NCBI RefSeq assembly: GCF_900115185.1
Contig: NZ_FOVN01000005.1
Location: 7,501 to 71,500 of the forward strand
Direction: 5' to 3'
DNA length: 64,000 nt
Source: Algorimicrobium echini
GTDB lineage: Bacteria > Bacteroidota > Bacteroidia > Flavobacteriales > Flavobacteriaceae
A program made the translations under genes and the position numbers. Below are positions 1 to 64,000 of this stretch, one piece after another; positions within the stretch are counted from its first letter, which is position 1; each line of letters starts with the position of its first letter. The notes beneath the pieces are model-generated. The model was not told where the DNA came from and ran no database searches. It saw only the letters and a list, made by a program, of their open reading frames with translations.

Positions 1-564
1 GTGGTTGAAACTGGCGAAGCTGCTTTTTATGGCCCAAAATTAGATTTTATGGTTAAAGATGCTTTAGGTAGGCAATGGCAATTAGGTACTATTCAAGTAG
101 ATTATAACTTACCTGAGCGTTTTGAATTATCTTACAAAGGCAGTGATAATGAACAACACCGACCTGTAATGATTCACCGTGCACCTTTTGGAAGCATGGA
201 ACGGTTTGTTGCTATTTTGCTTGAACATACTGCCGGAAACTTCCCGTTGTGGTTAGTACCAGATCAAGTAATTGTATTATCTATTAGTGAGAAATATGAA
301 AAATACGCGAAAAAAGTTTTAAATTTGCTAGAAAATGACGAAATTCGCGCCCTAATTGATAATAGAAATGAAACTATGGGTAAAAAAATTCGGGAAGCCG
401 AAATGAAAAAAATCCCATATATGATTATTGTTGGTGAAAATGAAGAACAAGAAGGTAAAATTTCAGTTCGTCAGCATGGTGGTGAAGACCTTGGCATGAT
501 TTCTGTACAAGAATTCACCGATATATTGAACAAAGAAGTCAATAAAACATTAAAGAAATTTTAA
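1..564 (+). CDS. thrS: Threonyl-tRNA synthetase, C-terminal part (cut by window start)
   Basis: Charges tRNA-Thr with threonine in the cytoplasm. The frame is open at base 1, so only about 187 C-terminal codons are present. The visible part holds the end of the class II catalytic core ([17 protein letters not shown], then the motif-3 segment [11 protein letters not shown] near residues 59-69), followed by the anticodon-binding domain (about residues 85-180, with [20 protein letters not shown]). It is followed at 34 bp by infC, then rpmI and rplT, the usual translation cluster. The GTG at base 1 is an internal valine codon, not a start. Confidence 0.97.
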
Positions 565-597
565 TAAAAAATTAAGTTAAACTAAAATTATAAGGCC

Positions 598-1152
598 ATA
601 GCAATACGTAGAAGAAGACAAGCTCCTCGTCGAGTAAATCAAGAAGATCAGCACAGAATCAACACTAAAATTAGGGTAGAAAAAGTGCGTTTAGTAGGTG
701 ACAATGTTGAAGTAGGAATCTACCCAACAAAAGAAGCATTAGCAATAGCTGATGAGCAAGGGCTTGACCTTGTTGAAATATCGCCAAAAGCAGATCCTCC
801 TGTTTGTAAAGTGATGGATTATAAAAAGTTTCTTTACGAACAAAAGAAACGTGAAAAAGCATTAAAAGCGAAAGCTTCTAAAGTTGTCGTAAAAGAAATT
901 CGTTTCGGTCCTCAAACAGATGATCATGATTACGAGTTTAAAAAGAAACATGCTGAAAAATTTTTACAAGAAGGCGCTAAATTAAAAGCGTTTGTTTTCT
1001 TTAAAGGTCGATCTATTGTTTTTAAAGAACAAGGACAAATTCTATTACTGCGTTTAGCGCAAGATTTAGAAGATTTAGGTAAAGTAGAACAAATGCCTAA
1101 ATTAGAAGGTAAGCGTATGACCATGTTTATTGCTCCAAAAAAATCAAAATAA
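598..1152 (+). CDS. infC: Translation initiation factor IF-3, probable AUA start
   Basis: IF-3 binds the 30S subunit and checks start-codon pairing. The body ([19 protein letters not shown], the KVMDYKKF linker region and the C-domain with [16 protein letters not shown]) is clear. No ATG precedes the conserved N-terminus. The frame reads back from the GTG at 685 through [14 protein letters not shown] to [11 protein letters not shown] and the codon ATA at 598-600; a stop (TAA) lies in frame at 583. Starting at 598 gives 184 residues, normal for the family, while the GTG at 685 would remove 29 conserved residues. Rare start codons (AUU in E. coli) are the known basis of IF-3 autoregulation. An AAGG lies 3-6 bases before the start. 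Confidence 0.93.
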
Positions 1153-1160
1153 AAGAAAAG

Positions 1161-1183
1161 CTGTTCTCGACGCTTCGAGACAG
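1161..1183 (+). promoter_or_regulatory. Intercistronic hairpin between infC and rpmI
   Basis: The sequence can fold as CTGT-CTCGA / TCGAG-ACAG with one bulged T and a CGCT loop. No T run follows, so it is not an obvious terminator. It could stabilise or process the mRNA, or take part in ribosomal protein feedback in the rpmI-rplT leader; that role is inferred only from position. Confidence 0.4.
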
Positions 1184-1224
1184 ATTAAAGATAGTAAGCG
1201 AAATAACTTAAACTAGGAAGAAAA

Positions 1225-1422
1225 ATGCCTAAAATGAAAACCAAATCTAGTGCCAAGAAAAGATTTAAAATTACTGGTACTGGTAAAATTAAAAGAAAGC
1301 ACGCTTTTAAGAGTCACATCTTAACAAAGAAATCTAAAAAGCGTAAGTTAGCATTAACGCACAGTACATTAGTACATGACAATGATGTTAATAGTATTAA
1401 GGAACAATTACGATTAAAATAA
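1225..1422 (+). CDS. rpmI: 50S ribosomal protein L35
   Basis: Small, very basic protein of the large ribosomal subunit. The 65 residues begin [15 protein letters not shown] and contain [12 protein letters not shown]-like basic segments ([14 protein letters not shown]) typical of L35. It sits between infC and rplT in the conserved infC-rpmI-rplT order and is probably cotranscribed with them. An AGGAAG stretch lies just upstream of the ATG. Confidence 0.97.
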
Positions 1423-1518
1423 TTGTAAATACGTTCGGTTAAAATTATATATAAACCCTGGAGTTAGGCTCAAAAAAGTATCTGAAAAAGATCGCCTACT
1501 ACAAAAAAATTTAAAATT

Positions 1519-1863
1519 ATGCCAAGATCAGTAAATTCTGTTGCCAAAAGAGCCAGAAGAAAAAAGGTGCTTAAACAAGCAAAAGGATACTTTGGACGTC
1601 GTAAAAACGTTTGGACAGTAGCCAAAAATGCGGTTGATAAAGCGATGCAATATTCGTACAGAGACCGTAGAAACAAAAAGAGAACATTCCGTGCTTTATG
1701 GATTCAACGTATTAACGCTGGAGCTAGACAACATGGTATGTCTTACTCACAGTTTATGGGTAAAATGAAAGCTAATAATATTGAATTAAATCGTAAGGTT
1801 TTAGCAGATTTAGCTATGAATAACCCAGAAGCTTTTGCAGCTGTAGTAAATAAAGTAAAGTAA
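1519..1863 (+). CDS. rplT: 50S ribosomal protein L20
   Basis: RNA-binding protein of the large subunit, needed for early 50S assembly. The 114 residues start [16 protein letters not shown] and contain [10 protein letters not shown] and the [20 protein letters not shown] segment, all standard for L20, at full length. It is the last gene of the thrS-infC-rpmI-rplT operon and is followed by a strong terminator at 1903-1936. In other bacteria L20 represses this operon; no leader pseudoknot could be confirmed here by eye. Confidence 0.98.
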
Positions 1864-1902
1864 GGCGTTTCGCCTATTGTAAAACATATTTCGCTTATAA
1901 TT

Positions 1903-1936
1903 AAAATCCGAATCTTAATTGATTCGGATTTTTTTT
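1903..1936 (+). terminator. Rho-independent terminator after rplT
   Basis: Twelve-base stem AAAATCCGAATC / GATTCGGATTTT around the loop TTAATT, followed by a T run. It closes the translation operon. Confidence 0.9.
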
Positions 1937-1946
1937 GTCCTGAAAT

Positions 1947-1982
1947 AAAAAAAACAGCGACATCCAAACTGAATATCGCTGC
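1947..1982 (-). terminator. Second terminator-like hairpin, minus strand
   Basis: Stem CAGCGA / TCGCTG with a poly-A tract on the plus strand (poly-U on the minus transcript). Sequence is related to the hairpin at 2194-2231 but the stem is shorter and the loop differs. Confidence 0.55.
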
Positions 1983-2193
1983 CTCATGCTAATTAATCAA
2001 ATCCCTTAATTTAATTAATGTTGAGTATTTAAACCCATGATAAATTGACTGTAATAGCTTTACAGAACTAAACTATAACTAAATTTACTACTCACAAAAA
2101 AGACGTTTTGAAATGCAGCACTTTGTATGTGAATGCAATATAACACGGCTATTCATATTTCTATTTTATAATATATCACATGGAGACATTCAT

Positions 2194-2231
2194 AAAAAAA
2201 CAGCGATATCAATTCTGATAGTCGCTGTTTT
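2194..2231 (-). terminator. Terminator of the T9SS LRR/LamG gene
   Basis: On the minus strand the stem AAACAGCGA / TCGCTGTTT is followed by a run of seven T. It lies about 40 bases past the stop codon at 2270. Confidence 0.8.
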
Positions 2232-2269
2232 CAACTTAACCTAAATAGCCTTTTTAATTATTGAGTTCA

Positions 2270-5005
2270 TTAGTACTTTACAACTCTTTTAATAATTTCA
2301 TTTTGATTTACTTCTATTTTTAAAAGATAAACGCCACCCTCATAGTTGCTCAAATCTATGATAGATTTCGTGGATGTTTCTGTTTTATTTGATAACAGCC
2401 TCCCGTTTAAATCATAAAGTGAAATTTTTGAGTCCAAAGCATTCGGAAAGCTAATGGAAACATGACCACTTGTTGGGTTTGGATACACGCGAACATTTTT
2501 TAAAGCTCCCACCTCTTCTAAACCTAAAGTGTCTTGAACATTTACGACAATTTCTACACGTGCACTTTCGCATCCATTTGCATTTGTACTAGCTACCCAA
2601 TAGGAAGTTAAGCCAATTGCGGATGTATTTGGTGTAGGTGCTGTTGTTGTACCTGTTCCTCCTGTTTCTGTTGTGTACCATAATAAACCTGTACCTTCGG
2701 TTGCTGCTGTTAATGGGTTGGCAGTATCTCCTAATTCATAGGTTATTAAGGTTGTAGTTGTAGGTATATTTGGTATAGTAGAACCACTTGTTACAGGTGA
2801 TCCAGCTAAAAAGTTTTGGGTTTGACCTGTTAACACCGAATTGTTATTTATAGTTGCATTATTTTGGTTTGCTGTAGCATCAAATATAGTGGTAATACTA
2901 GTATTATTTACAGCATTCAAACCTTGGTTAAATTTATAGTAAACCAATAACCCTGATTCCGTACCCTGCAATTCACAGTTTTTATTTGCATTAATTTGCT
3001 CCTCTGTTCTTGGTAGGTCCCATACTCTATACTCATCTATAGCTGCATTTCCAGTACCAATTTGGGATATATTAAATTCTTCAATAGGTACCATAGGCGT
3101 AAAAGTGCTATCTAAAATACCGTCTATATAAAAACTGTATGAGTTGGATGAGTTTCTGCTTAAGGCTATATGATGCCAATCATCATCCGTTAAAGCTAGA
3201 TTAGATACAAATTGTTCTTGGTAATCATAAAAATTCGAAATTCGAAAATTTAGTTTATTATCTTGATCAACATTGAACGTATAAAAATTATAGATCTCAA
3301 CTTCATCAATACCAGTTAAAATGTAAAGAGCTTCCGAAGTTTTAACCCAAAGTTCTACGGTAAATGCATTTGGTAAATTAAGTCCACCATCGTCATCATT
3401 TATATAAAAGGCATTTGATGCTCCATTATTAGATGTACCCATACGGTAATGGTCTGCTGGTATTGCCACTTCAACCACAATTTCTAAACGCTCACTTTCG
3501 CAACCGCTATCATTGGTGCTTGACACCCAATAAGAAGTTGAACCAACAGTATCTGTACTAGGTGTTGGTGCATTTCCATTACCAGTTCCTCCTGTTTCCA
3601 TTGTGTACCATAATAAACCTGTACCATTAGAACCTGTTGTTGCTGTTAGAGGACTTGCTGTATCGTTTTGGGTATACGTTACTGGAGTCGTAACTGTCGC
3701 TTCAGAAGGAATTATTGAACCTGTTGTTACAGGTGAACCTGCTAACCAGTTAGATGTGCTTCCTGTTAAAGCAAAATTATTTAAATACCCATTATTTGCA
3801 TTTGTTGTAGCGTCAGTTAACGTATTATTCCCAGCATTGTTTCCAGCATCATTACCTTGGTTGAATTTGTAATAGGCTACTAAACCTGTTTCCGTACCTT
3901 GCAGTTCACAATCTTTTGAACCATTTATCTGTTCTGCTGTTCTGGTAACATTCCAAATACGAATATCATCCATATCACCTTTAAAAAAGCGACCAGAATA
4001 TATTGGATTGTTTCCTATTAACACCGTCTGCGCATTGTTATTAATAATCCCAGAAGCGGTAGCTTGAGTCTCTAATACACCATCTATATATATCTTAATA
4101 GCATTATCACCTAAAGTTGCAGCTATATGATGCCAATTTCCATCGTTTATATTTGAAATTGAATTAATCTCTTGTGTAGGAGTTACGCCGCTACAGGTAA
4201 AATTCACAGTTCCTGAATCATTTAAATGCAACCTCCAACTATCATCCCCTTTTACCACTAAAGCATCCCATTGTTGCGGCATCACGCTTGAATTCACCCA
4301 AAGCTCTACAGTCATTTGATTTGTAAAATCGAAATTGGCCTCATTTGGTATACTAACCTGATCATTAACACCGTCAAAATTTAAATGGGTTGCTGGTGGT
4401 GGTGGCAAAATGTTCCCGAAATCTTGCCAAACTGATGCTGCTTGATAAGATGCTACAGTACCAGAGGGAACATTTAATGTTGCTGCTCCAATATTTACAC
4501 CACTAAAAACATTGTTATTAATAGATAATGGTGTTACCCATTCGACTGTAACCGAGGTCAAAGTATTACAAAATTCAAATGCATTAATACTAATATTTGT
4601 GACTGAACTAGGAATAACCACAGAAGTTAAACTAAAACACGCATTAAATGAAAGCTGTCCAATACTTGTAACAGAATCTCCCATGTCTACAGTGGATAAA
4701 TTTGTACAAAATCGAAACGCACTATTCCTTATTTCAGTAACGGTATTTGGTATTGTAATTGAAGTTAAAGTTGTGCTATTTTGAAACGCAGCATCTAAAA
4801 TTGAAACGACAGTATAAGTAACACCAGCGTTTTGAACTGTTGAAGGAACTATTAATTCCCCTACATAACTTGCAGACGAAGTAACACCCACTGTATTGTT
4901 AGTTGTTGAAACAACAGAATAATTAACACCACCTACAGAAAAGGTTTGAGCGGAAACTGTAGTTGCAACCACTACAGCAAAAAATAAAAGTAATTTTAGT
5001 TTCAT
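2270..5005 (-). CDS. Secreted LRR/LamG repeat protein with T9SS sorting domain
   Basis: Predicted surface or secreted protein of 911 residues exported by Sec and then the type IX system. A signal peptide (MKLKLLLFFAVVVATTVSAQ) is followed by BspA-type leucine-rich repeats (about residues 50-200; repeated SxxIPxSVTxIxxxAF pattern), then two copies of a module made of a LamG/concanavalin-like domain (WHHIAATLGDNAIKIYIDG; WHHIALSRNSSNSYSFYIDG) plus an Ig-like segment ending GCESERLEIVVEV / GCESARVEIVVNV. The C-terminus (VRVYPNPTSGHVSISF ... GGVYLLKIE) is a type A sorting domain. Such proteins commonly mediate adhesion or glycan binding; the ligand is not deducible. A good promoter lies at 5037-5066. 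Confidence 0.85.
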   Translation of the reverse strand: MKLKLLLFFAVVVATTVSAQTFSVGGVNYSVVSTTNNTVGVTSSASYVGELIVPSTVQNAGVTYTVVSILDAAFQNSTTLTSITIPNTVTEIRNSAFRFCTNLSTVDMGDSVTSIGQLSFNACFSLTSVVIPSSVTNISINAFEFCNTLTSVTVEWVTPLSINNNVFSGVNIGAATLNVPSGTVASYQAASVWQDFGNILPPPPATHLNFDGVNDQVSIPNEANFDFTNQMTVELWVNSSVMPQQWDALVVKGDDSWRLHLNDSGTVNFTCSGVTPTQEINSISNINDGNWHHIAATLGDNAIKIYIDGVLETQATASGIINNNAQTVLIGNNPIYSGRFFKGDMDDIRIWNVTRTAEQINGSKDCELQGTETGLVAYYKFNQGNDAGNNAGNNTLTDATTNANNGYLNNFALTGSTSNWLAGSPVTTGSIIPSEATVTTPVTYTQNDTASPLTATTGSNGTGLLWYTMETGGTGNGNAPTPSTDTVGSTSYWVSSTNDSGCESERLEIVVEVAIPADHYRMGTSNNGASNAFYINDDDGGLNLPNAFTVELWVKTSEALYILTGIDEVEIYNFYTFNVDQDNKLNFRISNFYDYQEQFVSNLALTDDDWHHIALSRNSSNSYSFYIDGILDSTFTPMVPIEEFNISQIGTGNAAIDEYRVWDLPRTEEQINANKNCELQGTESGLLVYYKFNQGLNAVNNTSITTIFDATANQNNATINNNSVLTGQTQNFLAGSPVTSGSTIPNIPTTTTLITYELGDTANPLTAATEGTGLLWYTTETGGTGTTTAPTPNTSAIGLTSYWVASTNANGCESARVEIVVNVQDTLGLEEVGALKNVRVYPNPTSGHVSISFPNALDSKISLYDLNGRLLSNKTETSTKSIIDLSNYEGGVYLLKIEVNQNEIIKRVVKY

Positions 5006-5036
5006 AAAAAAATTTAGTTTGAATTAATTGTCGTCC

Positions 5037-5066
5037 AAAACTAAATTTTAATCCATGAACTGCAAA
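5037..5066 (-). promoter_or_regulatory. Bacteroidota-type promoter for the LRR/LamG gene
   Basis: On the minus strand, TTG (5066-5064), a 19-base spacer and TAGTTTTG (5044-5037) match the Bacteroidota consensus TTG-N19-TAnnTTTG. The -7 element ends 32 bases before the ATG at 5005. Confidence 0.7.
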
Positions 5067-5104
5067 TAAACAGGGATGAAATACATTTGTTTGTATGTAA
5101 AAGA

Positions 5105-5773
5105 CTACTTAAAGCCTTTTATATAGGTTCGGGATAATGGAATTTCTACGTCATTAACAAATACGGAAGAGGCTGTTATACGAAGCACTTTACTTTTATT
5201 TACAACATATGACCGATGGGTTTGTTTAAATATATCTAATGGTAGTTGTTTAAAAATAGTACTTAAGGACTGCCTAATTGTATATTTTTTAGAAGTTGTA
5301 TAAATATTACTATAATTACCGTCAGCCATAATGTATTTAATAGCATCATATTCTAAATTCACAATGTCATATCCATCTTTAAACTGAAAACTTTGCTTTT
5401 GTTTTTTCTGAATAGCTAAACTAATGGATGCCAAAACATCTACTCTTTTAATTGGTTTTGTTAAATAAGCATCTGGATTCGTTTTTAAAGCTTCATTCAT
5501 TAATGCAAAATCAGACTGTCCTGTGATAAAAATAACCGTTGCGTTTGTGTTTTTAGATTTTGATAATTCAATCCCGTCATTTAAACCACTTAAGTTGATA
5601 TCCATTAAAATAATATCTGGTAGAAAGGAAGCCATTTCATGCAAAGCTGAGTTCTTATCGTGAACTATTTTTAAATTAGAAAATTGTTCATCCTGTAACA
5701 AATCAGCAATATATTCCGCTATAATCACATCATCCTCTACAATAAGAATTTTAGTGTTTTGGTAACTAGTCAT
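5105..5773 (-). CDS. LytTR-family response regulator
   Basis: Two-component response regulator of 222 residues. The receiver domain (about 5-125) has the acidic pair D14/D15, the phospho-acceptor D58 in LMDINLSG, and K106 in TKPIK. The C-terminal half is a LytTR DNA-binding domain (EYDAIKYIMADGNYSNIYT ... THRSYVVNK). The start is set at 5773 (MTSYQNTKILIVEDD); upstream in-frame starts would add 12 unconserved residues. The ATG overlaps the end of the histidine kinase gene by 8 bases, which points to translational coupling and a cognate pair. Targets are unknown; the secreted protein gene at 7468 is the obvious partner in the same unit. Confidence 0.92.
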   Translation of the reverse strand: MTSYQNTKILIVEDDVIIAEYIADLLQDEQFSNLKIVHDKNSALHEMASFLPDIILMDINLSGLNDGIELSKSKNTNATVIFITGQSDFALMNEALKTNPDAYLTKPIKRVDVLASISLAIQKKQKQSFQFKDGYDIVNLEYDAIKYIMADGNYSNIYTTSKKYTIRQSLSTIFKQLPLDIFKQTHRSYVVNKSKVLRITASSVFVNDVEIPLSRTYIKGFK

Positions 5774-7466
5774 TAGTAATGTGTTTTTCAAATGAAAAAG
5801 AGAATCCATTATCGGTTTCTATTTGATACTCTATTTTTAACTGACGGCAAATTTTATCAATTAGTTTTGGCTTGACCTCTTTATTTTTTTCGCGTGAACC
5901 AGTATCGGAATAATTAAAATACATCCTGTTTTCTTTGTGAGTCAATCTGAAATTTATCGTTTTGCTGTCTTCCTTATCGAAGGCATGTTTAATGGAATTG
6001 ATACACAACTCTGAAAGTAGTAAGCCAAAATACATGGCATGATCTGAAGAAATATCAACAGAATCGATTTTAAAATCGGTTTGAATATCGTTCTCCTTAA
6101 AGACCTCGAAAAAGCTAACCTTTACATCATTCAAATAGTTTGCAACATCTACTTTACTTTTATCTTTATTTTTATATAAATGTTTATGAAGGGTTGAAAT
6201 GGCTTCCACTTTAGTCAGAATATTTTTTAATTCAAATCGCTCTTGACCTTTCGTGTTTTTCAACTGGTCTGAAATAAGAATAACTACCAACTGCAAGTTG
6301 TTATTGATACGATGATTTGCTTCACTTAACAAAAACTCATTTTCTTCCGACAAAATTTTCAATTGTTTATTGGTACTTTTTTCCTTTTTCAAAAAATATG
6401 CAATTAAGACGGTAATAATAAGGGCTGCCAAAAATAGACTAATACTAACATAAAGCTTGATTTTGTTGGAAGCCAATGCTTTATTTTTATTTTCAATTTC
6501 AAGGGTATTTATCTTAATTTCATTTTCTTTTTCAGTTAATTTATACTTTTCCTCAAGTTCAAATAAAAATTTATCATGTTCCAGTTTATTATATTTTTCG
6601 GAAAGAATAATTCTATTAAGCAAATAGTCATAGGCCTTTTCTGTATTGCCTAATTTTTTATATGTTTCATAAACATTTATGGTTACTATAATTTCATTAA
6701 ATAATAAGTGATTAGCTTTTGCGAAAGCTATAGCTTCTAGGCTTACTTGTAACGCTTTTTCTAATTGATCATCTTTAATTAAAGCATTAGTATAGTTGAT
6801 ATATACATCAGCTTGATGTTGTATTAGGCTGTTATTATTGGCATAATTTAATAAATCCTCAAAATATGCAATAGCGCCTTTTATATCTCCTCTTCGCTCA
6901 TAAACACTAGCTAATTCTAATTTTGAATAAAATATATTATCCTTGTGATTTACCTTTTCTGCCAATTTTAAAGATTTATTAGCATAAACTATTACAGAAT
7001 CTAAATTGCCAAAATGTTGTGAAAAAAGTGAAGCGCGTCTATTGTAGTAACTAGATAAGTCAAATTCATTTATAATATTTTTTTTTAAAATTGACTCTGC
7101 ATTTTTTTGATGTTCTATTGCCTCTTTAAACAAACCTCGTTTTCTATAAAACTCAATCATTTTAACATGATATAGAAACTTTAATTGCTTATTTCCTAAT
7201 TCCTCAATATCCGTATATGCCTCAATTAAATAGTGATTGGTTTTTTTGAAATCTAACTTAAGCTTATAGATATCAGCCAATCCAATAAGTAACTTTACTT
7301 TTTGTTCTGGACTTTTAGGTTCAGTTAAATGAGAATTATAAAACGAAATAGCATCATCCAACTTGTTTTCATAAATCAGGTTTTGACCATAACTGATAAT
7401 GGAATCATTTTGAGAAAACGATAATAGCGAAAAAAGTAAAAAAAGAAAAGCGATAGTATGCTTCAT
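5766..7466 (-). CDS. TPR-containing sensor histidine kinase (HisKA_2 type)
   Basis: Membrane sensor kinase of 566 residues. A signal peptide (MKHTIAFLFLLFSLLSFSQ) leads a periplasmic TPR region (about 25-300), a coiled coil (300-335), one membrane helix (about 337-358) and a kinase core with the phospho-acceptor H385 in EANHRINNNLQ, N490 in LSELCINSIKHAF and a DTGS motif at 521. The NHRINNNLQ form is that of HisKA_2/HWE-like kinases. The start at 7466 is chosen because it begins the signal peptide; the stop of the upstream gene is 1 base before it (TAG-A-ATG). The glycine-rich G box is poorly conserved (KLIDKICRQLKI lacks G.GL), which is worth noting. Partner regulator is at 5105. Confidence 0.88.
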   Translation of the reverse strand: MKHTIAFLFLLFSLLSFSQNDSIISYGQNLIYENKLDDAISFYNSHLTEPKSPEQKVKLLIGLADIYKLKLDFKKTNHYLIEAYTDIEELGNKQLKFLYHVKMIEFYRKRGLFKEAIEHQKNAESILKKNIINEFDLSSYYNRRASLFSQHFGNLDSVIVYANKSLKLAEKVNHKDNIFYSKLELASVYERRGDIKGAIAYFEDLLNYANNNSLIQHQADVYINYTNALIKDDQLEKALQVSLEAIAFAKANHLLFNEIIVTINVYETYKKLGNTEKAYDYLLNRIILSEKYNKLEHDKFLFELEEKYKLTEKENEIKINTLEIENKNKALASNKIKLYVSISLFLAALIITVLIAYFLKKEKSTNKQLKILSEENEFLLSEANHRINNNLQLVVILISDQLKNTKGQERFELKNILTKVEAISTLHKHLYKNKDKSKVDVANYLNDVKVSFFEVFKENDIQTDFKIDSVDISSDHAMYFGLLLSELCINSIKHAFDKEDSKTINFRLTHKENRMYFNYSDTGSREKNKEVKPKLIDKICRQLKIEYQIETDNGFSFSFEKHITND

Positions 7467-7467
7467 T

Positions 7468-8724
7468 CTAGGTCTTTTGTTTCTTCTTTCTAGCGGCTGG
7501 AAACAGTACATTATTCAAAATTAAACGATAGCCTGGAGATGTTGGATATAAATCCAATTCTGTTTTCGGGTCGCCTACTTTATGTGTATAATCTTCAGGA
7601 TCATGACCACCATAAAATGTAAAAAAGCCTTTTCCTTTAATACCATGAATATATTTGGCCTCACCATTGGTTTTATTTTCTCCTAAAACCAGCACATTGG
7701 CTTTTATCTGATCGCGACTGTAAGAGGTAGTTTGCCCCATAAATCCCTTAACTAAAGCCGTATGATTTTGGTTTAACATGGTTGGAATTGGATCCCATTT
7801 AGCTGAAAAATCCATTAATGTAAAATAATCGGTCATTTTTGGAATTTGCCGTTTGGTAGTCATATCAATGGATGAAAACTCATAAACATTGGGGTCTCGC
7901 TCTAGAATAAAATCCTTAAAGGCGAAGGTTCTATTATAATCTATTTTATTTTGATAGTTAGCATCGCTAGCATCACCATCAAACATCGGCTCGCAAATAT
8001 CCACACCATCAGCCGATAAAGCAATATCAAAACTATCTGTTGCACTACACATAGCAAACATAAAACCACCTCCAATAACGTATTCTCTAATTTTATTGGC
8101 TACAGCTAATTTCTCATCGGAAACCTTATCATAACCCAATCGTTTTGCCAACGCTTCAGCTGCCTTTTTTTCTTCAATATACCAAGAGACGGCTTTGTAA
8201 TTAGCATAAAACTTTCCATATTGTCCCGTAAAATCTTCATGATGCAAGTGTAACCAATCATACAACAACAACGCATCATTTAGCACTTCCTCATCATAAA
8301 TGGTTTCATAAGGAATTTCAGCATAGGTTAACACCATGGTTACAGCATCATCCCATGGTAAATTACCTTTTGGTGAGTAAACCGCAATTTTTGGTGCTTT
8401 TTCTAGAATAACCGATTCCATATTTTTACTCGGACTACTAATTTCAGTTAGAATGCTTTCTACTTTAGAGTCAGAAAGTACTTCAAAGGATACACCACGA
8501 ATTTGACACTCCCGTTGAATACGTTCGGTATCTGGTAGTAGAAATGAACCACCTCTGTAATTTAATAACCAATTTACTTTTAACTGATTATCCAAAGTCC
8601 AATAGGTAATACCATAAGCTTTCAGATGGTTTTTCTGGCTTTCGGCATCCATAGGAATTAAAATATAGGATGCAAAACTATTTAAGGTAAACAAAAACAG
8701 TAAAAGAGTGGTAAACTTTTTCAT
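7468..8724 (-). CDS. Secreted protein of unknown function, GATase1/ThuA-like features
   Basis: Conserved Bacteroidota protein of 418 residues with a signal peptide (MKKFTTLLLFLFTLNSFAS). Relatives have, as I recall, often been labelled asparagine synthetase B, but no AsnB glutaminase or ATP-pyrophosphatase motif is visible and the protein is exported. What can be seen: a nucleophile-elbow-like segment GGGFMFAMCSATD (218-230, C226), a histidine-rich segment DWLHLHHEDFTGQYGKFY (156-173), and a late GGHDPEDYTH (372-381) followed by LILNNVLFPA, an arrangement reminiscent of class I amidotransferase-like/ThuA folds (inference). Start at 8724 begins the signal peptide. It is the first gene of a unit with the kinase and regulator, 1 base apart from the kinase. 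Confidence 0.75.
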   Translation of the reverse strand: MKKFTTLLLFLFTLNSFASYILIPMDAESQKNHLKAYGITYWTLDNQLKVNWLLNYRGGSFLLPDTERIQRECQIRGVSFEVLSDSKVESILTEISSPSKNMESVILEKAPKIAVYSPKGNLPWDDAVTMVLTYAEIPYETIYDEEVLNDALLLYDWLHLHHEDFTGQYGKFYANYKAVSWYIEEKKAAEALAKRLGYDKVSDEKLAVANKIREYVIGGGFMFAMCSATDSFDIALSADGVDICEPMFDGDASDANYQNKIDYNRTFAFKDFILERDPNVYEFSSIDMTTKRQIPKMTDYFTLMDFSAKWDPIPTMLNQNHTALVKGFMGQTTSYSRDQIKANVLVLGENKTNGEAKYIHGIKGKGFFTFYGGHDPEDYTHKVGDPKTELDLYPTSPGYRLILNNVLFPAARKKKQKT

Positions 8725-8790
8725 AGCTGAAATATACTGAAAAAATAAGCCTTTCAAATTAATTTAAACTAATTTTAACCTGCAGAAAAA

Positions 8791-9810
8791 CTAACTCTTA
8801 CCTGACAATAAACTGGCAATAACTTTAGTACTTTCAAATTGTTCCAGCATTATTTTTAAAAAAACCGTAATTGGGATTGCCATAATTAAACCAGGAACAC
8901 CCCAGAGAAAACCCCATAGCATTAACATTACTAATACCGTAATAACGTTTAATGAAAAGGATTTACCCATAAAAACTGGTTCTAATATAGAGCCAAAAAG
9001 GACTTGAACACCTGTTATTGAAACCACAAAGAAGAATAAAATACTCGTTGGTTCTAGCTCGATAAAAGCAAATGCTGATAATAACACAACCGTTATTACA
9101 GAGCCAACCATTTGAACAAAATTAATTAAGAAGGCAAATAATCCCCAAAAAATAGGAAAGCTCACATCAAAAAACAAACAAGCTAAACCTGTACCTATTC
9201 CAGTTGCCAGACTAACTGCGAATTTGACTTTTACAAACGTCATTAAATCATTTTCTATTTTAATAAACGTTTTTACCGAGGTATGCTTTAGTTTTAAAAG
9301 TGTACTATTTAAAACTTTTTGAATATTAATCGATTCTGCTAACCATAAAACAACGAAAAATACCGTCATTAAAATCATGGTTAATGTTTTCCGAACAAAG
9401 TCAATGGTAACTCCTATACTTTCTTCGTGAATAAATTTTTTAAAAAGACTTTCTTTACTGTCTATTTCAATGCCAAAAGTTTCATTACCCAATAACAAAA
9501 GTGAATCAAATTTTTCTTCAGCTTTTACAAAAAACTCTGTTTCCGAATTTAAAATTTCACGACCCGAAACCTTTACCAGCTCCCACCCTATTTTTAAACC
9601 AATAGCTATTAGTAATATGACGATTATAATACTTATTGCTCTTGGAATTCGTTTTCGTCCTAACCAGCGCATAAGTGGTAAGAATAACAAGGCAATAAAC
9701 ATGGAGAAAATCAATGGAATAAAAATAAACGAAAGTGTTTTTAATAAAAAAAACACCAATGGAATCACGATGATTGATAATAATATGTTTGTTGTACGCA
9801 ATTGGTTCAT
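8791..9810 (-). CDS. AI-2E family transporter (PerM-like permease)
   Basis: Integral inner-membrane protein of 339 residues with about eight hydrophobic segments and the family's N-terminal pattern (two close helices, then a soluble stretch around residues 80-150, then the C-terminal helix bundle with GSILEPVFMGKSFSLNVITV and GVPGLIMAIPITVFLKI). The family includes the E. coli AI-2 exporter TqsA and Na+/H+ antiporters, so the substrate is open. ATG at 9810 is preferred over GTG at 9819. A TAATTTTG -7-like element lies at 9842-9835, 25 bases upstream. Confidence 0.88.
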   Translation of the reverse strand: MNQLRTTNILLSIIVIPLVFFLLKTLSFIFIPLIFSMFIALLFLPLMRWLGRKRIPRAISIIIVILLIAIGLKIGWELVKVSGREILNSETEFFVKAEEKFDSLLLLGNETFGIEIDSKESLFKKFIHEESIGVTIDFVRKTLTMILMTVFFVVLWLAESINIQKVLNSTLLKLKHTSVKTFIKIENDLMTFVKVKFAVSLATGIGTGLACLFFDVSFPIFWGLFAFLINFVQMVGSVITVVLLSAFAFIELEPTSILFFFVVSITGVQVLFGSILEPVFMGKSFSLNVITVLVMLMLWGFLWGVPGLIMAIPITVFLKIMLEQFESTKVIASLLSGKS

Positions 9811-9936
9811 AAAAGCCACTATTTAATAGAAGTGCAAAATTACATGAAAAAATAGTGTTAGGCTGTTAAAACTCAAAACTATTTTATGTATAAAAAAATA
9901 GAATGCTTTTGTTTATTTATTGTAAAAAGTTACTTT

Positions 9937-11472
9937 TTAAAAAGGTACATCATTATCATCTGGAGCCCCAAAGGCATCATTTGGTGATGGAAAATGATCG
10001 GCTTTAAACGTGTTGTCATTGGCAGCCTCATTCATTTTAGAATGAAACTCGTGATCAAAAGGTGTATCAAAATCATCCAAATTATCAAACTTACCAAGGT
10101 TACCAATAAATTTCAAACGGATATTATCCAGTCCACCATTCCTGTGTTTGGCTATAATAAATTCTGCTTGTCCTTCAGTTGGTGAGCGCTCATCGTCATC
10201 CCACTCATCTATTTTATAATATTCTGGGCGATAAATAAAACTTACAATATCCGCATCTTGCTCAATAGCACCAGATTCACGTAAATCCGACAGTAATGGT
10301 CGTTTACTGCCACCACGCGTTTCTACAGCACGTGATAACTGTGATAATGCAATTACTGGCACACTTAATTCTTTGGCTAAAGCTTTTAAGTTTCGGGAAA
10401 TGGTAGATATTTCTTGTTCACGGTTACCGCCTTTTTGACTTCCTCCTGCTGTCATTAATTGCAAATAATCCACCATGATTAATTTAATGCCATGTTGGGA
10501 CGCTAAACGCCTAGCTTTTGCTCGTAAATCAAAGATAGAAAGTGAAGGTGTATCATCAATAAATAGAGGCGCTTTTTCCAGTCCTTTTACTTTAACATTT
10601 AACTGCTCCCACTCGTGCTTTTCTAATTTACCAGTACGTAATTTCTCTGATGAAAGTCCTGTTTCACTAGAAATTAAACGCATAATTAATTGCACTGATG
10701 CCATCTCTAAAGAGAAGAAAGCTACTGGAATATTTTGGTCTACAGCAATATTTCTTGCCATAGATAACGTTAAAGCTGTTTTACCCATACCAGGACGAGC
10801 AGCCACAATAATTAAATCACTTTCTTGCCATCCAGATGTTAACTTATCAAGTTTAGTAAAACCTGTTGGAATGCCACTTAAACCATCTTTATTGGATATT
10901 TCTTCAATTTTTTTCTTGGCTTGTATAACCAAACTTTGGGCTGTTTCACTGGATTTTTTAATATTTCCTTGGGTAACTTCGTACAGCTTCGCTTCTGCTT
11001 TATCTAATAAATCGAATACATCTTGGGTTTCATCATAAGAGTCTTCAATAATTTCACTTGAAATTTTTATTAAACTTCTTTGAATAAATTTTTGCAAGAT
11101 AATACGTGCATGAAACTCTATATGTGCCGATGACGATACTTTTTGAGTTAAAGAAATTAAGTAAAAATCGCCTCCAGAAATGTCTAATTTTAAATTTTTC
11201 TTTAATTGACTAGAAACAGTTAATAAGTCAATCGGTTCACTATTTTCAAATAACTGAAAAATGGCTTCAAAAATATGTTGATGTGCTTCTTTATAAAATG
11301 CATCTGGACTTAAAATATCAATAACCTCATCAACTCCTTTTTTATCAATCATCATTGCCCCGAGTACAACCTCCTCTAAATCAATGGCTTGAGGCGGTAT
11401 TTTACCTTTTTCAAGACTAATTAAAGTGCTTTTATCTACGGGATATCCCTTTATTTGATTCGGTTGTTTCAT
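9937..11472 (-). CDS. dnaB: Replicative DNA helicase DnaB
   Basis: Hexameric helicase that unwinds DNA at the replication fork. The 511 residues show the N-terminal primase-interacting domain (LEEVVLGAMMIDKKGVDEV, about 30-130) and the RecA-like C-domain with Walker A ARPGMGKTA (about 227-235), Walker B IKLIMVDYLQLM, and the conserved SDLRESGAIEQDADIV. No intein interrupts it. The very C-terminus is GAPDDNDVPF, which resembles the acidic DDDIPF tail of SSB. Monocistronic or lightly coupled; no strong terminator was seen in the 126 bases before the AI-2E gene. Confidence 0.97.
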   Translation of the reverse strand: MKQPNQIKGYPVDKSTLISLEKGKIPPQAIDLEEVVLGAMMIDKKGVDEVIDILSPDAFYKEAHQHIFEAIFQLFENSEPIDLLTVSSQLKKNLKLDISGGDFYLISLTQKVSSSAHIEFHARIILQKFIQRSLIKISSEIIEDSYDETQDVFDLLDKAEAKLYEVTQGNIKKSSETAQSLVIQAKKKIEEISNKDGLSGIPTGFTKLDKLTSGWQESDLIIVAARPGMGKTALTLSMARNIAVDQNIPVAFFSLEMASVQLIMRLISSETGLSSEKLRTGKLEKHEWEQLNVKVKGLEKAPLFIDDTPSLSIFDLRAKARRLASQHGIKLIMVDYLQLMTAGGSQKGGNREQEISTISRNLKALAKELSVPVIALSQLSRAVETRGGSKRPLLSDLRESGAIEQDADIVSFIYRPEYYKIDEWDDDERSPTEGQAEFIIAKHRNGGLDNIRLKFIGNLGKFDNLDDFDTPFDHEFHSKMNEAANDNTFKADHFPSPNDAFGAPDDNDVPF

Positions 11473-11585
11473 GTGAGCGAAAGTAATTAAAAGGTTGCTA
11501 TAATAATAGCAATTATCGAGTTTGGTTGTTAACTGGAAGTTAACAATTTAACTGTTAATAAGTTGATTTTATTGTTAATAAGCAT

Positions 11586-11619
11586 AAAAAAATCTGAAAT
11601 ACAAAATTTCAGATTTTAA
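11586..11619 (-). terminator. Terminator of accA
   Basis: Perfect 12-base stem AAAATCTGAAAT / ATTTCAGATTTT around ACAAA, followed on the minus strand by a T run. It lies 20-55 bases past the accA stop. Confidence 0.88.
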
Positions 11620-11640
11620 GGTTCTATAGTACGAAACGGA

Positions 11641-12594
11641 TTAGCCTTTAAAAACGCCCATATCCATATATTTATCCATTCTATTTTTCACTAATTCTTT
11701 TGGTGATAAGTTTTTAAACTCCTCGAAAGATTTTAAAATGGCTTCGCGAACAGATAAAAACGTTTTCTCCCGATCACTATGTGCACCACCAATTGGTTCT
11801 TTAATAATCTGGTCTACTAGTTTCATTTTTTTCATGTCTGTGGCGGTTAATTTCAAAGCATCTGCAGCTTGTTCCTTAAATTCCCAACTGCGCCATAAAA
11901 TAGATGAGCATGATTCTGGCGAAATTACTGAATACCATGTGTTTTCTAGCATTAAAACTTTGTCACCAACCCCAATTCCTAATGCGCCACCTGAAGCACC
12001 TTCGCCAATGATAACAGTAATAATAGGAACTTTTAATCGGGTCATTTCTAAAATATTTCTTGCAATAGCTTCACCTTGACCACGCTCTTCTGCTTCCAAT
12101 CCAGGATAAGCACCAGGTGTGTCAATTAGTGTAATAACAGGAATATTAAATTTTTCTGCAGACTTCATTAAGCGTAATGCCTTCCGGTAACCTTCAGGAT
12201 TAGCCATACCAAAGTTACGATACTGACGTGTTTTTGTATTGTAACCTTTTTGCTGACCAATAATCATAAAACTTTGGTCGCCTATTTTACCAAGGCCACC
12301 AATCATAGCTTTATCATCTTTTACATTACGATCGCCATGTAACTCTAAAAAGGATTCACCACAAAGCGCTTTAACATAATCCAATGTATAAGGACGGTTT
12401 GGATGACGAGACATTTGCACACGCTGCCAAGGGGTTAAATTCTTATAAATATCTTTTTTTGTGGCAATCAGTTTCTTTTCAATTTGCTTGCAGGTCTCGG
12501 TTACATCAACATCACTCTCCTCACCTATCACTTGACATTTCTGCAACTGATCTTCTAGTTCTTTTATTGGAAGTTCAAACTCTAAATATTCCAT
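11641..12594 (-). CDS. accA: Acetyl-CoA carboxylase carboxyltransferase, alpha subunit
   Basis: Transfers the carboxyl group from biotin to acetyl-CoA to make malonyl-CoA, with AccD as partner (not in window). The 317 residues match the family length: N-terminal helices ([17 protein letters not shown]), [19 protein letters not shown], the oxyanion/CoA region [20 protein letters not shown] and [17 protein letters not shown]. Single-gene unit with its own terminator; a CAAACCTA (-7 complement TAGGTTTG) lies at 12625-12632, 31 bases upstream of the start. Confidence 0.97.
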
Positions 12595-12731
12595 AGGAAT
12601 TTTTAATTTAAATTAGTTAGCCTACAAACCTACATATTTTTTTCATTTTATCCCGAAGTAAAAAGACGAAATATTAGGTATGCATAATGCTTTTTACAAA
12701 AGTACTAATTACCAAATACATGATAAAAATA

Positions 12732-13646
12732 TTAACGTATTTGTGACAGAGTGGCTAGGCTCTTCTGACGCTTTCTTCTATTTTTTAACAGGCCATTACA
12801 TACTACTACAGCTATAATAATTGCCGCTCCAATATAAAAATTAACACTCATTTTTTCTTTTTCAGGAAAGATAATTAGGGCGAGAATGATACCATAAATA
12901 GGCTCTAAATTATACGTTAACACAACAGTAAAAGGACTAATATATCGCATAACGTAAACTGATGCTATAAACGCATAAGCAGTACATACTGAAGCCAAAA
13001 TGAATAGATATAAGATGTCTGATACGTGGAGCGCGAAAAATTCTGTTGAAAAACCCTTTCCAGAAAAAAGCAAATACAAACTAATAAAAGCAACGCCACT
13101 AATAAACTCATAAAACGAAATGACCGTTGCCGAATGTTTCTCCAGAAACTTACCATTCAATACAGCAAAAAGAGATGATAAAAAGGCTGACAATATGCCC
13201 AAAATAATACCTAGCCAATAATGAAGTTCAGTTTGTGTAATAATAAAGACACCGATTATAACAAGTATTCCAAACAATATTTCATAACCAATAAGTTTTC
13301 GCTTATAAATTAATGGTTCTATAAAAGAGGCGAAAAAGGCACCTGTTGAAAACATGGCCAAAGTAATTGAAATATTAGACACCTTTATGGCGGCAAAGAA
13401 GGTAATCCAATGCAAGGCTATTACAACTCCTGCAAAGCCTAGCATGAGCATGGACTGAAATGAAATTTTAATTTTAGCTTTAGAAAAATAAACATAAGCA
13501 CCCATAAAAACCAAAGCAATCAGCATGCGATACCAAACGAGTGAAACAGCTTCTATGGAAATTAACTGTCCGAGAATAGCAGTAAAACCAGCTATAAACA
13601 CTAACAAATGTAAGTGTGCGTAGTTTTTTAATTTATCGTTTAGCAT
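12732..13646 (-). CDS. EamA/DMT-superfamily permease
   Basis: Inner-membrane transporter of 304 residues with about ten hydrophobic helices arranged as two EamA repeats (first repeat about 8-135, second 145-290; AVSLVWYRMLIALVFMG and SPFTVVLTYNLEPIYGIILALIIF). Substrate unknown; members export amino acids or other metabolites. The start overlaps the 3' end of the LptF/G-like gene by 14 bases, so the two are probably translated from one mRNA. The C-terminus is basic (KNRRKRQKS). Confidence 0.88.
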   Translation of the reverse strand: MLNDKLKNYAHLHLLVFIAGFTAILGQLISIEAVSLVWYRMLIALVFMGAYVYFSKAKIKISFQSMLMLGFAGVVIALHWITFFAAIKVSNISITLAMFSTGAFFASFIEPLIYKRKLIGYEILFGILVIIGVFIITQTELHYWLGIILGILSAFLSSLFAVLNGKFLEKHSATVISFYEFISGVAFISLYLLFSGKGFSTEFFALHVSDILYLFILASVCTAYAFIASVYVMRYISPFTVVLTYNLEPIYGIILALIIFPEKEKMSVNFYIGAAIIIAVVVCNGLLKNRRKRQKSLATLSQIR

Positions 13647-14709
13647 TATATAGAAGGTAAGACGCTAATATACCGAATAATATATTTGGAAACCACACTG
13701 CAATTAGTGGAGGAAAATCGGATTGAGCTGCAAGAACCCCAAAAATTTTATCAAAGAATACAAATACCATAGCAATACAAATACCAAAGGCTAGGTTTAC
13801 ACCCATACCGCCTCTTCTTTTAATAGACGAAACAGCTACCGCGATAATCGTTAAAATAAAAACAGACACAGGTAAACTCCAAATTCTGTATTTTACTAAT
13901 TTATAACGACTGATATAAGATGACCCACGAGCTTCTTCTTTCTCAATAAACCTATTCAACTCGCCGTACTGCAACGTTTCAGCTATGTATTCAACAGGTG
14001 TTAAATCTTCTAAATCGAAATCAAAGTGAACATTTTTTCGTCTACTAACTTCTAACACATCTTTGTCCTCTCCAATTGTCCGTTTTACATAAGACAACAA
14101 CCTATAAGTGGAATCTTTTTCTTCAAAACGAATAGAACTTGCAGTAATTTTATAGACTATTTTATCATTTTCAATATGCTCTAATGTAAAATTCTGACCA
14201 AGTTTTTGTTTGGTATCAAAACTACTGACATATATATAATCGTTATCATTAATTTGCCTATACACATTTTGGTTATCTATAGCGCTTTTATTGGTTTTCA
14301 AGTACTTGTAGTTGAAATCATTAAAGCCTTTACTGGCTTCTGGTGCTAAATAAAGTCCTAAAACCAAAGCCAATATTGATACAATAGTAGCGCCTATTAA
14401 ATAAGGTCTTAAAAAACGTGTGAATGAAACCCCTGAACTTAAAAAAGCTATAATTTCTGTATTGTTTGCTAATTTGGAAGTGAACCAGATTACCGATAGA
14501 AACAAAAATAAAGGAAACAATAAGTGCGCAAAATATATAGTAAAATCTAAAAAATAAAGCATGACCTCGCCAAAAGGTGCTTCATTTTCTAAAATTTTTC
14601 CAATTTTCTCTGCAAGATGGACCGTAATTCCGATGGGAATAAACAACATCAGCATCACAAAGAATGTAAAGAGATAACGTTTTAATATGTACCAATCTAA
14701 TATTTTCAA
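13633..14709 (-). CDS. LptF/LptG-family permease
   Basis: Membrane subunit of the LPS transporter LptB2FG, which extracts LPS from the inner membrane. The 358 residues start MKILDWYILKRYLFTFF, the family's signature N-terminus, with three N-terminal helices, a periplasmic beta-jellyroll domain (about 130-260) and three C-terminal helices (VFILTIIAVAVSSIKRRGGMG ... VFFDKIFGVLAAQ). Sequence alone does not separate LptF from LptG; the partner is outside the window. It is 17 bases from tgt, with the order tgt-lptF/G. Confidence 0.93.
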   Translation of the reverse strand: MKILDWYILKRYLFTFFVMLMLFIPIGITVHLAEKIGKILENEAPFGEVMLYFLDFTIYFAHLLFPLFLFLSVIWFTSKLANNTEIIAFLSSGVSFTRFLRPYLIGATIVSILALVLGLYLAPEASKGFNDFNYKYLKTNKSAIDNQNVYRQINDNDYIYVSSFDTKQKLGQNFTLEHIENDKIVYKITASSIRFEEKDSTYRLLSYVKRTIGEDKDVLEVSRRKNVHFDFDLEDLTPVEYIAETLQYGELNRFIEKEEARGSSYISRYKLVKYRIWSLPVSVFILTIIAVAVSSIKRRGGMGVNLAFGICIAMVFVFFDKIFGVLAAQSDFPPLIAVWFPNILFGILASYLLYNAKR

Positions 14710-14726
14710 TTTCTATTTCTTCTAAA

Positions 14727-15857
14727 TTAAAGGCGGTTATCCATTTGTTTAACCATCTTGTTTTTCCAAGTAGTAAAATCGCCTGCTAATATATGTTTTC
14801 TAGCCTCACGAACCAACCACATATAGAACCCTAGATTATGGATAGTTGCAATCTGTTTTCCTAATAATTCATTAACTGAAAATAAATGTCTTAAATAGGC
14901 CTTGCTATATTCGGTATCAACAAAGGTGATTCCCATCTCATCGATTGGCGAAAAATCTTCACGCCATTTTAAGTTTTTAATATTTATAGAACCATGTGCT
15001 GTAAAAAGCATACCATTTCTAGCATTACGTGTTGGCATAACACAATCAAACATATCCACGCCTAATGCAATATTTTCTAAAATATTTATAGGAGTTCCTA
15101 CACCCATTAAATAGCGAGGTTTGTCTTCCGGTAAAATAGCGGTTACCACTTCCGTCATACCATACATTTCTTCAGCAGGCTCACCTACAGACAATCCCCC
15201 TATAGCATTTCCTACTGCTCCAGCATTGGCAATATATTCAGCAGATTGCTGGCGTAAATCCTTATAAGTACTCCCTTGAACAATTGGAAAAAAGGCTTGA
15301 TCATAACCATACTTTAGAGGCGTTTTTTCTAAATGATTAATACACCTATCTAACCACCTATGCGTCATGTGCATGGAACGTTTGGCGTATCTATAATCGC
15401 ATGGATATGGAGTACATTCATCGAATGCCATGATAATATCGGCACCTATAGAACGTTGAATTTCCATGACGTTTTCAGGTGTAAATGTGTGATAGCTTCC
15501 ATCAATATGACTTTTAAATTTAACACCTTCTTCTTTTATTTTTCTGTTGGCTGACAATGAATACACTTGATATCCACCTGAATCGGTTAAAATATTCCGA
15601 TCCCAATTCATAAATTTATGGATTCCACCAGCCTTTTCTAGAACATCAGTTTGTGGACGCAAATACAAATGGTAGGTATTCCCTAAAATAATATCTGGAT
15701 TAATTTCAGCTTTTAGGTCACGTTGATGAACACCTTTTACGGTTGCAACGGTTCCTACAGGCATAAATATTGGTGTTTCAATAACACCATGATCTGTAGT
15801 TAATTTACCAGCTCTAGCCTTTGAATTTGGGTCGGTTACTTTTAAGTCAAATGTCAT
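14727..15857 (-). CDS. tgt: tRNA-guanine transglycosylase (queuine/preQ1), Zn ligands not seen
   Basis: Exchanges guanine 34 for preQ1 in GUN anticodons, first tRNA step of queuosine synthesis. The 376 residues contain TDSGGYQVYSLS, AFDECTPYPCD (substrate-binding Asp), GGLSVGEPAEEM and the nucleophile Asp in DMFDCVMPTRNARNG. The C-terminal zinc site of characterised enzymes (CxCxxC before RAYLHHL) is absent: the corresponding segment is GITFVDTEYSKAYLRHL, with only the later His (ATIHNLGFY) kept. Start at 15857 (MTFDLKVTDPNSKARAG) is preferred over 15881. A CAAATATA (TATATTTG on the minus strand) lies at 15879-15886. Confidence 0.95.
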   Translation of the reverse strand: MTFDLKVTDPNSKARAGKLTTDHGVIETPIFMPVGTVATVKGVHQRDLKAEINPDIILGNTYHLYLRPQTDVLEKAGGIHKFMNWDRNILTDSGGYQVYSLSANRKIKEEGVKFKSHIDGSYHTFTPENVMEIQRSIGADIIMAFDECTPYPCDYRYAKRSMHMTHRWLDRCINHLEKTPLKYGYDQAFFPIVQGSTYKDLRQQSAEYIANAGAVGNAIGGLSVGEPAEEMYGMTEVVTAILPEDKPRYLMGVGTPINILENIALGVDMFDCVMPTRNARNGMLFTAHGSINIKNLKWREDFSPIDEMGITFVDTEYSKAYLRHLFSVNELLGKQIATIHNLGFYMWLVREARKHILAGDFTTWKNKMVKQMDNRL

Positions 15858-15993
15858 ATTCAATTTATCATGAAAGGGCAAATATAAATAAGATATTACG
15901 ATGTACTTCTTAATAAAAACAAAATTGTTAGCAAATGCATTGAAATCGTTAATAAATGCATTTAAACTCTTATAATAAATCTAGATAAAGCGT

Positions 15994-16001
15994 TATTTTT
16001 G
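15994..16001 (+). promoter_or_regulatory. TAnnTTTG -7 element before transketolase
   Basis: TATTTTTG matches the -7 consensus, 25 bases before the ATG at 16026. No TTG was found at the right distance upstream, so it is a partial match. Confidence 0.45.
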
Positions 16002-16025
16002 CAACTTATTAATAACAACACAAGC

Positions 16026-16871
16026 ATGTCAAACACACAACAATTAGAAGACTTAACAACCCAAGTACGTAGAGATATTTTACGTATGGTACACAAGGTA
16101 AACTCTGGACATCCAGGCGGTTCATTAGGCTGTGCCGAATTTTTTGTAGCCCTTTACCAAGAAATCATGGACCGTAAAGACGGTTTTGATATGGATGGCA
16201 TTGGCGAAGATCTATTCTTTTTATCAAACGGTCATATTTCGCCAGTATATTACAGTGTATTAGCGCGTTCAGGCTATTTTCCAGTAACCGAATTAAATAC
16301 ATTCCGTTTAATTAATTCACGCTTGCAAGGCCATCCAACTACTCACGAAGATTTACCAGGAATTCGGATTGCTTCTGGTTCTTTAGGACAAGGCATGTCT
16401 GTTGCTTTAGGAGCAGCTCAAGCCAAAAAATTAAATAATGACAAGCATTTAATTTATAGCTTACATGGTGATGGCGAACTTCAAGAAGGCCAAAATTGGG
16501 AAGCCATAATGTATGCTGCAGGTAATAACGTTGATAATATTATTGCGACTATCGATTTAAATGGTCAGCAAATTGATGGTTCAACAGACACAGTTTTACC
16601 TTTAGGAAGTGTTAAAGGAAAGTTTGAAGCATTTGGTTGGACGGTTGTAGAGATTGAAGAAGGCAATAATATAGATGCTATATTAAAAGGTATGGCTGAA
16701 GCAAAATCTAGAACTAGACAAGGTAAACCCGTTTGTGTTTTACTAAAAACCGTTATGGGTAATGGTGTCGATTTTATGATGCATACACATGCATGGCACG
16801 GAAAAGCACCTAATGACGAGCAGTTAGCTATCGGCTTAAAACAAAACCCAGAGACTTTAGGTGATTATTAA
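16026..16871 (+). CDS. Transketolase, N-terminal (TPP-binding) subunit
   Basis: First half of a split transketolase, which moves two-carbon units in the pentose phosphate pathway. The 281 residues contain GHPGGSLGCAEFFVALY, the RIASGSLGQGMSVALGAA turn and the thiamine-diphosphate motif GDGELQEGQNWEA ... DLNGQQIDG. The start at 16026 (MSNTQQLEDLTTQVRRDILR) is preferred over a TTG at 15999. The C-terminal subunit gene follows after 33 bases. Splitting into two adjacent genes is common in this phylum and is not a frameshift. Confidence 0.95.
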   Translation: MSNTQQLEDLTTQVRRDILRMVHKVNSGHPGGSLGCAEFFVALYQEIMDRKDGFDMDGIGEDLFFLSNGHISPVYYSVLARSGYFPVTELNTFRLINSRLQGHPTTHEDLPGIRIASGSLGQGMSVALGAAQAKKLNNDKHLIYSLHGDGELQEGQNWEAIMYAAGNNVDNIIATIDLNGQQIDGSTDTVLPLGSVKGKFEAFGWTVVEIEEGNNIDAILKGMAEAKSRTRQGKPVCVLLKTVMGNGVDFMMHTHAWHGKAPNDEQLAIGLKQNPETLGDY

Positions 16872-16904
16872 TTTAAAAAGACAACCACTTTCGTGGACAT
16901 AGAT

Positions 16905-17858
16905 ATGAAAACATATACAAATACAGGAAATAAAGATACACGTTCAGGATTTGGAGCTGGATTAACCGAACTAGGAAAAACTAACGAAAATGTTGTTGCG
17001 CTTTGTGCGGATTTAATTGGGTCTTTAAAAATGGACGATTTTAAAAAGAACCACCCAGAACGTTTTTTTCAAGTCGGTATAGCAGAAGCTAATATGATTG
17101 GTTTAGCTGCAGGATTAACCATTGGCGGAAAAATTCCATTTACAGGAACCTTTGCTAACTTTTCAACAGGTCGTGTTTACGATCAAATTCGTCAGAGCGT
17201 TGCCTATTCTGGTAAAAATGTAAAAATTTGTGCATCGCATGCTGGCTTAACTTTAGGTGAAGATGGTGCAACACACCAAATTTTAGAAGATATTGGATTA
17301 ATGAAAATGTTGCCAGGCATGACCGTAATTAATCCATGTGATTACAACCAAACCAAGGCTGCAACTATAGCTATAGCAGAACACGAAGGCCCTGTTTACT
17401 TGCGTTTTGGAAGACCGAGTGTGGCCAACTTTACACCTGCTGACCAAAAATTTGAAATTGGTAAAGCGCTTCATTTAGTAGATGGTACAGATGTAACTAT
17501 TGTTGCTACAGGTCATTTAGTATGGGAAGCTCTTGAAGCTGCTAAAACCTTAAACGACAAAGGTATTTCTGCTGAAGTGATAAATATTCACACTATTAAA
17601 CCTTTGGATCATGCTGCTATTTTAAAATCCGTAGCTAAAACAGGTTGTATTGTAACTGCAGAAGAACATAATCATTTAGGAGGTTTAGGTGAAAGTGTTT
17701 CTCGTGTTTTAACAACAAACAATCCCGTTCCACAAGAATTTGTGGCAACTAATGACACATTTGGAGAGTCTGGTACACCTGCTCAACTTATGGAAAAATA
17801 TGGTTTAAATGCCGAAGCTATTGTAAAAGCTACAGAAACCGTATTGAATAGAAAATAA
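16905..17858 (+). CDS. Transketolase, C-terminal subunit
   Basis: Second half of the split enzyme (317 residues): pyrimidine-binding domain with the catalytic Glu in [18 protein letters not shown] and [24 protein letters not shown], then the C-terminal transketolase domain ([18 protein letters not shown] ... [17 protein letters not shown]). Start is the ATG at 16905 ([17 protein letters not shown]); a GTG at 16893 is a poorer choice. A weak hairpin (AAACGAA / TTCGTTT, 17857-17877) follows the stop. Confidence 0.95.
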
Positions 17859-17905
17859 ACGAATCTTTTTTTCGTTTAAAGGAGGTAATCAAAAAAACAA
17901 ATAAT

Positions 17906-18490
17906 ATGAAATATCTTGTTTTAAGTCTGATTGCCTCCTTTTTATTTATAGGCACAGCAACTGCCCAAACAGCCAGTGGTTTTGGTTTTAAAGGTGGTTT
18001 AAACTACAATGCTAATGGTAATTATTATGAATCGGCTGTTAGTGCTGCTGAAAAACCAGATAGAAATATAGGCTATCACTTTGGTTTATTTTATAAAGTA
18101 GGTGGTAAAATTTTTGCCAAACCAGAATTGGTGTATACAGCAACCAAAAGCAATTATGATACTGGGGATTTTAAAATGCAAAAAATTGATGCACCACTTT
18201 TAGTTGGCGTTCGGTTTTTAAAAGTTCTTAATGTTTTTGCAGGCCCTTCATTACAATATATTGTCGATTCTGAATTTGATGGAATTAATATTGACTCCAT
18301 TGAAAATGACTTTACAGTTGGACTTAATTTTGGAGTAGGATTTAGCTTAAAGAAAATTGGATTTGATTTGCGTTATGAACGTGGTTTTAACGATAATGAA
18401 GCTGTTTTTGCAACAAACAACGGATTAAGTATTGGAAGAATAGACACACGACCTGACCAATTAATTTTTAGTATTTCGCTATTACTTTAA
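17906..18490 (+). CDS. Outer membrane beta-barrel protein (porin-like, 194 aa)
   Basis: Small outer-membrane protein with a signal peptide (MKYLVLSLIASFLFIGTATAQ) and alternating amphipathic strands: GFGFKGGLNYNA, YHFGLFYKVGG, KPELVYTATK, PLLVGVRFLKVLNVFAGPSLQYI, FTVGLNFGVGFSL, FDLRYERGF. The pattern fits the eight-stranded outer membrane protein beta-barrel family (PorT-like/OmpW-like superfamily); function unknown. A full AAAGGAGGT lies at 17878-17886, but 19 bases upstream of the ATG, too far for standard ribosome binding. It ends at a bidirectional terminator shared with the FKBP-like gene. Confidence 0.82.
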   Translation: MKYLVLSLIASFLFIGTATAQTASGFGFKGGLNYNANGNYYESAVSAAEKPDRNIGYHFGLFYKVGGKIFAKPELVYTATKSNYDTGDFKMQKIDAPLLVGVRFLKVLNVFAGPSLQYIVDSEFDGINIDSIENDFTVGLNFGVGFSLKKIGFDLRYERGFNDNEAVFATNNGLSIGRIDTRPDQLIFSISLLL

Positions 18491-18510
18491 TGATTTGGTT
18501 AATTTATAAA

Positions 18511-18548
18511 AACAAAAAAAACCGCTAAACGCGGTTTTTTTTGTTTTT
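18511..18548. terminator. Bidirectional terminator
   Basis: Long stem AACAAAAAAAACCGC / GCGGTTTTTTTTGTT with loop TAAAC, T-rich in both directions. It serves the two convergent genes ending at 18490 and 18563. Confidence 0.9.
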
Positions 18549-18562
18549 ATAATCTGTAGAAA

Positions 18563-19582
18563 TTACGATTCTGGAATCGTATCAATATCTAGATAATCTG
18601 GAACACCATCATCATCTCTATCTGTTATAATAACGGTTTTTATGGTTATCACACCATTGTTTTCTTGTCTTGAACTCTCAAACTCATTATCAGCAAAAAT
18701 CGGCTCTGGATCACCTACAATAATTGTATACTGGCTATATTCCAATTCATCTTTGGTAAAATAGCCATCACCATCATCATCATTATCTAAAAAGTCTGGT
18801 GTGAAATTTCCATTTGTATCATCATCATACACATCACCATTACCATCTATATCTTCCATCCATGACGGAATTCCATCAATATCATGATCCAAAATAGCAC
18901 GTTTGTACAAATTAAATTTAAATATTATTGGTGTGTAATTTGGTACACCTTCAAGTGTACTATTAAAATAACCTAAACGCGAAGGAATAAAAACCGCACC
19001 AATTCCGTGATTATGATAAGATGTTGGTCCATCGTCATCAACCGTAAAGCTATCGCTAGTTTTAAATTCAACTAAAGCTTGCTGAAATCCTGGAACAACA
19101 CCAGAAGAAGAGCCTACTGTTAAAAGGTTAAATTGAGACTCATTTACTGCGCTATCAAACACATAATTGTCAATAGTGCTACTGCCTTCATAAATTAAAG
19201 TCGCTTGATCTGTAAAATGAATTTCTTTCCCAAGGCCTTCACGAACATTTAAATAATACAATTTGTAATCGATACCATCAAAAGGAACAATTTTAAGGTT
19301 AACCATGTCTTTTAGTGGAGTTTTGTCTGCATTATCACCTGCAATCGTATCGAATACAATTCGAAATTCATCATTTTCTAAACTGTATGGACTATTTTCT
19401 TGAAATTCTTCATAATTATAAAAATGCGTTTCAAGATAGGTTTCAATATCTATAAGGTCCTCTTCGTATACTTCAGCAGCATCTCTCAATGGAACAACAT
19501 CACCAACACCATCATCTTTTTCACAAGCTGTAAAAACAGTTGAAACAACTATAAGTAGCAGTAAAATTTTTCTTAATTTCAT
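18563..19582 (-). CDS. FKBP-like lipoprotein with Ca-binding-type acidic repeats
   Basis: Lipoprotein of 339 residues: signal with lipobox VFTAC (C20), a region resembling FKBP-type prolyl isomerases (about 110-230; TLIYEGSSTIDNYVFDS and VPGFQQALVEFK, then GIGAVFIPSRLGYF), followed by acidic Asp/Asn repeats (DIDGIPSWMEDIDGNGDVYDDD, FLDNDDDGDGYFTKDE, DRDDDGVPDYLDID) like thrombospondin type 3 or EF-hand-type calcium loops. Probably outer-membrane or surface folding factor; whether the FKBP site is active is unclear because the aromatic pocket is not all recognisable. Monocistronic, convergent with the barrel gene. Confidence 0.82.
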   Translation of the reverse strand: MKLRKILLLLIVVSTVFTACEKDDGVGDVVPLRDAAEVYEEDLIDIETYLETHFYNYEEFQENSPYSLENDEFRIVFDTIAGDNADKTPLKDMVNLKIVPFDGIDYKLYYLNVREGLGKEIHFTDQATLIYEGSSTIDNYVFDSAVNESQFNLLTVGSSSGVVPGFQQALVEFKTSDSFTVDDDGPTSYHNHGIGAVFIPSRLGYFNSTLEGVPNYTPIIFKFNLYKRAILDHDIDGIPSWMEDIDGNGDVYDDDTNGNFTPDFLDNDDDGDGYFTKDELEYSQYTIIVGDPEPIFADNEFESSRQENNGVITIKTVIITDRDDDGVPDYLDIDTIPES

Positions 19583-19662
19583 TATTGCTTATTTTTGTTG
19601 GCAAGATACAATTTTTAAATAATTTTGTACAACAACATTAACGTAGTTTTTAGACCTTTTGT

Positions 19663-20049
19663 ATGCGAATAGATAAATTTTTATGGTGTGTTAGGTATTT
19701 TAAAACAAGAACCATAGCAACTACAGCTTGCAAAAAAGGGCATGTAAAAGTAAATGGCGATCCTGCAAAACCAAGTCGCGATGTGTATCCAACTGACAAA
19801 ATTGAAGTTAGGAAAGATCAAATTAACTACAGCCTTACCATTAATGACCTACCTCCTAACCGAGTAGGCGCTAAATTGGTGGATATTTATAGAACAGATA
19901 CCACTCCAAAAGAAGCCTTTGCAGCCAATGAATTATTGAAGTATTCTAAAGACTACTACCGTAAAAAAGGCACTGGACGGCCAACAAAAAAAGACCGTCG
20001 TGATATTGAAGAATATCGTGATGAGCATGAAATTGAATCAGATATTTAA
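19663..20049 (+). CDS. S4-domain RNA-binding protein (Hsp15-like)
   Basis: Small protein of 128 residues with an N-terminal S4 domain (MRIDKFLWCVRYFKTRTIATTACKKGHVKVNG, split here: RIDKFLWCVRYFKTR then KKGHVKVNGDPAKPSRDV) and a basic tail (YYRKKGTGRPTKKDRRD). E. coli Hsp15 (HslR) binds 50S subunits carrying stalled peptidyl-tRNA; a similar role is likely but not proven. Probably cotranscribed with the phosphoribosyltransferase gene 44 bases downstream. Confidence 0.88.
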   Translation: MRIDKFLWCVRYFKTRTIATTACKKGHVKVNGDPAKPSRDVYPTDKIEVRKDQINYSLTINDLPPNRVGAKLVDIYRTDTTPKEAFAANELLKYSKDYYRKKGTGRPTKKDRRDIEEYRDEHEIESDI

Positions 20050-20093
20050 AAGATTTTATAATTATCTCTAGTATCTTTGAAAAAATAGTTTTT

Positions 20094-20600
20094 ATGAAAA
20101 CCACAGAAAAAAATACCATTCTCAACCACGATGAGATAGTTCATAAAATTAGACGTATTGCTTATCAAATATACGAAAACAATGTAGATGAAGCGGAAGT
20201 TGTCCTAGCCGGAATTGATTCCAATGGGTATCTACTTGCCAAAAAACTAAAAACTGTTTTAAGCAAAATTTCAACAATTAACCCAGTATTGTGTCGTGTA
20301 ATAATCGATAAGAAAAATCCTTTAAACCCTATTTCCACTTCTTTGGCCACTTCAGAGTATACAAATAAATCAGTAGTATTAATTGATGATGTATTAAACT
20401 CTGGCACCACACTAATTTATGGCGTAAAGCATTTTCTGAATGTACCACTTAAACAATTTAAAACGGCCGTGTTAGTTAATAGAAATCATAAAAAATATCC
20501 TGTAAAGGCAGATTTTAAAGGAATCTCATTATCAACTTCACTACACGAACATGTAGATGTTGTTCTTGAAGGCAAAGTGTTTGAAGCTTCTTTAGATTAA
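20094..20600 (+). CDS. PyrR-like phosphoribosyltransferase
   Basis: Type I phosphoribosyltransferase of 168 residues. The PRPP-binding motif is VVLIDDVLNSGTTLIYGV (about residues 92-109), and the N-terminal EVVLAGIDSNGYLLAKKL and C-terminal VDVVLEGK agree with the PyrR/uracil PRTase group. It could act on uracil or as a pyrimidine regulator; no attenuator or pyr gene is nearby, so a regulatory role is unsupported. Its 3' end overlaps aroK tail-to-tail by 9 bases. Confidence 0.85.
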   Translation: MKTTEKNTILNHDEIVHKIRRIAYQIYENNVDEAEVVLAGIDSNGYLLAKKLKTVLSKISTINPVLCRVIIDKKNPLNPISTSLATSEYTNKSVVLIDDVLNSGTTLIYGVKHFLNVPLKQFKTAVLVNRNHKKYPVKADFKGISLSTSLHEHVDVVLEGKVFEASLD

Positions 20601-21107
20601 TTTTAAAAGAATATCATCGATAATTTTTTCAGGGGAATTATTAGCATTTACAATTATATCAGCCTGATTATAAAAATTTACCCGTTCAAAGATATGTTTA
20701 CCCACAAATTCAGCTACTGCGTCTTCTGATTGTAAATGTGCTACTAAAGGCCTATTTTCTTTATTTAGATATAAACGTTTGCTTAATTCTGCCACTGAAA
20801 CATTCAAGTAAATACTTTGGGTGTTTAATTGCTGCTTAATTAGATTCATATTATTACCGTAGCATGGTGTTCCGCCTCCTAATGATAATATCATATTATT
20901 TTGCTGTAAAAAAGACTCTAAATGCATGGCTTCAACTTTACGAAAATATATTTCTCCTTTAGTTGTGAAGATATCAGATATGGTTTTGCCTTCTTTTTTT
21001 TCAATATAATCATCTAAATCTTGGAATGGCTTTTTTAGTATTTGACTCAATTTTTTGCCAATTACAGATTTTCCAGACGTCATATAACCCAATAAAATAA
21101 TATTCAT
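20592..21107 (-). CDS. aroK: Shikimate kinase
   Basis: Phosphorylates shikimate in aromatic amino acid synthesis. The 171 residues have the Walker A GYMTSGKS (7-14), the shikimate-binding Asp in FQDLDDYIEKKEG, Arg in YFRKVEA, LSLGGGTPCY and the lid ENRPL. Length is normal. aroE lies elsewhere in the window (46399). Transcribed away from the tRNA genes. Confidence 0.95.
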   Translation of the reverse strand: MNIILLGYMTSGKSVIGKKLSQILKKPFQDLDDYIEKKEGKTISDIFTTKGEIYFRKVEAMHLESFLQQNNMILSLGGGTPCYGNNMNLIKQQLNTQSIYLNVSVAELSKRLYLNKENRPLVAHLQSEDAVAEFVGKHIFERVNFYNQADIIVNANNSPEKIIDDILLKLI

Positions 21108-21183
21108 AAACAGCTTAAAAATTGATTATTAAAAAGATACGATCTTGGTCAACAAAAAAACAAAAAAAAATTAAAAAAAAGCC

Positions 21184-21213
21184 TTGTTTTATTAATTAAA
21201 GCTTTTATATTTG
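21184..21213 (+). promoter_or_regulatory. Promoter of tRNA-Lys
   Basis: TTG (21184-21186), 19-base spacer, TATATTTG (21206-21213): an exact match to the Bacteroidota promoter. The tRNA begins 26 bases past the -7 element. Confidence 0.85.
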
Positions 21214-21238
21214 CACCCTCGTTACAGAGAAACAAAAT

Positions 21239-21311
21239 GACTAGGTAGCTCAGTTGGTAGAGCATCTCCCTTTTAAGGAGATGGTCCTGGGTTCGAGCCC
21301 CAGCCTGGTCA
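21239..21311 (+). tRNA. tRNA-Lys (anticodon TTT)
   Basis: Acceptor stem GACTAGG / CCTGGTC, D arm with AGCTCAGTTGGTAGAGC, anticodon arm TCTCC-CTTTTAA-GGAGA giving TTT, and T arm CTGGG-TTCGAGC-CCCAG. Discriminator base A at 21311. The CCA end is not encoded. Confidence 0.97.
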
Positions 21312-21314
21312 CTA

Positions 21315-21347
21315 AAAAAAAGTTAAGCATTTTGCTTAACTTTTTTT
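21315..21347 (+). terminator. Terminator between the two tRNA genes
   Basis: Perfect 15-base stem AAAAAAAGTTAAGCA / TGCTTAACTTTTTTT with a 3-base loop. It separates tRNA-Lys from tRNA-Leu, which must then have its own promoter or rely on read-through. Confidence 0.85.
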
Positions 21348-21366
21348 ATTTTTACACAATATTATT

Positions 21367-21450
21367 GCGCACGTGGCGGAATTGGTAGACGCGCCAGCTT
21401 GAGGGGTTGGTGGACATTAGTCCGTGGAAGTTCGAGTCTTCTCGTGCGCA
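21367..21450 (+). tRNA. tRNA-Leu (anticodon GAG)
   Basis: Acceptor stem GCGCACG / CGTGCGC (perfect), class II long variable arm (GTGGACATTAGTCCGT region), anticodon arm CCAGC-TTGAGGG-GTTGG giving GAG, T arm with GTTCGAGTC. Length 84 bases; discriminator A at 21450. Confidence 0.96.
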
Positions 21451-21551
21451 CTTAATTATTATTCCGGAATTATACGCTTTCTTACATCACCTAAACGGCA
21501 AAACTTTTCAAAGAAATTTAAATGTATTTAAGATAAAATTGGCGTTTTTAA

Positions 21552-21580
21552 TTGTTTATTCAATTAATTTATTATTTTTG
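21552..21580 (+). promoter_or_regulatory. Candidate promoter of the CarH-like regulator
   Basis: TTG (21552-21554), 18-base spacer, TATTTTTG (21573-21580), 21 bases before the ATG. A second TATTTTTG overlaps at 21586-21593. TGTTTAATA (21579-21587) differs by one base from the crt inverted-repeat half-site. Confidence 0.6.
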
Positions 21581-21601
21581 TTTAATATTTTTGAATAAAA
21601 T

Positions 21602-22498
21602 ATGAACAATATTAAGAACAACTTTAGTATCAAGGATTTAGAAAACCTTTCAGGTGTTAAAGCGCACACCATTAGAATTTGGGAAAAACGCTACAATCTT
21701 TTAGAGCCAAACCGGACAGAAACAAATATTAGATTCTACAGTTTAGAAAGCCTACAAAAGCTACTCAATATAACCTTCCTCTATAATAATGGTTTTAAAA
21801 TATCTAAAATAGCCAAAATTAACGAGGTAGATATTGCAGACACTGTACGCAGCTTATCAGCAAAAACTTATGCTGATGACCACGCTACTAATATGTTTAA
21901 ACTAGCGATGTTGAATTTTGACAAAGCCCTTTTTTTAAAAACCTATGATTCTTTAAAAACCCACAAAAGCTTTTCAGAAATATTTTTAGAGGTCTTCATT
22001 CCGCTTATGAGTGAAATAGGCCTTCTATGGCAAACAAATACTATAACACCAGCCCAAGAACATTTTATTTCAGAATTAATTAAACAAAAACTACTGATTA
22101 ATATTGAAAACCATCAGTATGAATCGCCAAAAAATAATGATAAAACATTCGTTCTATTCCTGCCTAATAACGAAATTCATGATTTAGGCCTACATTTTAT
22201 AAACTATAAATTAACTAAATCTGAATATCACACTATTTATTTAGGGCCGAGCGTACCCATTGTAAGTCTTAAAGATATTTTAAAACACTACAAAAACGTT
22301 ACATTTATCTCTTACTTCACCGTGAAACCTGAAGCTGAAAATATTGAAACGTATTTGATTGAATTTGAAAAAGAATTACTCCTAAATAATAATGAATTAT
22401 GGATTTTTGGCAGAATGCTAGACACGTTAGATACTAGCAAACTCAGTAAATCTATTAAACCATTCTCCTCCGTAGCAGATTTAGAAAAATATCTTTAA
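21602..22498 (+). CDS. CarH-like MerR-family, B12-binding photoreceptor regulator
   Basis: Transcription regulator of 298 residues. The N-terminal MerR winged helix (8-75) contains HTIRIWEKRYNLLEPNR. The middle is a four-helix cap with W143-X9-E153-H154 (LLWQTNTITPAQEH), the signature that places the light-sensing Trp and the upper His near adenosylcobalamin in CarH. The C-terminal Rossmann domain has E191-I-H193-D-L-G196, the ExHxxG motif supplying the lower axial His. In Thermus and Myxococcus, such proteins repress crt genes in the dark as B12-bound tetramers and release DNA in light. It lies 44 bases before crtI, with inverted repeats in that gap. Light sensing here is inferred from motifs and context. 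Confidence 0.88.
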   Translation: MNNIKNNFSIKDLENLSGVKAHTIRIWEKRYNLLEPNRTETNIRFYSLESLQKLLNITFLYNNGFKISKIAKINEVDIADTVRSLSAKTYADDHATNMFKLAMLNFDKALFLKTYDSLKTHKSFSEIFLEVFIPLMSEIGLLWQTNTITPAQEHFISELIKQKLLINIENHQYESPKNNDKTFVLFLPNNEIHDLGLHFINYKLTKSEYHTIYLGPSVPIVSLKDILKHYKNVTFISYFTVKPEAENIETYLIEFEKELLLNNNELWIFGRMLDTLDTSKLSKSIKPFSSVADLEKYL

Positions 22499-22511
22499 AA
22501 AAAGAGTTTTT

Positions 22512-22541
22512 TGTTTAACATTTTTATATATTTGTTAAACA
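22512..22541 (+). promoter_or_regulatory. Inverted-repeat operator overlapping crtI -7 element
   Basis: TGTTTAACA (22512-22520) and its exact reverse complement TGTTAAACA (22533-22541) have centres 21 bp apart, two helical turns. TATATTTG (22527-22534), a -7 match, lies between them, and the crtI ATG starts 2 bases after the right arm. This is a plausible binding site for the CarH-like regulator. The nearest upstream TTG leaves a spacer of only 13 bases, so the promoter itself is imperfect. Confidence 0.65.
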
Positions 22542-22542
22542 T

Positions 22543-24009
22543 ATGAAATTACAAATTACAATTATAGGGTCTGGTTTCTCATCGCTTGCAGCTGCTTGTT
22601 ATTTAGCGCAATCTGGTCATGACGTAATCATTTTTGAAAAAAACAGCACTATTGGAGGTCGTGCTAGACAATTAAAAAAAGATGGATTTACATTTGATAT
22701 TGGACCAACTTGGTATTGGATGCCGGATGTGTTTGAGCGCTTTTTTGCAGATTTCAATAAAAAACCTTCCGAATATTATCAGTTAGAAAAATTAAATCCT
22801 GCTTACTCTGTTTATTACGGGAAAGACGATTATATAACAATAGAAGATACTCTAGAGAAAATTTGTATGGCTTTTGAACAGGAAGAACCTGGCAGTTCAA
22901 AAATACTTCAGAAGTTTATAGACAAAGCACAAGACAATTACAATGTTGCCATTAAAGATTTAGTTTATAATCCTGGTGTTTCCCCTTTTGAATTGGTAAC
23001 AACCGAAACCTTTAAGAAAATAGGACAGTTTTTCAGTACCATAAAAAAGGATGTTCGGAAAGAATTTAAAAACGAGCGCTTGGTAACAATTCTAGAATTC
23101 CCAGTTCTGTTTCTAGGTGCCAAACCAGGCGATACACCTTCTTTTTACAGCTTTATGAACTATGCCGATTTTGGACTTGGTACATTTCATCCTAAAAAAG
23201 GTATGTATCAAGTAATTTTAGCTATGGAAACTTTAGCCAAAAGTCTGGGAGTTACCATTAAAACAAACGCTCCCATTGAAAAAATATTAGTTAAAAACAA
23301 AATCGCCTCTGGAGTCATTTCCAATGGTGAAACTTATATAAGTGATGTGGTTTTAAGTGGAGCAGATTACCATCATACTGAAACACTTTTAGATTCGGAA
23401 TATAAACAATATTCCGAAGCGTATTGGAATGCCAAAACCTTTGCACCCTCATCGCTCCTATTCTATGTAGGCTTCGATAAGAAAATTAAAAACGTAAATC
23501 ACCATACACTCTTTTTTGATGTCGATTTTGAAAAACATGCAGAGGCTATTTACGACAACCCTAAATGGCCAGAAAATCCATTATTTTATGCCAGTTTTCC
23601 ATCTATTACAGATAGTCATGCAGCACCAGAAGGAAAAGAGGCTGGAATATTTTTAATTCCCCTTGCTCCAGGATTAAAAGATACAACCAAATTACGAATG
23701 AGCTATTTTTCAAAAATAATGGATCGTTTTGAAACATTAACATCTCAAAAAGTTAGAGACCACGTACTATTTAAAGAGTCGTTTTGTGTAAACGACTTTA
23801 TTAAGGACTATAATTCCTACAAAGGAAATGCTTATGGCATGGCAAACACTTTATTACAAACAGCCTTTTTAAGACCTAAACTAAAGAGTAAGAAAGTAAA
23901 TAATTTGTATTTTACAGGACAGTTAACCGTACCAGGTCCAGGTGTACCACCCTCATTGATATCTGGAAAATTGGTTGCCGAGCTTATAAATAAACATCAT
24001 AAAAAATAA
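22543..24009 (+). CDS. crtI: Phytoene desaturase
   Basis: FAD-dependent desaturase converting phytoene to lycopene. The 488 residues start with the dinucleotide fold ITIIGSGFSSLAAACYLAQ (the usual GAGFSGL reads GSGFSSL), then IFEKNSTIGGRARQL and GFTFDIGPTWYWMPDVF, and end with the carotenoid oxidoreductase signature YFTGQLTVPGPGVPPSLISGKL. Length is normal. First of crtI-crtB-crtZ-crtY on the plus strand, downstream of the regulator gene. Confidence 0.96.
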   Translation: MKLQITIIGSGFSSLAAACYLAQSGHDVIIFEKNSTIGGRARQLKKDGFTFDIGPTWYWMPDVFERFFADFNKKPSEYYQLEKLNPAYSVYYGKDDYITIEDTLEKICMAFEQEEPGSSKILQKFIDKAQDNYNVAIKDLVYNPGVSPFELVTTETFKKIGQFFSTIKKDVRKEFKNERLVTILEFPVLFLGAKPGDTPSFYSFMNYADFGLGTFHPKKGMYQVILAMETLAKSLGVTIKTNAPIEKILVKNKIASGVISNGETYISDVVLSGADYHHTETLLDSEYKQYSEAYWNAKTFAPSSLLFYVGFDKKIKNVNHHTLFFDVDFEKHAEAIYDNPKWPENPLFYASFPSITDSHAAPEGKEAGIFLIPLAPGLKDTTKLRMSYFSKIMDRFETLTSQKVRDHVLFKESFCVNDFIKDYNSYKGNAYGMANTLLQTAFLRPKLKSKKVNNLYFTGQLTVPGPGVPPSLISGKLVAELINKHHKK

Positions 24010-24020
24010 TACCAAGCAGC

Positions 24021-24069
24021 TGTTTAACATGATGTATATGAAAAACGAAGCTTAAAAAACAATTAAACA
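24021..24069 (+). promoter_or_regulatory. Further TGTTTAACA site between crtI and crtB
   Basis: The nonamer TGTTTAACA recurs at 24021-24029 and a weaker inverted half-site AATTAAACA (7 of 9) at 24061-24069, just before the crtB ATG at 24081. It may be an internal operator for the crt regulator. Confidence 0.4.
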
Positions 24070-24080
24070 CTAAGTAACAG

Positions 24081-24920
24081 ATGAAATCAATTTTTGACCA
24101 TGTTTCTCGTTCCTGCAGCCAGACGGTAACTAAAACCTACAGCACTTCCTTTTCATTGGCAACTAAAATGTTGTCTAGTTCTATACGTCAGGATATTTAT
24201 AATATTTATGGTTTTGTAAGATTTGCCGATGAAATTGTAGACAGCTTCCATGACTTTGATAAAGAAACCTTACTTGATGAATTCGAGAAAGATTTGCATC
24301 TAGCGCTAGAACGTAAAATTAGTTTAAATCCTATTTTAAATTCATTTCAAGAAACCTATCATAAATATGGTATTGAGAAACATATGGTAGAAGCGTTTAT
24401 GAAAAGCATGCGTACAGATTTACATAAAACCACTTATTTAACGGCAGATGAATACAACACCTATATTTATGGTTCCGCAGATGTGGTTGGGCTTATGTGT
24501 TTAAAAGTATTTGTTAAAGGTGATAATGAGAAATATAATCACTTAAAAAATTCTGCCATGCATTTAGGATCAGCATTCCAAAAAGTGAACTTTTTGAGAG
24601 ATTTAAAAAGTGATTATGAAGATTTGAGTCGTACCTATTTTCCAAATACCGACTTATCAAAATTAGATGAAGCTTCAAAATTACTAATCATTAAAGAAAT
24701 TGAACGCGATTTCGAAATTGGTCTTCAAGGCATAAAAGAATTGCCTATTGAAGCTAAATTTGGTGTGTTTACCGCATACAGATATTATAGCCAATTATTA
24801 AAAAAACTAAAAAGAACACCTGCTTTACAAATTAAAAATGCACGAATACGTGTTCCAAACTATAAAAAAATTGAGTTGTTAACGCGTAGTTATGTAAAAT
24901 ATCAATTAAATTTATTGTAA
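24081..24920 (+). CDS. crtB: Phytoene synthase
   Basis: Condenses two geranylgeranyl diphosphates to phytoene. The 279 residues contain the first Asp-rich motif RFADEIVDSF (D50, D54) and the second in NFLRDLKSDYEDLSRTYFP. Near-normal family length. Separated from crtI by 71 bases and from crtZ by 4 bases. The GGPP synthase gene (crtE) is not in the window. Confidence 0.95.
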   Translation: MKSIFDHVSRSCSQTVTKTYSTSFSLATKMLSSSIRQDIYNIYGFVRFADEIVDSFHDFDKETLLDEFEKDLHLALERKISLNPILNSFQETYHKYGIEKHMVEAFMKSMRTDLHKTTYLTADEYNTYIYGSADVVGLMCLKVFVKGDNEKYNHLKNSAMHLGSAFQKVNFLRDLKSDYEDLSRTYFPNTDLSKLDEASKLLIIKEIERDFEIGLQGIKELPIEAKFGVFTAYRYYSQLLKKLKRTPALQIKNARIRVPNYKKIELLTRSYVKYQLNLL

Positions 24921-24924
24921 AAAT

Positions 24925-25377
24925 ATGATGGATACTATATTATGGATATTTGTTTTTATTGGCACTTTTATGTTCATGGAATTCATGGCATGGTTTACCC
25001 ATAAATATATTATGCACGGATTTTTATGGAGTTTACACAAGGACCACCACCACAAAAATCACAACAGTTGGTTTGAACGAAATGACTTGTTTTTTATTTT
25101 TTATGCCGTGGTTAGTATTACCTTATTTTTACTGTGGAAATATGAAGGTTTGTGGATTGGACTCCCAATGGGATTAGGCATTTTTGCATATGGTCTTGCT
25201 TATTTTTTTGTACATGACATTTTTATTCACCAGCGTTTTAAATTATTGCGCAATGCAAATAATTGGTACGCCAAAGGCGTACGTCGTGCTCATAAAATGC
25301 ACCACAAGCACCTAGGAAAAAATGATGGTGAATGCTTCGGAATGTTATTTGTACCGTTTAAGTACTTTAAGAAATAA
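24925..25377 (+). CDS. crtZ: Beta-carotene hydroxylase
   Basis: Membrane di-iron hydroxylase that adds 3-hydroxyl groups to beta-carotene rings, giving zeaxanthin. The 150 residues show the fatty-acid-hydroxylase-type His clusters: HKYIMHG, HKDHHHKNH, FFVHDIFIHQRF and RRAHKMHHKHLG, between four hydrophobic helices. Overlapping ATG codons at 24925 and 24928; the first is listed. Four bases after crtB, so translation is likely coupled. Confidence 0.94.
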   Translation: MMDTILWIFVFIGTFMFMEFMAWFTHKYIMHGFLWSLHKDHHHKNHNSWFERNDLFFIFYAVVSITLFLLWKYEGLWIGLPMGLGIFAYGLAYFFVHDIFIHQRFKLLRNANNWYAKGVRRAHKMHHKHLGKNDGECFGMLFVPFKYFKK

Positions 25378-25398
25378 ATATATTTTAAAAATCTGTTC

Positions 25399-26553
25399 AT
25401 GCCTAACGAAAATCATTTCGATTATATAATTATAGGACATGGTCTCGCTGGTTTACAACTTGCTTTAGGTTTTATGAATGATGACGAATTGAAGCATAAA
25501 AAAATTGCTTTAATTGATCCATCCAACAAAGCAGTAAATGATAAAACATGGAGCTTCTGGGAAACTGGCTCCAGTAAATGGGATACAATTACCGAAAAGT
25601 CTTGGAAAACGGCTCTTTTTCATTCTAAAAAACAATCATTATCAATTCATTTAAAACCATATACTTACAAAAGCATTCGGTCTATTGATTTTTACAATTG
25701 GTCAAAAAACACATTACAACAATCAGTCAATACTCATTTTATAAAGGATGTTATTGTTTCAACATCAGAAACAGACATTGTTTCAGTTCAGGGCAAAAAT
25801 GGTTTATACACTGCTAATCATGTTTTTGATAGCAGAATGCCAAATAATTTTAATTTAGAAGGGTCTAAATACACATACATTCAGCAACATTTTAAAGGGT
25901 GGATAATTGAAACGGAAACACCTTACTTTAATCCTAAGACATTCACCATGATGGATTATCGGTTTCAGCATCAAAATTCCACAAGTTTTGTTTATGTGCT
26001 CCCTTTTTCAGAAACTCGAGCACTCATAGAGTATACTTTTTTTACCCCTGAAACGGTTTCAGAATCCGTTTATGATGCTGCTATAAAAGACTATATTGAT
26101 AACCATTTGCAAATTGATAACTATAAAATTGATGAAACCGAAATGGGCAATATCCCAATGACAGATTACCCCTTTTGGACACACAACAGCAAACACTTAA
26201 CAAAAATTGGCACAGCAGGTGGATGGGTAAAAGGTTCTACAGGTTATTCATTCAAGCACACTGAAAAGAATGTTGCCACCATTATTAAAAACATTAAAAA
26301 CGGTCAAGAACCCTCGCATAATTTATTCCAAAAAAAATATAAACTGTACGATAAAATTTTTTTGAAAGTCCTTGAAACTAATAATGAAAAAGGTGTTTGG
26401 ATTTTTGAGCAATTTTATTCAAAAAATGCTATTTCTACCATGTTTCGTTTTTTAGATGAAGAATCTAGCTTTACGGAAGATTTAAAAATTATGCGCTCAT
26501 TATTCTCTTGGAATTTTATAAGTGCCTTTATAAAAGTTTTAATCAGACGCTAA
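25399..26553 (+). CDS. crtY: Lycopene beta-cyclase
   Basis: Flavoprotein that cyclises lycopene to beta-carotene. The 384 residues start with the FAD-binding strand FDYIIIGHGLAGLQLALG, then NDKTWSFWE, the central FTMMDYRFQ segment, YVLPFSETRALIEYTFF and GTAGGWVKGSTGYSF near the C-terminus, all typical of CrtY/CrtL cyclases. Last gene of the crt unit; its 3' end overlaps the convergent thioredoxin gene by 15 bases. Confidence 0.94.
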   Translation: MPNENHFDYIIIGHGLAGLQLALGFMNDDELKHKKIALIDPSNKAVNDKTWSFWETGSSKWDTITEKSWKTALFHSKKQSLSIHLKPYTYKSIRSIDFYNWSKNTLQQSVNTHFIKDVIVSTSETDIVSVQGKNGLYTANHVFDSRMPNNFNLEGSKYTYIQQHFKGWIIETETPYFNPKTFTMMDYRFQHQNSTSFVYVLPFSETRALIEYTFFTPETVSESVYDAAIKDYIDNHLQIDNYKIDETEMGNIPMTDYPFWTHNSKHLTKIGTAGGWVKGSTGYSFKHTEKNVATIIKNIKNGQEPSHNLFQKKYKLYDKIFLKVLETNNEKGVWIFEQFYSKNAISTMFRFLDEESSFTEDLKIMRSLFSWNFISAFIKVLIRR

Positions 26554-27108
26554 TAAGTCATCTAGCAATTTTCTCACAGAATCACTATTCCAGTTAGCAG
26601 CTCCGGATTTATCCATTACAATAGCACCAGACTTATCAATTAAATACGTTTGTGGAATGCTACTAGTTTGAAACTGATCTGGTACATTAGTAACCGACTG
26701 ATAGAACTCAAAGTTATAGGCATTCTTACTTTTAAAATCATTAATAATATTAGACTCTTCATTGGAAACTAAAAGAAAAACGACCTGATCATTATAATCA
26801 GCATATAAATTATCGATACTCGGCATTTCAGCAATACAAGGTGGACACCAAGTTGCCCAGAAATTGATAAAAACCACTTTACCTTGAGCTTGTTTAAAAT
26901 CATATTGATTTCCATTCGAGTCTATTAACTTCCAGTTATCATAAGATTCCAGATTTTCACGTTTGTCTGCGCTAATTTCGGAAGGGCTAATCATGGCCAA
27001 ACCTTTCTGTAAAAAGATTTGAATGGGTTGTCTAGTTTGCGGAATAATCAACAAGGCGATTACAACAACAAAAATAATATTACTTAAGGTGAATTTTGGC
27101 TTTTTCAT
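26539..27108 (-). CDS. TlpA-like thiol-disulfide oxidoreductase
   Basis: Periplasm-facing, membrane-anchored thioredoxin-fold protein of 189 residues: N-terminal helix (about 9-23, FTLSNIIFVVVIALLIIP), then a thioredoxin domain with the active site W87-C88-P89-P90-C91 in NFWATWCPPCIAEMPS and the cis-Pro loop SSIPQTYLID. Likely reductant or resolving factor for secreted or cytochrome proteins; partner unknown. Between the crt cluster and aconitase, on the opposite strand from crtY. Confidence 0.92.
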   Translation of the reverse strand: MKKPKFTLSNIIFVVVIALLIIPQTRQPIQIFLQKGLAMISPSEISADKRENLESYDNWKLIDSNGNQYDFKQAQGKVVFINFWATWCPPCIAEMPSIDNLYADYNDQVVFLLVSNEESNIINDFKSKNAYNFEFYQSVTNVPDQFQTSSIPQTYLIDKSGAIVMDKSGAANWNSDSVRKLLDDLLASD

Positions 27109-27156
27109 AGTATGAAATAAAATTTATTCGTCGTTTTTAAAACAGATTCCTAACAA

Positions 27157-27195
27157 GAAAAAACTCCTGAAATCATTATGATTATCAGGAGTTTA
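27157..27195 (-). terminator. Terminator after aconitase
   Basis: Stem AAACTCCTGA / TCAGGAGTTT, extended inward by AATCAT / ATGATT, followed on the minus strand by TTTTTT. About 26 bases past the aconitase stop. Confidence 0.85.
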
Positions 27196-27220
27196 TAATT
27201 ATTGTAAAGATAAATAACTC

Positions 27221-29485
27221 TTATGCGTTATTTTGCTTCTTTATTAAATTTAATGCAGACCCTTCATTATACCAATCAATTTGCGCTTGGTTATAGGTGT
27301 GGTTTGCTTTTATAACATCTTTAGAGCCATCTGCATGAACAAACTCTAAAGTTAATTGTTTGTCTGGAGCAAACGTATCTAAATCTAAAAAGTTAATGGT
27401 GTCATCTTCCTGAATTAAATCGTAATCACTTTCATTAGCAAATGTTAAACCTAACATACCTTGCTTTTTCAAGTTTGTTTCATGAATACGTGCAAACGAC
27501 TTAACTAAAACAGCAGCAACACCTAAATGTCTTGGTTCCATAGCAGCATGTTCACGAGACGATCCTTCACCGTAATTATGATCTCCTACAACAACAGAAT
27601 AAATACCATTTGCTTTATAATCTCTTGCTACATCAGGCACACCACCATACTCCCCTGTCAATTGGTTTTTAACAAAGTTTGTTTTCTTACCAAAAGCATT
27701 AACAGCTCCAATAAGCATATTGTTAGAAATATTATCTAAATGTCCTCTAAAACGTAACCAAGGTCCCGCCATAGAAATGTGGTCTGTTGTACACTTACCA
27801 AAAGCTTTGATTAACAATTTAGCACCTGTAATTGTATTCCCAATAGGTTTAAAAGGCGTTAATAATTGTAACCGTTCAGAAGTTGGACTCACGGAAACAT
27901 CTACTTGACTTCCATCGGCTACTGGTTCCACATAACCTGACTCTTTAACATCAAAGCCTAATGGTGGTAACTCAAGTCCGTTTGGCTCATCTAATTTAAT
28001 TTCCTCACCATCTTCGTTTATCAAGGTATCAGTCATAGGATCGAAATCCAAACGACCTGAAATAGCGATTGCTGCAACCATTTCTGGAGAACCTACAAAG
28101 GCATGGGTATTAGGATTACCATCTGCACGTTTGGAGAAGTTTCTGTTAAAGGAATGCACAATGGTATTTTTCTCTTCGCCTTTTCTATCACTTCTATCCC
28201 ATTGTCCAATACAAGGGCCACAAGCGTTTGTAAAGATTGTGGCATCTAAATCTTCAAATATTTTTAATATTCCATCACGTTCTGCAGTAAATCTAATTTG
28301 CTCTGAACCTGGATTAATACCAAAGTCAGATTTTGCTTTAATCTTCTTATCAACGGCTTGTTTTGCAATGGATGCTGCACGTGTTAAGTCTTCGTAAGAT
28401 GAATTGGTACAAGAGCCTATTAAGCCCCAGTCAACTTTTAAAGGCCAATCGTTTTTTCTGGCTTTGTCACCTAACTCTCCAACTGGTGTTGCTAAATCTG
28501 GTGTAAAAGGGCCGTTTAAATGCGGACGTAATGTATCTAAATCAATTTCAATAACTTGGTCAAAATAATCTTCAGGGTTTGCATAAACGGCATCATCTCC
28601 TGTTAAATACTCACGAATTTTATTTGCCTCTTCAGCAATATCGCTTCTGTCTGTAGCACGTAAATAACGTTCCATAGAATCATCATACCCGAATGTAGAT
28701 GTGGTTGCACCAATTTCAGCACCCATATTACAAATGGTTCCTTTTCCAGTACAAGATAAGTTTTTAGCTCCAGGGCCAAAATACTCAACAATAGCACCTG
28801 TTCCTCCTTTTACAGTTAGAATACCTGCCACTTTAAGAATGACATCTTTTGCTGATGTCCATCCATTTAAGCTGCCTGTTAATTTAACACCTATTAACTT
28901 CGGAAATTTTAATTCCCAAGCCATTCCTGCCATAACATCTACAGCATCAGCACCTCCAACTCCAATGGCTACCATACCTAAACCACCAGCATTAACCGTG
29001 TGAGAATCTGTACCAATCATCATACCGCCCGGAAAGGCATAATTTTCTAATACGACTTGGTGAATAATACCAGCTCCTGGCTTCCAAAAGCCTATACCAT
29101 ATTTTTTTGAAACTGAAGCTAAAAAGTCAAATACCTCATTACTAGTTTCATTCGCACGTTTTAAATCGGCTACAGCACCTTGCTTCGCTTGAATTAAATG
29201 ATCACAATGCACAGTTGTTGGTACAGCAACTTTAGGCTTACCAGCTTGCATAAATTGTAATAATGCCATTTGAGCCGTAGCATCTTGACAGGCTATACGA
29301 TCTGGTGCAAAATCTACGTAATCCTTACCTCTTACAAAGGGTTTGTTTGGTGTTTCATCCCAAAGGTGTGCGTATAAAATCTTTTCTGAAAGTGTTAATG
29401 GTTTACCAACAACCTTGCGTGCTTTATCTACACGTTCTGTCATGTTTGCATAAACCTTTTTGATCATGTCAATATCGAATGCCAT
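27221..29485 (-). CDS. Aconitate hydratase
   Basis: [4Fe-4S] enzyme interconverting citrate and isocitrate in the TCA cycle. The 754 residues match the mitochondrial-type AcnA-like group: N-terminal [12 protein letters not shown]-like region, [29 protein letters not shown], the cluster cysteines in [11 protein letters not shown] and [13 protein letters not shown], and the swivel domain with [19 protein letters not shown]. Monocistronic with its own terminator. Gene names vary (acnA/acn/acnM), so none is given. Confidence 0.97.
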
Positions 29486-29721
29486 ATACTCTATTTAAAT
29501 GGTGAATAATCTTATTAATATCCAAACTAATGGGATTGCAAAACTACAAATTTTAAAGAAGATTTAAAAATATGTAACGAAATCGGAATATCTTTAAAGG
29601 ATATTCAAAAAATGATGATTTTTTAGCAGTCATATTGCCATATCATTATTTTTATTGTTTAAAAAATAATAAATTAACAATTAGAACAGCTATTTTTAAA
29701 CCCTAAATAATTTAGAACGAC

Positions 29722-30675
29722 TTAAAATAAACTGGTAATAATCTGTTCTTCCGAAATACCTTCAGCTTCAGCCTTATAATTCTTAATAATTCGGTGTTTA
29801 AAAATTGAATAAGCAACCGCTTGAACATTTTCCATATCTGGCGAAAACTTACCGTGAATTGCTGCATGTGTTTTAGCTGCTAAAATTAAATTTTGTGAAG
29901 CTCTAGGTCCTGCTCCCCAATCTATATAATTTTTAACTAAATCGGCTGCTTGTGGGCTATTAGGTCTGGTTTTTCCAGTCATTTTTACAGCATATTCCAC
30001 AACATTATCTGCCACAGGTATACGACGTAATAATTGTTGGATATCTACAATTTCTTGCGCTGTAAATAAGGCACTAACTTTATTTTGAATATCAGACGTA
30101 GTTGCTTTTACAACAGCTACTTCTTCTTCAAATGTTGGATAGTCTAAATTAATTGCAAACATAAAACGATCCAACTGTGCTTCTGGCAATGGATACGTCC
30201 CTTCTTGTTCAATCGGGTTTTGGGTAGCCAAAACAAAATAAGGTAAATCTAATTTATAATGATGCCCTGAAACAGTTACAGAGCGTTCCTGCATAGCTTC
30301 TAATAAAGCGGCTTGTGTTTTAGGTGGTGTTCTGTTAATTTCATCGGCAAGAATTATATTAGCAAAAACTGGTCCTTTTATAAATTTAAAATTTCTGTTT
30401 TCATCTAAAATTTCGCTACCTAGAATATCACTAGGCATTAAATCTGGTGTAAACTGGATACGCTTAAAATTAAGTCCTAATGCTTGGGAAATAGTATTAA
30501 CCATTAGCGTTTTTGCTAAACCAGGCACACCAATTAATAAGGCATGACCACCGGAAAAAATGGAGATTAGAATTTGATCAACAACCGCTTCTTGACCAAT
30601 GATAACTTTGGCAATTTCGGTTTTTAAGTTTTTATATTTTTTTACGAAGCTTTCAATTGCAGCAACATCAGACAT
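29722..30675 (-). CDS. MoxR-family AAA+ ATPase
   Basis: ATPase of 317 residues thought to act as a chaperone for assembling protein complexes, often with von Willebrand domain partners. Walker A GVPGLAKT (near residue 43), Walker B with ADEINRTPPKTQAALLEAMQE, sensor ATQNPIEQEGTYPLPEAQLDRF. It is the last gene of an operon after three SurA-like genes, 3 bases after the upstream stop. The VWA genes usually next to moxR are not in the window on this side. Confidence 0.93.
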   Translation of the reverse strand: MSDVAAIESFVKKYKNLKTEIAKVIIGQEAVVDQILISIFSGGHALLIGVPGLAKTLMVNTISQALGLNFKRIQFTPDLMPSDILGSEILDENRNFKFIKGPVFANIILADEINRTPPKTQAALLEAMQERSVTVSGHHYKLDLPYFVLATQNPIEQEGTYPLPEAQLDRFMFAINLDYPTFEEEVAVVKATTSDIQNKVSALFTAQEIVDIQQLLRRIPVADNVVEYAVKMTGKTRPNSPQAADLVKNYIDWGAGPRASQNLILAAKTHAAIHGKFSPDMENVQAVAYSIFKHRIIKNYKAEAEGISEEQIITSLF

Positions 30676-30678
30676 ATT

Positions 30679-32130
30679 TTATTGTTTTAACCAGTTACTT
30701 GAAAATTCACAATCTCTATATTCATTGTTAATTTTAATATAGGTGTCCATGATTTTTTCATTTTGCCATTTATCTATAGCTCTAATGCGTTTTTCATTAA
30801 GCGCCAATTCTTTGATTTTTAAGTAATCACGTGCATAATCTGCTACATGTTCTTCCACACGATCGCTTACCATCATAATTTTAAACTTCACATTTCCGGT
30901 TCGTTCTTGGTCGGTTAATACCAAACTAACTTCACCATCCTTTAAGTCTTGGATTTGTCCGTATACTTCGGGATCAATTTTCGTTAATTCGAAATTATAA
31001 TCTTGAGTTTCGGGATTAATTAAAAAGCCGCCTTCACTTCGCGTTTCCTTTTCATCGCTTGATTCTCTGGCTGCATCCGCAAAACTAATATCGCCATCAA
31101 CTATACGCTGTCTGATTTTTACTAATTTCTCCCGTGCTTCGGCAATTGCCGTTTCTGACACTTTTGGAATTAATAAAATATGACGTACATCGTATTCTTG
31201 ACCTCTAATTTTTTCTAGATATATTAGATGGTAACCGTATTCCGTTTTAACAGGATCGGAAATTTCACCTTCTTGTAATGAAAAAGCTACTTCACGAAAC
31301 TCCTTAACCATACGTGGCTGCTTTCTATTAAGTGTGTACATACCACCTTGTGGAATGGATGCTTTATCATCAGAATACAAAACCACTTTAGAGCGAAAGT
31401 TAGCACCATTTTCAAGTACATCTGCTTTAAATTGTTTTAATTGATTGATAACACGTTGGTTTTCTTCTTCAGAAATTTTTGGCTGAATTACAATTTGAGA
31501 CACTTTTAATTCCGTACCAAATGTTGGACGTTCGTCCTTTGGTATCTGGTTAAAAAATTGACGCGTTTCCTCTGGTGTTACCTCAATACCATCAAGAATC
31601 TTCTTTTGCATTTCACTTGCTAATTTCTGACTCTTATTAATTTCATACATTTCATCTCTGAATGCTTTTTCATTTGGATGGTTGTACAGTTCTAAAAGCT
31701 CTTGCATGGTTTTTCCAGACTGTGCTAAAAACTGCTGCAATTGATAATCTACATTAGAACGAATTTCAGCATCAGACACCACAATACTGTCTTGAATGGC
31801 ATGATGCGCATATAACTTATCTTCCAGCAATTTTCCAAATAGCTGACAACGCGTAACACCTTCTAAAGAAGCTCCTTGTGCTTTTAACTGTATAATGTTA
31901 GCATCCACATCTGAATCTAAAATTACATATTCACCAACAACAGCAGCAACACCATCAATTTTCTGTGCTTGGTTGGATAAGGTTGTATCTATTTGCTTTT
32001 CTGCAACTGGCGCTTCATCTTCAATAATTTCTTGCGCATGTATAGCTACAGAAAAAAGCACAGCAAATACTGTCATTACATATTGCGTACGGCTAATTGT
32101 AGATTTCAAATTGTTTATTTTTAATAGCAT
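30679..32130 (-). CDS. SurA-like periplasmic peptidyl-prolyl isomerase
   Basis: Outer-membrane-protein chaperone of 483 residues with a signal peptide (TQYVMTVFAVLFSVAIHAQ after a basic n-region), a SurA N-terminal domain (VAAVVGEYVILDSDVDANI) and two parvulin domains (about 210-315, VSQIVIQPK ... PVKTEYGYHLIYLEK; 320-425, VRHILLIPK ... EGGFLI). The start at 32130 overlaps the previous gene by 38 bases; it is preferred because the alternative ATG (32076) would leave a signal sequence without positive charge. Second-to-last gene of the operon. Confidence 0.9.
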   Translation of the reverse strand: MLLKINNLKSTISRTQYVMTVFAVLFSVAIHAQEIIEDEAPVAEKQIDTTLSNQAQKIDGVAAVVGEYVILDSDVDANIIQLKAQGASLEGVTRCQLFGKLLEDKLYAHHAIQDSIVVSDAEIRSNVDYQLQQFLAQSGKTMQELLELYNHPNEKAFRDEMYEINKSQKLASEMQKKILDGIEVTPEETRQFFNQIPKDERPTFGTELKVSQIVIQPKISEEENQRVINQLKQFKADVLENGANFRSKVVLYSDDKASIPQGGMYTLNRKQPRMVKEFREVAFSLQEGEISDPVKTEYGYHLIYLEKIRGQEYDVRHILLIPKVSETAIAEAREKLVKIRQRIVDGDISFADAARESSDEKETRSEGGFLINPETQDYNFELTKIDPEVYGQIQDLKDGEVSLVLTDQERTGNVKFKIMMVSDRVEEHVADYARDYLKIKELALNEKRIRAIDKWQNEKIMDTYIKINNEYRDCEFSSNWLKQ

Positions 32131-32953
32131 CTTTTGTAATATCTTTTTCTAATTCTTTAATGAGTTCTAGTTTTCGCTTATTAATAACGATTTGGTCAAT
32201 GGTTGGCTTAATATAATCTAATGGCGCTGGACTATTACGTTCCAAAACATCCTCAATTTGCATCAAATATAGGCCTAATGAATCTTTGAGTTGTATAAAA
32301 TTAGATTTTTTTAACAATTCATTTTTGTTTTCTGTAGTAACTACCGGAATTTTTTTAATGGCTTGTGTTACCTTAATCCAAATAGAATCGTTTAATGAGT
32401 AGGATTTAAACTGAATAGCAATGGAGTCCAAATCTTGCTTATCTAACTCATTAAAACGCTGAAATTTAGTTTTTAATTCGCTTATATCCAGCCTGTTTTC
32501 ATCAACTTGAATGTACCTAAATTTAATTAAATCTTCTTTAAGGGTAAAAATATCTGTATTGGAATTATAGTAGGCTTCTGCTTCCTTTTTTGTTACCACA
32601 GTATCAATACTCCTTCGCACCAAGGCTTCTAGATATGAAGTAGCATACAAATCATTCTTGTACTGTTCTGCTAGTCTATTAAAATCTTGAAGCTTGCTCT
32701 CATTTAAGTTTCGTTCAGCGCCTGCTACAAGCAATTGTTGTGTAGCCCATCGGGTTATAAAATTATTAACACGAAGCAAACTATCTTCTGTACTCATGTT
32801 ATCAGTATACAAATGCTCTAAATCATCGGCATACAAAAAAACATCATTAACGCGAGCAACTGCTGTTTTATCGTCTGCTTGTTTATAAAAATAATCACAA
32901 GACACAACAAATAAAAAGGCACTTAGTAATATGCTAAATTGGGCGTATTTCAA
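32093..32953 (-). CDS. SurA-N-like lipoprotein without clear parvulin domain
   Basis: Lipoprotein of 286 residues (lipobox FVVSC, C19). The start of the mature part (VARVNDVFLYADDLEHLY) resembles the N-terminal region of PpiC/SurA proteins, and the rest is mostly helical and charged, but the parvulin hallmark (FGxHI/GW.xI) is not seen. It probably works with its two isomerase neighbours. The start codon is TTG at 32953, directly after the upstream stop (TAA-TTG), supported because it begins the signal peptide. Confidence 0.78.
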   Translation of the reverse strand: MKYAQFSILLSAFLFVVSCDYFYKQADDKTAVARVNDVFLYADDLEHLYTDNMSTEDSLLRVNNFITRWATQQLLVAGAERNLNESKLQDFNRLAEQYKNDLYATSYLEALVRRSIDTVVTKKEAEAYYNSNTDIFTLKEDLIKFRYIQVDENRLDISELKTKFQRFNELDKQDLDSIAIQFKSYSLNDSIWIKVTQAIKKIPVVTTENKNELLKKSNFIQLKDSLGLYLMQIEDVLERNSPAPLDYIKPTIDQIVINKRKLELIKELEKDITKDAIKNKQFEIYN

Positions 32954-34903
32954 TTAATTGCTTTTTAGTTTAGCTTTAATATTGTTTAAAACGGACTCAT
33001 TTATTTGAACCGGATATTTCTGTTCCAAAGACTGTAACCATTGTTGTTCTTTTACAACTTGGTAATCACTAATTATTTGTCCTTTAGCCTCTTCAAAGGT
33101 TTTAGGTGCTTCAGGCAAAACGTCTTTTATATTAGCAACCACATAAGCTGATTCATGACGATAAATTTTTGATACACCTTTTTCAAAAACCATATCAGCT
33201 GTTAATGCTTGGTGTGATTTATCCATAATTCCTGAAGTAAAAATGACCTCTATTGAACCATTAGCATTAAGCTTCTCTTTAATTTCTTCAGGAGTTTGCC
33301 CAGATTCCAACATTTTTTTCACTGTTTTAATGGTGTTTTTATTTGAAGCTGAAGCCACATCGGCATCTATACGCTTACTCCAATTGTAATTGCTTTTGTT
33401 AGCTGTGTAAAATGTTTGTATGGCAATGGAGTCTGTTTTTGAAGAGTTCCAAATTTCATTTTCCATTAAATCAAACAACAACAATCCATCGCGATATTCA
33501 GTAACAATATGGGCAAATTCTTCGCTTTCATTTTCTAAATTCTCTTCCTGATACTGCATTAAATTTGCATTTAAAAACGCTTCATAATAATCTTTTATTA
33601 AAACGTTAAAAGGTTTTCTTGGTGTTGCTCTACGCTGATTTTTAAATAAGTACTGACCAAAATCCTCATAGGTTAATGTTTTCTTATCTATTACAACTAA
33701 TGTTTTAGCGCCTGTAAAATCTTTAGGCAACTGCCAAGAACCTAAAAAGTAGCCTTCGTTCATTATAGATTCAAAATACGCTAATGCTTCTGGATTATCT
33801 TGCACTTTATAACGTTCCTTGAGCGTATTAACAATTGATGTGTTTATTAATTGCGAACGCGAATCACGTTTTACACGCGCTTCTAATTCTGGCTTTATAG
33901 TTTCAAAATCAGACACTTCCGATTTATCAAGTAGCTTAATAATATGCCAACCAAAACCACTTTCAAAAGGCTCTGAAATATCGCCATTATTCTTTAAGCT
34001 AAAAGCCACATCTTCAAACTCTATTGAACTTAATTGGCCTCCACCAAAAGTTGCCAACTTACCACCATTTCCTGATGAACTTTTGTCCTCTGAAAACTGT
34101 TTGGCTAGTGACTCAAAGGACTCACCTTGTTGTATTTTTTTATAAATTTCATGAATGCGCGTTTCTGCATCCTCCAGTTTATCATCACGCTTATTGTTTA
34201 TCATTATATGAGCTACTGTGCGCTCTCCTCTGGATGGTCTTGCATCCTCTACTAGTAAAATGTGGTATCCAAAACGTGTTTTAAATGGCATAGAAACTTG
34301 GTTTACTTTAGTCGTGTAAGCTACGTTTTCAAAATCGTAAACCATTTTAAAGGCTGAAAAATACCCTAAATTTTCAGCATATACTGTTTTGCCATTATGA
34401 ACGTCTTTTTGAACGGCATCAAACCCTTCTTTTAAAATACGACTACGTAATTTTATTAATTCATTATACGCGTTTAAAGTATCTTGAGGAGAAACGTTAT
34501 CATCCAAACGAATTAATACATGACTGGCTTTGACTTCATTTGCTGTTCTATGGTAAGCTTCTTCAACTAATGCATCTGTTACCTTCGTATCTGTTAAGTA
34601 GTTTTTAGCTAATTGCGATTTGTAGTTACCTAATTCACGAAGATAGGTTGGCATGGTATCCAATCCTTTAGCTTGGGCTTCTTTAATTTTTAACTTGTAG
34701 CTCACAAATAATTTTAGATAAGAATCGACATCTTTTTGAGATTCATCCTTAACTAAATCTAGATTTTTATTAAATATTCGAATAAACTCATCTGAATAAA
34801 CAGGTGTGTCCGCTACGGTAAATAATACGGCTTTGTCCGCAGTTTGTGCTTGTGTAAGATTAAAAACTACCAAACATAGTAAAACATAAATAAATCTAAA
34901 CAT
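32954..34903 (-). CDS. Large PpiC/SurA-type periplasmic isomerase
   Basis: 649-residue exported folding factor: signal peptide MFRFIYVLLCLVVFNLTQAQ, N-terminal helical domain, two parvulin domains (about 125-225, VKASHVLIRLDD ... TRFGYHILLVEDAR; 230-335, TVAHIMINNK ... ESGFGWHIIKLLDK) and a long C-terminal helical part (to 649). First gene of a four-gene operon; good promoter at 34929-34958. The long C-terminal extension is unlike E. coli SurA, as is common in this phylum. Confidence 0.9.
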   Translation of the reverse strand: MFRFIYVLLCLVVFNLTQAQTADKAVLFTVADTPVYSDEFIRIFNKNLDLVKDESQKDVDSYLKLFVSYKLKIKEAQAKGLDTMPTYLRELGNYKSQLAKNYLTDTKVTDALVEEAYHRTANEVKASHVLIRLDDNVSPQDTLNAYNELIKLRSRILKEGFDAVQKDVHNGKTVYAENLGYFSAFKMVYDFENVAYTTKVNQVSMPFKTRFGYHILLVEDARPSRGERTVAHIMINNKRDDKLEDAETRIHEIYKKIQQGESFESLAKQFSEDKSSSGNGGKLATFGGGQLSSIEFEDVAFSLKNNGDISEPFESGFGWHIIKLLDKSEVSDFETIKPELEARVKRDSRSQLINTSIVNTLKERYKVQDNPEALAYFESIMNEGYFLGSWQLPKDFTGAKTLVVIDKKTLTYEDFGQYLFKNQRRATPRKPFNVLIKDYYEAFLNANLMQYQEENLENESEEFAHIVTEYRDGLLLFDLMENEIWNSSKTDSIAIQTFYTANKSNYNWSKRIDADVASASNKNTIKTVKKMLESGQTPEEIKEKLNANGSIEVIFTSGIMDKSHQALTADMVFEKGVSKIYRHESAYVVANIKDVLPEAPKTFEEAKGQIISDYQVVKEQQWLQSLEQKYPVQINESVLNNIKAKLKSN

Positions 34904-34928
34904 CAGAAATTTGTTTTGTTAATTCCTG

Positions 34929-34958
34929 CAAAAATAGGAATATTAACCCATAAAGCAA
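34929..34958 (-). promoter_or_regulatory. Promoter of the SurA-like/MoxR operon
   Basis: Minus strand TTG (34958-34956), 19-base spacer and TATTTTTG (34936-34929), an exact Bacteroidota match, 26 bases before the start at 34903. Confidence 0.8.
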
Positions 34959-35060
34959 GACCCATTAACAAACGGGTAACAAAGTTTTTTAGTATCTGGA
35001 ATTTGTAAATTCCCAAATCAATAATAATTGTATATTTATCTGTAAAATATCTCATACTGC

Positions 35061-35519
35061 ATGACTTACACAACTGAAATACGTATTAACCAAAATCTGG
35101 AAACGTTTACCAGTAAACTTATAAATACAGACAACCTAAAACACTGGCAATTAGGACTAAACGATTACGACTACATTTATGGAACGCCAAGCAAAACGGG
35201 TTTTAAAATTCGGTTGCATTATACTTTAGATACCAAAAGCTTTTTTTTAATACAAACTATTTCAAAAAGTGCCTTACCTGACGAACTACATCTAACATAC
35301 GAAAGCAAGGGAATCTATACCATTCAAGAAAATTGTTTTACGGCAGTTTCAGAAAAAGAAAGTCTTTGGGTGTCAAAAAATGAAGTTATTCCAACCACTT
35401 TCAAAATGCGCTTGATGCTTTTAATTATGCCTAGTATTTTTAAAAATCAAACAAAAACTTATATGCAAAATTTTAAAAATTTTGCTGAAAATGGAATTTC
35501 TATAAACCCTAAAAAATAA
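35061..35519 (+). CDS. SRPBCC-fold protein
   Basis: 152-residue protein whose layout fits the START-like SRPBCC fold: N-terminal strand with TTEIRINQNLETFTSKL, helix DNLKHWQLGL, alternating strands through the middle, and a long C-terminal helix (KNQTKTYMQNFKNFAENG). The family binds hydrophobic ligands; no ligand can be assigned. It lies 47 bases upstream of relA/spoT on the same strand and may share its transcript. Confidence 0.75.
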   Translation: MTYTTEIRINQNLETFTSKLINTDNLKHWQLGLNDYDYIYGTPSKTGFKIRLHYTLDTKSFFLIQTISKSALPDELHLTYESKGIYTIQENCFTAVSEKESLWVSKNEVIPTTFKMRLMLLIMPSIFKNQTKTYMQNFKNFAENGISINPKK

Positions 35520-35566
35520 ACAGTTAATAATTGTAAAGTAATATTCTTTATACTATTTTTATTTTT

Positions 35567-38268
<2,702 letters not shown>

Positions 38269-38279
38269 TATTTTACAAC

Positions 38280-39551
38280 ATGGCAGTAGACTTACTACTA
38301 GGATTACAATGGGGAGACGAAGGCAAAGGAAAAATTGTTGATGTTTTAACCTCCAACTACAACATTATTGCCCGTTTTCAAGGCGGACCAAATGCTGGAC
38401 ACACCTTGGAATTTGATGGTATTAAACACGTTTTAAGAACCATTCCTTCTGGAATTTTTCACGACGATTCCATAAATGTCATTGGTAATGGTGTGGTGAT
38501 TGATCCCGTTGTTTTTGTAAAAGAATTAGAAGGATTAGATCAGTTTAATATTGATTATAAAAAGAAACTAATCATTTCTAGAAAAGCACATATTATCTTA
38601 CCAACACATCGTATGTTGGACGCAGCCAGCGAAACCTCTAAAGGAAAAGCTAAAATTGGTTCCACCTTAAAAGGTATTGGCCCAACTTATATGGATAAAA
38701 CGGGTAGAAACGGTATTCGCGTTGGCGATTTAGAGTTGGCAGATTGGAAAGATAAATATCGTGCACTTGCTAATAAGCATGAAGCAATGATTGACTTCTA
38801 TAACGTTAAAATTGAATATGATTTAGAAGAATTAGAAACTGAATTTTTTGAAGCCGTTGAGCGCTTAAAGGAATTAACATTTATTGATAGTGAAGAATAT
38901 TTATACCAAGCCCAAAAAGCAGGTAAAACTATTTTAGCCGAAGGTGCTCAAGGTTCACTATTAGATATCGATTTCGGGACCTATCCATTTGTAACCTCTA
39001 GTAACACAACTGCTGCTGGTGCTTGTACTGGTTTGGGTGTGGCACCTAACCAAATTGGCGATGTATATGGCATTTTTAAAGCCTATACCACACGAGTAGG
39101 TTCTGGCCCATTTCCAACAGAATTGTTTGATACCGTAGGCGAAGACATGGCTAGAATTGGTCACGAATTTGGAGCTGTTACTGGTCGTGCTAGACGTTGT
39201 GGCTGGTTGGATTTAGTGGCTTTAAAATATGCATGCCAAGTTAATGGTGTTACCAAATTAATGATGATGAAAGGTGATGTCCTTTCCGGGTTTAAAACAC
39301 TTAAAATTTGTACTGCCTACGAATATAAAGGTGAAACTATTACGCATTTACCGTATAATATAGAACCTGAAAATATTAAACCTATCTATTCAGAGTTCGC
39401 TGGTTGGAAAGACGATTTAACCAAAATGACCGAAAAATCGCAATTCCCAAAAGAATTAAACACATATATCGCCTTCTTGGAAAAAGAATTAGAAATCCCT
39501 ATTACCGTGGTTTCTGTTGGACCAGATAGAAAACAGACTATTTTTATGTAA
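38280..39551 (+). CDS. purA: Adenylosuccinate synthetase
   Basis: Joins IMP and aspartate using GTP in AMP synthesis. The 423 residues begin VDLLLGLQWGDEGKGKIVD (GTP P-loop and catalytic Asp), continue with GGPNAGHTLEFDGIKH, the GKAKIGSTLKGIGPTYMDK region and TRVGSGPFPTEL, and end with SVGPDRKQTI. Probably in one unit with fur, 11 bases upstream, and closed by the terminator at 39609-39643. Confidence 0.97.
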   Translation: MAVDLLLGLQWGDEGKGKIVDVLTSNYNIIARFQGGPNAGHTLEFDGIKHVLRTIPSGIFHDDSINVIGNGVVIDPVVFVKELEGLDQFNIDYKKKLIISRKAHIILPTHRMLDAASETSKGKAKIGSTLKGIGPTYMDKTGRNGIRVGDLELADWKDKYRALANKHEAMIDFYNVKIEYDLEELETEFFEAVERLKELTFIDSEEYLYQAQKAGKTILAEGAQGSLLDIDFGTYPFVTSSNTTAAGACTGLGVAPNQIGDVYGIFKAYTTRVGSGPFPTELFDTVGEDMARIGHEFGAVTGRARRCGWLDLVALKYACQVNGVTKLMMMKGDVLSGFKTLKICTAYEYKGETITHLPYNIEPENIKPIYSEFAGWKDDLTKMTEKSQFPKELNTYIAFLEKELEIPITVVSVGPDRKQTIFM

Positions 39552-39608
39552 GCTCTATTTTTACGCCTGATGTGTTATCAGAAGTAAAGCGGAGCATCTA
39601 ATAAAACA

Positions 39609-39643
39609 AAAAACCTGTCAAGAAAATTTCCTGACAGGTTTTT
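39609..39643 (+). terminator. Terminator after purA
   Basis: Stem AAAACCTGTCA / TGACAGGTTTT around AGAAAATTTCC, followed by T residues. Confidence 0.9.
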
Positions 39644-39744
39644 TCATTTACTACTCCATCTTAAATCCGCCATTTCTATTAAAAATTTCACAAACAAACC
39701 CATCACTTCATTTTTATCATTATTTTTGAGGCAAATTTTATAAT

Positions 39745-41598
39745 TTGAAACAATCCATTTTTATATATAGCTTTTTAATCTGCTGCCTGTTTGTACTTAC
39801 ATCAGCATCAGCACAAGAGCAAAAGCAAATTCAAATTGTCTATTCGGGTTTTTTAAACTTTGATGATGCTGTAGAACCAGGTTTAAAAGTCATGACACGT
39901 GATGATTCTGGTCAAGTGCATGTTATTCACGAGGGTATAGACATGTGGTGCGACCAAGCCAATTTGTATAGTAATGAAAATTTCGTGGAAGCCTACGGAA
40001 ACGTCACTATGAAACAAGGTGATACCATAAACATGAAATCCGAATATGTAGAATATAGCGGAAAAACCCAACTAGCATTTGCTAGTGGCAAAGTAGAACT
40101 GGAAGAACCAAACTCTATTTTAACAACAGATACACTCTATTTTGATCGCGTAAAACAGGAATCGTATTATAAAAGTGGTGGTCGTGTGGTGCGCGATTCT
40201 TCGGGAACCATTACCAGCCAAATTGGTCGCTATTATATGAACGCTAAAAAATACCAATTTGTAAATAACGTGGTTTTAGATAATCCAGATTACGTGATTA
40301 ATACCAATCAACTGGATTTCTATTCAGAAACCGGTCACGCCTATTTATACGGTCCATCCACTATTGTAACCGATGAAAGTAAAACCTATTGTGAAAGAGG
40401 CTTTTATGACACCGAAAATAAAACAGGTTACGGCATTAAAAAAACGCGTATAGATTATGACAACCGTATTTTTGAAGGTGATAGCATGTACTTTGATAAT
40501 ACCCGAAGTTTTGCATCGGCTACCAACCATATTAAAGTAACGGATACCATAAACAAAAGTATCATTAAAGGTCATTATGCTGAAATATATAAAGCGAAGG
40601 ATTCGGTTTTTATCACCAAACGTGCTTTAGCCATTACGGTTCAAGAAAACGATTCTATCTATATGCATGCAGACACTTTAATGGTAACTGGCAAACCTGA
40701 AAAACGGATTACACGCGGATTCAGAAATGCGAAATTCTATAAATCGGATATGAGTGGTAAAGCAGATTCCGTACATGTCAATCATGCAACAGGTTTAACC
40801 CAATTAATAAATTTAAAACGTTTAGCCTCACAAGATGCCTTTGCCAAACGTAGAGACCCAGTAATTTGGAATTTAGAAAACCAAATGACAGGTGATACCA
40901 TTCATATTAAATCTAATCCAGAAACGGAAAAAATAGATTCACTTTTTGTTTTTGAAAATGCCTTTGTTATTAGTAGAGATACCATTAGCAAAGATGGTTA
41001 CAATCAAATAAAAGGCAAAACATTAGTCGGTTTGTTTGATGAAGCAAATAATTTGCGCCAAGTAGATATCGATAAAAATGCTGAATCTATTTTTTATGCT
41101 CGTAATGATGAGCAAGAATTGATAGGCATTGACAAAGCTAAATCTGGAAGTATTTCTATTTTCTTTTCGGAAGGTGATATAGACCAGTTTATTCGTTATA
41201 AACAACCTGATGCTGTTACAACCCCTGAATCGCAATTCCCAGAAAACGGACGATTATTAAGAGGTTTTGTATGGCGTGATGACGAACGACCAAAAAGTGT
41301 AGCAGATTTATTTAGTGATGATCCACCTCTAAACTTACCGAAAATAAAAGGGCTTGAAGAATACGTACCGCAAGAAGCGTTTTTTGATGACGCCTTACTA
41401 AAACGGGTTGAAAATGCGGATAAAAATTTAAAAAAGACGGAAGTTCCGAACGATGGACAGCCAGCAAAAAAATCCAAAGTGTCTCGAAATATTCCTGAAG
41501 AAGCTTTAAGTCCTGAAAAAGAGAAAAAAAAGAAAGCTAAAGACAAGCCAAAGAAAAAACCAAGTATTGGAACGGCTATAAATTCTGATGACAATTAA
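39745..41598 (+). CDS. OstA/LptA-like protein with basic tail (TTG start)
   Basis: Secreted protein of 617 residues related to the LptA/OstA family that carries LPS across the periplasm. Signal peptide: SFLICCLFVLTSASAQ. The mature part repeats the OstA pattern of beta strands (GNVTMKQGDTINMKSEYVEY, SGKVELEEPNSILTTDTLYF, GPSTIVTDESKTYCERGFYD). The C-terminal 60 residues are low-complexity and Lys-rich (EKEKKKKAKDKPKKKPS). The start codon is TTG at 39745; no in-frame ATG precedes the signal sequence. The next gene starts 2 bases after the stop. Confidence 0.87.
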   Translation: MKQSIFIYSFLICCLFVLTSASAQEQKQIQIVYSGFLNFDDAVEPGLKVMTRDDSGQVHVIHEGIDMWCDQANLYSNENFVEAYGNVTMKQGDTINMKSEYVEYSGKTQLAFASGKVELEEPNSILTTDTLYFDRVKQESYYKSGGRVVRDSSGTITSQIGRYYMNAKKYQFVNNVVLDNPDYVINTNQLDFYSETGHAYLYGPSTIVTDESKTYCERGFYDTENKTGYGIKKTRIDYDNRIFEGDSMYFDNTRSFASATNHIKVTDTINKSIIKGHYAEIYKAKDSVFITKRALAITVQENDSIYMHADTLMVTGKPEKRITRGFRNAKFYKSDMSGKADSVHVNHATGLTQLINLKRLASQDAFAKRRDPVIWNLENQMTGDTIHIKSNPETEKIDSLFVFENAFVISRDTISKDGYNQIKGKTLVGLFDEANNLRQVDIDKNAESIFYARNDEQELIGIDKAKSGSISIFFSEGDIDQFIRYKQPDAVTTPESQFPENGRLLRGFVWRDDERPKSVADLFSDDPPLNLPKIKGLEEYVPQEAFFDDALLKRVENADKNLKKTEVPNDGQPAKKSKVSRNIPEEALSPEKEKKKKAKDKPKKKPSIGTAINSDDN

Positions 41599-41600
41599 TT

Positions 41601-42794
41601 GTGAAAACAGATTTCTATACATATCAGGCCCAAACCTCACCACATCCTTTAGCTATGGAAGTATCGCATGCCACAGGCTCTTACATTTACAACACTGATA
41701 ATAAAGCATTTTTAGATTTTGTTGCAGGTGTTTCAGCTTGTACTTTAGGACATAAGCATCCCAAAATTGTGGCAGCTATCAAAACACAGTTGGACAAGTA
41801 TTTACATGTAATGGTTTATGGCGAATACATACAGGAATCAGCCGTAGCACTCACCAAATTATTGGCTGAACACTTGCCAGAATCCTTACAAACCACCTAC
41901 TTAACAAATTCTGGTACTGAAGCTGTAGAAGGTGCTTTAAAACTAGCTAGACGTGCTACTGGTAGAAGCGAAATTATTTCAGCTCACCACGCATATCATG
42001 GGAACACCATGGGTTCATTGAGTGTTATGGGCTATGAAGACCGCAAAAAAGCATTCCGTCCATTAGTTCCAGATGTCCGTTTTATCACTTATAATAAGGA
42101 AGCTGATATTCAAAATATCACTACCAAAACAGCTGGTGTCATTTTAGAAACCATCCAAGGAGGTGCTGGTTTTATAGAGCCTCAAAATGGATATTTAGCA
42201 AAAGTTAAAAAACGTTGTCAAGAGGTTGGTGCATTATTAATTTTAGATGAAATCCAACCTGGAATTGGTAGAACTGGAACATTATTCGCTTTTGAGCATT
42301 ACAATTGTATTCCCGATATTTTAGTTACTGGCAAGGGTTTAGGTGGTGGCATGCCAATAGGAGCATTTACAGCATCTCATAATTTAATGCAACTATTACA
42401 AAACAATCCCAAGCTAGGGCATATTACCACGTTTGGTGGTCATCCGGTTATTGCAGCAGCAGCCCATGCAACTTTACATGAAGTGCTTTCATCTAACTTA
42501 ATGGAAAAGACTCTAGAAAAAGAGGCACTTATTAAAAAACATTTAAAACATCCGCTTATAACAGAAATTCGTGGTCGTGGTTTAATGCTAGCTGCTTTAA
42601 CACCTTCTGCTGAAATTACAAACCAATTAGTTTTAAAAGCACAAGAGGCTGGACTAATTCTATTTTGGTTATTATTTGAACCAAAGGCCATTCGAATAAC
42701 ACCACCTTTAACCATCAGTAATGAGGAAATCATGAAAGGTTGTCAAATTATTACGACTATTCTCGACGACATTCAAACAAATCAAACCCTTTAA
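41601..42794 (+). CDS. Class III (acetylornithine-type) PLP aminotransferase (GTG start)
   Basis: PLP-dependent enzyme of 397 residues: NSGTEAVEGALKLARRATGR, HAYHGNTMGSLS, LDEIQPGIGRTG (the PLP ring-binding Asp) and the Schiff-base Lys in VTGKGLGGGMPIGAF. Resembles ornithine/acetylornithine and other omega-aminotransferases; the donor cannot be fixed. No arg genes are near. Starts with GTG 2 bases after the OstA-like stop, so coupled. Confidence 0.9.
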   Translation: MKTDFYTYQAQTSPHPLAMEVSHATGSYIYNTDNKAFLDFVAGVSACTLGHKHPKIVAAIKTQLDKYLHVMVYGEYIQESAVALTKLLAEHLPESLQTTYLTNSGTEAVEGALKLARRATGRSEIISAHHAYHGNTMGSLSVMGYEDRKKAFRPLVPDVRFITYNKEADIQNITTKTAGVILETIQGGAGFIEPQNGYLAKVKKRCQEVGALLILDEIQPGIGRTGTLFAFEHYNCIPDILVTGKGLGGGMPIGAFTASHNLMQLLQNNPKLGHITTFGGHPVIAAAAHATLHEVLSSNLMEKTLEKEALIKKHLKHPLITEIRGRGLMLAALTPSAEITNQLVLKAQEAGLILFWLLFEPKAIRITPPLTISNEEIMKGCQIITTILDDIQTNQTL

Positions 42795-42931
42795 GAATCT
42801 GTTTTTCAGTATTTAAAAGGCAAATTCGGCTTAATTGTTGATTACTTTGTTAAAAACATTTAAACCTTTTGGCCTGAAACACCAATTAGAGCCTTACATT
42901 TATTTCAAGGAAAAACTATATAAATCTGCTT

Positions 42932-44320
42932 ATGGAGTTACGTCCAAATGACAACAATAATCTATCCCTTACCCGATTCGAATCGATGTTAAAAACAAAC
43001 CATGTGTTGTTTTTCGATTCTGAAGAATTTGAGAATATCATTCATCACTATCTGAATCATGGTAAAATTGCACTTGCTAAAAAAGCTATAAAACTGGGAT
43101 TGCTTCAACATCCAACTTCTACAAATTTAAAACTGTTTAAAGTCGAAATTTTTGTCTTTGAAAACGATTTGGAAAAAGCAGATATGCTTATAAACGAGTT
43201 ATACGCTTTGGAACCTTTAAATGAAGAAATATACATACAGAAAGCAAATATTTTATCAAAACGTGACGATCATGTTAGAGCCATTGAAGTTTTAGAAAAA
43301 GCACTACAACTTACAGAGGATCCAATAGATATTTACTCACTTATAGGAATGGAGCATTTATTTTTAGATCAATTTGAAGAGGCTAAAGCGAATTTTATGA
43401 AATGTTTGGAGTCTGATATAGAAGATTATTCTGCACTTCATAATATGATTTATTGTTTTGACTTTTTAGACCAACATGAAGAGGCTATTACCTATCTGAA
43501 TATGTTTTTGGAAAACAATCCATATTGCGAAGTCGCTTGGCACCAACTTGGTAAGCAGTATTTCGATTTAAAAGATTATCAAAAAGCACTCACCGCTTTT
43601 GATTTCGCCATTATTTCAGACGACCGGTTTATTGGTGCTTATTTAGAAAAAGGGAAGGTTCTAGAAAAATTAAAACGTTTTCATGAAGCTATAGAAAATT
43701 ATAGTATCACATTAACATTAGATGATCCGACTTCTTTTGCTCTCTTACACATTGGTTTATGTCATCAAAAACTAGGTAATAACGATTTAGCCGTTCAATA
43801 TTTTTATAAAACAGTAGAAGAAGACCCGCTTTTAGATAAAGGTTGGATAGCCATAACTAAATTTTATAACCGTCAGAAAAACTATCAAAAATCACTCTAC
43901 TACATTAATAAAGCCATAAATATTGATAGTGAAAATGTGCATTACTGGAAACTATATGCTCAAATTAACGAACGCTTACAACATTTAGAAGAAGCTGAAC
44001 GTGGCTATAAAAAAGCATTAGAATTGGGCAATCATGAACTAAACACTTGGTTAACTCGTGGAGATATTCTACATCAATTAGGAGAACCAGAAGCAGCCGT
44101 TTATAATTTCATACAAGCCTCTGAGTTTTATCCAGAAAATGCTGAAATAGAATTTCGTTTAGCAGGTTTGTATTATCTGCTTTCAGAAACTGAAAAAGGT
44201 TCCTACCATTTAAAAAATGGTTTACGTTTTAATGCCGAATTTGCATTTATTCTTGAAGAACTTTTTCCAAGCATTTGCAAATCGCAACCCGTAAAATCAC
44301 TCCTGAAAGCCAAACTATAA
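42932..44320 (+). CDS. TPR-repeat protein
   Basis: 462 residues made almost wholly of tetratricopeptide repeats from about residue 35 to 440 (for example DQFEEAKANFMKCLE, AWHQLGKQYFDLKDYQKALTAF, GWIAITKFYNRQKNYQKSLYYI, HLEEAERGYKKALELG). No signal peptide or membrane segment, so cytoplasmic and presumably a scaffold. Stand-alone between the aminotransferase and the DUF368 pair. Confidence 0.85.
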   Translation: MELRPNDNNNLSLTRFESMLKTNHVLFFDSEEFENIIHHYLNHGKIALAKKAIKLGLLQHPTSTNLKLFKVEIFVFENDLEKADMLINELYALEPLNEEIYIQKANILSKRDDHVRAIEVLEKALQLTEDPIDIYSLIGMEHLFLDQFEEAKANFMKCLESDIEDYSALHNMIYCFDFLDQHEEAITYLNMFLENNPYCEVAWHQLGKQYFDLKDYQKALTAFDFAIISDDRFIGAYLEKGKVLEKLKRFHEAIENYSITLTLDDPTSFALLHIGLCHQKLGNNDLAVQYFYKTVEEDPLLDKGWIAITKFYNRQKNYQKSLYYINKAINIDSENVHYWKLYAQINERLQHLEEAERGYKKALELGNHELNTWLTRGDILHQLGEPEAAVYNFIQASEFYPENAEIEFRLAGLYYLLSETEKGSYHLKNGLRFNAEFAFILEELFPSICKSQPVKSLLKAKL

Positions 44321-44376
44321 GTTACACGTCTGATTTTATTTATTTACCTTTGATTTCCTGTACTTAAAACTAAATC

Positions 44377-45387
44377 ATGCAAAGACGTTTATCTGACTAT
44401 TTATTAATATCCTTAAAAGGGATTGCCATGGGTGCTGCCGATGCTGTACCGGGTGTTTCAGGCGGAACTATTGCGTTTATCTCTGGAATTTATGAAGAAT
44501 TAATTACCACGATAAGTAATGTTAATTTAGGTTTATTTAAAACACTTAAAACATCTGGTTTTACTGCTTTTTGGAAAGCATTAAATGGAAATTTTCTGGT
44601 AGCTTTATTACTTGGAATTATTGTTAGTTTTGTATCCTTTATGCGCTTGGCAAAATACCTGATTGAATACCATCCTGTTTTAATTTGGTCGTTTTTCTTC
44701 GGATTAATTATTGCCAGTATTTATTTTGTGGGAAAACAAATTAATAAATGGCACTTACCAACTGTTTTAGCTCTTATAACTGGAACTGTGGCTGCATTTT
44801 ATATTACTACACTACCATCATCTGCAGGAAATGAATCGCCATACTTTTTATTTATAGCTGGTGCCATAGCTATTTGTGCCATGATTTTACCTGGAATTTC
44901 GGGCTCCTTTATTCTTCTAATTCTAGGCGCTTATAAAACATTAAGTGATGCGTTTCATGATTTCGACTTGAAACGAATTACTTTATTTGCTGGTGGTGCT
45001 TTGGTGGGATTATTGAGTTTTAGTCATGTACTGAAATGGTTATTTAAAAATTATCATAACGTGACATTAGCATTACTAACTGGTTTCATTTTTGGTTCTT
45101 TAAATAAGGTTTGGCCATGGAAATTAACAGACTTGGTTATGGAGAAATCGTCTGGATTGATATCACCATTATCTGATATTACCACGCTAGGAAATTTAAC
45201 TATCTACCAACAAGAGTTAGCAGACTTTGATTCGCTTAAGGTTATCTCTGAAACGAGTATTTTACCCAACATGTATGCCACTCAAAATAATGGACTGGAT
45301 CCACAATTAGTACCAGCCATTATTCTAATGCTTGTGGGATTTTTTACCATTTTTATTCTAGAACGCTTCGGTAAAAAAGTCCAATAA
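44377..45387 (+). CDS. DUF368 (PopT-type) polyprenyl-phosphate transporter, copy 1
   Basis: Membrane protein of 336 residues. The paired signatures IAMGAADAVPGVSGGTIAFISG (20-mer core GAADAVPGVSGGTIAF) and AMILPGISGSFILLILG are the two halves of an internal inverted repeat typical of DUF368. Members have been described as flippases returning undecaprenyl phosphate to the cytoplasmic face for reuse in peptidoglycan and glycan synthesis. Stop and start of the next gene overlap as TAATG, so the two are translationally coupled. Confidence 0.9.
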   Translation: MQRRLSDYLLISLKGIAMGAADAVPGVSGGTIAFISGIYEELITTISNVNLGLFKTLKTSGFTAFWKALNGNFLVALLLGIIVSFVSFMRLAKYLIEYHPVLIWSFFFGLIIASIYFVGKQINKWHLPTVLALITGTVAAFYITTLPSSAGNESPYFLFIAGAIAICAMILPGISGSFILLILGAYKTLSDAFHDFDLKRITLFAGGALVGLLSFSHVLKWLFKNYHNVTLALLTGFIFGSLNKVWPWKLTDLVMEKSSGLISPLSDITTLGNLTIYQQELADFDSLKVISETSILPNMYATQNNGLDPQLVPAIILMLVGFFTIFILERFGKKVQ

Positions 45388-46406
45388 TGCAGAGCACAAG
45401 AACCATTACCGATAAAATATTCTTAATTTTAAAAGGATTAGGAATGGGAGCCGCCAATAAGGTTCCTGGAGTATCTGGTGGTGTGGTTGCCTTTGTTGCT
45501 GGTTTTTATGAAGAATTTATTTATTCACTACAAAAAATAAATAGAAAAGCCTTTAAATTATTCATTAATGGTCGGTTTAAAAGCTTTTTTCAATATATAA
45601 ATGGTCGGTTTTTAAGCTTGTTATTTTTAGGGATGATTATCAGTTATTTCAGTATTTCGAAAGTACTGGACTTCCTCATCAAACATTTCGAACTCTATGT
45701 TTGGAGTGTGTTTTTTGGTATGATTATAGGTTCCATCTATTATATTAGTAAAGATTTTAAAGACTGGAATTTTAAAACATATATGGCGCTTACCATCGGG
45801 ATTATTTTAGGTGTCAGCATTAGTTTTCTAGATCCTGCTATGGAAAACGACAATTTATGGTTTGTATTTTTCTGTGGCATAATAAGCGTTTCAGGAATGA
45901 CACTACCTGGATTTTCAGGCTCTTTTATACTGATTCTTTTAGGTAATTATGTGTTATTATTAGTAGATTCTGTAAATGCTTTATTTGACACATTTACGGA
46001 AATTATTCAAGGTGACTTCAGTTTTCTGGAAAATGCAGTTCGTATTAGAATGCTTAAAATATTAGCTGTTTTTACGTTTGGCTCTGTAGTTGGTCTCGTT
46101 ACTTTTTCGCATGTATTAAGTTATATTCTAAAACACTACAAAAGTATCACACTAGCAACCATTATAGGCTTCATAGTAGGATCTTTAGGTGTGGTTTGGC
46201 CATGGAAAAAAACACTTTTTAAACTACAACCCAATGGTACAGCTATGCTAGATTCTTCGGGCAAAAAAATTATTGAAAACTACGAACGGTATTTTCCGGA
46301 ATTAAACACCGAAACCTATATGGCATTGGCCTATATTATCCTCGGAATTGCTATTGTTCTAGCACTGGAATTTTACGGACGAAAAACAAAAAACCAACAT
46401 GCGTAA
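45387..46406 (+). CDS. DUF368 (PopT-type) transporter, copy 2
   Basis: 339 residues, paralogue of the gene just upstream: MGAANKVPGVSGGVVAFVAG and SGMTLPGFSGSFILILLG. Flanking helices and the KSITLATIIGFIVGSLGVVWPWK segment match copy 1 (HNVTLALLTGFIFGSLNKVWPWK). Two adjacent diverged copies suggest different lipid substrates, different conditions or a heteromeric transporter. The end overlaps aroE by 8 bases. Confidence 0.9.
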   Translation: MQSTRTITDKIFLILKGLGMGAANKVPGVSGGVVAFVAGFYEEFIYSLQKINRKAFKLFINGRFKSFFQYINGRFLSLLFLGMIISYFSISKVLDFLIKHFELYVWSVFFGMIIGSIYYISKDFKDWNFKTYMALTIGIILGVSISFLDPAMENDNLWFVFFCGIISVSGMTLPGFSGSFILILLGNYVLLLVDSVNALFDTFTEIIQGDFSFLENAVRIRMLKILAVFTFGSVVGLVTFSHVLSYILKHYKSITLATIIGFIVGSLGVVWPWKKTLFKLQPNGTAMLDSSGKKIIENYERYFPELNTETYMALAYIILGIAIVLALEFYGRKTKNQHA

Positions 46407-47136
46407 ATTTGGATTAATAGGTAAGAATATTTCGTATTCATTTTCTCAAAATTACTTTACTGATAAATTTTCTTCGGAAAATATTTTGGATGCTACCTAT
46501 GAAAATTTCGATATAGATAATATTGATACTATTCTTAATATTTTTGAAAACCCTGAAATAGTTGGTTGCAATGTTACTATTCCCTATAAAGAAACTATTA
46601 TTCCTTATTTAGATAAACTTGATAAAAAGGCTAAAAATATTGGCGCTGTTAACACTATCAAACGTCATAAAAATGGCAAGTTAATAGGCTATAACACGGA
46701 TTGTTATGGTTTTAAAAAAACTTTAAAACCACATTTAAAACCTTTTCATAAGCAAGCACTTATTTTAGGAACAGGTGGTGCTAGTAAAGCCATTGCTTTC
46801 ACTTTAAAGGAACTAGGTATTACTTACAAATTTGTTTCAAGAACATCAAAAAATCCAACCCAATTAACCTACAACAATTTAGGGGAATCTACCATTTCAG
46901 AACATTTAATTATTATAAACTGTACGCCTTTAGGAACCTTTCCCAACGTAGCAGATGCACCAAATATTCCGTATCAGTTTCTAACAAAAGACCATATTCT
47001 TTACGATTTAATTTATAATCCGGAAGAAACCCGTTTTTTAAAGCAAGGTCAGCTTAAAAATGCCGTAACTATTAATGGATTACAAATGTTAAAATTCCAA
47101 GCGGAAAAAGCATGGCGCATCTGGAACGCTAACTAA
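46399..47136 (+). CDS. aroE: Shikimate dehydrogenase
   Basis: NADP-dependent reduction of 3-dehydroshikimate. The 245 residues show the substrate site GKNISYSFSQNYF, catalytic Lys and Asp in CNVTIPYKE and GYNTDCYGF, the nucleotide-binding loop LGTGGASKAIAFTL with the NADP-phosphate clamp SRTSKN, and YDLIYNPEETRFL. Slightly shorter than E. coli AroE (272). Overlaps the DUF368 gene by 8 bases. Confidence 0.95.
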   Translation: MRKFGLIGKNISYSFSQNYFTDKFSSENILDATYENFDIDNIDTILNIFENPEIVGCNVTIPYKETIIPYLDKLDKKAKNIGAVNTIKRHKNGKLIGYNTDCYGFKKTLKPHLKPFHKQALILGTGGASKAIAFTLKELGITYKFVSRTSKNPTQLTYNNLGESTISEHLIIINCTPLGTFPNVADAPNIPYQFLTKDHILYDLIYNPEETRFLKQGQLKNAVTINGLQMLKFQAEKAWRIWNAN

Positions 47137-47239
47137 TTGTAGGATAAACATGATTTATACGGTTTAACCTTTTGTAATTATTGCAGTTGTTGTTATCTTT
47201 AACGCTAAAGTTATTTCAAAAAACTAACACATTTACAAA

Positions 47240-49222
47240 ATGTCAGAGCACGATAACCTGCCCAAAGCAGATGGAAAACCAGAGGAATTACAACCTGAAA
47301 CAAGTGAAAACGTTCAAGAACAACAGGAAATTCCTCAAAAACCAACACCTTCCGAACCATCAGAAAACATTGATACTGAAGCGCCTGTTACCCAAGAAAA
47401 AACAGAAGAATTGGATAAAGAAGATCCTGATAAAGTTATTAATGAAATTGAAGAATCCAATGCTGAAGACGCTGAAGACGAAGGCAATGCAGATAGGCAT
47501 CACATAGAAGAAAAAGATTACGATAAAATGTCTATGGAAGCTCTAGTAAATGAGCTAGAACATTTGGTTTCGAATCACAAAGTGCAAGCCATTAAAAAAC
47601 AGGTAGAAGCTATTAGAACAGAGTTTAAAGCTCAATTTAACACACTTCTCGACGAGAAAAAAGAAGAATTTTTAAATGATGGTGGAAATGAAATAGATTT
47701 CTTTTTTTCCAGTCCGCTTCAAAAACGGTTCAAAGATATTTACAAAGACTACAAGGGTAAATTACATGCACACCATAAAAACATTGAAAATAATCTAAAA
47801 GATAATTTAGCCAATAGGCTCCAAATTATTGAGGAAATAAAAGGATTATTTAATGATGAAGAAAATATAAATACCACATATAAGCACTTTAAAGAACTTC
47901 AAGATCGCTGGAAAACGGCTGGCCCAATTCCACGTGACAAATACAATAATGCCTGGAATAGTTACCACCATCATGTTGAAGTTTTCTATGATTTTCTGCA
48001 TTTAAACCGTGATTTACGCGATTTAGATTTTAAACATAATTTAGATCAAAAACTAAAAATTATTGAGCGTGCTGAAGAGCTGGCAAAAGACGAAAATTTA
48101 AATCGTGCTTTCCGGGAATTACAGGTTCTTCATAAAATGTGGAAAGAAGAACTTGGCCCAGTTGATAAGGAACATCGTGAAGCTGTTTGGGAACGATTTA
48201 AAGCAGCTACTAAAACAATACATGACAGACGCCAAGCCTATTTTGCCGAATTAGATCAAGTTTATGAGAAGAACTTGGAGGTTAAAAATGAAATTATTGA
48301 GCAAATTAATAAAATAACTGAAAAAGGTGCAGATTCTCATAATGGTTGGCAAAATAGTATTAAAGATGTTGAACAGTTAAGAACAATATTTTTTAGCGCT
48401 GGAAAAGTTCCTATAAGAGTTAACGAAGAAACTTGGGCAAAGTTTAAAGATGCTGTTAGAAGCTTTAATCGCAAAAAAAATGCTTTTTATAAAAATTTAA
48501 AAAAGTCGCAGTTTGATAATCTTCAAAAGAAAATGGAATTAATCCAAATAGCAGAGGATAATAAAGATAGTGACGATTTTGAAACCACAACAGCTTTGAT
48601 GAAAAAAATTCAAAGTGACTGGAAAAAAATTGGTCATGTGCCACGTAAAAACAGCGATAAAATATGGAAACAATTTAAAACAGCTTGTAATCATTATTTT
48701 GACCGTTTACATAAAGCAAAAGACACTGCAAATGCAGAAGGAAATGAAGCTTTCTCTAAAAAAGTACAATTACTTGAAGAATTGAAAACTATCAACTTAT
48801 CAGGTGAAAAAGAAACGGATTTAGAAACTATAAAAGCATTTATTGAAAACTGGAAGTCGGTTGGCAATGTGCCATCTAACAAGCGTTATATTGAAGGAAA
48901 GCTCAATAAAGCCTTGGACGGTGTTTTCAAAAAATTAAATCTCAATAAAAATGAAGCCGAATTAATAAAATTTGAAACCAAGTTAGAAACGCTTAATAAT
49001 TCTGAAGATTCGAGACATTTAGATAATGAACGTCAATTTATTAGGAAGCGTATTACAGAAGTTAAAGCTGAAATTAATCAGTTGGAAAATAATTTGCAGT
49101 TTTTTCAGAATGTTAATGATGAAAACCCATTAGTCCAAGAGGTTCATAAAAATATTGAAAGACACAAACAAGAATTAAAATTATGGAAAACAAAATTGAG
49201 TAAAATAAAAGAGCTGTATTAA
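47240..49222 (+). CDS. DUF349-repeat protein
   Basis: 660-residue cytoplasmic protein. The first 90 residues are an acidic, low-complexity Glu/Pro tail; then come about five DUF349 helical repeats (recurring pattern LxELQDRWKTAGPIPRDKYNNAW, seen as FKELQDRWKTAGPIPRD, LQVLHKMWKEELGPVDKEH, WQNSIKDVEQL ... KVPIRVNE, SDWKKIGHVPRKNSDKIW, IENWKSVGNVPSNKRYIEG) and a C-terminal coiled coil. Function of the family is not established here. Its transcript ends at the terminator at 49254-49295. Confidence 0.88.
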   Translation: MSEHDNLPKADGKPEELQPETSENVQEQQEIPQKPTPSEPSENIDTEAPVTQEKTEELDKEDPDKVINEIEESNAEDAEDEGNADRHHIEEKDYDKMSMEALVNELEHLVSNHKVQAIKKQVEAIRTEFKAQFNTLLDEKKEEFLNDGGNEIDFFFSSPLQKRFKDIYKDYKGKLHAHHKNIENNLKDNLANRLQIIEEIKGLFNDEENINTTYKHFKELQDRWKTAGPIPRDKYNNAWNSYHHHVEVFYDFLHLNRDLRDLDFKHNLDQKLKIIERAEELAKDENLNRAFRELQVLHKMWKEELGPVDKEHREAVWERFKAATKTIHDRRQAYFAELDQVYEKNLEVKNEIIEQINKITEKGADSHNGWQNSIKDVEQLRTIFFSAGKVPIRVNEETWAKFKDAVRSFNRKKNAFYKNLKKSQFDNLQKKMELIQIAEDNKDSDDFETTTALMKKIQSDWKKIGHVPRKNSDKIWKQFKTACNHYFDRLHKAKDTANAEGNEAFSKKVQLLEELKTINLSGEKETDLETIKAFIENWKSVGNVPSNKRYIEGKLNKALDGVFKKLNLNKNEAELIKFETKLETLNNSEDSRHLDNERQFIRKRITEVKAEINQLENNLQFFQNVNDENPLVQEVHKNIERHKQELKLWKTKLSKIKELY

Positions 49223-49253
49223 AAAAGCTTAAACTCTATTGTGTTATAAAAGT

Positions 49254-49295
49254 AAAATCCTGCTTGCCGTATAAGAACGTCGAGCAGGATTTTTT
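49254..49295 (+). terminator. Terminator after the DUF349 gene
   Basis: Stem AAAATCCTGCT / AGCAGGATTTT closed by an 18-base loop, followed by T residues. Confidence 0.85.
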
Positions 49296-49531
49296 CTAAC
49301 TAAACTAACTAATAGTTGTTTTGTCCCAACCTAAACAACTAAATCTACTTACATGCACGTTATAAGGAAAGTTATTTATGATTATGCTATTAATCTACTA
49401 ATGAACGTGCATTTGTTATATATACGCACATAAAATAGATTTGGACGTTTTGTTTTAAATATTTTTTAAAAATTAACACAAACACTTTAAAAACAACAGC
49501 TTAAAACCTTTATTTCTTAACTTCTGCCGAA
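49296..49531. other. Gene-free gap before the tandem array
   Basis: No coding frame of interest. One 9-base inverted repeat is present: ATGCACGTT (49353-49361) and AACGTGCAT (49404-49412), 42 bases apart. Nothing else is recognisable. Confidence 0.5.
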
Positions 49532-49980
49532 TTACTGTTTTTTGGCTTCCTAAATTTTTTAAATTATTTGAAAACCTGAAAATGGTTTTCAATTACTGTT
49601 TTTTGGCTTCCTAATTTTTTTAAATTATTTGAAAACCTGAAAAATGGTTTTCAATTACTGTTTTTTGGCTTCCTAATTTTTTTAAATTATTTGAAAACCT
49701 GAAAATGGTTTCCAATTACTGTTTTTTGGCTTGCTAATTTTTTTAAATTATTTGAAAACCTAAAAAAATGGTTTTCAATTACTGTTTTTTGGCTTCCCCT
49801 TTTTTTAAATTATTTGAAAACCTGAAATTGGTTTTCAATTACTGTTTTTTGGCTTCCTGATTTTTTTAAATTATTTGAAAACCTGAAAATGGTTTTCAAT
49901 TACTGCTTTTTGGCTTCCTGATTTTTTTAAATTATTTGAAAACCTGAAAATGGTTTTCAATTACTGCTTTTTGGCTTCCT
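49532..49980. repeat. Tandem array of 60-63 bp units derived from the mazG 3' end
   Basis: Seven consecutive units start (plus strand TTACTG) at 49532, 49593, 49655, 49716, 49779, 49839 and 49900; the eighth start, 49961, is the mazG stop codon itself. Lengths are 61, 62, 61, 63, 60, 61 and 61 bases. Read on the minus strand, each unit carries a copy of the last 20 bases of mazG (six codons and stop), then a hairpin TTGAAAACC-loop-GGTTTTCAA, then an A-rich segment. The stem is kept in all units but one (one base change near 49711), while loop length varies (TGAAAAT, TGAAAAAT, TAAAAAAAT, TGAAATT). Units 6 and 7, nearest mazG, differ by one base. Lengths not divisible by 3 rule out coding. Confidence 0.95.
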
Positions 49981-50734
49981 CCCAAAAAACATCCATTTCA
50001 CGGAGTGTCATGTCTTTTAAGTTTTTGTTTAAAGATTTGGCTTTCAATTCTAAATACTGAAAGCGCTTGCTAAATTTTTTATTGGTTCTTTCTAGTGCAT
50101 TTTCAGGGTTAATACCTAAATACCTTGCATAATTTACCATAGAAAAAAGAACATCACCAAATTCACTTTCCATAGCTTCTTGGTTACCAGCTTTCACTTC
50201 GTCTTGAAATTCTTGAAGCTCCTCCTCCACTTTTTCCCAAACCTGTTTAGGTTCATCCCAATCGAATCCGACACCAGAAACTTTTTCTTGAATCCTACTA
50301 GCTTTTACTAGTGCTGGTAAACTTTTTGGAACACCTTCCAAAACACTTTTTTTACCTTCTTTAAGTTTTAAATTTTCCCAGTTTCGTTTTACATCTGCTT
50401 CATTTTCAACTTTAACATTGCCATAAATATGTGGATGTCTATGAATGAGTTTTTCGCAAATACCATTACAAACATCAGCTATATCAAAATGGTTGGTTTC
50501 GCTTCCAATTTTAGCATAGAAAACTATATGTAGAAGCACATCACCCAGCTCTTTTTTTACCTCATTTAAATCGTGATCTAAAATAGCATCGCCCAATTCG
50601 TAAGTTTCCTCTATGGTTAAATGGCGAAGGGTTTCCATAGTTTGCTTTTTATCCCAAGGACATTGCGCACGCAAATCATCCATGATGGTTAATAGTCTAT
50701 TAAAAGCTTGTAGTTGATCTTCTCTGGTATTCAT
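49961..50734 (-). CDS. mazG: Nucleoside triphosphate pyrophosphohydrolase MazG
   Basis: House-cleaning enzyme that hydrolyses NTPs and dNTPs to monophosphates. The 257 residues hold two MazG domains: first about 8-110 (CPWDKKQTMETLRHLTIEETYEL, ELGDVLLHIVFYAKI; divalent metal ligands EExxE/ExxD) and second about 165-245 (KVEEELQEFQDEVKAG, ESEFGDVLFSMVNYARYL), with RHPHIYG and VSGVGFDWDEP linking them. Normal family length. Its last 20 bases are repeated seven times in the array directly downstream. Confidence 0.95.
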   Translation of the reverse strand: MNTREDQLQAFNRLLTIMDDLRAQCPWDKKQTMETLRHLTIEETYELGDAILDHDLNEVKKELGDVLLHIVFYAKIGSETNHFDIADVCNGICEKLIHRHPHIYGNVKVENEADVKRNWENLKLKEGKKSVLEGVPKSLPALVKASRIQEKVSGVGFDWDEPKQVWEKVEEELQEFQDEVKAGNQEAMESEFGDVLFSMVNYARYLGINPENALERTNKKFSKRFQYLELKAKSLNKNLKDMTLREMDVFWEEAKKQ

Positions 50735-50787
50735 AATTGGTTTTTGATAAAATTACAATTAATATTGTTTTAAATATCTGACAAACT

Positions 50788-50826
50788 AAAAAATCCAGTG
50801 ACACATAAGCGTTACTGGATTTTTTA
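50788..50826 (-). terminator. Terminator of the DUF5606 gene
   Basis: Stem AAAAAATCCAGT / ACTGGATTTTTT, with a 14-base loop and T run on the minus strand, 23 bases past the stop at 50849. Confidence 0.85.
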
Positions 50827-50848
50827 CATTCAAGATAGTGAACTGTTA

Positions 50849-51280
50849 CTATTCTTCCTCATCTGTTGCTACCGATTCGGTTTCAGGCTCTGCTTCAAAA
50901 TCTAACAAATCATTTTTCTGAAGTAAATTATACCACTGTATAATTTTTTTAATATCACTTGCATACACACGATCTTCATCGTAATCTGGTAATACTTCAA
51001 AGAAATACTCTTCTAATTTATCTTTATTATCTTTATGACTTATTGATGTTTCACCACCAGATTCTTTTTCTTTAATTAAATTAAAAACCTCTCGTAATGG
51101 TTTTTCTTCCGTAAGTGTGTAAATAGCAATTTCACTTAAGATACTTACATTATGATGGATGCCTACAGACATTTTTTTACCATCTAACAAGGATTCAGCT
51201 ATAAAGCCACCTCTTGTTTGTGCCATCATTTTATACAATCCTGGTTTTCCTGCTATTGATAATACTTTTTCTAAACTCAT
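50849..51280 (-). CDS. DUF5606 protein
   Basis: Conserved Bacteroidota cytoplasmic protein of 143 residues. It begins SLEKVLSIAGKPGLYKMMAQ and has IYTLTEEKPLREVF and DYDEDRVYASDIKKIIQWY; the end is acidic (DFEAEPETESVATDEEE). No catalytic motif is recognisable and no function is known to me. It follows def by 53 bases in the same direction and precedes mazG, a conserved-looking group. Confidence 0.85.
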   Translation of the reverse strand: MSLEKVLSIAGKPGLYKMMAQTRGGFIAESLLDGKKMSVGIHHNVSILSEIAIYTLTEEKPLREVFNLIKEKESGGETSISHKDNKDKLEEYFFEVLPDYDEDRVYASDIKKIIQWYNLLQKNDLLDFEAEPETESVATDEEE

Positions 51281-51333
51281 ATCTTCATTTTAAGGTGGGC
51301 AAATATCTTATGTTTACTTATGTTAAACAAATA

Positions 51334-51924
51334 TTATCGTTTCTTTTTTTGACTTGGGAAACGCATACGATAATCCACACTTATTTTTCCTTTAGAAATA
51401 TTTGAAAGTTTCCCTTTAATCAGGCGTTTCTTTAATGACGATAGTTTATCTGTAAATAAAACACCTTCTATATGGTCGTATTCATGCTGAATAACACGCG
51501 CTACCAAACCATCGTAAGTTTTGGTGTGCTTTTCGAAGTTTTCATCGTAAAATTCGATAGTTATTGTTGGTTTTCTAAACACATCTTCACGCACGTCTGG
51601 GATACTTAAACAGCCTTCATTAAAAGCCCATTCATCACCAGTTTCTTCTAAAATTTTAGCATTAATAAATGTTTGCTTAAAATCTTTTAAAAAAGCACGT
51701 TCTTCTTCCGAAAAGACTTCATCTTCAGCAAATGGCGATGTGTCAACTAAAAACAAACGAATATCCAAACCTATTTGTGGAGCTGCAAGACCAACTCCAT
51801 AAGCATTGTACATGGTTTCATACATGTTGTCTAATAATTCATCTAATTTTGGGTAGTCCTTTGTAATTTCTTTTCCTACTTTTTTTAAAATAGGATCGCC
51901 ATAGGCTATAACGGGTAATATCAT
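51334..51924 (-). CDS. def: Peptide deformylase
   Basis: Removes the formyl group from nascent proteins. The 196 residues hold the three motifs: GVGLAAPQIG (about 43-52), EGCLSIPDVR with the metal-binding Cys, and QHEYDHIEG with both metal-binding His and the catalytic Glu. A longer insert precedes motif 2 (DTSPFAEDEVFSEEERAFLK), as is usual in Bacteroidota. Followed by the DUF5606 gene. Confidence 0.97.
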   Translation of the reverse strand: MILPVIAYGDPILKKVGKEITKDYPKLDELLDNMYETMYNAYGVGLAAPQIGLDIRLFLVDTSPFAEDEVFSEEERAFLKDFKQTFINAKILEETGDEWAFNEGCLSIPDVREDVFRKPTITIEFYDENFEKHTKTYDGLVARVIQHEYDHIEGVLFTDKLSSLKKRLIKGKLSNISKGKISVDYRMRFPSQKKKR

Positions 51925-51981
51925 GGATTTTTAATTCTAGAAATTCTTTGCAAAAATACAATACTTCTTAATTATACCCAT

Positions 51982-52010
51982 AAAAAAACTCCTTTAAAAA
52001 AGGAGTTTTT
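51982..52010 (-). terminator. Terminator of the small secreted-protein gene
   Basis: Stem AAAAACTCCT / AGGAGTTTTT (loop TTAAAAA), T-rich in both directions, 27 bases past the stop at 52037. Confidence 0.85.
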
Positions 52011-52036
52011 AAGTATATACTAATGTTTTTAATGTT

Positions 52037-52282
52037 TTAGCAAATTAGACGTGTTTCCTTTAAAACAAAAATATTAATTCTTCCGTTTAATTTTGATTCA
52101 ATTTTTTCAGTTAGAATATCTTTCTTTTTAGCAGCTAACTCATTAGATTCTGTTTTTACAGCTACGGTTTTTTGACTTGTTGACTCAATCTTTTTTAAGT
52201 CTTCAGTTTTATTAGAAGTTTGAGCTTGCATACCAGCTAAACTAAATACTGTAAAAATCCCGATTAATAAAAACTGTCTCAT
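52037..52282 (-). CDS. Small exported protein, 81 aa, unknown
   Basis: Signal peptide MRQFLLIGIFTVFSLAGMQAQ, then about 60 residues rich in Lys, Glu, Ser and Thr (TEDLKKIESTSQKTVAVKTE) ending LKETRLIC. No domain is recognised. The gene is real by its own terminator and a TATATTTG -7 element on the minus strand (52316-52309), 27 bases upstream. Repeat copies lie directly upstream of that element. Confidence 0.65.
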   Translation of the reverse strand: MRQFLLIGIFTVFSLAGMQAQTSNKTEDLKKIESTSQKTVAVKTESNELAAKKKDILTEKIESKLNGRINIFVLKETRLIC

Positions 52283-52308
52283 TGTTATGTTGCTTTAATT
52301 GAACACGA

Positions 52309-52316
52309 CAAATATA
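52309..52316 (-). promoter_or_regulatory. -7 element before the small exported protein gene
   Basis: CAAATATA on the plus strand reads TATATTTG on the minus strand. Repeat copy A (52319-52337) lies between this element and the expected -33 position, as an operator would. No clear TTG is present. Confidence 0.5.
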
Positions 52317-52318
52317 AT

Positions 52319-52560
52319 ATCGATAAACGGTAAGGCTATAATTAATTTGTTGAAACACAAGATATACTCGTTAATAAGACAAAGCCTTACCTTTTATCGA
52401 TAAACGTAACGCTAATAGACCTTTACAAACGGTATTTTACCGACAAGGCTCTTAAAACAAGCTCATTATAAAGTATATAAGTAAACTATTACGAATAAAA
52501 AAAAAGCTGATAAATCTATAAAAACAGCTTAAAAACAATACCATCCGATAAACGGTAAGC
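52319..52560. repeat. Dispersed CGATAAACGGTAAG-type repeats in a 335-bp gap
   Basis: The gap 52283-52617 holds no gene but five related copies: A, ATCGATAAACGGTAAGGCT (52319-52337); B, its inverse with one mismatch (52383-52401); C, a direct copy with one deletion and one change (52396-52413), overlapping B through ATCGAT; D, a palindromic form CGGTA-TTT-TACCG (52430-52442) followed by AAGGCT; E, CGATAAACGGTAAGC (52546-52560). A and B can fold into a long hairpin. A separate AAGCTG / CAGCTT hairpin lies at 52504-52530. Confidence 0.8.
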
Positions 52561-52564
52561 AAAA

Positions 52565-52594
52565 AAAAACTTCTTACATGTGTAAGAAGTTTTT
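52565..52594 (-). terminator. Terminator of the small T9SS protein gene
   Basis: Perfect 14-base inverted repeat AAAAACTTCTTACA / TGTAAGAAGTTTTT around TG, with a T run on the minus strand, 24 bases past the stop at 52618. Confidence 0.88.
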
Positions 52595-52617
52595 AGACTT
52601 AAATGGAAATAAAAATA

Positions 52618-53214
52618 TTATTTCATTATGACAACCTTTTTTGATACGGTTGAAGATCCACTTTTAATTTGTAATAAATACACACCATTTGGTAAATTGG
52701 AAATCTCTAATTGCTTTCTGGCAAGATTAGACACGGTTTCTGTTAAAACACGTTTTCCTGTTACAGAAAACAAATTAATTTGGGCGTTTAAGTTACTCCC
52801 AAAAACAACATTAAATGAATTGCCTTGAACTACTGGGTTAGGAAAAACAACAAAATTATTTAAAGCTTTATCGATAGAATCTATAGATAAGGTTTCATCT
52901 GTTAAATTTCCATTCGTGTACTCACAGGTTGCTGTTCCGAAATCTGCTGTAAATAATGTGGCATTCATAATAGGGGTGTCGCCAGGCTCAATATCATAAA
53001 CAGCAGAAGAGCTATCACAAATTGTTAAATTAAAAGTACTCCCTTCCACAGTTATTGTTGTTGGTCTATCTACACAAGGTGGCGCTCCTGCATCATAAAA
53101 AAAGAATAACGAGGTTGTATTAGTAAACCCATTATCTGGACAAATTTGCGCTTGCGCTTGGTTAAAAAAGAAAAGTGCCGTTAAAAGCACTATAAACATG
53201 TAATTTTTTTTCAT
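52618..53214 (-). CDS. Small T9SS-sorted secreted protein
   Basis: 198-residue exported protein: signal peptide MKKNYMFIVLLTALFFFNQAQAQ, a short middle region with five Cys (ICPDNG, PPCVDR, TICDSS, TATCEY) and a C-terminal type A sorting domain (VVFPNPVVQGNSFNVVFG ... LPNGVYLLQIKSG). The middle may be a disulfide-bonded peptide module; function unknown. ATG at 53214 begins the signal peptide; an upstream start at 53268 would add 18 unsupported residues. A TATATTTG -7 element lies at 53244-53237, with a TTTG 21 bases further upstream. Confidence 0.82.
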   Translation of the reverse strand: MKKNYMFIVLLTALFFFNQAQAQICPDNGFTNTTSLFFFYDAGAPPCVDRPTTITVEGSTFNLTICDSSSAVYDIEPGDTPIMNATLFTADFGTATCEYTNGNLTDETLSIDSIDKALNNFVVFPNPVVQGNSFNVVFGSNLNAQINLFSVTGKRVLTETVSNLARKQLEISNLPNGVYLLQIKSGSSTVSKKVVIMK

Positions 53215-53359
53215 AATAAACTGATTTGGTTTTGGACAAATATAATTCGCAGGCCCAATCAATTTCAAAAATATCTGTCAACTAGCCTATAAAAACGACA
53301 AGCTTACTATTTTTAACGGGATAGGTATTTCAAGGCACTTATTCGTGATTGTAAATCAG

Positions 53360-53770
53360 TTATTTATTATTTAAGTAACTCTGAAGAATTAGCGTTGCAC
53401 TAATTTCATCCACTAATGCTTTATTTTGCCTTTTCTTTTTTGATAAACCACTGTCTATCATACTTTGAAAGGCCATTTTTGAAGTAAACCGCTCATCAAC
53501 ACGAGCAATAGGGATTTGCGGAATAGATTTTTGCAACTTACTCAAAAAAGGCTGAATTAGTGCCTCACTTTCTGAAGCTTGATTATTCATTTGCTTGGGT
53601 TCGCCAACAACGAATAATTCAACAGATTCAGTTTTAACATAATCTATTAAAAAACTAATTAATTCCTTGGTAGCTACCGTTGTTAATCCCGAAGCAATAA
53701 TTTGCAGTTCATCTGTAACAGCTATTCCTGTTCTTACTTTTCCATAATCTATTGCGAGTATACGTCCCAT
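53360..53770 (-). CDS. ruvX: Putative Holliday junction resolvase RuvX (YqgF)
   Basis: RNase H-fold protein of 136 residues; bacterial YqgF is linked to 16S rRNA 5' end maturation as well as junction cleavage. Motifs: GRILAIDYGKVRTGIAVTD (first Asp), VGEPKQMN, ARVDERFTSKMA and LVDEISATLILQSYL (second acidic residue). Normal length. A CAAAGTTA (minus TAACTTTG) lies 8 bases upstream of the start. Confidence 0.92.
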   Translation of the reverse strand: MGRILAIDYGKVRTGIAVTDELQIIASGLTTVATKELISFLIDYVKTESVELFVVGEPKQMNNQASESEALIQPFLSKLQKSIPQIPIARVDERFTSKMAFQSMIDSGLSKKKRQNKALVDEISATLILQSYLNNK

Positions 53771-53860
53771 ATAACGACAAAGTTACCATTAAAAACCAAA
53801 ACTTAATCAAATATTACATTTTTTAAAAGCAATCCATAATAAAGAATTCATTTATAACTT

Positions 53861-53868
53861 TATCTTTG
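53861..53868 (+). promoter_or_regulatory. TAnnTTTG -7 element before dapD
   Basis: TATCTTTG matches the -7 consensus, 52 bases upstream of the dapD ATG. No TTG is found at the standard distance. Confidence 0.45.
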
Positions 53869-53920
53869 TGAAAAGAGCAAAATAATACATTTTAGACGCC
53901 TAAACTTTAGTATAAATATT

Positions 53921-54736
53921 ATGAAACAACTACAGCAAATTATAGAAAACGCATGGGATAATCGTGAATTATTAACGGATACGGTCACTATTGATAGTAT
54001 TCGAAGTGTTATAGACTTATTAGATGAAGGTACACTACGCGTTGCTGAACCAACTGCTAAAGGTTGGAAAGTAAATGAATGGGTAAAAAAAGCGGTCGTC
54101 TTATATTTCCCTATTCAAAAAATGGAAACTTTTGAGGTCGGCATTTTTGAATATCATGATAAAATTCCTTTAAAAACAGGTTATAAAGATAAAGGTATTC
54201 GAGTGGTACCACATGCAGTTGCACGGCATGGTGCTTATATTTCTAAAGGTGTTATAATGATGCCGAGTTATGTAAATATTGGTGCTTATGTAGATGAAGG
54301 CACGATGGTAGATACTTGGGCTACAGTAGGCAGTTGCGCTCAAATTGGTAAAAACGTGCATCTTTCAGGCGGTGTTGGTATTGGTGGTGTTTTAGAGCCG
54401 CTTCAAGCTGCTCCTGTTATTATAGAGGATGGTGCCTTTATTGGTTCTCGTTGTATTGTAGTTGAAGGTGTTAAAGTTGAAAAAGAAGCTGTTTTAGGTG
54501 CTAATGTTGTTTTAACCATGAGTACTAAAATTATAGATGTTACTGGCGATGAACCAATTGAAACGAAAGGCATTATTCCTGCTCGTTCTGTAGTTATTCC
54601 TGGTAGTTACACTAAAAAATTTCAAGCAGGAGAATTTCAAGTGCCATGTGCATTAATTATCGGAAAACGTAAAGAGAGTACCAACAAGAAAACATCTTTA
54701 AACGATGCGCTTCGTGAGTATGATGTAGCGGTTTAA
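53921..54736 (+). CDS. dapD: Tetrahydrodipicolinate N-succinyltransferase
   Basis: Lysine/diaminopimelate pathway enzyme using succinyl-CoA. The 271 residues have an N-terminal helical domain, then a left-handed beta-helix of hexapeptide repeats (GAYVDEGTMVDTWATVGSCAQIG, GVGIGGVLEPLQAAPVIIEDGAFIGSRC), with the conserved RVVPHAVARHGAYI and a C-terminal SYTKKF. Normal length. It stands apart from the glycan genes downstream. Confidence 0.97.
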   Translation: MKQLQQIIENAWDNRELLTDTVTIDSIRSVIDLLDEGTLRVAEPTAKGWKVNEWVKKAVVLYFPIQKMETFEVGIFEYHDKIPLKTGYKDKGIRVVPHAVARHGAYISKGVIMMPSYVNIGAYVDEGTMVDTWATVGSCAQIGKNVHLSGGVGIGGVLEPLQAAPVIIEDGAFIGSRCIVVEGVKVEKEAVLGANVVLTMSTKIIDVTGDEPIETKGIIPARSVVIPGSYTKKFQAGEFQVPCALIIGKRKESTNKKTSLNDALREYDVAV

Positions 54737-54796
54737 TTTAGTTTACAGTAGCCGTGTACAGTAGAAGTTTGAAAGAATAAAAACAAACCTAGTTAT

Positions 54797-55864
54797 TTGA
54801 AAGTATTAGTTATACAACAAAAAATGATTGGTGATGTGCTCACAACTAGTGTCTTATTTAAGGCCTTACGAGAGCGCTATCCAAATGCGCAATTAGATTA
54901 CTTAATAAATTCGCATACGTTTCCAGTTGTAAAAAACAATCCGTTTATTGATAATTTCATCTTCTTTACACCTGAAGCCGAAAAAAGCAAAATAGCGCTT
55001 TGGTCTTTAGCTAAATCTGTAAAAAAAGAAAAGTATGATGTGGTAATGGATGTGTATTCAAAACTATCCAGTAACCTCATTACTGCTTTATCTGGAGCTA
55101 AAACTAAAATTTCTTATTATAAGCCGTATACAAGTTTCCTATATCATCACAATATAAAACGCAGTAATAAAACGGATCAAGCTTGCGGTTTAGCAATAGT
55201 TAATCGTTTGCAGTTGCTAGAACCTTTAGATATTTATATTCAATCAGCTCGTCCTAAAATTTATTTGACAACGGAAGAACTTGAAACAAGTAAACAATTT
55301 TTAATTTCAAATGGAATAAACCTCGATAAACCACTAATTATGATTAGTGTTTTAGGCAGTGGCCCTAATAAAACCTATCCGTTTGAGTACATGGCACAAG
55401 TAATTGACCAAATTGTAGCTACAACAGATGGTCAGGTTTTATTTAATTATATTCCAAAGCAGGAAGCCGATGCTCAAGCCATTTTTAAGCTCTGTAAACC
55501 AGAAACACAAAACCATATTTATCTCAATTTATTTGGAAAAAGTCTGCGTGAATTTTTAGCACTCACAGCACATTGTCATGCATTAATTGGAAATGAAGGT
55601 GGCGCTATAAATATGGCTAAAGCATTAAATATAAAAACATTTACCATTTTTTCACCGTGGATTGATAAAGATACTTGGAATATTTTTGAGGAAAAATGTG
55701 TAAATGAATCCGTGCATTTAAAAGACTACAAACCAGAATTATATAAAGAGAAAAGAGAGAAAGATATGAAACCACAGGCCACGGAATTATATCAAGTATT
55801 TAATCCTAATTTGTTCACTGAAAAATTACAAGTATTTTTAAAGAAATTAATTGCACATGGTTAA
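54797..55864 (+). CDS. GT9 heptosyltransferase-like protein (TTG start)
   Basis: LPS core glycosyltransferase of family 9, 355 residues. The N-terminus KVLVIQQKMIGDVLTTSVLF and the C-terminal ALIGNEGGAINMAKALNIKTFTIFSPW (nucleotide-sugar site, GNEGG) are typical of ADP-heptose transferases. The start is TTG at 54797; the reading frame has no better start before this conserved first strand. The stop overlaps the next gene by 8 bases. Confidence 0.87.
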   Translation: MKVLVIQQKMIGDVLTTSVLFKALRERYPNAQLDYLINSHTFPVVKNNPFIDNFIFFTPEAEKSKIALWSLAKSVKKEKYDVVMDVYSKLSSNLITALSGAKTKISYYKPYTSFLYHHNIKRSNKTDQACGLAIVNRLQLLEPLDIYIQSARPKIYLTTEELETSKQFLISNGINLDKPLIMISVLGSGPNKTYPFEYMAQVIDQIVATTDGQVLFNYIPKQEADAQAIFKLCKPETQNHIYLNLFGKSLREFLALTAHCHALIGNEGGAINMAKALNIKTFTIFSPWIDKDTWNIFEEKCVNESVHLKDYKPELYKEKREKDMKPQATELYQVFNPNLFTEKLQVFLKKLIAHG

Positions 55865-56615
55865 GTTATCTGCAGTCATAATAACTTATAATGAAGAAGA
55901 ACATTTAGAAAAATGTTTAAAATCTTTAATAGAAGTTGCCGATGAAATTATAGTCTTAGATTCCTACTCTACTGACCGAACAGAAGCTATTTGCAAAGCC
56001 TATAATGTTTCATTTATCCAGCATAAATTTGAAGGTTACATTGAGCAAAAAAACATAGCTATTAACAAGGCGAGTTTTGAGCACATATTATCATTAGACG
56101 GTGATGAAGCTCTGTCTGAATCTTTAAAAAAATCCATCTTAAAAACAAAGTCGAACTGGCAATTTGATGGTTATTATTGCAACCGCATGAATAATTATTG
56201 TGGTCAATGGATTAAGCACTCTGATTGGTATCCAGATAAAAAACTACGCTTATTTAAAAAACAAAGTGGAGAATGGCAAGGTATTAATCCACATGACAGT
56301 TTCACATTAAAACCTGGAAAAAGTTCTGGAAAATTAGAAGGTGATTTATTGCATTGGATTTTTAGAGACTATCAAGAACACAATCAAAAAGTAGAACGTT
56401 TTTCTACAATTGCTGCTGAAGCCTATTTTAAGTTAGGAAAAAAATCATCTATTTGGAAAATACTCTACAGACCAAGCTGGGCATTTTTTAAAGCCTATTT
56501 TTTAAGACTTGGTTTTTTGGATGGACTTAATGGTTTTATTATTTGTGTACAGACCTTTAATGTCACATTTTTAAAATACATTAAACTCTATCAAATCTGG
56601 AAAAACAAGGTTTAG
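55857..56615 (+). CDS. GT2 glycosyltransferase, WaaE/KdtX-like
   Basis: 252 residues of GT-A fold: LSAVIITYNEEEHLEKCLKSL, IIVLDSYSTDRTEAI and the DxD-like SLDGDEALS. The pattern YNRMNNYCGQWIKHSDWYPDKKLRLFKK resembles the LPS inner-core WaaE group. ATG at 55857, inside the end of the heptosyltransferase gene, is preferred over TTG at 55851. Inferred role: inner-core sugar addition. Confidence 0.88.
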   Translation: MVKLSAVIITYNEEEHLEKCLKSLIEVADEIIVLDSYSTDRTEAICKAYNVSFIQHKFEGYIEQKNIAINKASFEHILSLDGDEALSESLKKSILKTKSNWQFDGYYCNRMNNYCGQWIKHSDWYPDKKLRLFKKQSGEWQGINPHDSFTLKPGKSSGKLEGDLLHWIFRDYQEHNQKVERFSTIAAEAYFKLGKKSSIWKILYRPSWAFFKAYFLRLGFLDGLNGFIICVQTFNVTFLKYIKLYQIWKNKV

Positions 56616-56616
56616 T

Positions 56617-57378
56617 TTATTTTTTTCGCCAAAAAAACACCTTATTTTTAATACGTCTTTTTCTATGAAATCGGTTCTGAAACGCTTCGGTTTCAGCCCA
56701 CATTAAATTAAAAACGCGATTATAATCATAACCTCCTAATTTAGCATATTCGTCACTCATGACCTCTACCATTGATTTGTGAATCGTTAAGCGTGCAAAG
56801 TTTTTAATACGGGTTTCTAAATCCATATCACCAAACTCCATCCGGTTTAAATCCACTAAATAAAATTTATACGCACCATCGTTTAATTGAATCAACGTGT
56901 TTCCAGGCGAATGGTCTAGAAAATTCACGCCAGCTTTATGAAGTCCAAATGTAAATCGTGTAAAAGCACGTAAAATGGCTTCATGATTCGCCATAGTTAA
57001 GTTGAAAGTCAATTCACGATAGGTTAAATCATAAGGCAAGTGCTCGCTGATATAATAACTTTTCTTGAATAAAAAAGGTGTTTTATACTCATAAAAAGCA
57101 ATAGGTTGAGGCGTTCCAATGCCTAAATGTAGGAGACGTTTAGCATATTCAAAAGACCTTTGTGCTTTACTTTTTCTAAAAAAGCGATAGGCAATCTGAT
57201 TCACCAAATTCGGAATTTTAAAAGATTTCACGTTAATCGTTAAACCATTTAAATTGTATAGTTTTAGTGAATTCCGATCCTGATTACCAAAATTCTCACC
57301 AGTCGTTTCATAATTTTCAATATAAGATGTAAGCTGTTGCTCATCCTTCTGAAACGCCTTGTGCACTGTGTAATTCAT
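56617..57378 (-). CDS. Kdo/LPS-kinase-like (KdkA/WaaP family) protein
   Basis: 253-residue protein-kinase-fold enzyme expected to phosphorylate LPS core sugars. Visible motifs: RRFFRKSKAQRSF-like N-lobe (residues 68-80), the catalytic loop FLDHSPGNTLI (Asp and Asn) and LVDLNRMEFGD as the metal-binding Asp segment. C-terminus is basic. Convergent with the GT2 gene, stop codons separated by 1 base. Confidence 0.85.
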   Translation of the reverse strand: MNYTVHKAFQKDEQQLTSYIENYETTGENFGNQDRNSLKLYNLNGLTINVKSFKIPNLVNQIAYRFFRKSKAQRSFEYAKRLLHLGIGTPQPIAFYEYKTPFLFKKSYYISEHLPYDLTYRELTFNLTMANHEAILRAFTRFTFGLHKAGVNFLDHSPGNTLIQLNDGAYKFYLVDLNRMEFGDMDLETRIKNFARLTIHKSMVEVMSDEYAKLGGYDYNRVFNLMWAETEAFQNRFHRKRRIKNKVFFWRKK

Positions 57379-57469
57379 CCTACAATATTACAATATTTAT
57401 TTTATTTTTATTCGGAATTAAATTAGCAGTTGGTTTTCATTTTATATAATTTGCACAAAAGCTTTTCGT

Positions 57470-58546
57470 ATGCCCACAATTTGTTTGGAATCTCATAATA
57501 TTGATAATCTCTTCTTTGGTTTTGGTCAGTTTAACTACCACCTTATTAAAGGATTTTATGAAAATCAGGCTGTTTTAAAAACATTGGATTTCCACATCAC
57601 GTTAATTAGCAAACATCCTGAAAAGCTGGAAGCTGAATTTGGTAACACGTTTTCATATAAAAAATACAATACTTTACAACGTAACAAACTATTCCGAATT
57701 AAAAAACAATTCGACTTATGGCATTCCTTAAATCAAAATACCAAAGTTGAACCCTTTAAAAACATACCGTATGTTTTAACGGTTCATGATGTTAATTTCA
57801 TGGAAGAATTATCTGGAAAGAAGCTAGATAAACGCGTTGCAATTTTCAATGCTAAACTAAAGCGAAGTCATGCAATTACCTATATTTCAGAATATGCAAA
57901 AAGCATGACGCATACCTATTTTAAAGTGCCAAATGTTCCAGAATATGTTATTTATAATGGTAGTTCTAAACCTTTTGAGTTAGCCAAAAACCATACCCCT
58001 GAATTACTTCCAAAAGGCGATTTTTTATTTACAATTGGTGAACTTTTAGAAAAAAAGAATTTTCATACATTAGTAAATATGCTTGCTTATCTTCCCGAAT
58101 TGAGTTTAATAATTTCGGGAAAAAACACAACCGATTACGCTAAAAACATCATGAAATTAATTACTGATTTAAACCTTGAAAACCGTGTGTTTCTAACAGG
58201 AAAAATTAGTGAAGCGGACAAAGCCTATTATTTAAAAAACTGTTATGCGTTTTGCTTTCCGTCTCTGCGAGAAGGCTTTGGCATTCCCCCAATTGAAGCG
58301 ATGCAATATGGTAAACCTGTGTTTTTATCTGATAAAAGTTCGCTTCCAGAAGTTGGTGGTAAACACGCATTTTACTGGGAACATTTTGAACCTAAATATA
58401 TGGCTGATATCCTTGTGAAAGGCATGAAAACATACCAAGAAAACCCAACGAATTATAGTGAAAAACTGAAGTTTCATGCTAATTCCTATTCTTGGAATGA
58501 AACTGCGAAACAGTATTTAAAGGTATATGAAAGCCTACTTAAATAA
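57470..58546 (+). CDS. GT1-family glycosyltransferase
   Basis: GT-B enzyme of 358 residues. The C-domain has GELLEKKNFHTLVNML, VFLTGKISEADKAYYLKNC and the nucleotide-sugar motif FCFPSLREGFGIPPIEAMQYGKPVFLS, matching GT4/GT1. Sugar specificity unknown. Divergent from the kinase gene (91 bases between starts) and convergent with the next gene, overlapping it by 12 bases at the 3' end. Confidence 0.88.
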   Translation: MPTICLESHNIDNLFFGFGQFNYHLIKGFYENQAVLKTLDFHITLISKHPEKLEAEFGNTFSYKKYNTLQRNKLFRIKKQFDLWHSLNQNTKVEPFKNIPYVLTVHDVNFMEELSGKKLDKRVAIFNAKLKRSHAITYISEYAKSMTHTYFKVPNVPEYVIYNGSSKPFELAKNHTPELLPKGDFLFTIGELLEKKNFHTLVNMLAYLPELSLIISGKNTTDYAKNIMKLITDLNLENRVFLTGKISEADKAYYLKNCYAFCFPSLREGFGIPPIEAMQYGKPVFLSDKSSLPEVGGKHAFYWEHFEPKYMADILVKGMKTYQENPTNYSEKLKFHANSYSWNETAKQYLKVYESLLK

Positions 58547-59401
58547 GTGTTTGAAGTATTGACCAAAATTCTTTTTAGCAATAAAAAATTTGGAAGGCAT
58601 AATCCCTTTTAAATTGATGTTTTTTCTAATTTCTTCAATCGTATTCCCTTCACAAAACTCCAAATGCTTCCATTTTTCGGGTTCTATATAGAAAAAGTTT
58701 TCACGCTCTTTATAATTGGATTTATTGGTGGTTCGCCACTTTTCTAAAAAAGCCGCTTTGTCTTGAACTTCAATATTATGTCCCCAATTATCTAATTTTA
58801 AAACCAGTTCCGCTTCATCTCTAGCAATGCTCTCATGTAGTAAAATATTTTGCGTGTAAACAATACGTTTTCGGGTATTTCGTGCCACTTGATAATTCGG
58901 GTAATTGGTGGCAATAATTCCGCGTGTTGGCTCTTTTATAAACAACACACCATTATCTGTATACTTGTATAAATTTATTAAATAAGCAGCAATTTGAATG
59001 TTTTTCTTTTCAGGATTATCCAGATAACTATCAAAGCGCCTTAAGTCTTTTACATAATTGGCAAAATCTACAAAATACTCATCACTATCTATTTGAACTA
59101 GCCAATTTCCAACACCCATTTTAAGCGATAACATATGCCGTTCCCGATTATCATTTTCAATGGCTATTAAATTCGGGTCGTAAAAATCATCTTTATATAA
59201 TTGAATCTTATTATCCACATCAAAAGCTTCCAACCATTCAAAAAAAGCAGGATCCACAATAAAAGTTTCACCAGACCAGGTTCTATTTTTATGATCCATA
59301 GCAATAAAAATTGCGTCAGCTTCCTTATAAACAGGTGGAATGGATTTTTTTAATTTATCATAATCATAAGACAGTAAAAAACCAACGTGAATTTTTTTCA
59401 T
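58535..59401 (-). CDS. Glycosyltransferase-like protein, GT-A/GT2 type, unassigned
   Basis: 288 residues. Begins KKIHVGFLLSYDYDKLKKSIPP and contains WLVQIDSDEYFVDF, a DxD-like sequence that suggests a GT-A glycosyltransferase, plus VYTQNILLHESIARDEAEL. No close family is recognised with confidence. No signal peptide or transmembrane segment. Its 3' end overlaps the convergent GT1 gene by 12 bases. A role in surface glycan synthesis is inferred from position only. Confidence 0.7.
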   Translation of the reverse strand: MKKIHVGFLLSYDYDKLKKSIPPVYKEADAIFIAMDHKNRTWSGETFIVDPAFFEWLEAFDVDNKIQLYKDDFYDPNLIAIENDNRERHMLSLKMGVGNWLVQIDSDEYFVDFANYVKDLRRFDSYLDNPEKKNIQIAAYLINLYKYTDNGVLFIKEPTRGIIATNYPNYQVARNTRKRIVYTQNILLHESIARDEAELVLKLDNWGHNIEVQDKAAFLEKWRTTNKSNYKERENFFYIEPEKWKHLEFCEGNTIEEIRKNINLKGIMPSKFFIAKKNFGQYFKHLFK

Positions 59402-59576
59402 GGGTATTTGCGGATTATTTTTTACAAATATAGTTTAAGCCATAGAAATACCTATTTTTGTTACTAAAATGTACTAAAAAGACTCTAATTACTATTTTAA
59501 CCGTTTGTTTAAAAATAGCTAAAAACCATAAAGAAACCCTAGCCTGCTTTGGTATTATTTAAAAATTACATAGTTC

Positions 59577-60665
59577 ATGTCCGTGAATCCTAAACCTATA
59601 AAAAAGCCATTTATCAGCATTATAATACCCTGTTATAATGTAGCAAAATACATCTTTAAAGGATTAGAAAGCATATCAAACCAAAGCTACAGTTCTTGGG
59701 AATGTATTGTTGTTAATGATGGAAGTACAGATAATACTGAAACCGAGATAGAAAAATGGACAAAAAAAGATAAAAGATTTCAACTAATTTCACAAGTCAA
59801 CAAGGGTGTCTCTGCTGCTAGAAATGCAGGTCTAAAACAAGCTAAAGGTGATTGTATTTACTTTTTTGATCCGGATGATTTAATAGTTCAAGATTGTTTA
59901 GAGAACCTAATAGAGTTATTTCATGATAATATTGATGTGGTAATTGGTAAAAATGCCGAGGTATATGGACAAACAACAGAAATAAACAAGGTTTTTGAAC
60001 ATGGTATTACTCCCCTAAAAGAACTTAAAAAAACAAATTTTATAGAGCTTACATTATTCCATCCAATTTTAGTTGTATGCTGGAACAATCTTTATAATGC
60101 CAAATTTATTTTTTCAAATAATTTAACGTTTAAAGAAGGTATTGTTCATGAAGATGAACTTTGGGTTTTTGAAACCTTGTATTTGGCTAAAAACATAATC
60201 TTTAATTCGGACGTAACTTATTATTATAATGTAGGAAACAAATACTCCATAACTAAAAACTACAGCTTTAACAATCTTAAATGTTATATAACAGTTCTTG
60301 ATGAAATTTTTAATAATTATTATTTAAAAGAAAATAAGCAGAATAAGTTAATAATAGGCACTTACATTCTGAAATTACAAATTACAATTACAGCTGGATT
60401 TTTTAGATTTATAAAAAAGAATAAAAAACTAACCTATAAAGATGAAGGAGCCATGCTGATTAAAAACCATCTTAATGCATGTTACATTAGTGAATATATT
60501 AATCTAAATCCAGCCAAATCAAATCAATTCAACATATTTATACGTTATGGAGGAGCAAATCCAGAGGCTGCCTTCAAACTAATTAGAAACACCAACAAAA
60601 AAAATATTCTGAAATTTTTTGAAACCTCATACTTGAAATATACATATAGAAATAAGCTAACATAA
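59577..60665 (+). CDS. GT2 glycosyltransferase
   Basis: 362 residues with an N-terminal GT2 domain: ISIIIPCYNVAKYIFKGLESI, CIVVNDGSTDNTETEI, VSAARNAGLKQAKGDCIYFFDPDDLI (DxD as DPDD), and ED-type acceptor region GIVHEDELWVFETLYLA. The C-terminal third is less conserved. Begins with ATG at 59577 after a 175-base gap holding no visible gene. Sugar specificity unknown. Confidence 0.9.
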   Translation: MSVNPKPIKKPFISIIIPCYNVAKYIFKGLESISNQSYSSWECIVVNDGSTDNTETEIEKWTKKDKRFQLISQVNKGVSAARNAGLKQAKGDCIYFFDPDDLIVQDCLENLIELFHDNIDVVIGKNAEVYGQTTEINKVFEHGITPLKELKKTNFIELTLFHPILVVCWNNLYNAKFIFSNNLTFKEGIVHEDELWVFETLYLAKNIIFNSDVTYYYNVGNKYSITKNYSFNNLKCYITVLDEIFNNYYLKENKQNKLIIGTYILKLQITITAGFFRFIKKNKKLTYKDEGAMLIKNHLNACYISEYINLNPAKSNQFNIFIRYGGANPEAAFKLIRNTNKKNILKFFETSYLKYTYRNKLT

Positions 60666-60773
60666 TTAGCCTCACGGCATGACCTATTAAACTAATATAT
60701 TTTTACATATTTCGTTTATACTTTAGAAATCACCTACTTTTGTTTATAAAACGAACTAAAAAAACCTCTATAA

Positions 60774-61769
60774 ATGTCTACATTAACTGTTATCATGCCT
60801 GTTTATAATGGCGAAAAATTCTTGAAAGAATCCCTGAACAGTTTACTGAATCAGACATTTACCGATTTTACAGTATTGGTTTTAAATGATAATTCTACAG
60901 ATAAAACGTCAGAGATTCTAGACGCTTTTACAAAGCAGGATTCGCGTATTACAGTTATTACAAAAACCAAAAATGAGGGGCCAGCAAACCTACGAAATGA
61001 AGGTATTGAACGTGCCAGCACAGAATTTATAGCCTTGCTAGATGCTGATGATATTGCCTTACCTACCCGATTTGAAAAACAATTAGACTATTTAAAAAAC
61101 CATCCTGAAGTGGGTGTTTGTGGCACGTGGTTTACATTTTTTGGCGATAAAAAAGAGAAAACCGTTAGGCACGAAGTCTCTCACGACGCCCTAAAAGTTC
61201 AGTTTTTGCACAGTTGTGGTATTGGAAATCCTACAGTTATGTTCCGAAAATCAGTTTTAAAAGGTTTACGTTTTGAACACCAGTACGTTCCTGCTGAAGA
61301 TTATGGCTTATGGAGTCAACTCATTTTTAAAACCCAATTTCATAATATTCCAGAATCGCTTTTAAAATACCGATGGCATGATGCTAATATTAGTCAGACC
61401 AAAGAAGCCAACCTTCGTAAATCTGAAATTCTCATTAAAACAAAACAGTTAGAGCATTTAAGAATTCAACCTACAAATCCAGAAATTTTACATTACGTAT
61501 ATGCCGTTTCTTTACAACGCAATCAAGCTTCAGAGCATGTTATAAAAACAGTACAAGCCGCTAAAGATTTGCTAGAACACAATAAGAATTTACAAGTTTA
61601 CGATTTGAAGTTATTTGAGAATCACATCAACCGAACAATCGTGCGAACAATTAGAAATGCCACCAGTTACAATAAAGCGTTTTATAAATTTATAAAAAAC
61701 GAATCTGGTTTTTTTAACAACCTTAAACCTGTAGACAAATTGACCTTCTACCTCAAATGTTTATTTTGA
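60774..61769 (+). CDS. GT2 glycosyltransferase
   Basis: 331 residues: LTVIMPVYNGEKFLKESLNSLLNQ, VLVLNDNSTDKTSEIL, GPANLRNEGIERASTEFIALLDADDIALPTRF (DADD) and VPAEDYGLWSQLIFK. Typical GT2 size and order. TACTTTTG, a -7 match, lies at 60735-60742, 31 bases before the start. The 3' end overlaps the convergent GT2 gene by 9 bases. Confidence 0.92.
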   Translation: MSTLTVIMPVYNGEKFLKESLNSLLNQTFTDFTVLVLNDNSTDKTSEILDAFTKQDSRITVITKTKNEGPANLRNEGIERASTEFIALLDADDIALPTRFEKQLDYLKNHPEVGVCGTWFTFFGDKKEKTVRHEVSHDALKVQFLHSCGIGNPTVMFRKSVLKGLRFEHQYVPAEDYGLWSQLIFKTQFHNIPESLLKYRWHDANISQTKEANLRKSEILIKTKQLEHLRIQPTNPEILHYVYAVSLQRNQASEHVIKTVQAAKDLLEHNKNLQVYDLKLFENHINRTIVRTIRNATSYNKAFYKFIKNESGFFNNLKPVDKLTFYLKCLF

Positions 61770-62678
61770 AAAAAGATACTTTAGCAGTCGTTTATAATAC
61801 TTAAATTTTGTTTTAAAATCGGCTTCTTGAAAATAGCTTTTCATAAAGTTTAACTGAACTTCCGATAAATCCTGTCCAGCATTTTTCAATTTCAAAACTT
61901 CAAACGCGGTTGCATTTCCTAAAGATTTTACTACTTTTTTAAGATTTGCCGTTTTCGATTCTGGAATGGCATCGGTTACTTCTTTTACATTTAAATAAGA
62001 CGAATAATTTTTAAAGAATTCCGATTGTAATGAATATACACCACCCTCATGAACCCGATAAACAGCTGACTCAAAATCCATAAAAACACCTTTCCCCTTT
62101 TGTAACAATACCAAATAGAGCGAATTGTCTTTAGAATATTTAAAGGATTTTAAAAGTTCTAAATTTAGTGCTTCCTTTTTGAAAACAGCCGTTAAAGTTA
62201 ACGTGCAATATGGTGAGAATATGTTATCATAATCAATGGTTGTGTTTTCCGTTTGATGATTCCATGCATTGGATGACAAGCTGCTACCATTAAATATTTG
62301 ATAATTAGTCCAAGAAATGACATAATCTGTATTTGCTTCTAAAAAATCCACTTGCTTTTGAAGTTTTAATGGATCTGTCCAATAATCATCGCCTTCGCAT
62401 AAAGCTATATATTTCCCTTCCGCTTGCGGAAAACTATAATGCCACCAAGGCATAATATGTTGGGAATATTTATTTTCGGTTTGAAGAATGAGTTTAATTC
62501 GCGGATCTTTTTCAGCATGCTTTTTTAAAATAGCTGGTGTGCCATCGGTTGATGCATCATCATGAATCTGAATTTCTATTGGAAAATTAGTTTTTTGAAG
62601 ATAGAAACCTTCTAATGTTTGCTCTATATATTTCTCCTGATTAAACGTGGTGCAACATATTGTTAGTAAGGGCTTCAT
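61761..62678 (-). CDS. GT2 glycosyltransferase
   Basis: 305 residues: LTICCTTFNQEKYIEQTLEGFYLQ, IQIHDDASTDGTPAILKKHAE and IALCEGDDYWTDPLKLQKQVDFLE (EGDDYW form of the DxD). Third gene of a minus-strand unit following the aminotransferase and acetyltransferase genes, 2 bases after the latter's stop. Convergent, overlapping the previous GT2 by 9 bases. Confidence 0.92.
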   Translation of the reverse strand: MKPLLTICCTTFNQEKYIEQTLEGFYLQKTNFPIEIQIHDDASTDGTPAILKKHAEKDPRIKLILQTENKYSQHIMPWWHYSFPQAEGKYIALCEGDDYWTDPLKLQKQVDFLEANTDYVISWTNYQIFNGSSLSSNAWNHQTENTTIDYDNIFSPYCTLTLTAVFKKEALNLELLKSFKYSKDNSLYLVLLQKGKGVFMDFESAVYRVHEGGVYSLQSEFFKNYSSYLNVKEVTDAIPESKTANLKKVVKSLGNATAFEVLKLKNAGQDLSEVQLNFMKSYFQEADFKTKFKYYKRLLKYLFSK

Positions 62679-62680
62679 GC

Positions 62681-63304
62681 TTATTTATTCTTTAATTTTC
62701 CTGGAATTCCAACAATTGTATTTTCAGATAAACAGTTTTCTACAACCACGCTTCCAGCGCCTACAGTAACATTATCACCTAATGTAATGTTGGGCAGAAT
62801 AATAGCTCCAGAACCAATATTACAATTGTTTCCAATTGTAACCCGACCTAATATTTTGGCACCTGGAGACACATCACAATAATTGCCAATTTTAACATCA
62901 TGATGGATGTGAGCAGATGTATTAATTAAGCAACCTTCACCAATTTGAACGCTATTACTAATAAATACAAACGGCATGATATTAGTGCCTTGCCCTATTT
63001 GAACATCCAAAGCACCAATAACAGCATGTTTCGAAATAACGGTTTGATATACACCACCTGCTTTTACAAATTTTTTAACCACTTGTTTGCGTAAATGAGG
63101 TGTTCCTATTGCTGATACAAAATGCGGATTACTACTAAAATCAATAGCACTTAAAGAATGTATAATGGGATACTTTCCTAAAAAAAGAGCTTCTTCAGGT
63201 TTTGTATAATCGTCAAAAAAAGACAAAGTAGATTCTTTTGTTATTGTTTCATTTAAAACAACTAACACATCTTTTGCGTGACCTTTAGCACCTAGAACAA
63301 TCAT
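62681..63304 (-). CDS. NeuD/PglD-type sugar O- or N-acyltransferase
   Basis: 207 residues: N-terminal nucleotide-binding PglD_N segment (MIVLGAKGHAKDVLVVL) and a C-terminal left-handed beta-helix (GALDVQIGQGTNIMPFVFI, IGEGCLINTSAHIHHDVKIG, CNIGSGAIILPNITLG). Such enzymes acetylate amino sugars such as UDP-4-amino or sialic-acid-type precursors. Follows the aminotransferase directly with no gap, which supports the order aminate then acylate. Confidence 0.9.
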   Translation of the reverse strand: MIVLGAKGHAKDVLVVLNETITKESTLSFFDDYTKPEEALFLGKYPIIHSLSAIDFSSNPHFVSAIGTPHLRKQVVKKFVKAGGVYQTVISKHAVIGALDVQIGQGTNIMPFVFISNSVQIGEGCLINTSAHIHHDVKIGNYCDVSPGAKILGRVTIGNNCNIGSGAIILPNITLGDNVTVGAGSVVVENCLSENTIVGIPGKLKNK

Positions 63305-64000
63305 TTAAAGCGAATTAATTATACTACAGATTTCAACAACTTGCTGTTTTTCTAATTCGAAATATAAGGGTAAACAAAGAATTTTACTGCAAATATCTTC
63401 AGAAATTGGCATAGATACTGATTTATCTAAATACGGTAATTTGTTTAATGACGGATAAAAATAACGCCTTGGAAAAATTTGCACGGCTGCCAATTTCTCT
63501 AAAACAATATGCATGTGGGCTTCATCTTTAAAAATAACAGGCATATAAGAGTAATTTTTCTCTGCAAACTCTCTAAATTCAAAAAGCGATAGATGTGGAT
63601 TGTCTTTTAATAAAGTCTCGTATGTTTCTGTTAATAATTTTCGTTTGGCAATAATAGTATCAATATAAGGTAACACACTTAAACCCATTGCAGCTTGCAT
63701 TTCTGAAGCTTTAGCATTAACACCCAAACCATGATAATCTAATGGTCCATTATGACCAAAATTATGATGGTAATAACATTTTTTATAAAGGGCATCGTTA
63801 GGAACAAATATGGCACCACCTTCTCCTGTGTGAAATAGTTTTGTAGCATGAAAACTGGTAGAAATAACATCACCATACTCAAAAATAGATTTCCCTTTAT
63901 ACGTTACAGCAAAACAATGCGCTGCATCATAAATAACTTTCAAGTTGTGCTTTTCTGCTATTTCTTGAATAGCTTCCACATCACACGGATTTCCAAAAAC
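63305..64000 (-). CDS. DegT/DnrJ/EryC1-family sugar aminotransferase (cut by window end)
   Basis: PLP-dependent transaminase that adds an amino group to a keto-sugar nucleotide. Only the C-terminal 231 codons are present; the frame is still open at 64000 (reads VFGNPCDVEAIQEIAEKHN at the edge). Seen here: VIYDAAHCFAV (catalytic-site Asp) and the Schiff-base Lys in SFHATKLFHTGEGGA. The GTG at 63979 is an internal codon. It heads a minus-strand unit with the NeuD-type acyltransferase and a GT2. Confidence 0.92.
   Translation of the reverse strand, partial: VFGNPCDVEAIQEIAEKHNLKVIYDAAHCFAVTYKGKSIFEYGDVISTSFHATKLFHTGEGGAIFVPNDALYKKCYYHHNFGHNGPLDYHGLGVNAKASEMQAAMGLSVLPYIDTIIAKRKLLTETYETLLKDNPHLSLFEFREFAEKNYSYMPVIFKDEAHMHIVLEKLAAVQIFPRRYFYPSLNKLPYLDKSVSMPISEDICSKILCLPLYFELEKQQVVEICSIINSL

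Follow-up and report, generated by a model that had tools for sequence, protein, structure and literature searches.

In the window (the whole 64,000-nucleotide stretch of DNA analysed here), the 3′ end of mazG continues into a tandem array whose units each carry the gene's last codons and stop, a stem-loop and a short linker. Gene end, tandem repeat and hairpin are coupled in such a way that mazG need not suffer when the repeats turn over, and the coupling is met again at this one gene in many members of a bacterial family. The array is patchy in the family; the units of any one species are uniform, and the stem is conserved from genus to genus. The reading we prefer, with a probability of about 0.5, is a mazG-specific tail-swap minisatellite that is kept and reshaped by recombination and whose first stem-loop acts on mazG mRNA. 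Each unit restores a correct mazG end, so that tail copies could undergo unequal exchange or slipped pairing and the array could grow, shrink or vanish with no harm to MazG; an array would expand, acquire the species' own tail and then be lost again. More tentatively, the first stem-loop may be the constrained part, affecting termination or turnover of mazG mRNA, and the farther units might be by-products or an added dose. The suggested effect on mRNA draws on E. coli REPs, which, according to PMC12306157, lower translation when they lie within 15 nt of a stop. No account of the array was found in a search of open-licence literature.

The mazG gene (49961–50734, minus strand) encodes 257 aa and matches Pfam MazG (PF03819, E 2.4e-38); its last codons and stop form the first tail copy. 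The whole array, mazG's own tail included, occupies 49530–49980 on the same strand, where TRF reports a period of 61, 7.4 copies and 94% matches at a score of 791. An initial annotation had described units of 60–63 bp that repeat the mazG tail with its stop and a hairpin with a 9-bp stem, and this was borne out by TRF and by the individual units. Eight tail copies, counting the gene's own, alternate with seven stem-loops in units of 61, 61, 60, 63, 61, 62 and 61 bp. Read in the mazG sense, a unit consists of the last codons and stop (GGAAGCCAAAAAGCAGTAA; 19–20 bases are copied, stop included), the stem-loop (TTGAAAACC-loop-GGTTTTCAA) and the linker. A pattern requiring a perfect 9-bp stem matches six of the seven stems, all on the minus strand: stem-loop 1, directly 3′ of the mazG stop (49936–49960), stem-loops 2 (49875–49899) and 3 (49814–49838), stem-loop 4 with its longer loop (49752–49778), and stem-loops 6 (49629–49654) and 7 (49568–49592), the last being farthest from mazG. 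Stem-loop 5 (49691–49715, minus strand) has a single stem base changed and escapes the perfect pattern. The array closes with a tail copy that no further hairpin follows (49530–49551, minus strand). The RNA fold of the array lies far below those of shuffled sequences (z −5.08; 0 of 100 shuffles as low), and that the array is well beyond chance is confirmed. As the annotation had also held, it is neither a CRISPR, with identical repeats and unique spacers, nor a coding minisatellite: it is the whole unit that repeats, at the 94% matches given above and without unique spacers, and there is no coding repeat. No Rfam family reaches its gathering threshold in window positions 49200–50100.

Stem-loops per array vary between species from 1 to 9 (one genome per species). 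Units differ from the consensus of their species at 0 to 4 positions, the last listed unit being left out, and alternating units in G396 show the duplication of a two-unit block. The annotation had divided the units of the window into a group near mazG with the gene's variant and a farther group with a different one. The division stands with a smaller near group: the gene's variant (CTGCTTTTT, plus strand) is found only in mazG's own tail and the first copy, and copies farther from mazG carry CTGTTTTTT. Its suggestion of growth at the gene end is sustained in part. Neighbouring units on the gene side share variants in the window, in G001, in G374 and in Olleya namhaensis. In four of nine arrays, though not in that of the window, deviation is greater in the last unit than in the first, partly via flanking bases.

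Between species, identity over the 14 stem positions is 91.7%, as compared with 39.3% for mazG four-fold sites and 41.4% for 8 linker bases taken ungapped. These values come from the same 204 species pairs at 21 loci, with L080 left out for its length and pairs within two close groups also omitted. Pairing is kept as well: 88.2% of cells pair among 17 distinct sequences, at most 67.2% do so when the stem is slid, and three of the nine stem pairs show changes on both sides. When set against shuffles, the number of cells paired and the covariation score stood out (1 of 500 each), whereas two of the five measures, pairs with changes in both partners (76 of 500) and pair types (303 of 500), did not. 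In the genus with code g142 the stem reads TTGGAAATC-TAT-GATTTCCAA, with both arms changed and pairing retained. The stem begins 0–7 nt past the mazG stop in 22 of 22 loci. The loop, which the annotation had correctly described as variable beside a conserved stem, ranges from 3 to 11 nt between species, a spread that disfavours a dimer operator of fixed spacing.

The array is found only at mazG, with two doubtful exceptions. A search for the same unit elsewhere, which the annotation had proposed as a check, returned one place only when the array was compared with its own genome by BLASTN. Across six genomes of the genus, the perfect-stem pattern found the mazG arrays of G000, G001 and G003 and otherwise two unrelated palindromes (G002). 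G003 has three stem-loops and G001 nine, each with a tail and hairpin variant of its own. The array is absent from G002, neither mazG nor array was found in G004, and in UBA5079 (G005) a 290-N assembly gap occupies the array site, with tail on both sides (L032, 4769–5058). The array site is a spot where draft assemblies break. Among 10 genomes reached through loci, six matched the hairpin pattern, all at mazG; G043 has a further match at the end of a contig, where array units occur without mazG. In a 400-kb sample of G001 together with the window, no arrays other than the two at mazG overlap an ORF stop, and a general habit of gene ends is accordingly rejected.

The distribution in the family was followed from mazG and, separately, from the hairpin. 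The named-genome scan for mazG relatives took the best 80 of 455. We examined 92 mazG loci at an identity of at least 80%, with repeats of the same genome removed; 88 were obtained through mazG similarity and four (L153, L154, L156 and L157) through the hairpin pattern itself. A hairpin is present at 23 of the 92 (19 of the 88 similarity-derived loci); neither reversed control matched any of the 92. Eighteen carriers have a repeated tail, a number that includes the window, though its shorter copies escaped the 14-base test, and excludes L067, whose lone match lies 576 nt away. The other five have the hairpin alone (L042, L052, L085, L093 and a worn L037). Carrier genera include Olleya, Lacinutrix, Algibacter, Flaviramulus, Aurantibacter, Mesoflavibacter and Hyunsoonleella. 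A hairpin-only pattern, containing no mazG sequence, matched 12 of 397 family genomes, seven at mazG and five elsewhere without an array; the reversed-pattern control matched 7 of 397, so that the matches elsewhere are at control level.

With a cut-off of E 0.01, a covariance model (R1) built from 16 tail and hairpin sequences matched 30 of the 397 family genomes, each of which was inspected at one locus. The strong matches (at least 42 bits) fall in 20 genomes of 16 genus codes and all 20 lie at a mazG 3′ end, where the hairpins of L215, L216 and L217 are worn; the 10 weaker ones comprise four mazG ends without a hairpin and six places not at mazG. R1 leans to mazG by construction, because the tail is included and some of the searched genomes supplied its sequences. 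Among 395 genomes of the order, R1 matches eight at E up to 0.001, all from the same family and six from genus code g142, in which the array stands at mazG in six of six genomes. A second array piece occurs in two g142 genomes: in G586 it shares the contig of mazG but lies 257 kb away, and in G469 it sits at the edge of a contig. Each far piece adjoins a small gene that lies 0.8 kb behind mazG in G453, and G586 has a run of N beside mazG. The likely source is a rearrangement, or an assembly that broke within the array; a true second array is less likely. A dispersed repeat is ruled out by the BLASTN search of the own genome and by the hairpin patterns in the genus, the locus-linked genomes and the 397 family genomes. 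For the queries used, viral contigs (searched with patterns) and phages and plasmids (searched by BLASTN) gave no match, and a phage or plasmid passenger is rejected on these grounds.

On the mazG tree of the 92 loci, the presence of the array takes 15 changes, and also 15 with UBA5079 counted as present. Shuffled presence takes 21.3 changes on average and at least 18 in 200 trials, which indicates that real presence is clustered. All 23 carriers fall within one clade of 78 rows; g142, which lies outside that tree, also carries the array. Hairpin distance weakly tracks mazG distance (r 0.22, p 0.023; r 0.20, p 0.12 with one locus per close group). Among nine loci of one type, the segment separating tail from hairpin shows 75% identity, and between these loci and g142 it shows 63%, the mazG averages for the same comparisons being 78% and 75%.

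The layout of the arrays is tail-(hairpin-tail)n. Past the final hairpin one often meets a further mazG end, untranslated but carrying a stop codon: WEEAKKL-stop in Algibacter luteus, WEEAKRL-stop in L054, REEAKKI-stop in G259 and KKL-stop in g142. The translated mazG of those loci ends differently (KRLPK and the like), with the end supplied by the unit. Judged by eye, the older end is readable at 19 of 32 loci, where the insert is thus flanked by a duplicated target, and worn or absent at 13; three loci with worn hairpins (L037/L216, L215 and L217) were left out of this count. Because an older, untranslated end can be read beyond the last unit, it follows that the unit was inserted just before the old mazG end and replaced it. 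Plain duplication of the tail together with its natural downstream sequence fails as an explanation, because the translated end, which comes from the unit, differs from the old end. Old ends are readable in many loci, and recent entry is therefore favoured over one ancient array with losses, a point that counts against the reading we prefer. Readable old ends also go with fewer units (median 1 vs. 3, one-sided p 0.008, for species that are not independent and with some counts rough). Translated and displaced tails were also compared by eye for synonymous differences that might point to a donor; this signal was dropped, as simple decay predicts about the same mix. In L251 (G513), a stop (CTT GTT TAA) seems to interrupt the mazG frame a little upstream of the WEEAK codons.

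Insertion of this kind could be the work of a minimal, gene-less mobile element of 50–60 nt, consisting of the mazG tail, stop and hairpin and thus carrying the last codons of its one target. A putative trans-acting enzyme, recognising the hairpin or the WEEAK codons, would have inserted it repeatedly into the mazG 3′ end in many genera, swapping the C-terminus and, by entry on the gene side, pushing older copies outward into a stack. The replaced C-terminal codons with the old end remaining as a direct repeat are in keeping with such an element, as are the patchy presence, with its 15 changes among 92 loci, the few units that accompany readable old ends, the variants common to gene-side units and the retention of both stem sequence and pairing. 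We nevertheless consider it rather unlikely, as copies at other genes do not rise above the control level and none were met in viral contigs, phages or plasmids with the queries used. Moreover, the cassette would be one without recent spread, because divergence in the segment preceding the hairpin is close to that of mazG itself (0.75 vs. 0.78 identity within one type).

A neutral minisatellite, in which one old chance duplication around the mazG end has since changed in length by slippage and serves no function, would explain the variable copy number, the uniform units and the loss in most relatives. It is doubtful in view of a stem whose conservation far exceeds that of four-fold sites or linker, of arrays that end in a tail and an older, different gene end instead of a repeated tail and hairpin, and of the 400-kb G001 sample and window, where no other array overlaps a gene stop. 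The annotation had further raised the idea of serial intrinsic terminators, serving mazG or the opposite transcript of the convergent DUF349 gene (47240–49222, plus strand; ORF, Pfam). We regard this as very improbable. In the mazG direction it is rejected, since none of 22 species has a T-tract (5 T in 8 bases) directly behind the first stem. On the plus strand, three weak terminator-like sites are present in the window where 0.9 are expected, but only two of the 22 species have the T-tract in that sense, and a G+C-richer stem with a T run sits nearer DUF349 (49254–49293). The array raises two testable questions: what makes short arrays appear repeatedly at a single site, and does a stem-loop directly 3′ of the stop tune a nucleotide house-cleaning enzyme?

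Several known systems share part of this arrangement. Integrative elements that replace the 3′ end of a gene supply a new end and leave the old one as a direct repeat, much as an array unit supplies the new mazG end while the old end remains; in contrast, the mazG insert is only 50–60 nt long and carries no gene, and copies elsewhere above control level or, for the queries used, on mobile DNA are lacking apart from the two doubtful pieces in G586 and G469. MIRU/VNTR loci of mycobacteria are tandem units next to genes that touch stop codons and vary in copy number. The mazG array resembles them in unit size, in lying beside a gene and in touching its stop, but MIRUs occur as the same repeat at many loci, whereas the mazG array has one locus, a conserved stem-loop and a displaced old gene end. 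Like the bacterial satellites surveyed in PMC6749651, it is a non-coding tandem repeat unique in its genome; satellite families are mostly species-specific according to that survey, whereas the mazG array recurs at one gene in many genera. REPs are marked by a GTAG- or CGTC-type tag (PMC3733652) and by a partner REP transposase. According to PMC12306157, REP/BIME elements are short imperfect palindromes within 15 nt of a stop, clustered and outside genes, and the array likewise places a palindrome outside the gene, 0–7 nt past the stop at all 22 loci. REPs, however, are dispersed in many copies, whereas the array occupies one place in its own genome, the hairpin pattern matches only at mazG in G000, G001 and G003, and every unit has that single gene's end. 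By analogy, the array would work like a stop-proximal REP, and it looks like a MIRU-type repeat, without the dispersal that defines both.

Between mazG and DUF349, outside the array, lies a conserved, unannotated RNA-like element (49234–49458, minus strand), recognised by pattern and covariation. It comprises promoter-like boxes (ATCCAAA and CGTATATA), a covarying stem, GATTAATAGCATA, an invariant GTTAGTTTAGTTAG and a terminator-like stem, and matches no Rfam family at gathering score. A strict pattern places it at 25 of 110 mazG loci (the window and 24 others), and changes on both sides are seen in 11 of 17 predicted pairs. Its exact pattern occurs in four of 120 family genomes, once in each and every time near mazG. 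Elsewhere in G001 (L198, 2284–2440), a tandem repeat of period 33/66 with inverted GCAAACCGTTTGC motifs does not lie at the stop of any ORF of at least 80 aa. In some arrays (L086, L089 and L156), the tail pairs with its flank into a second hairpin, TTTTTTGGGAGGAGGCCAAAAAA.
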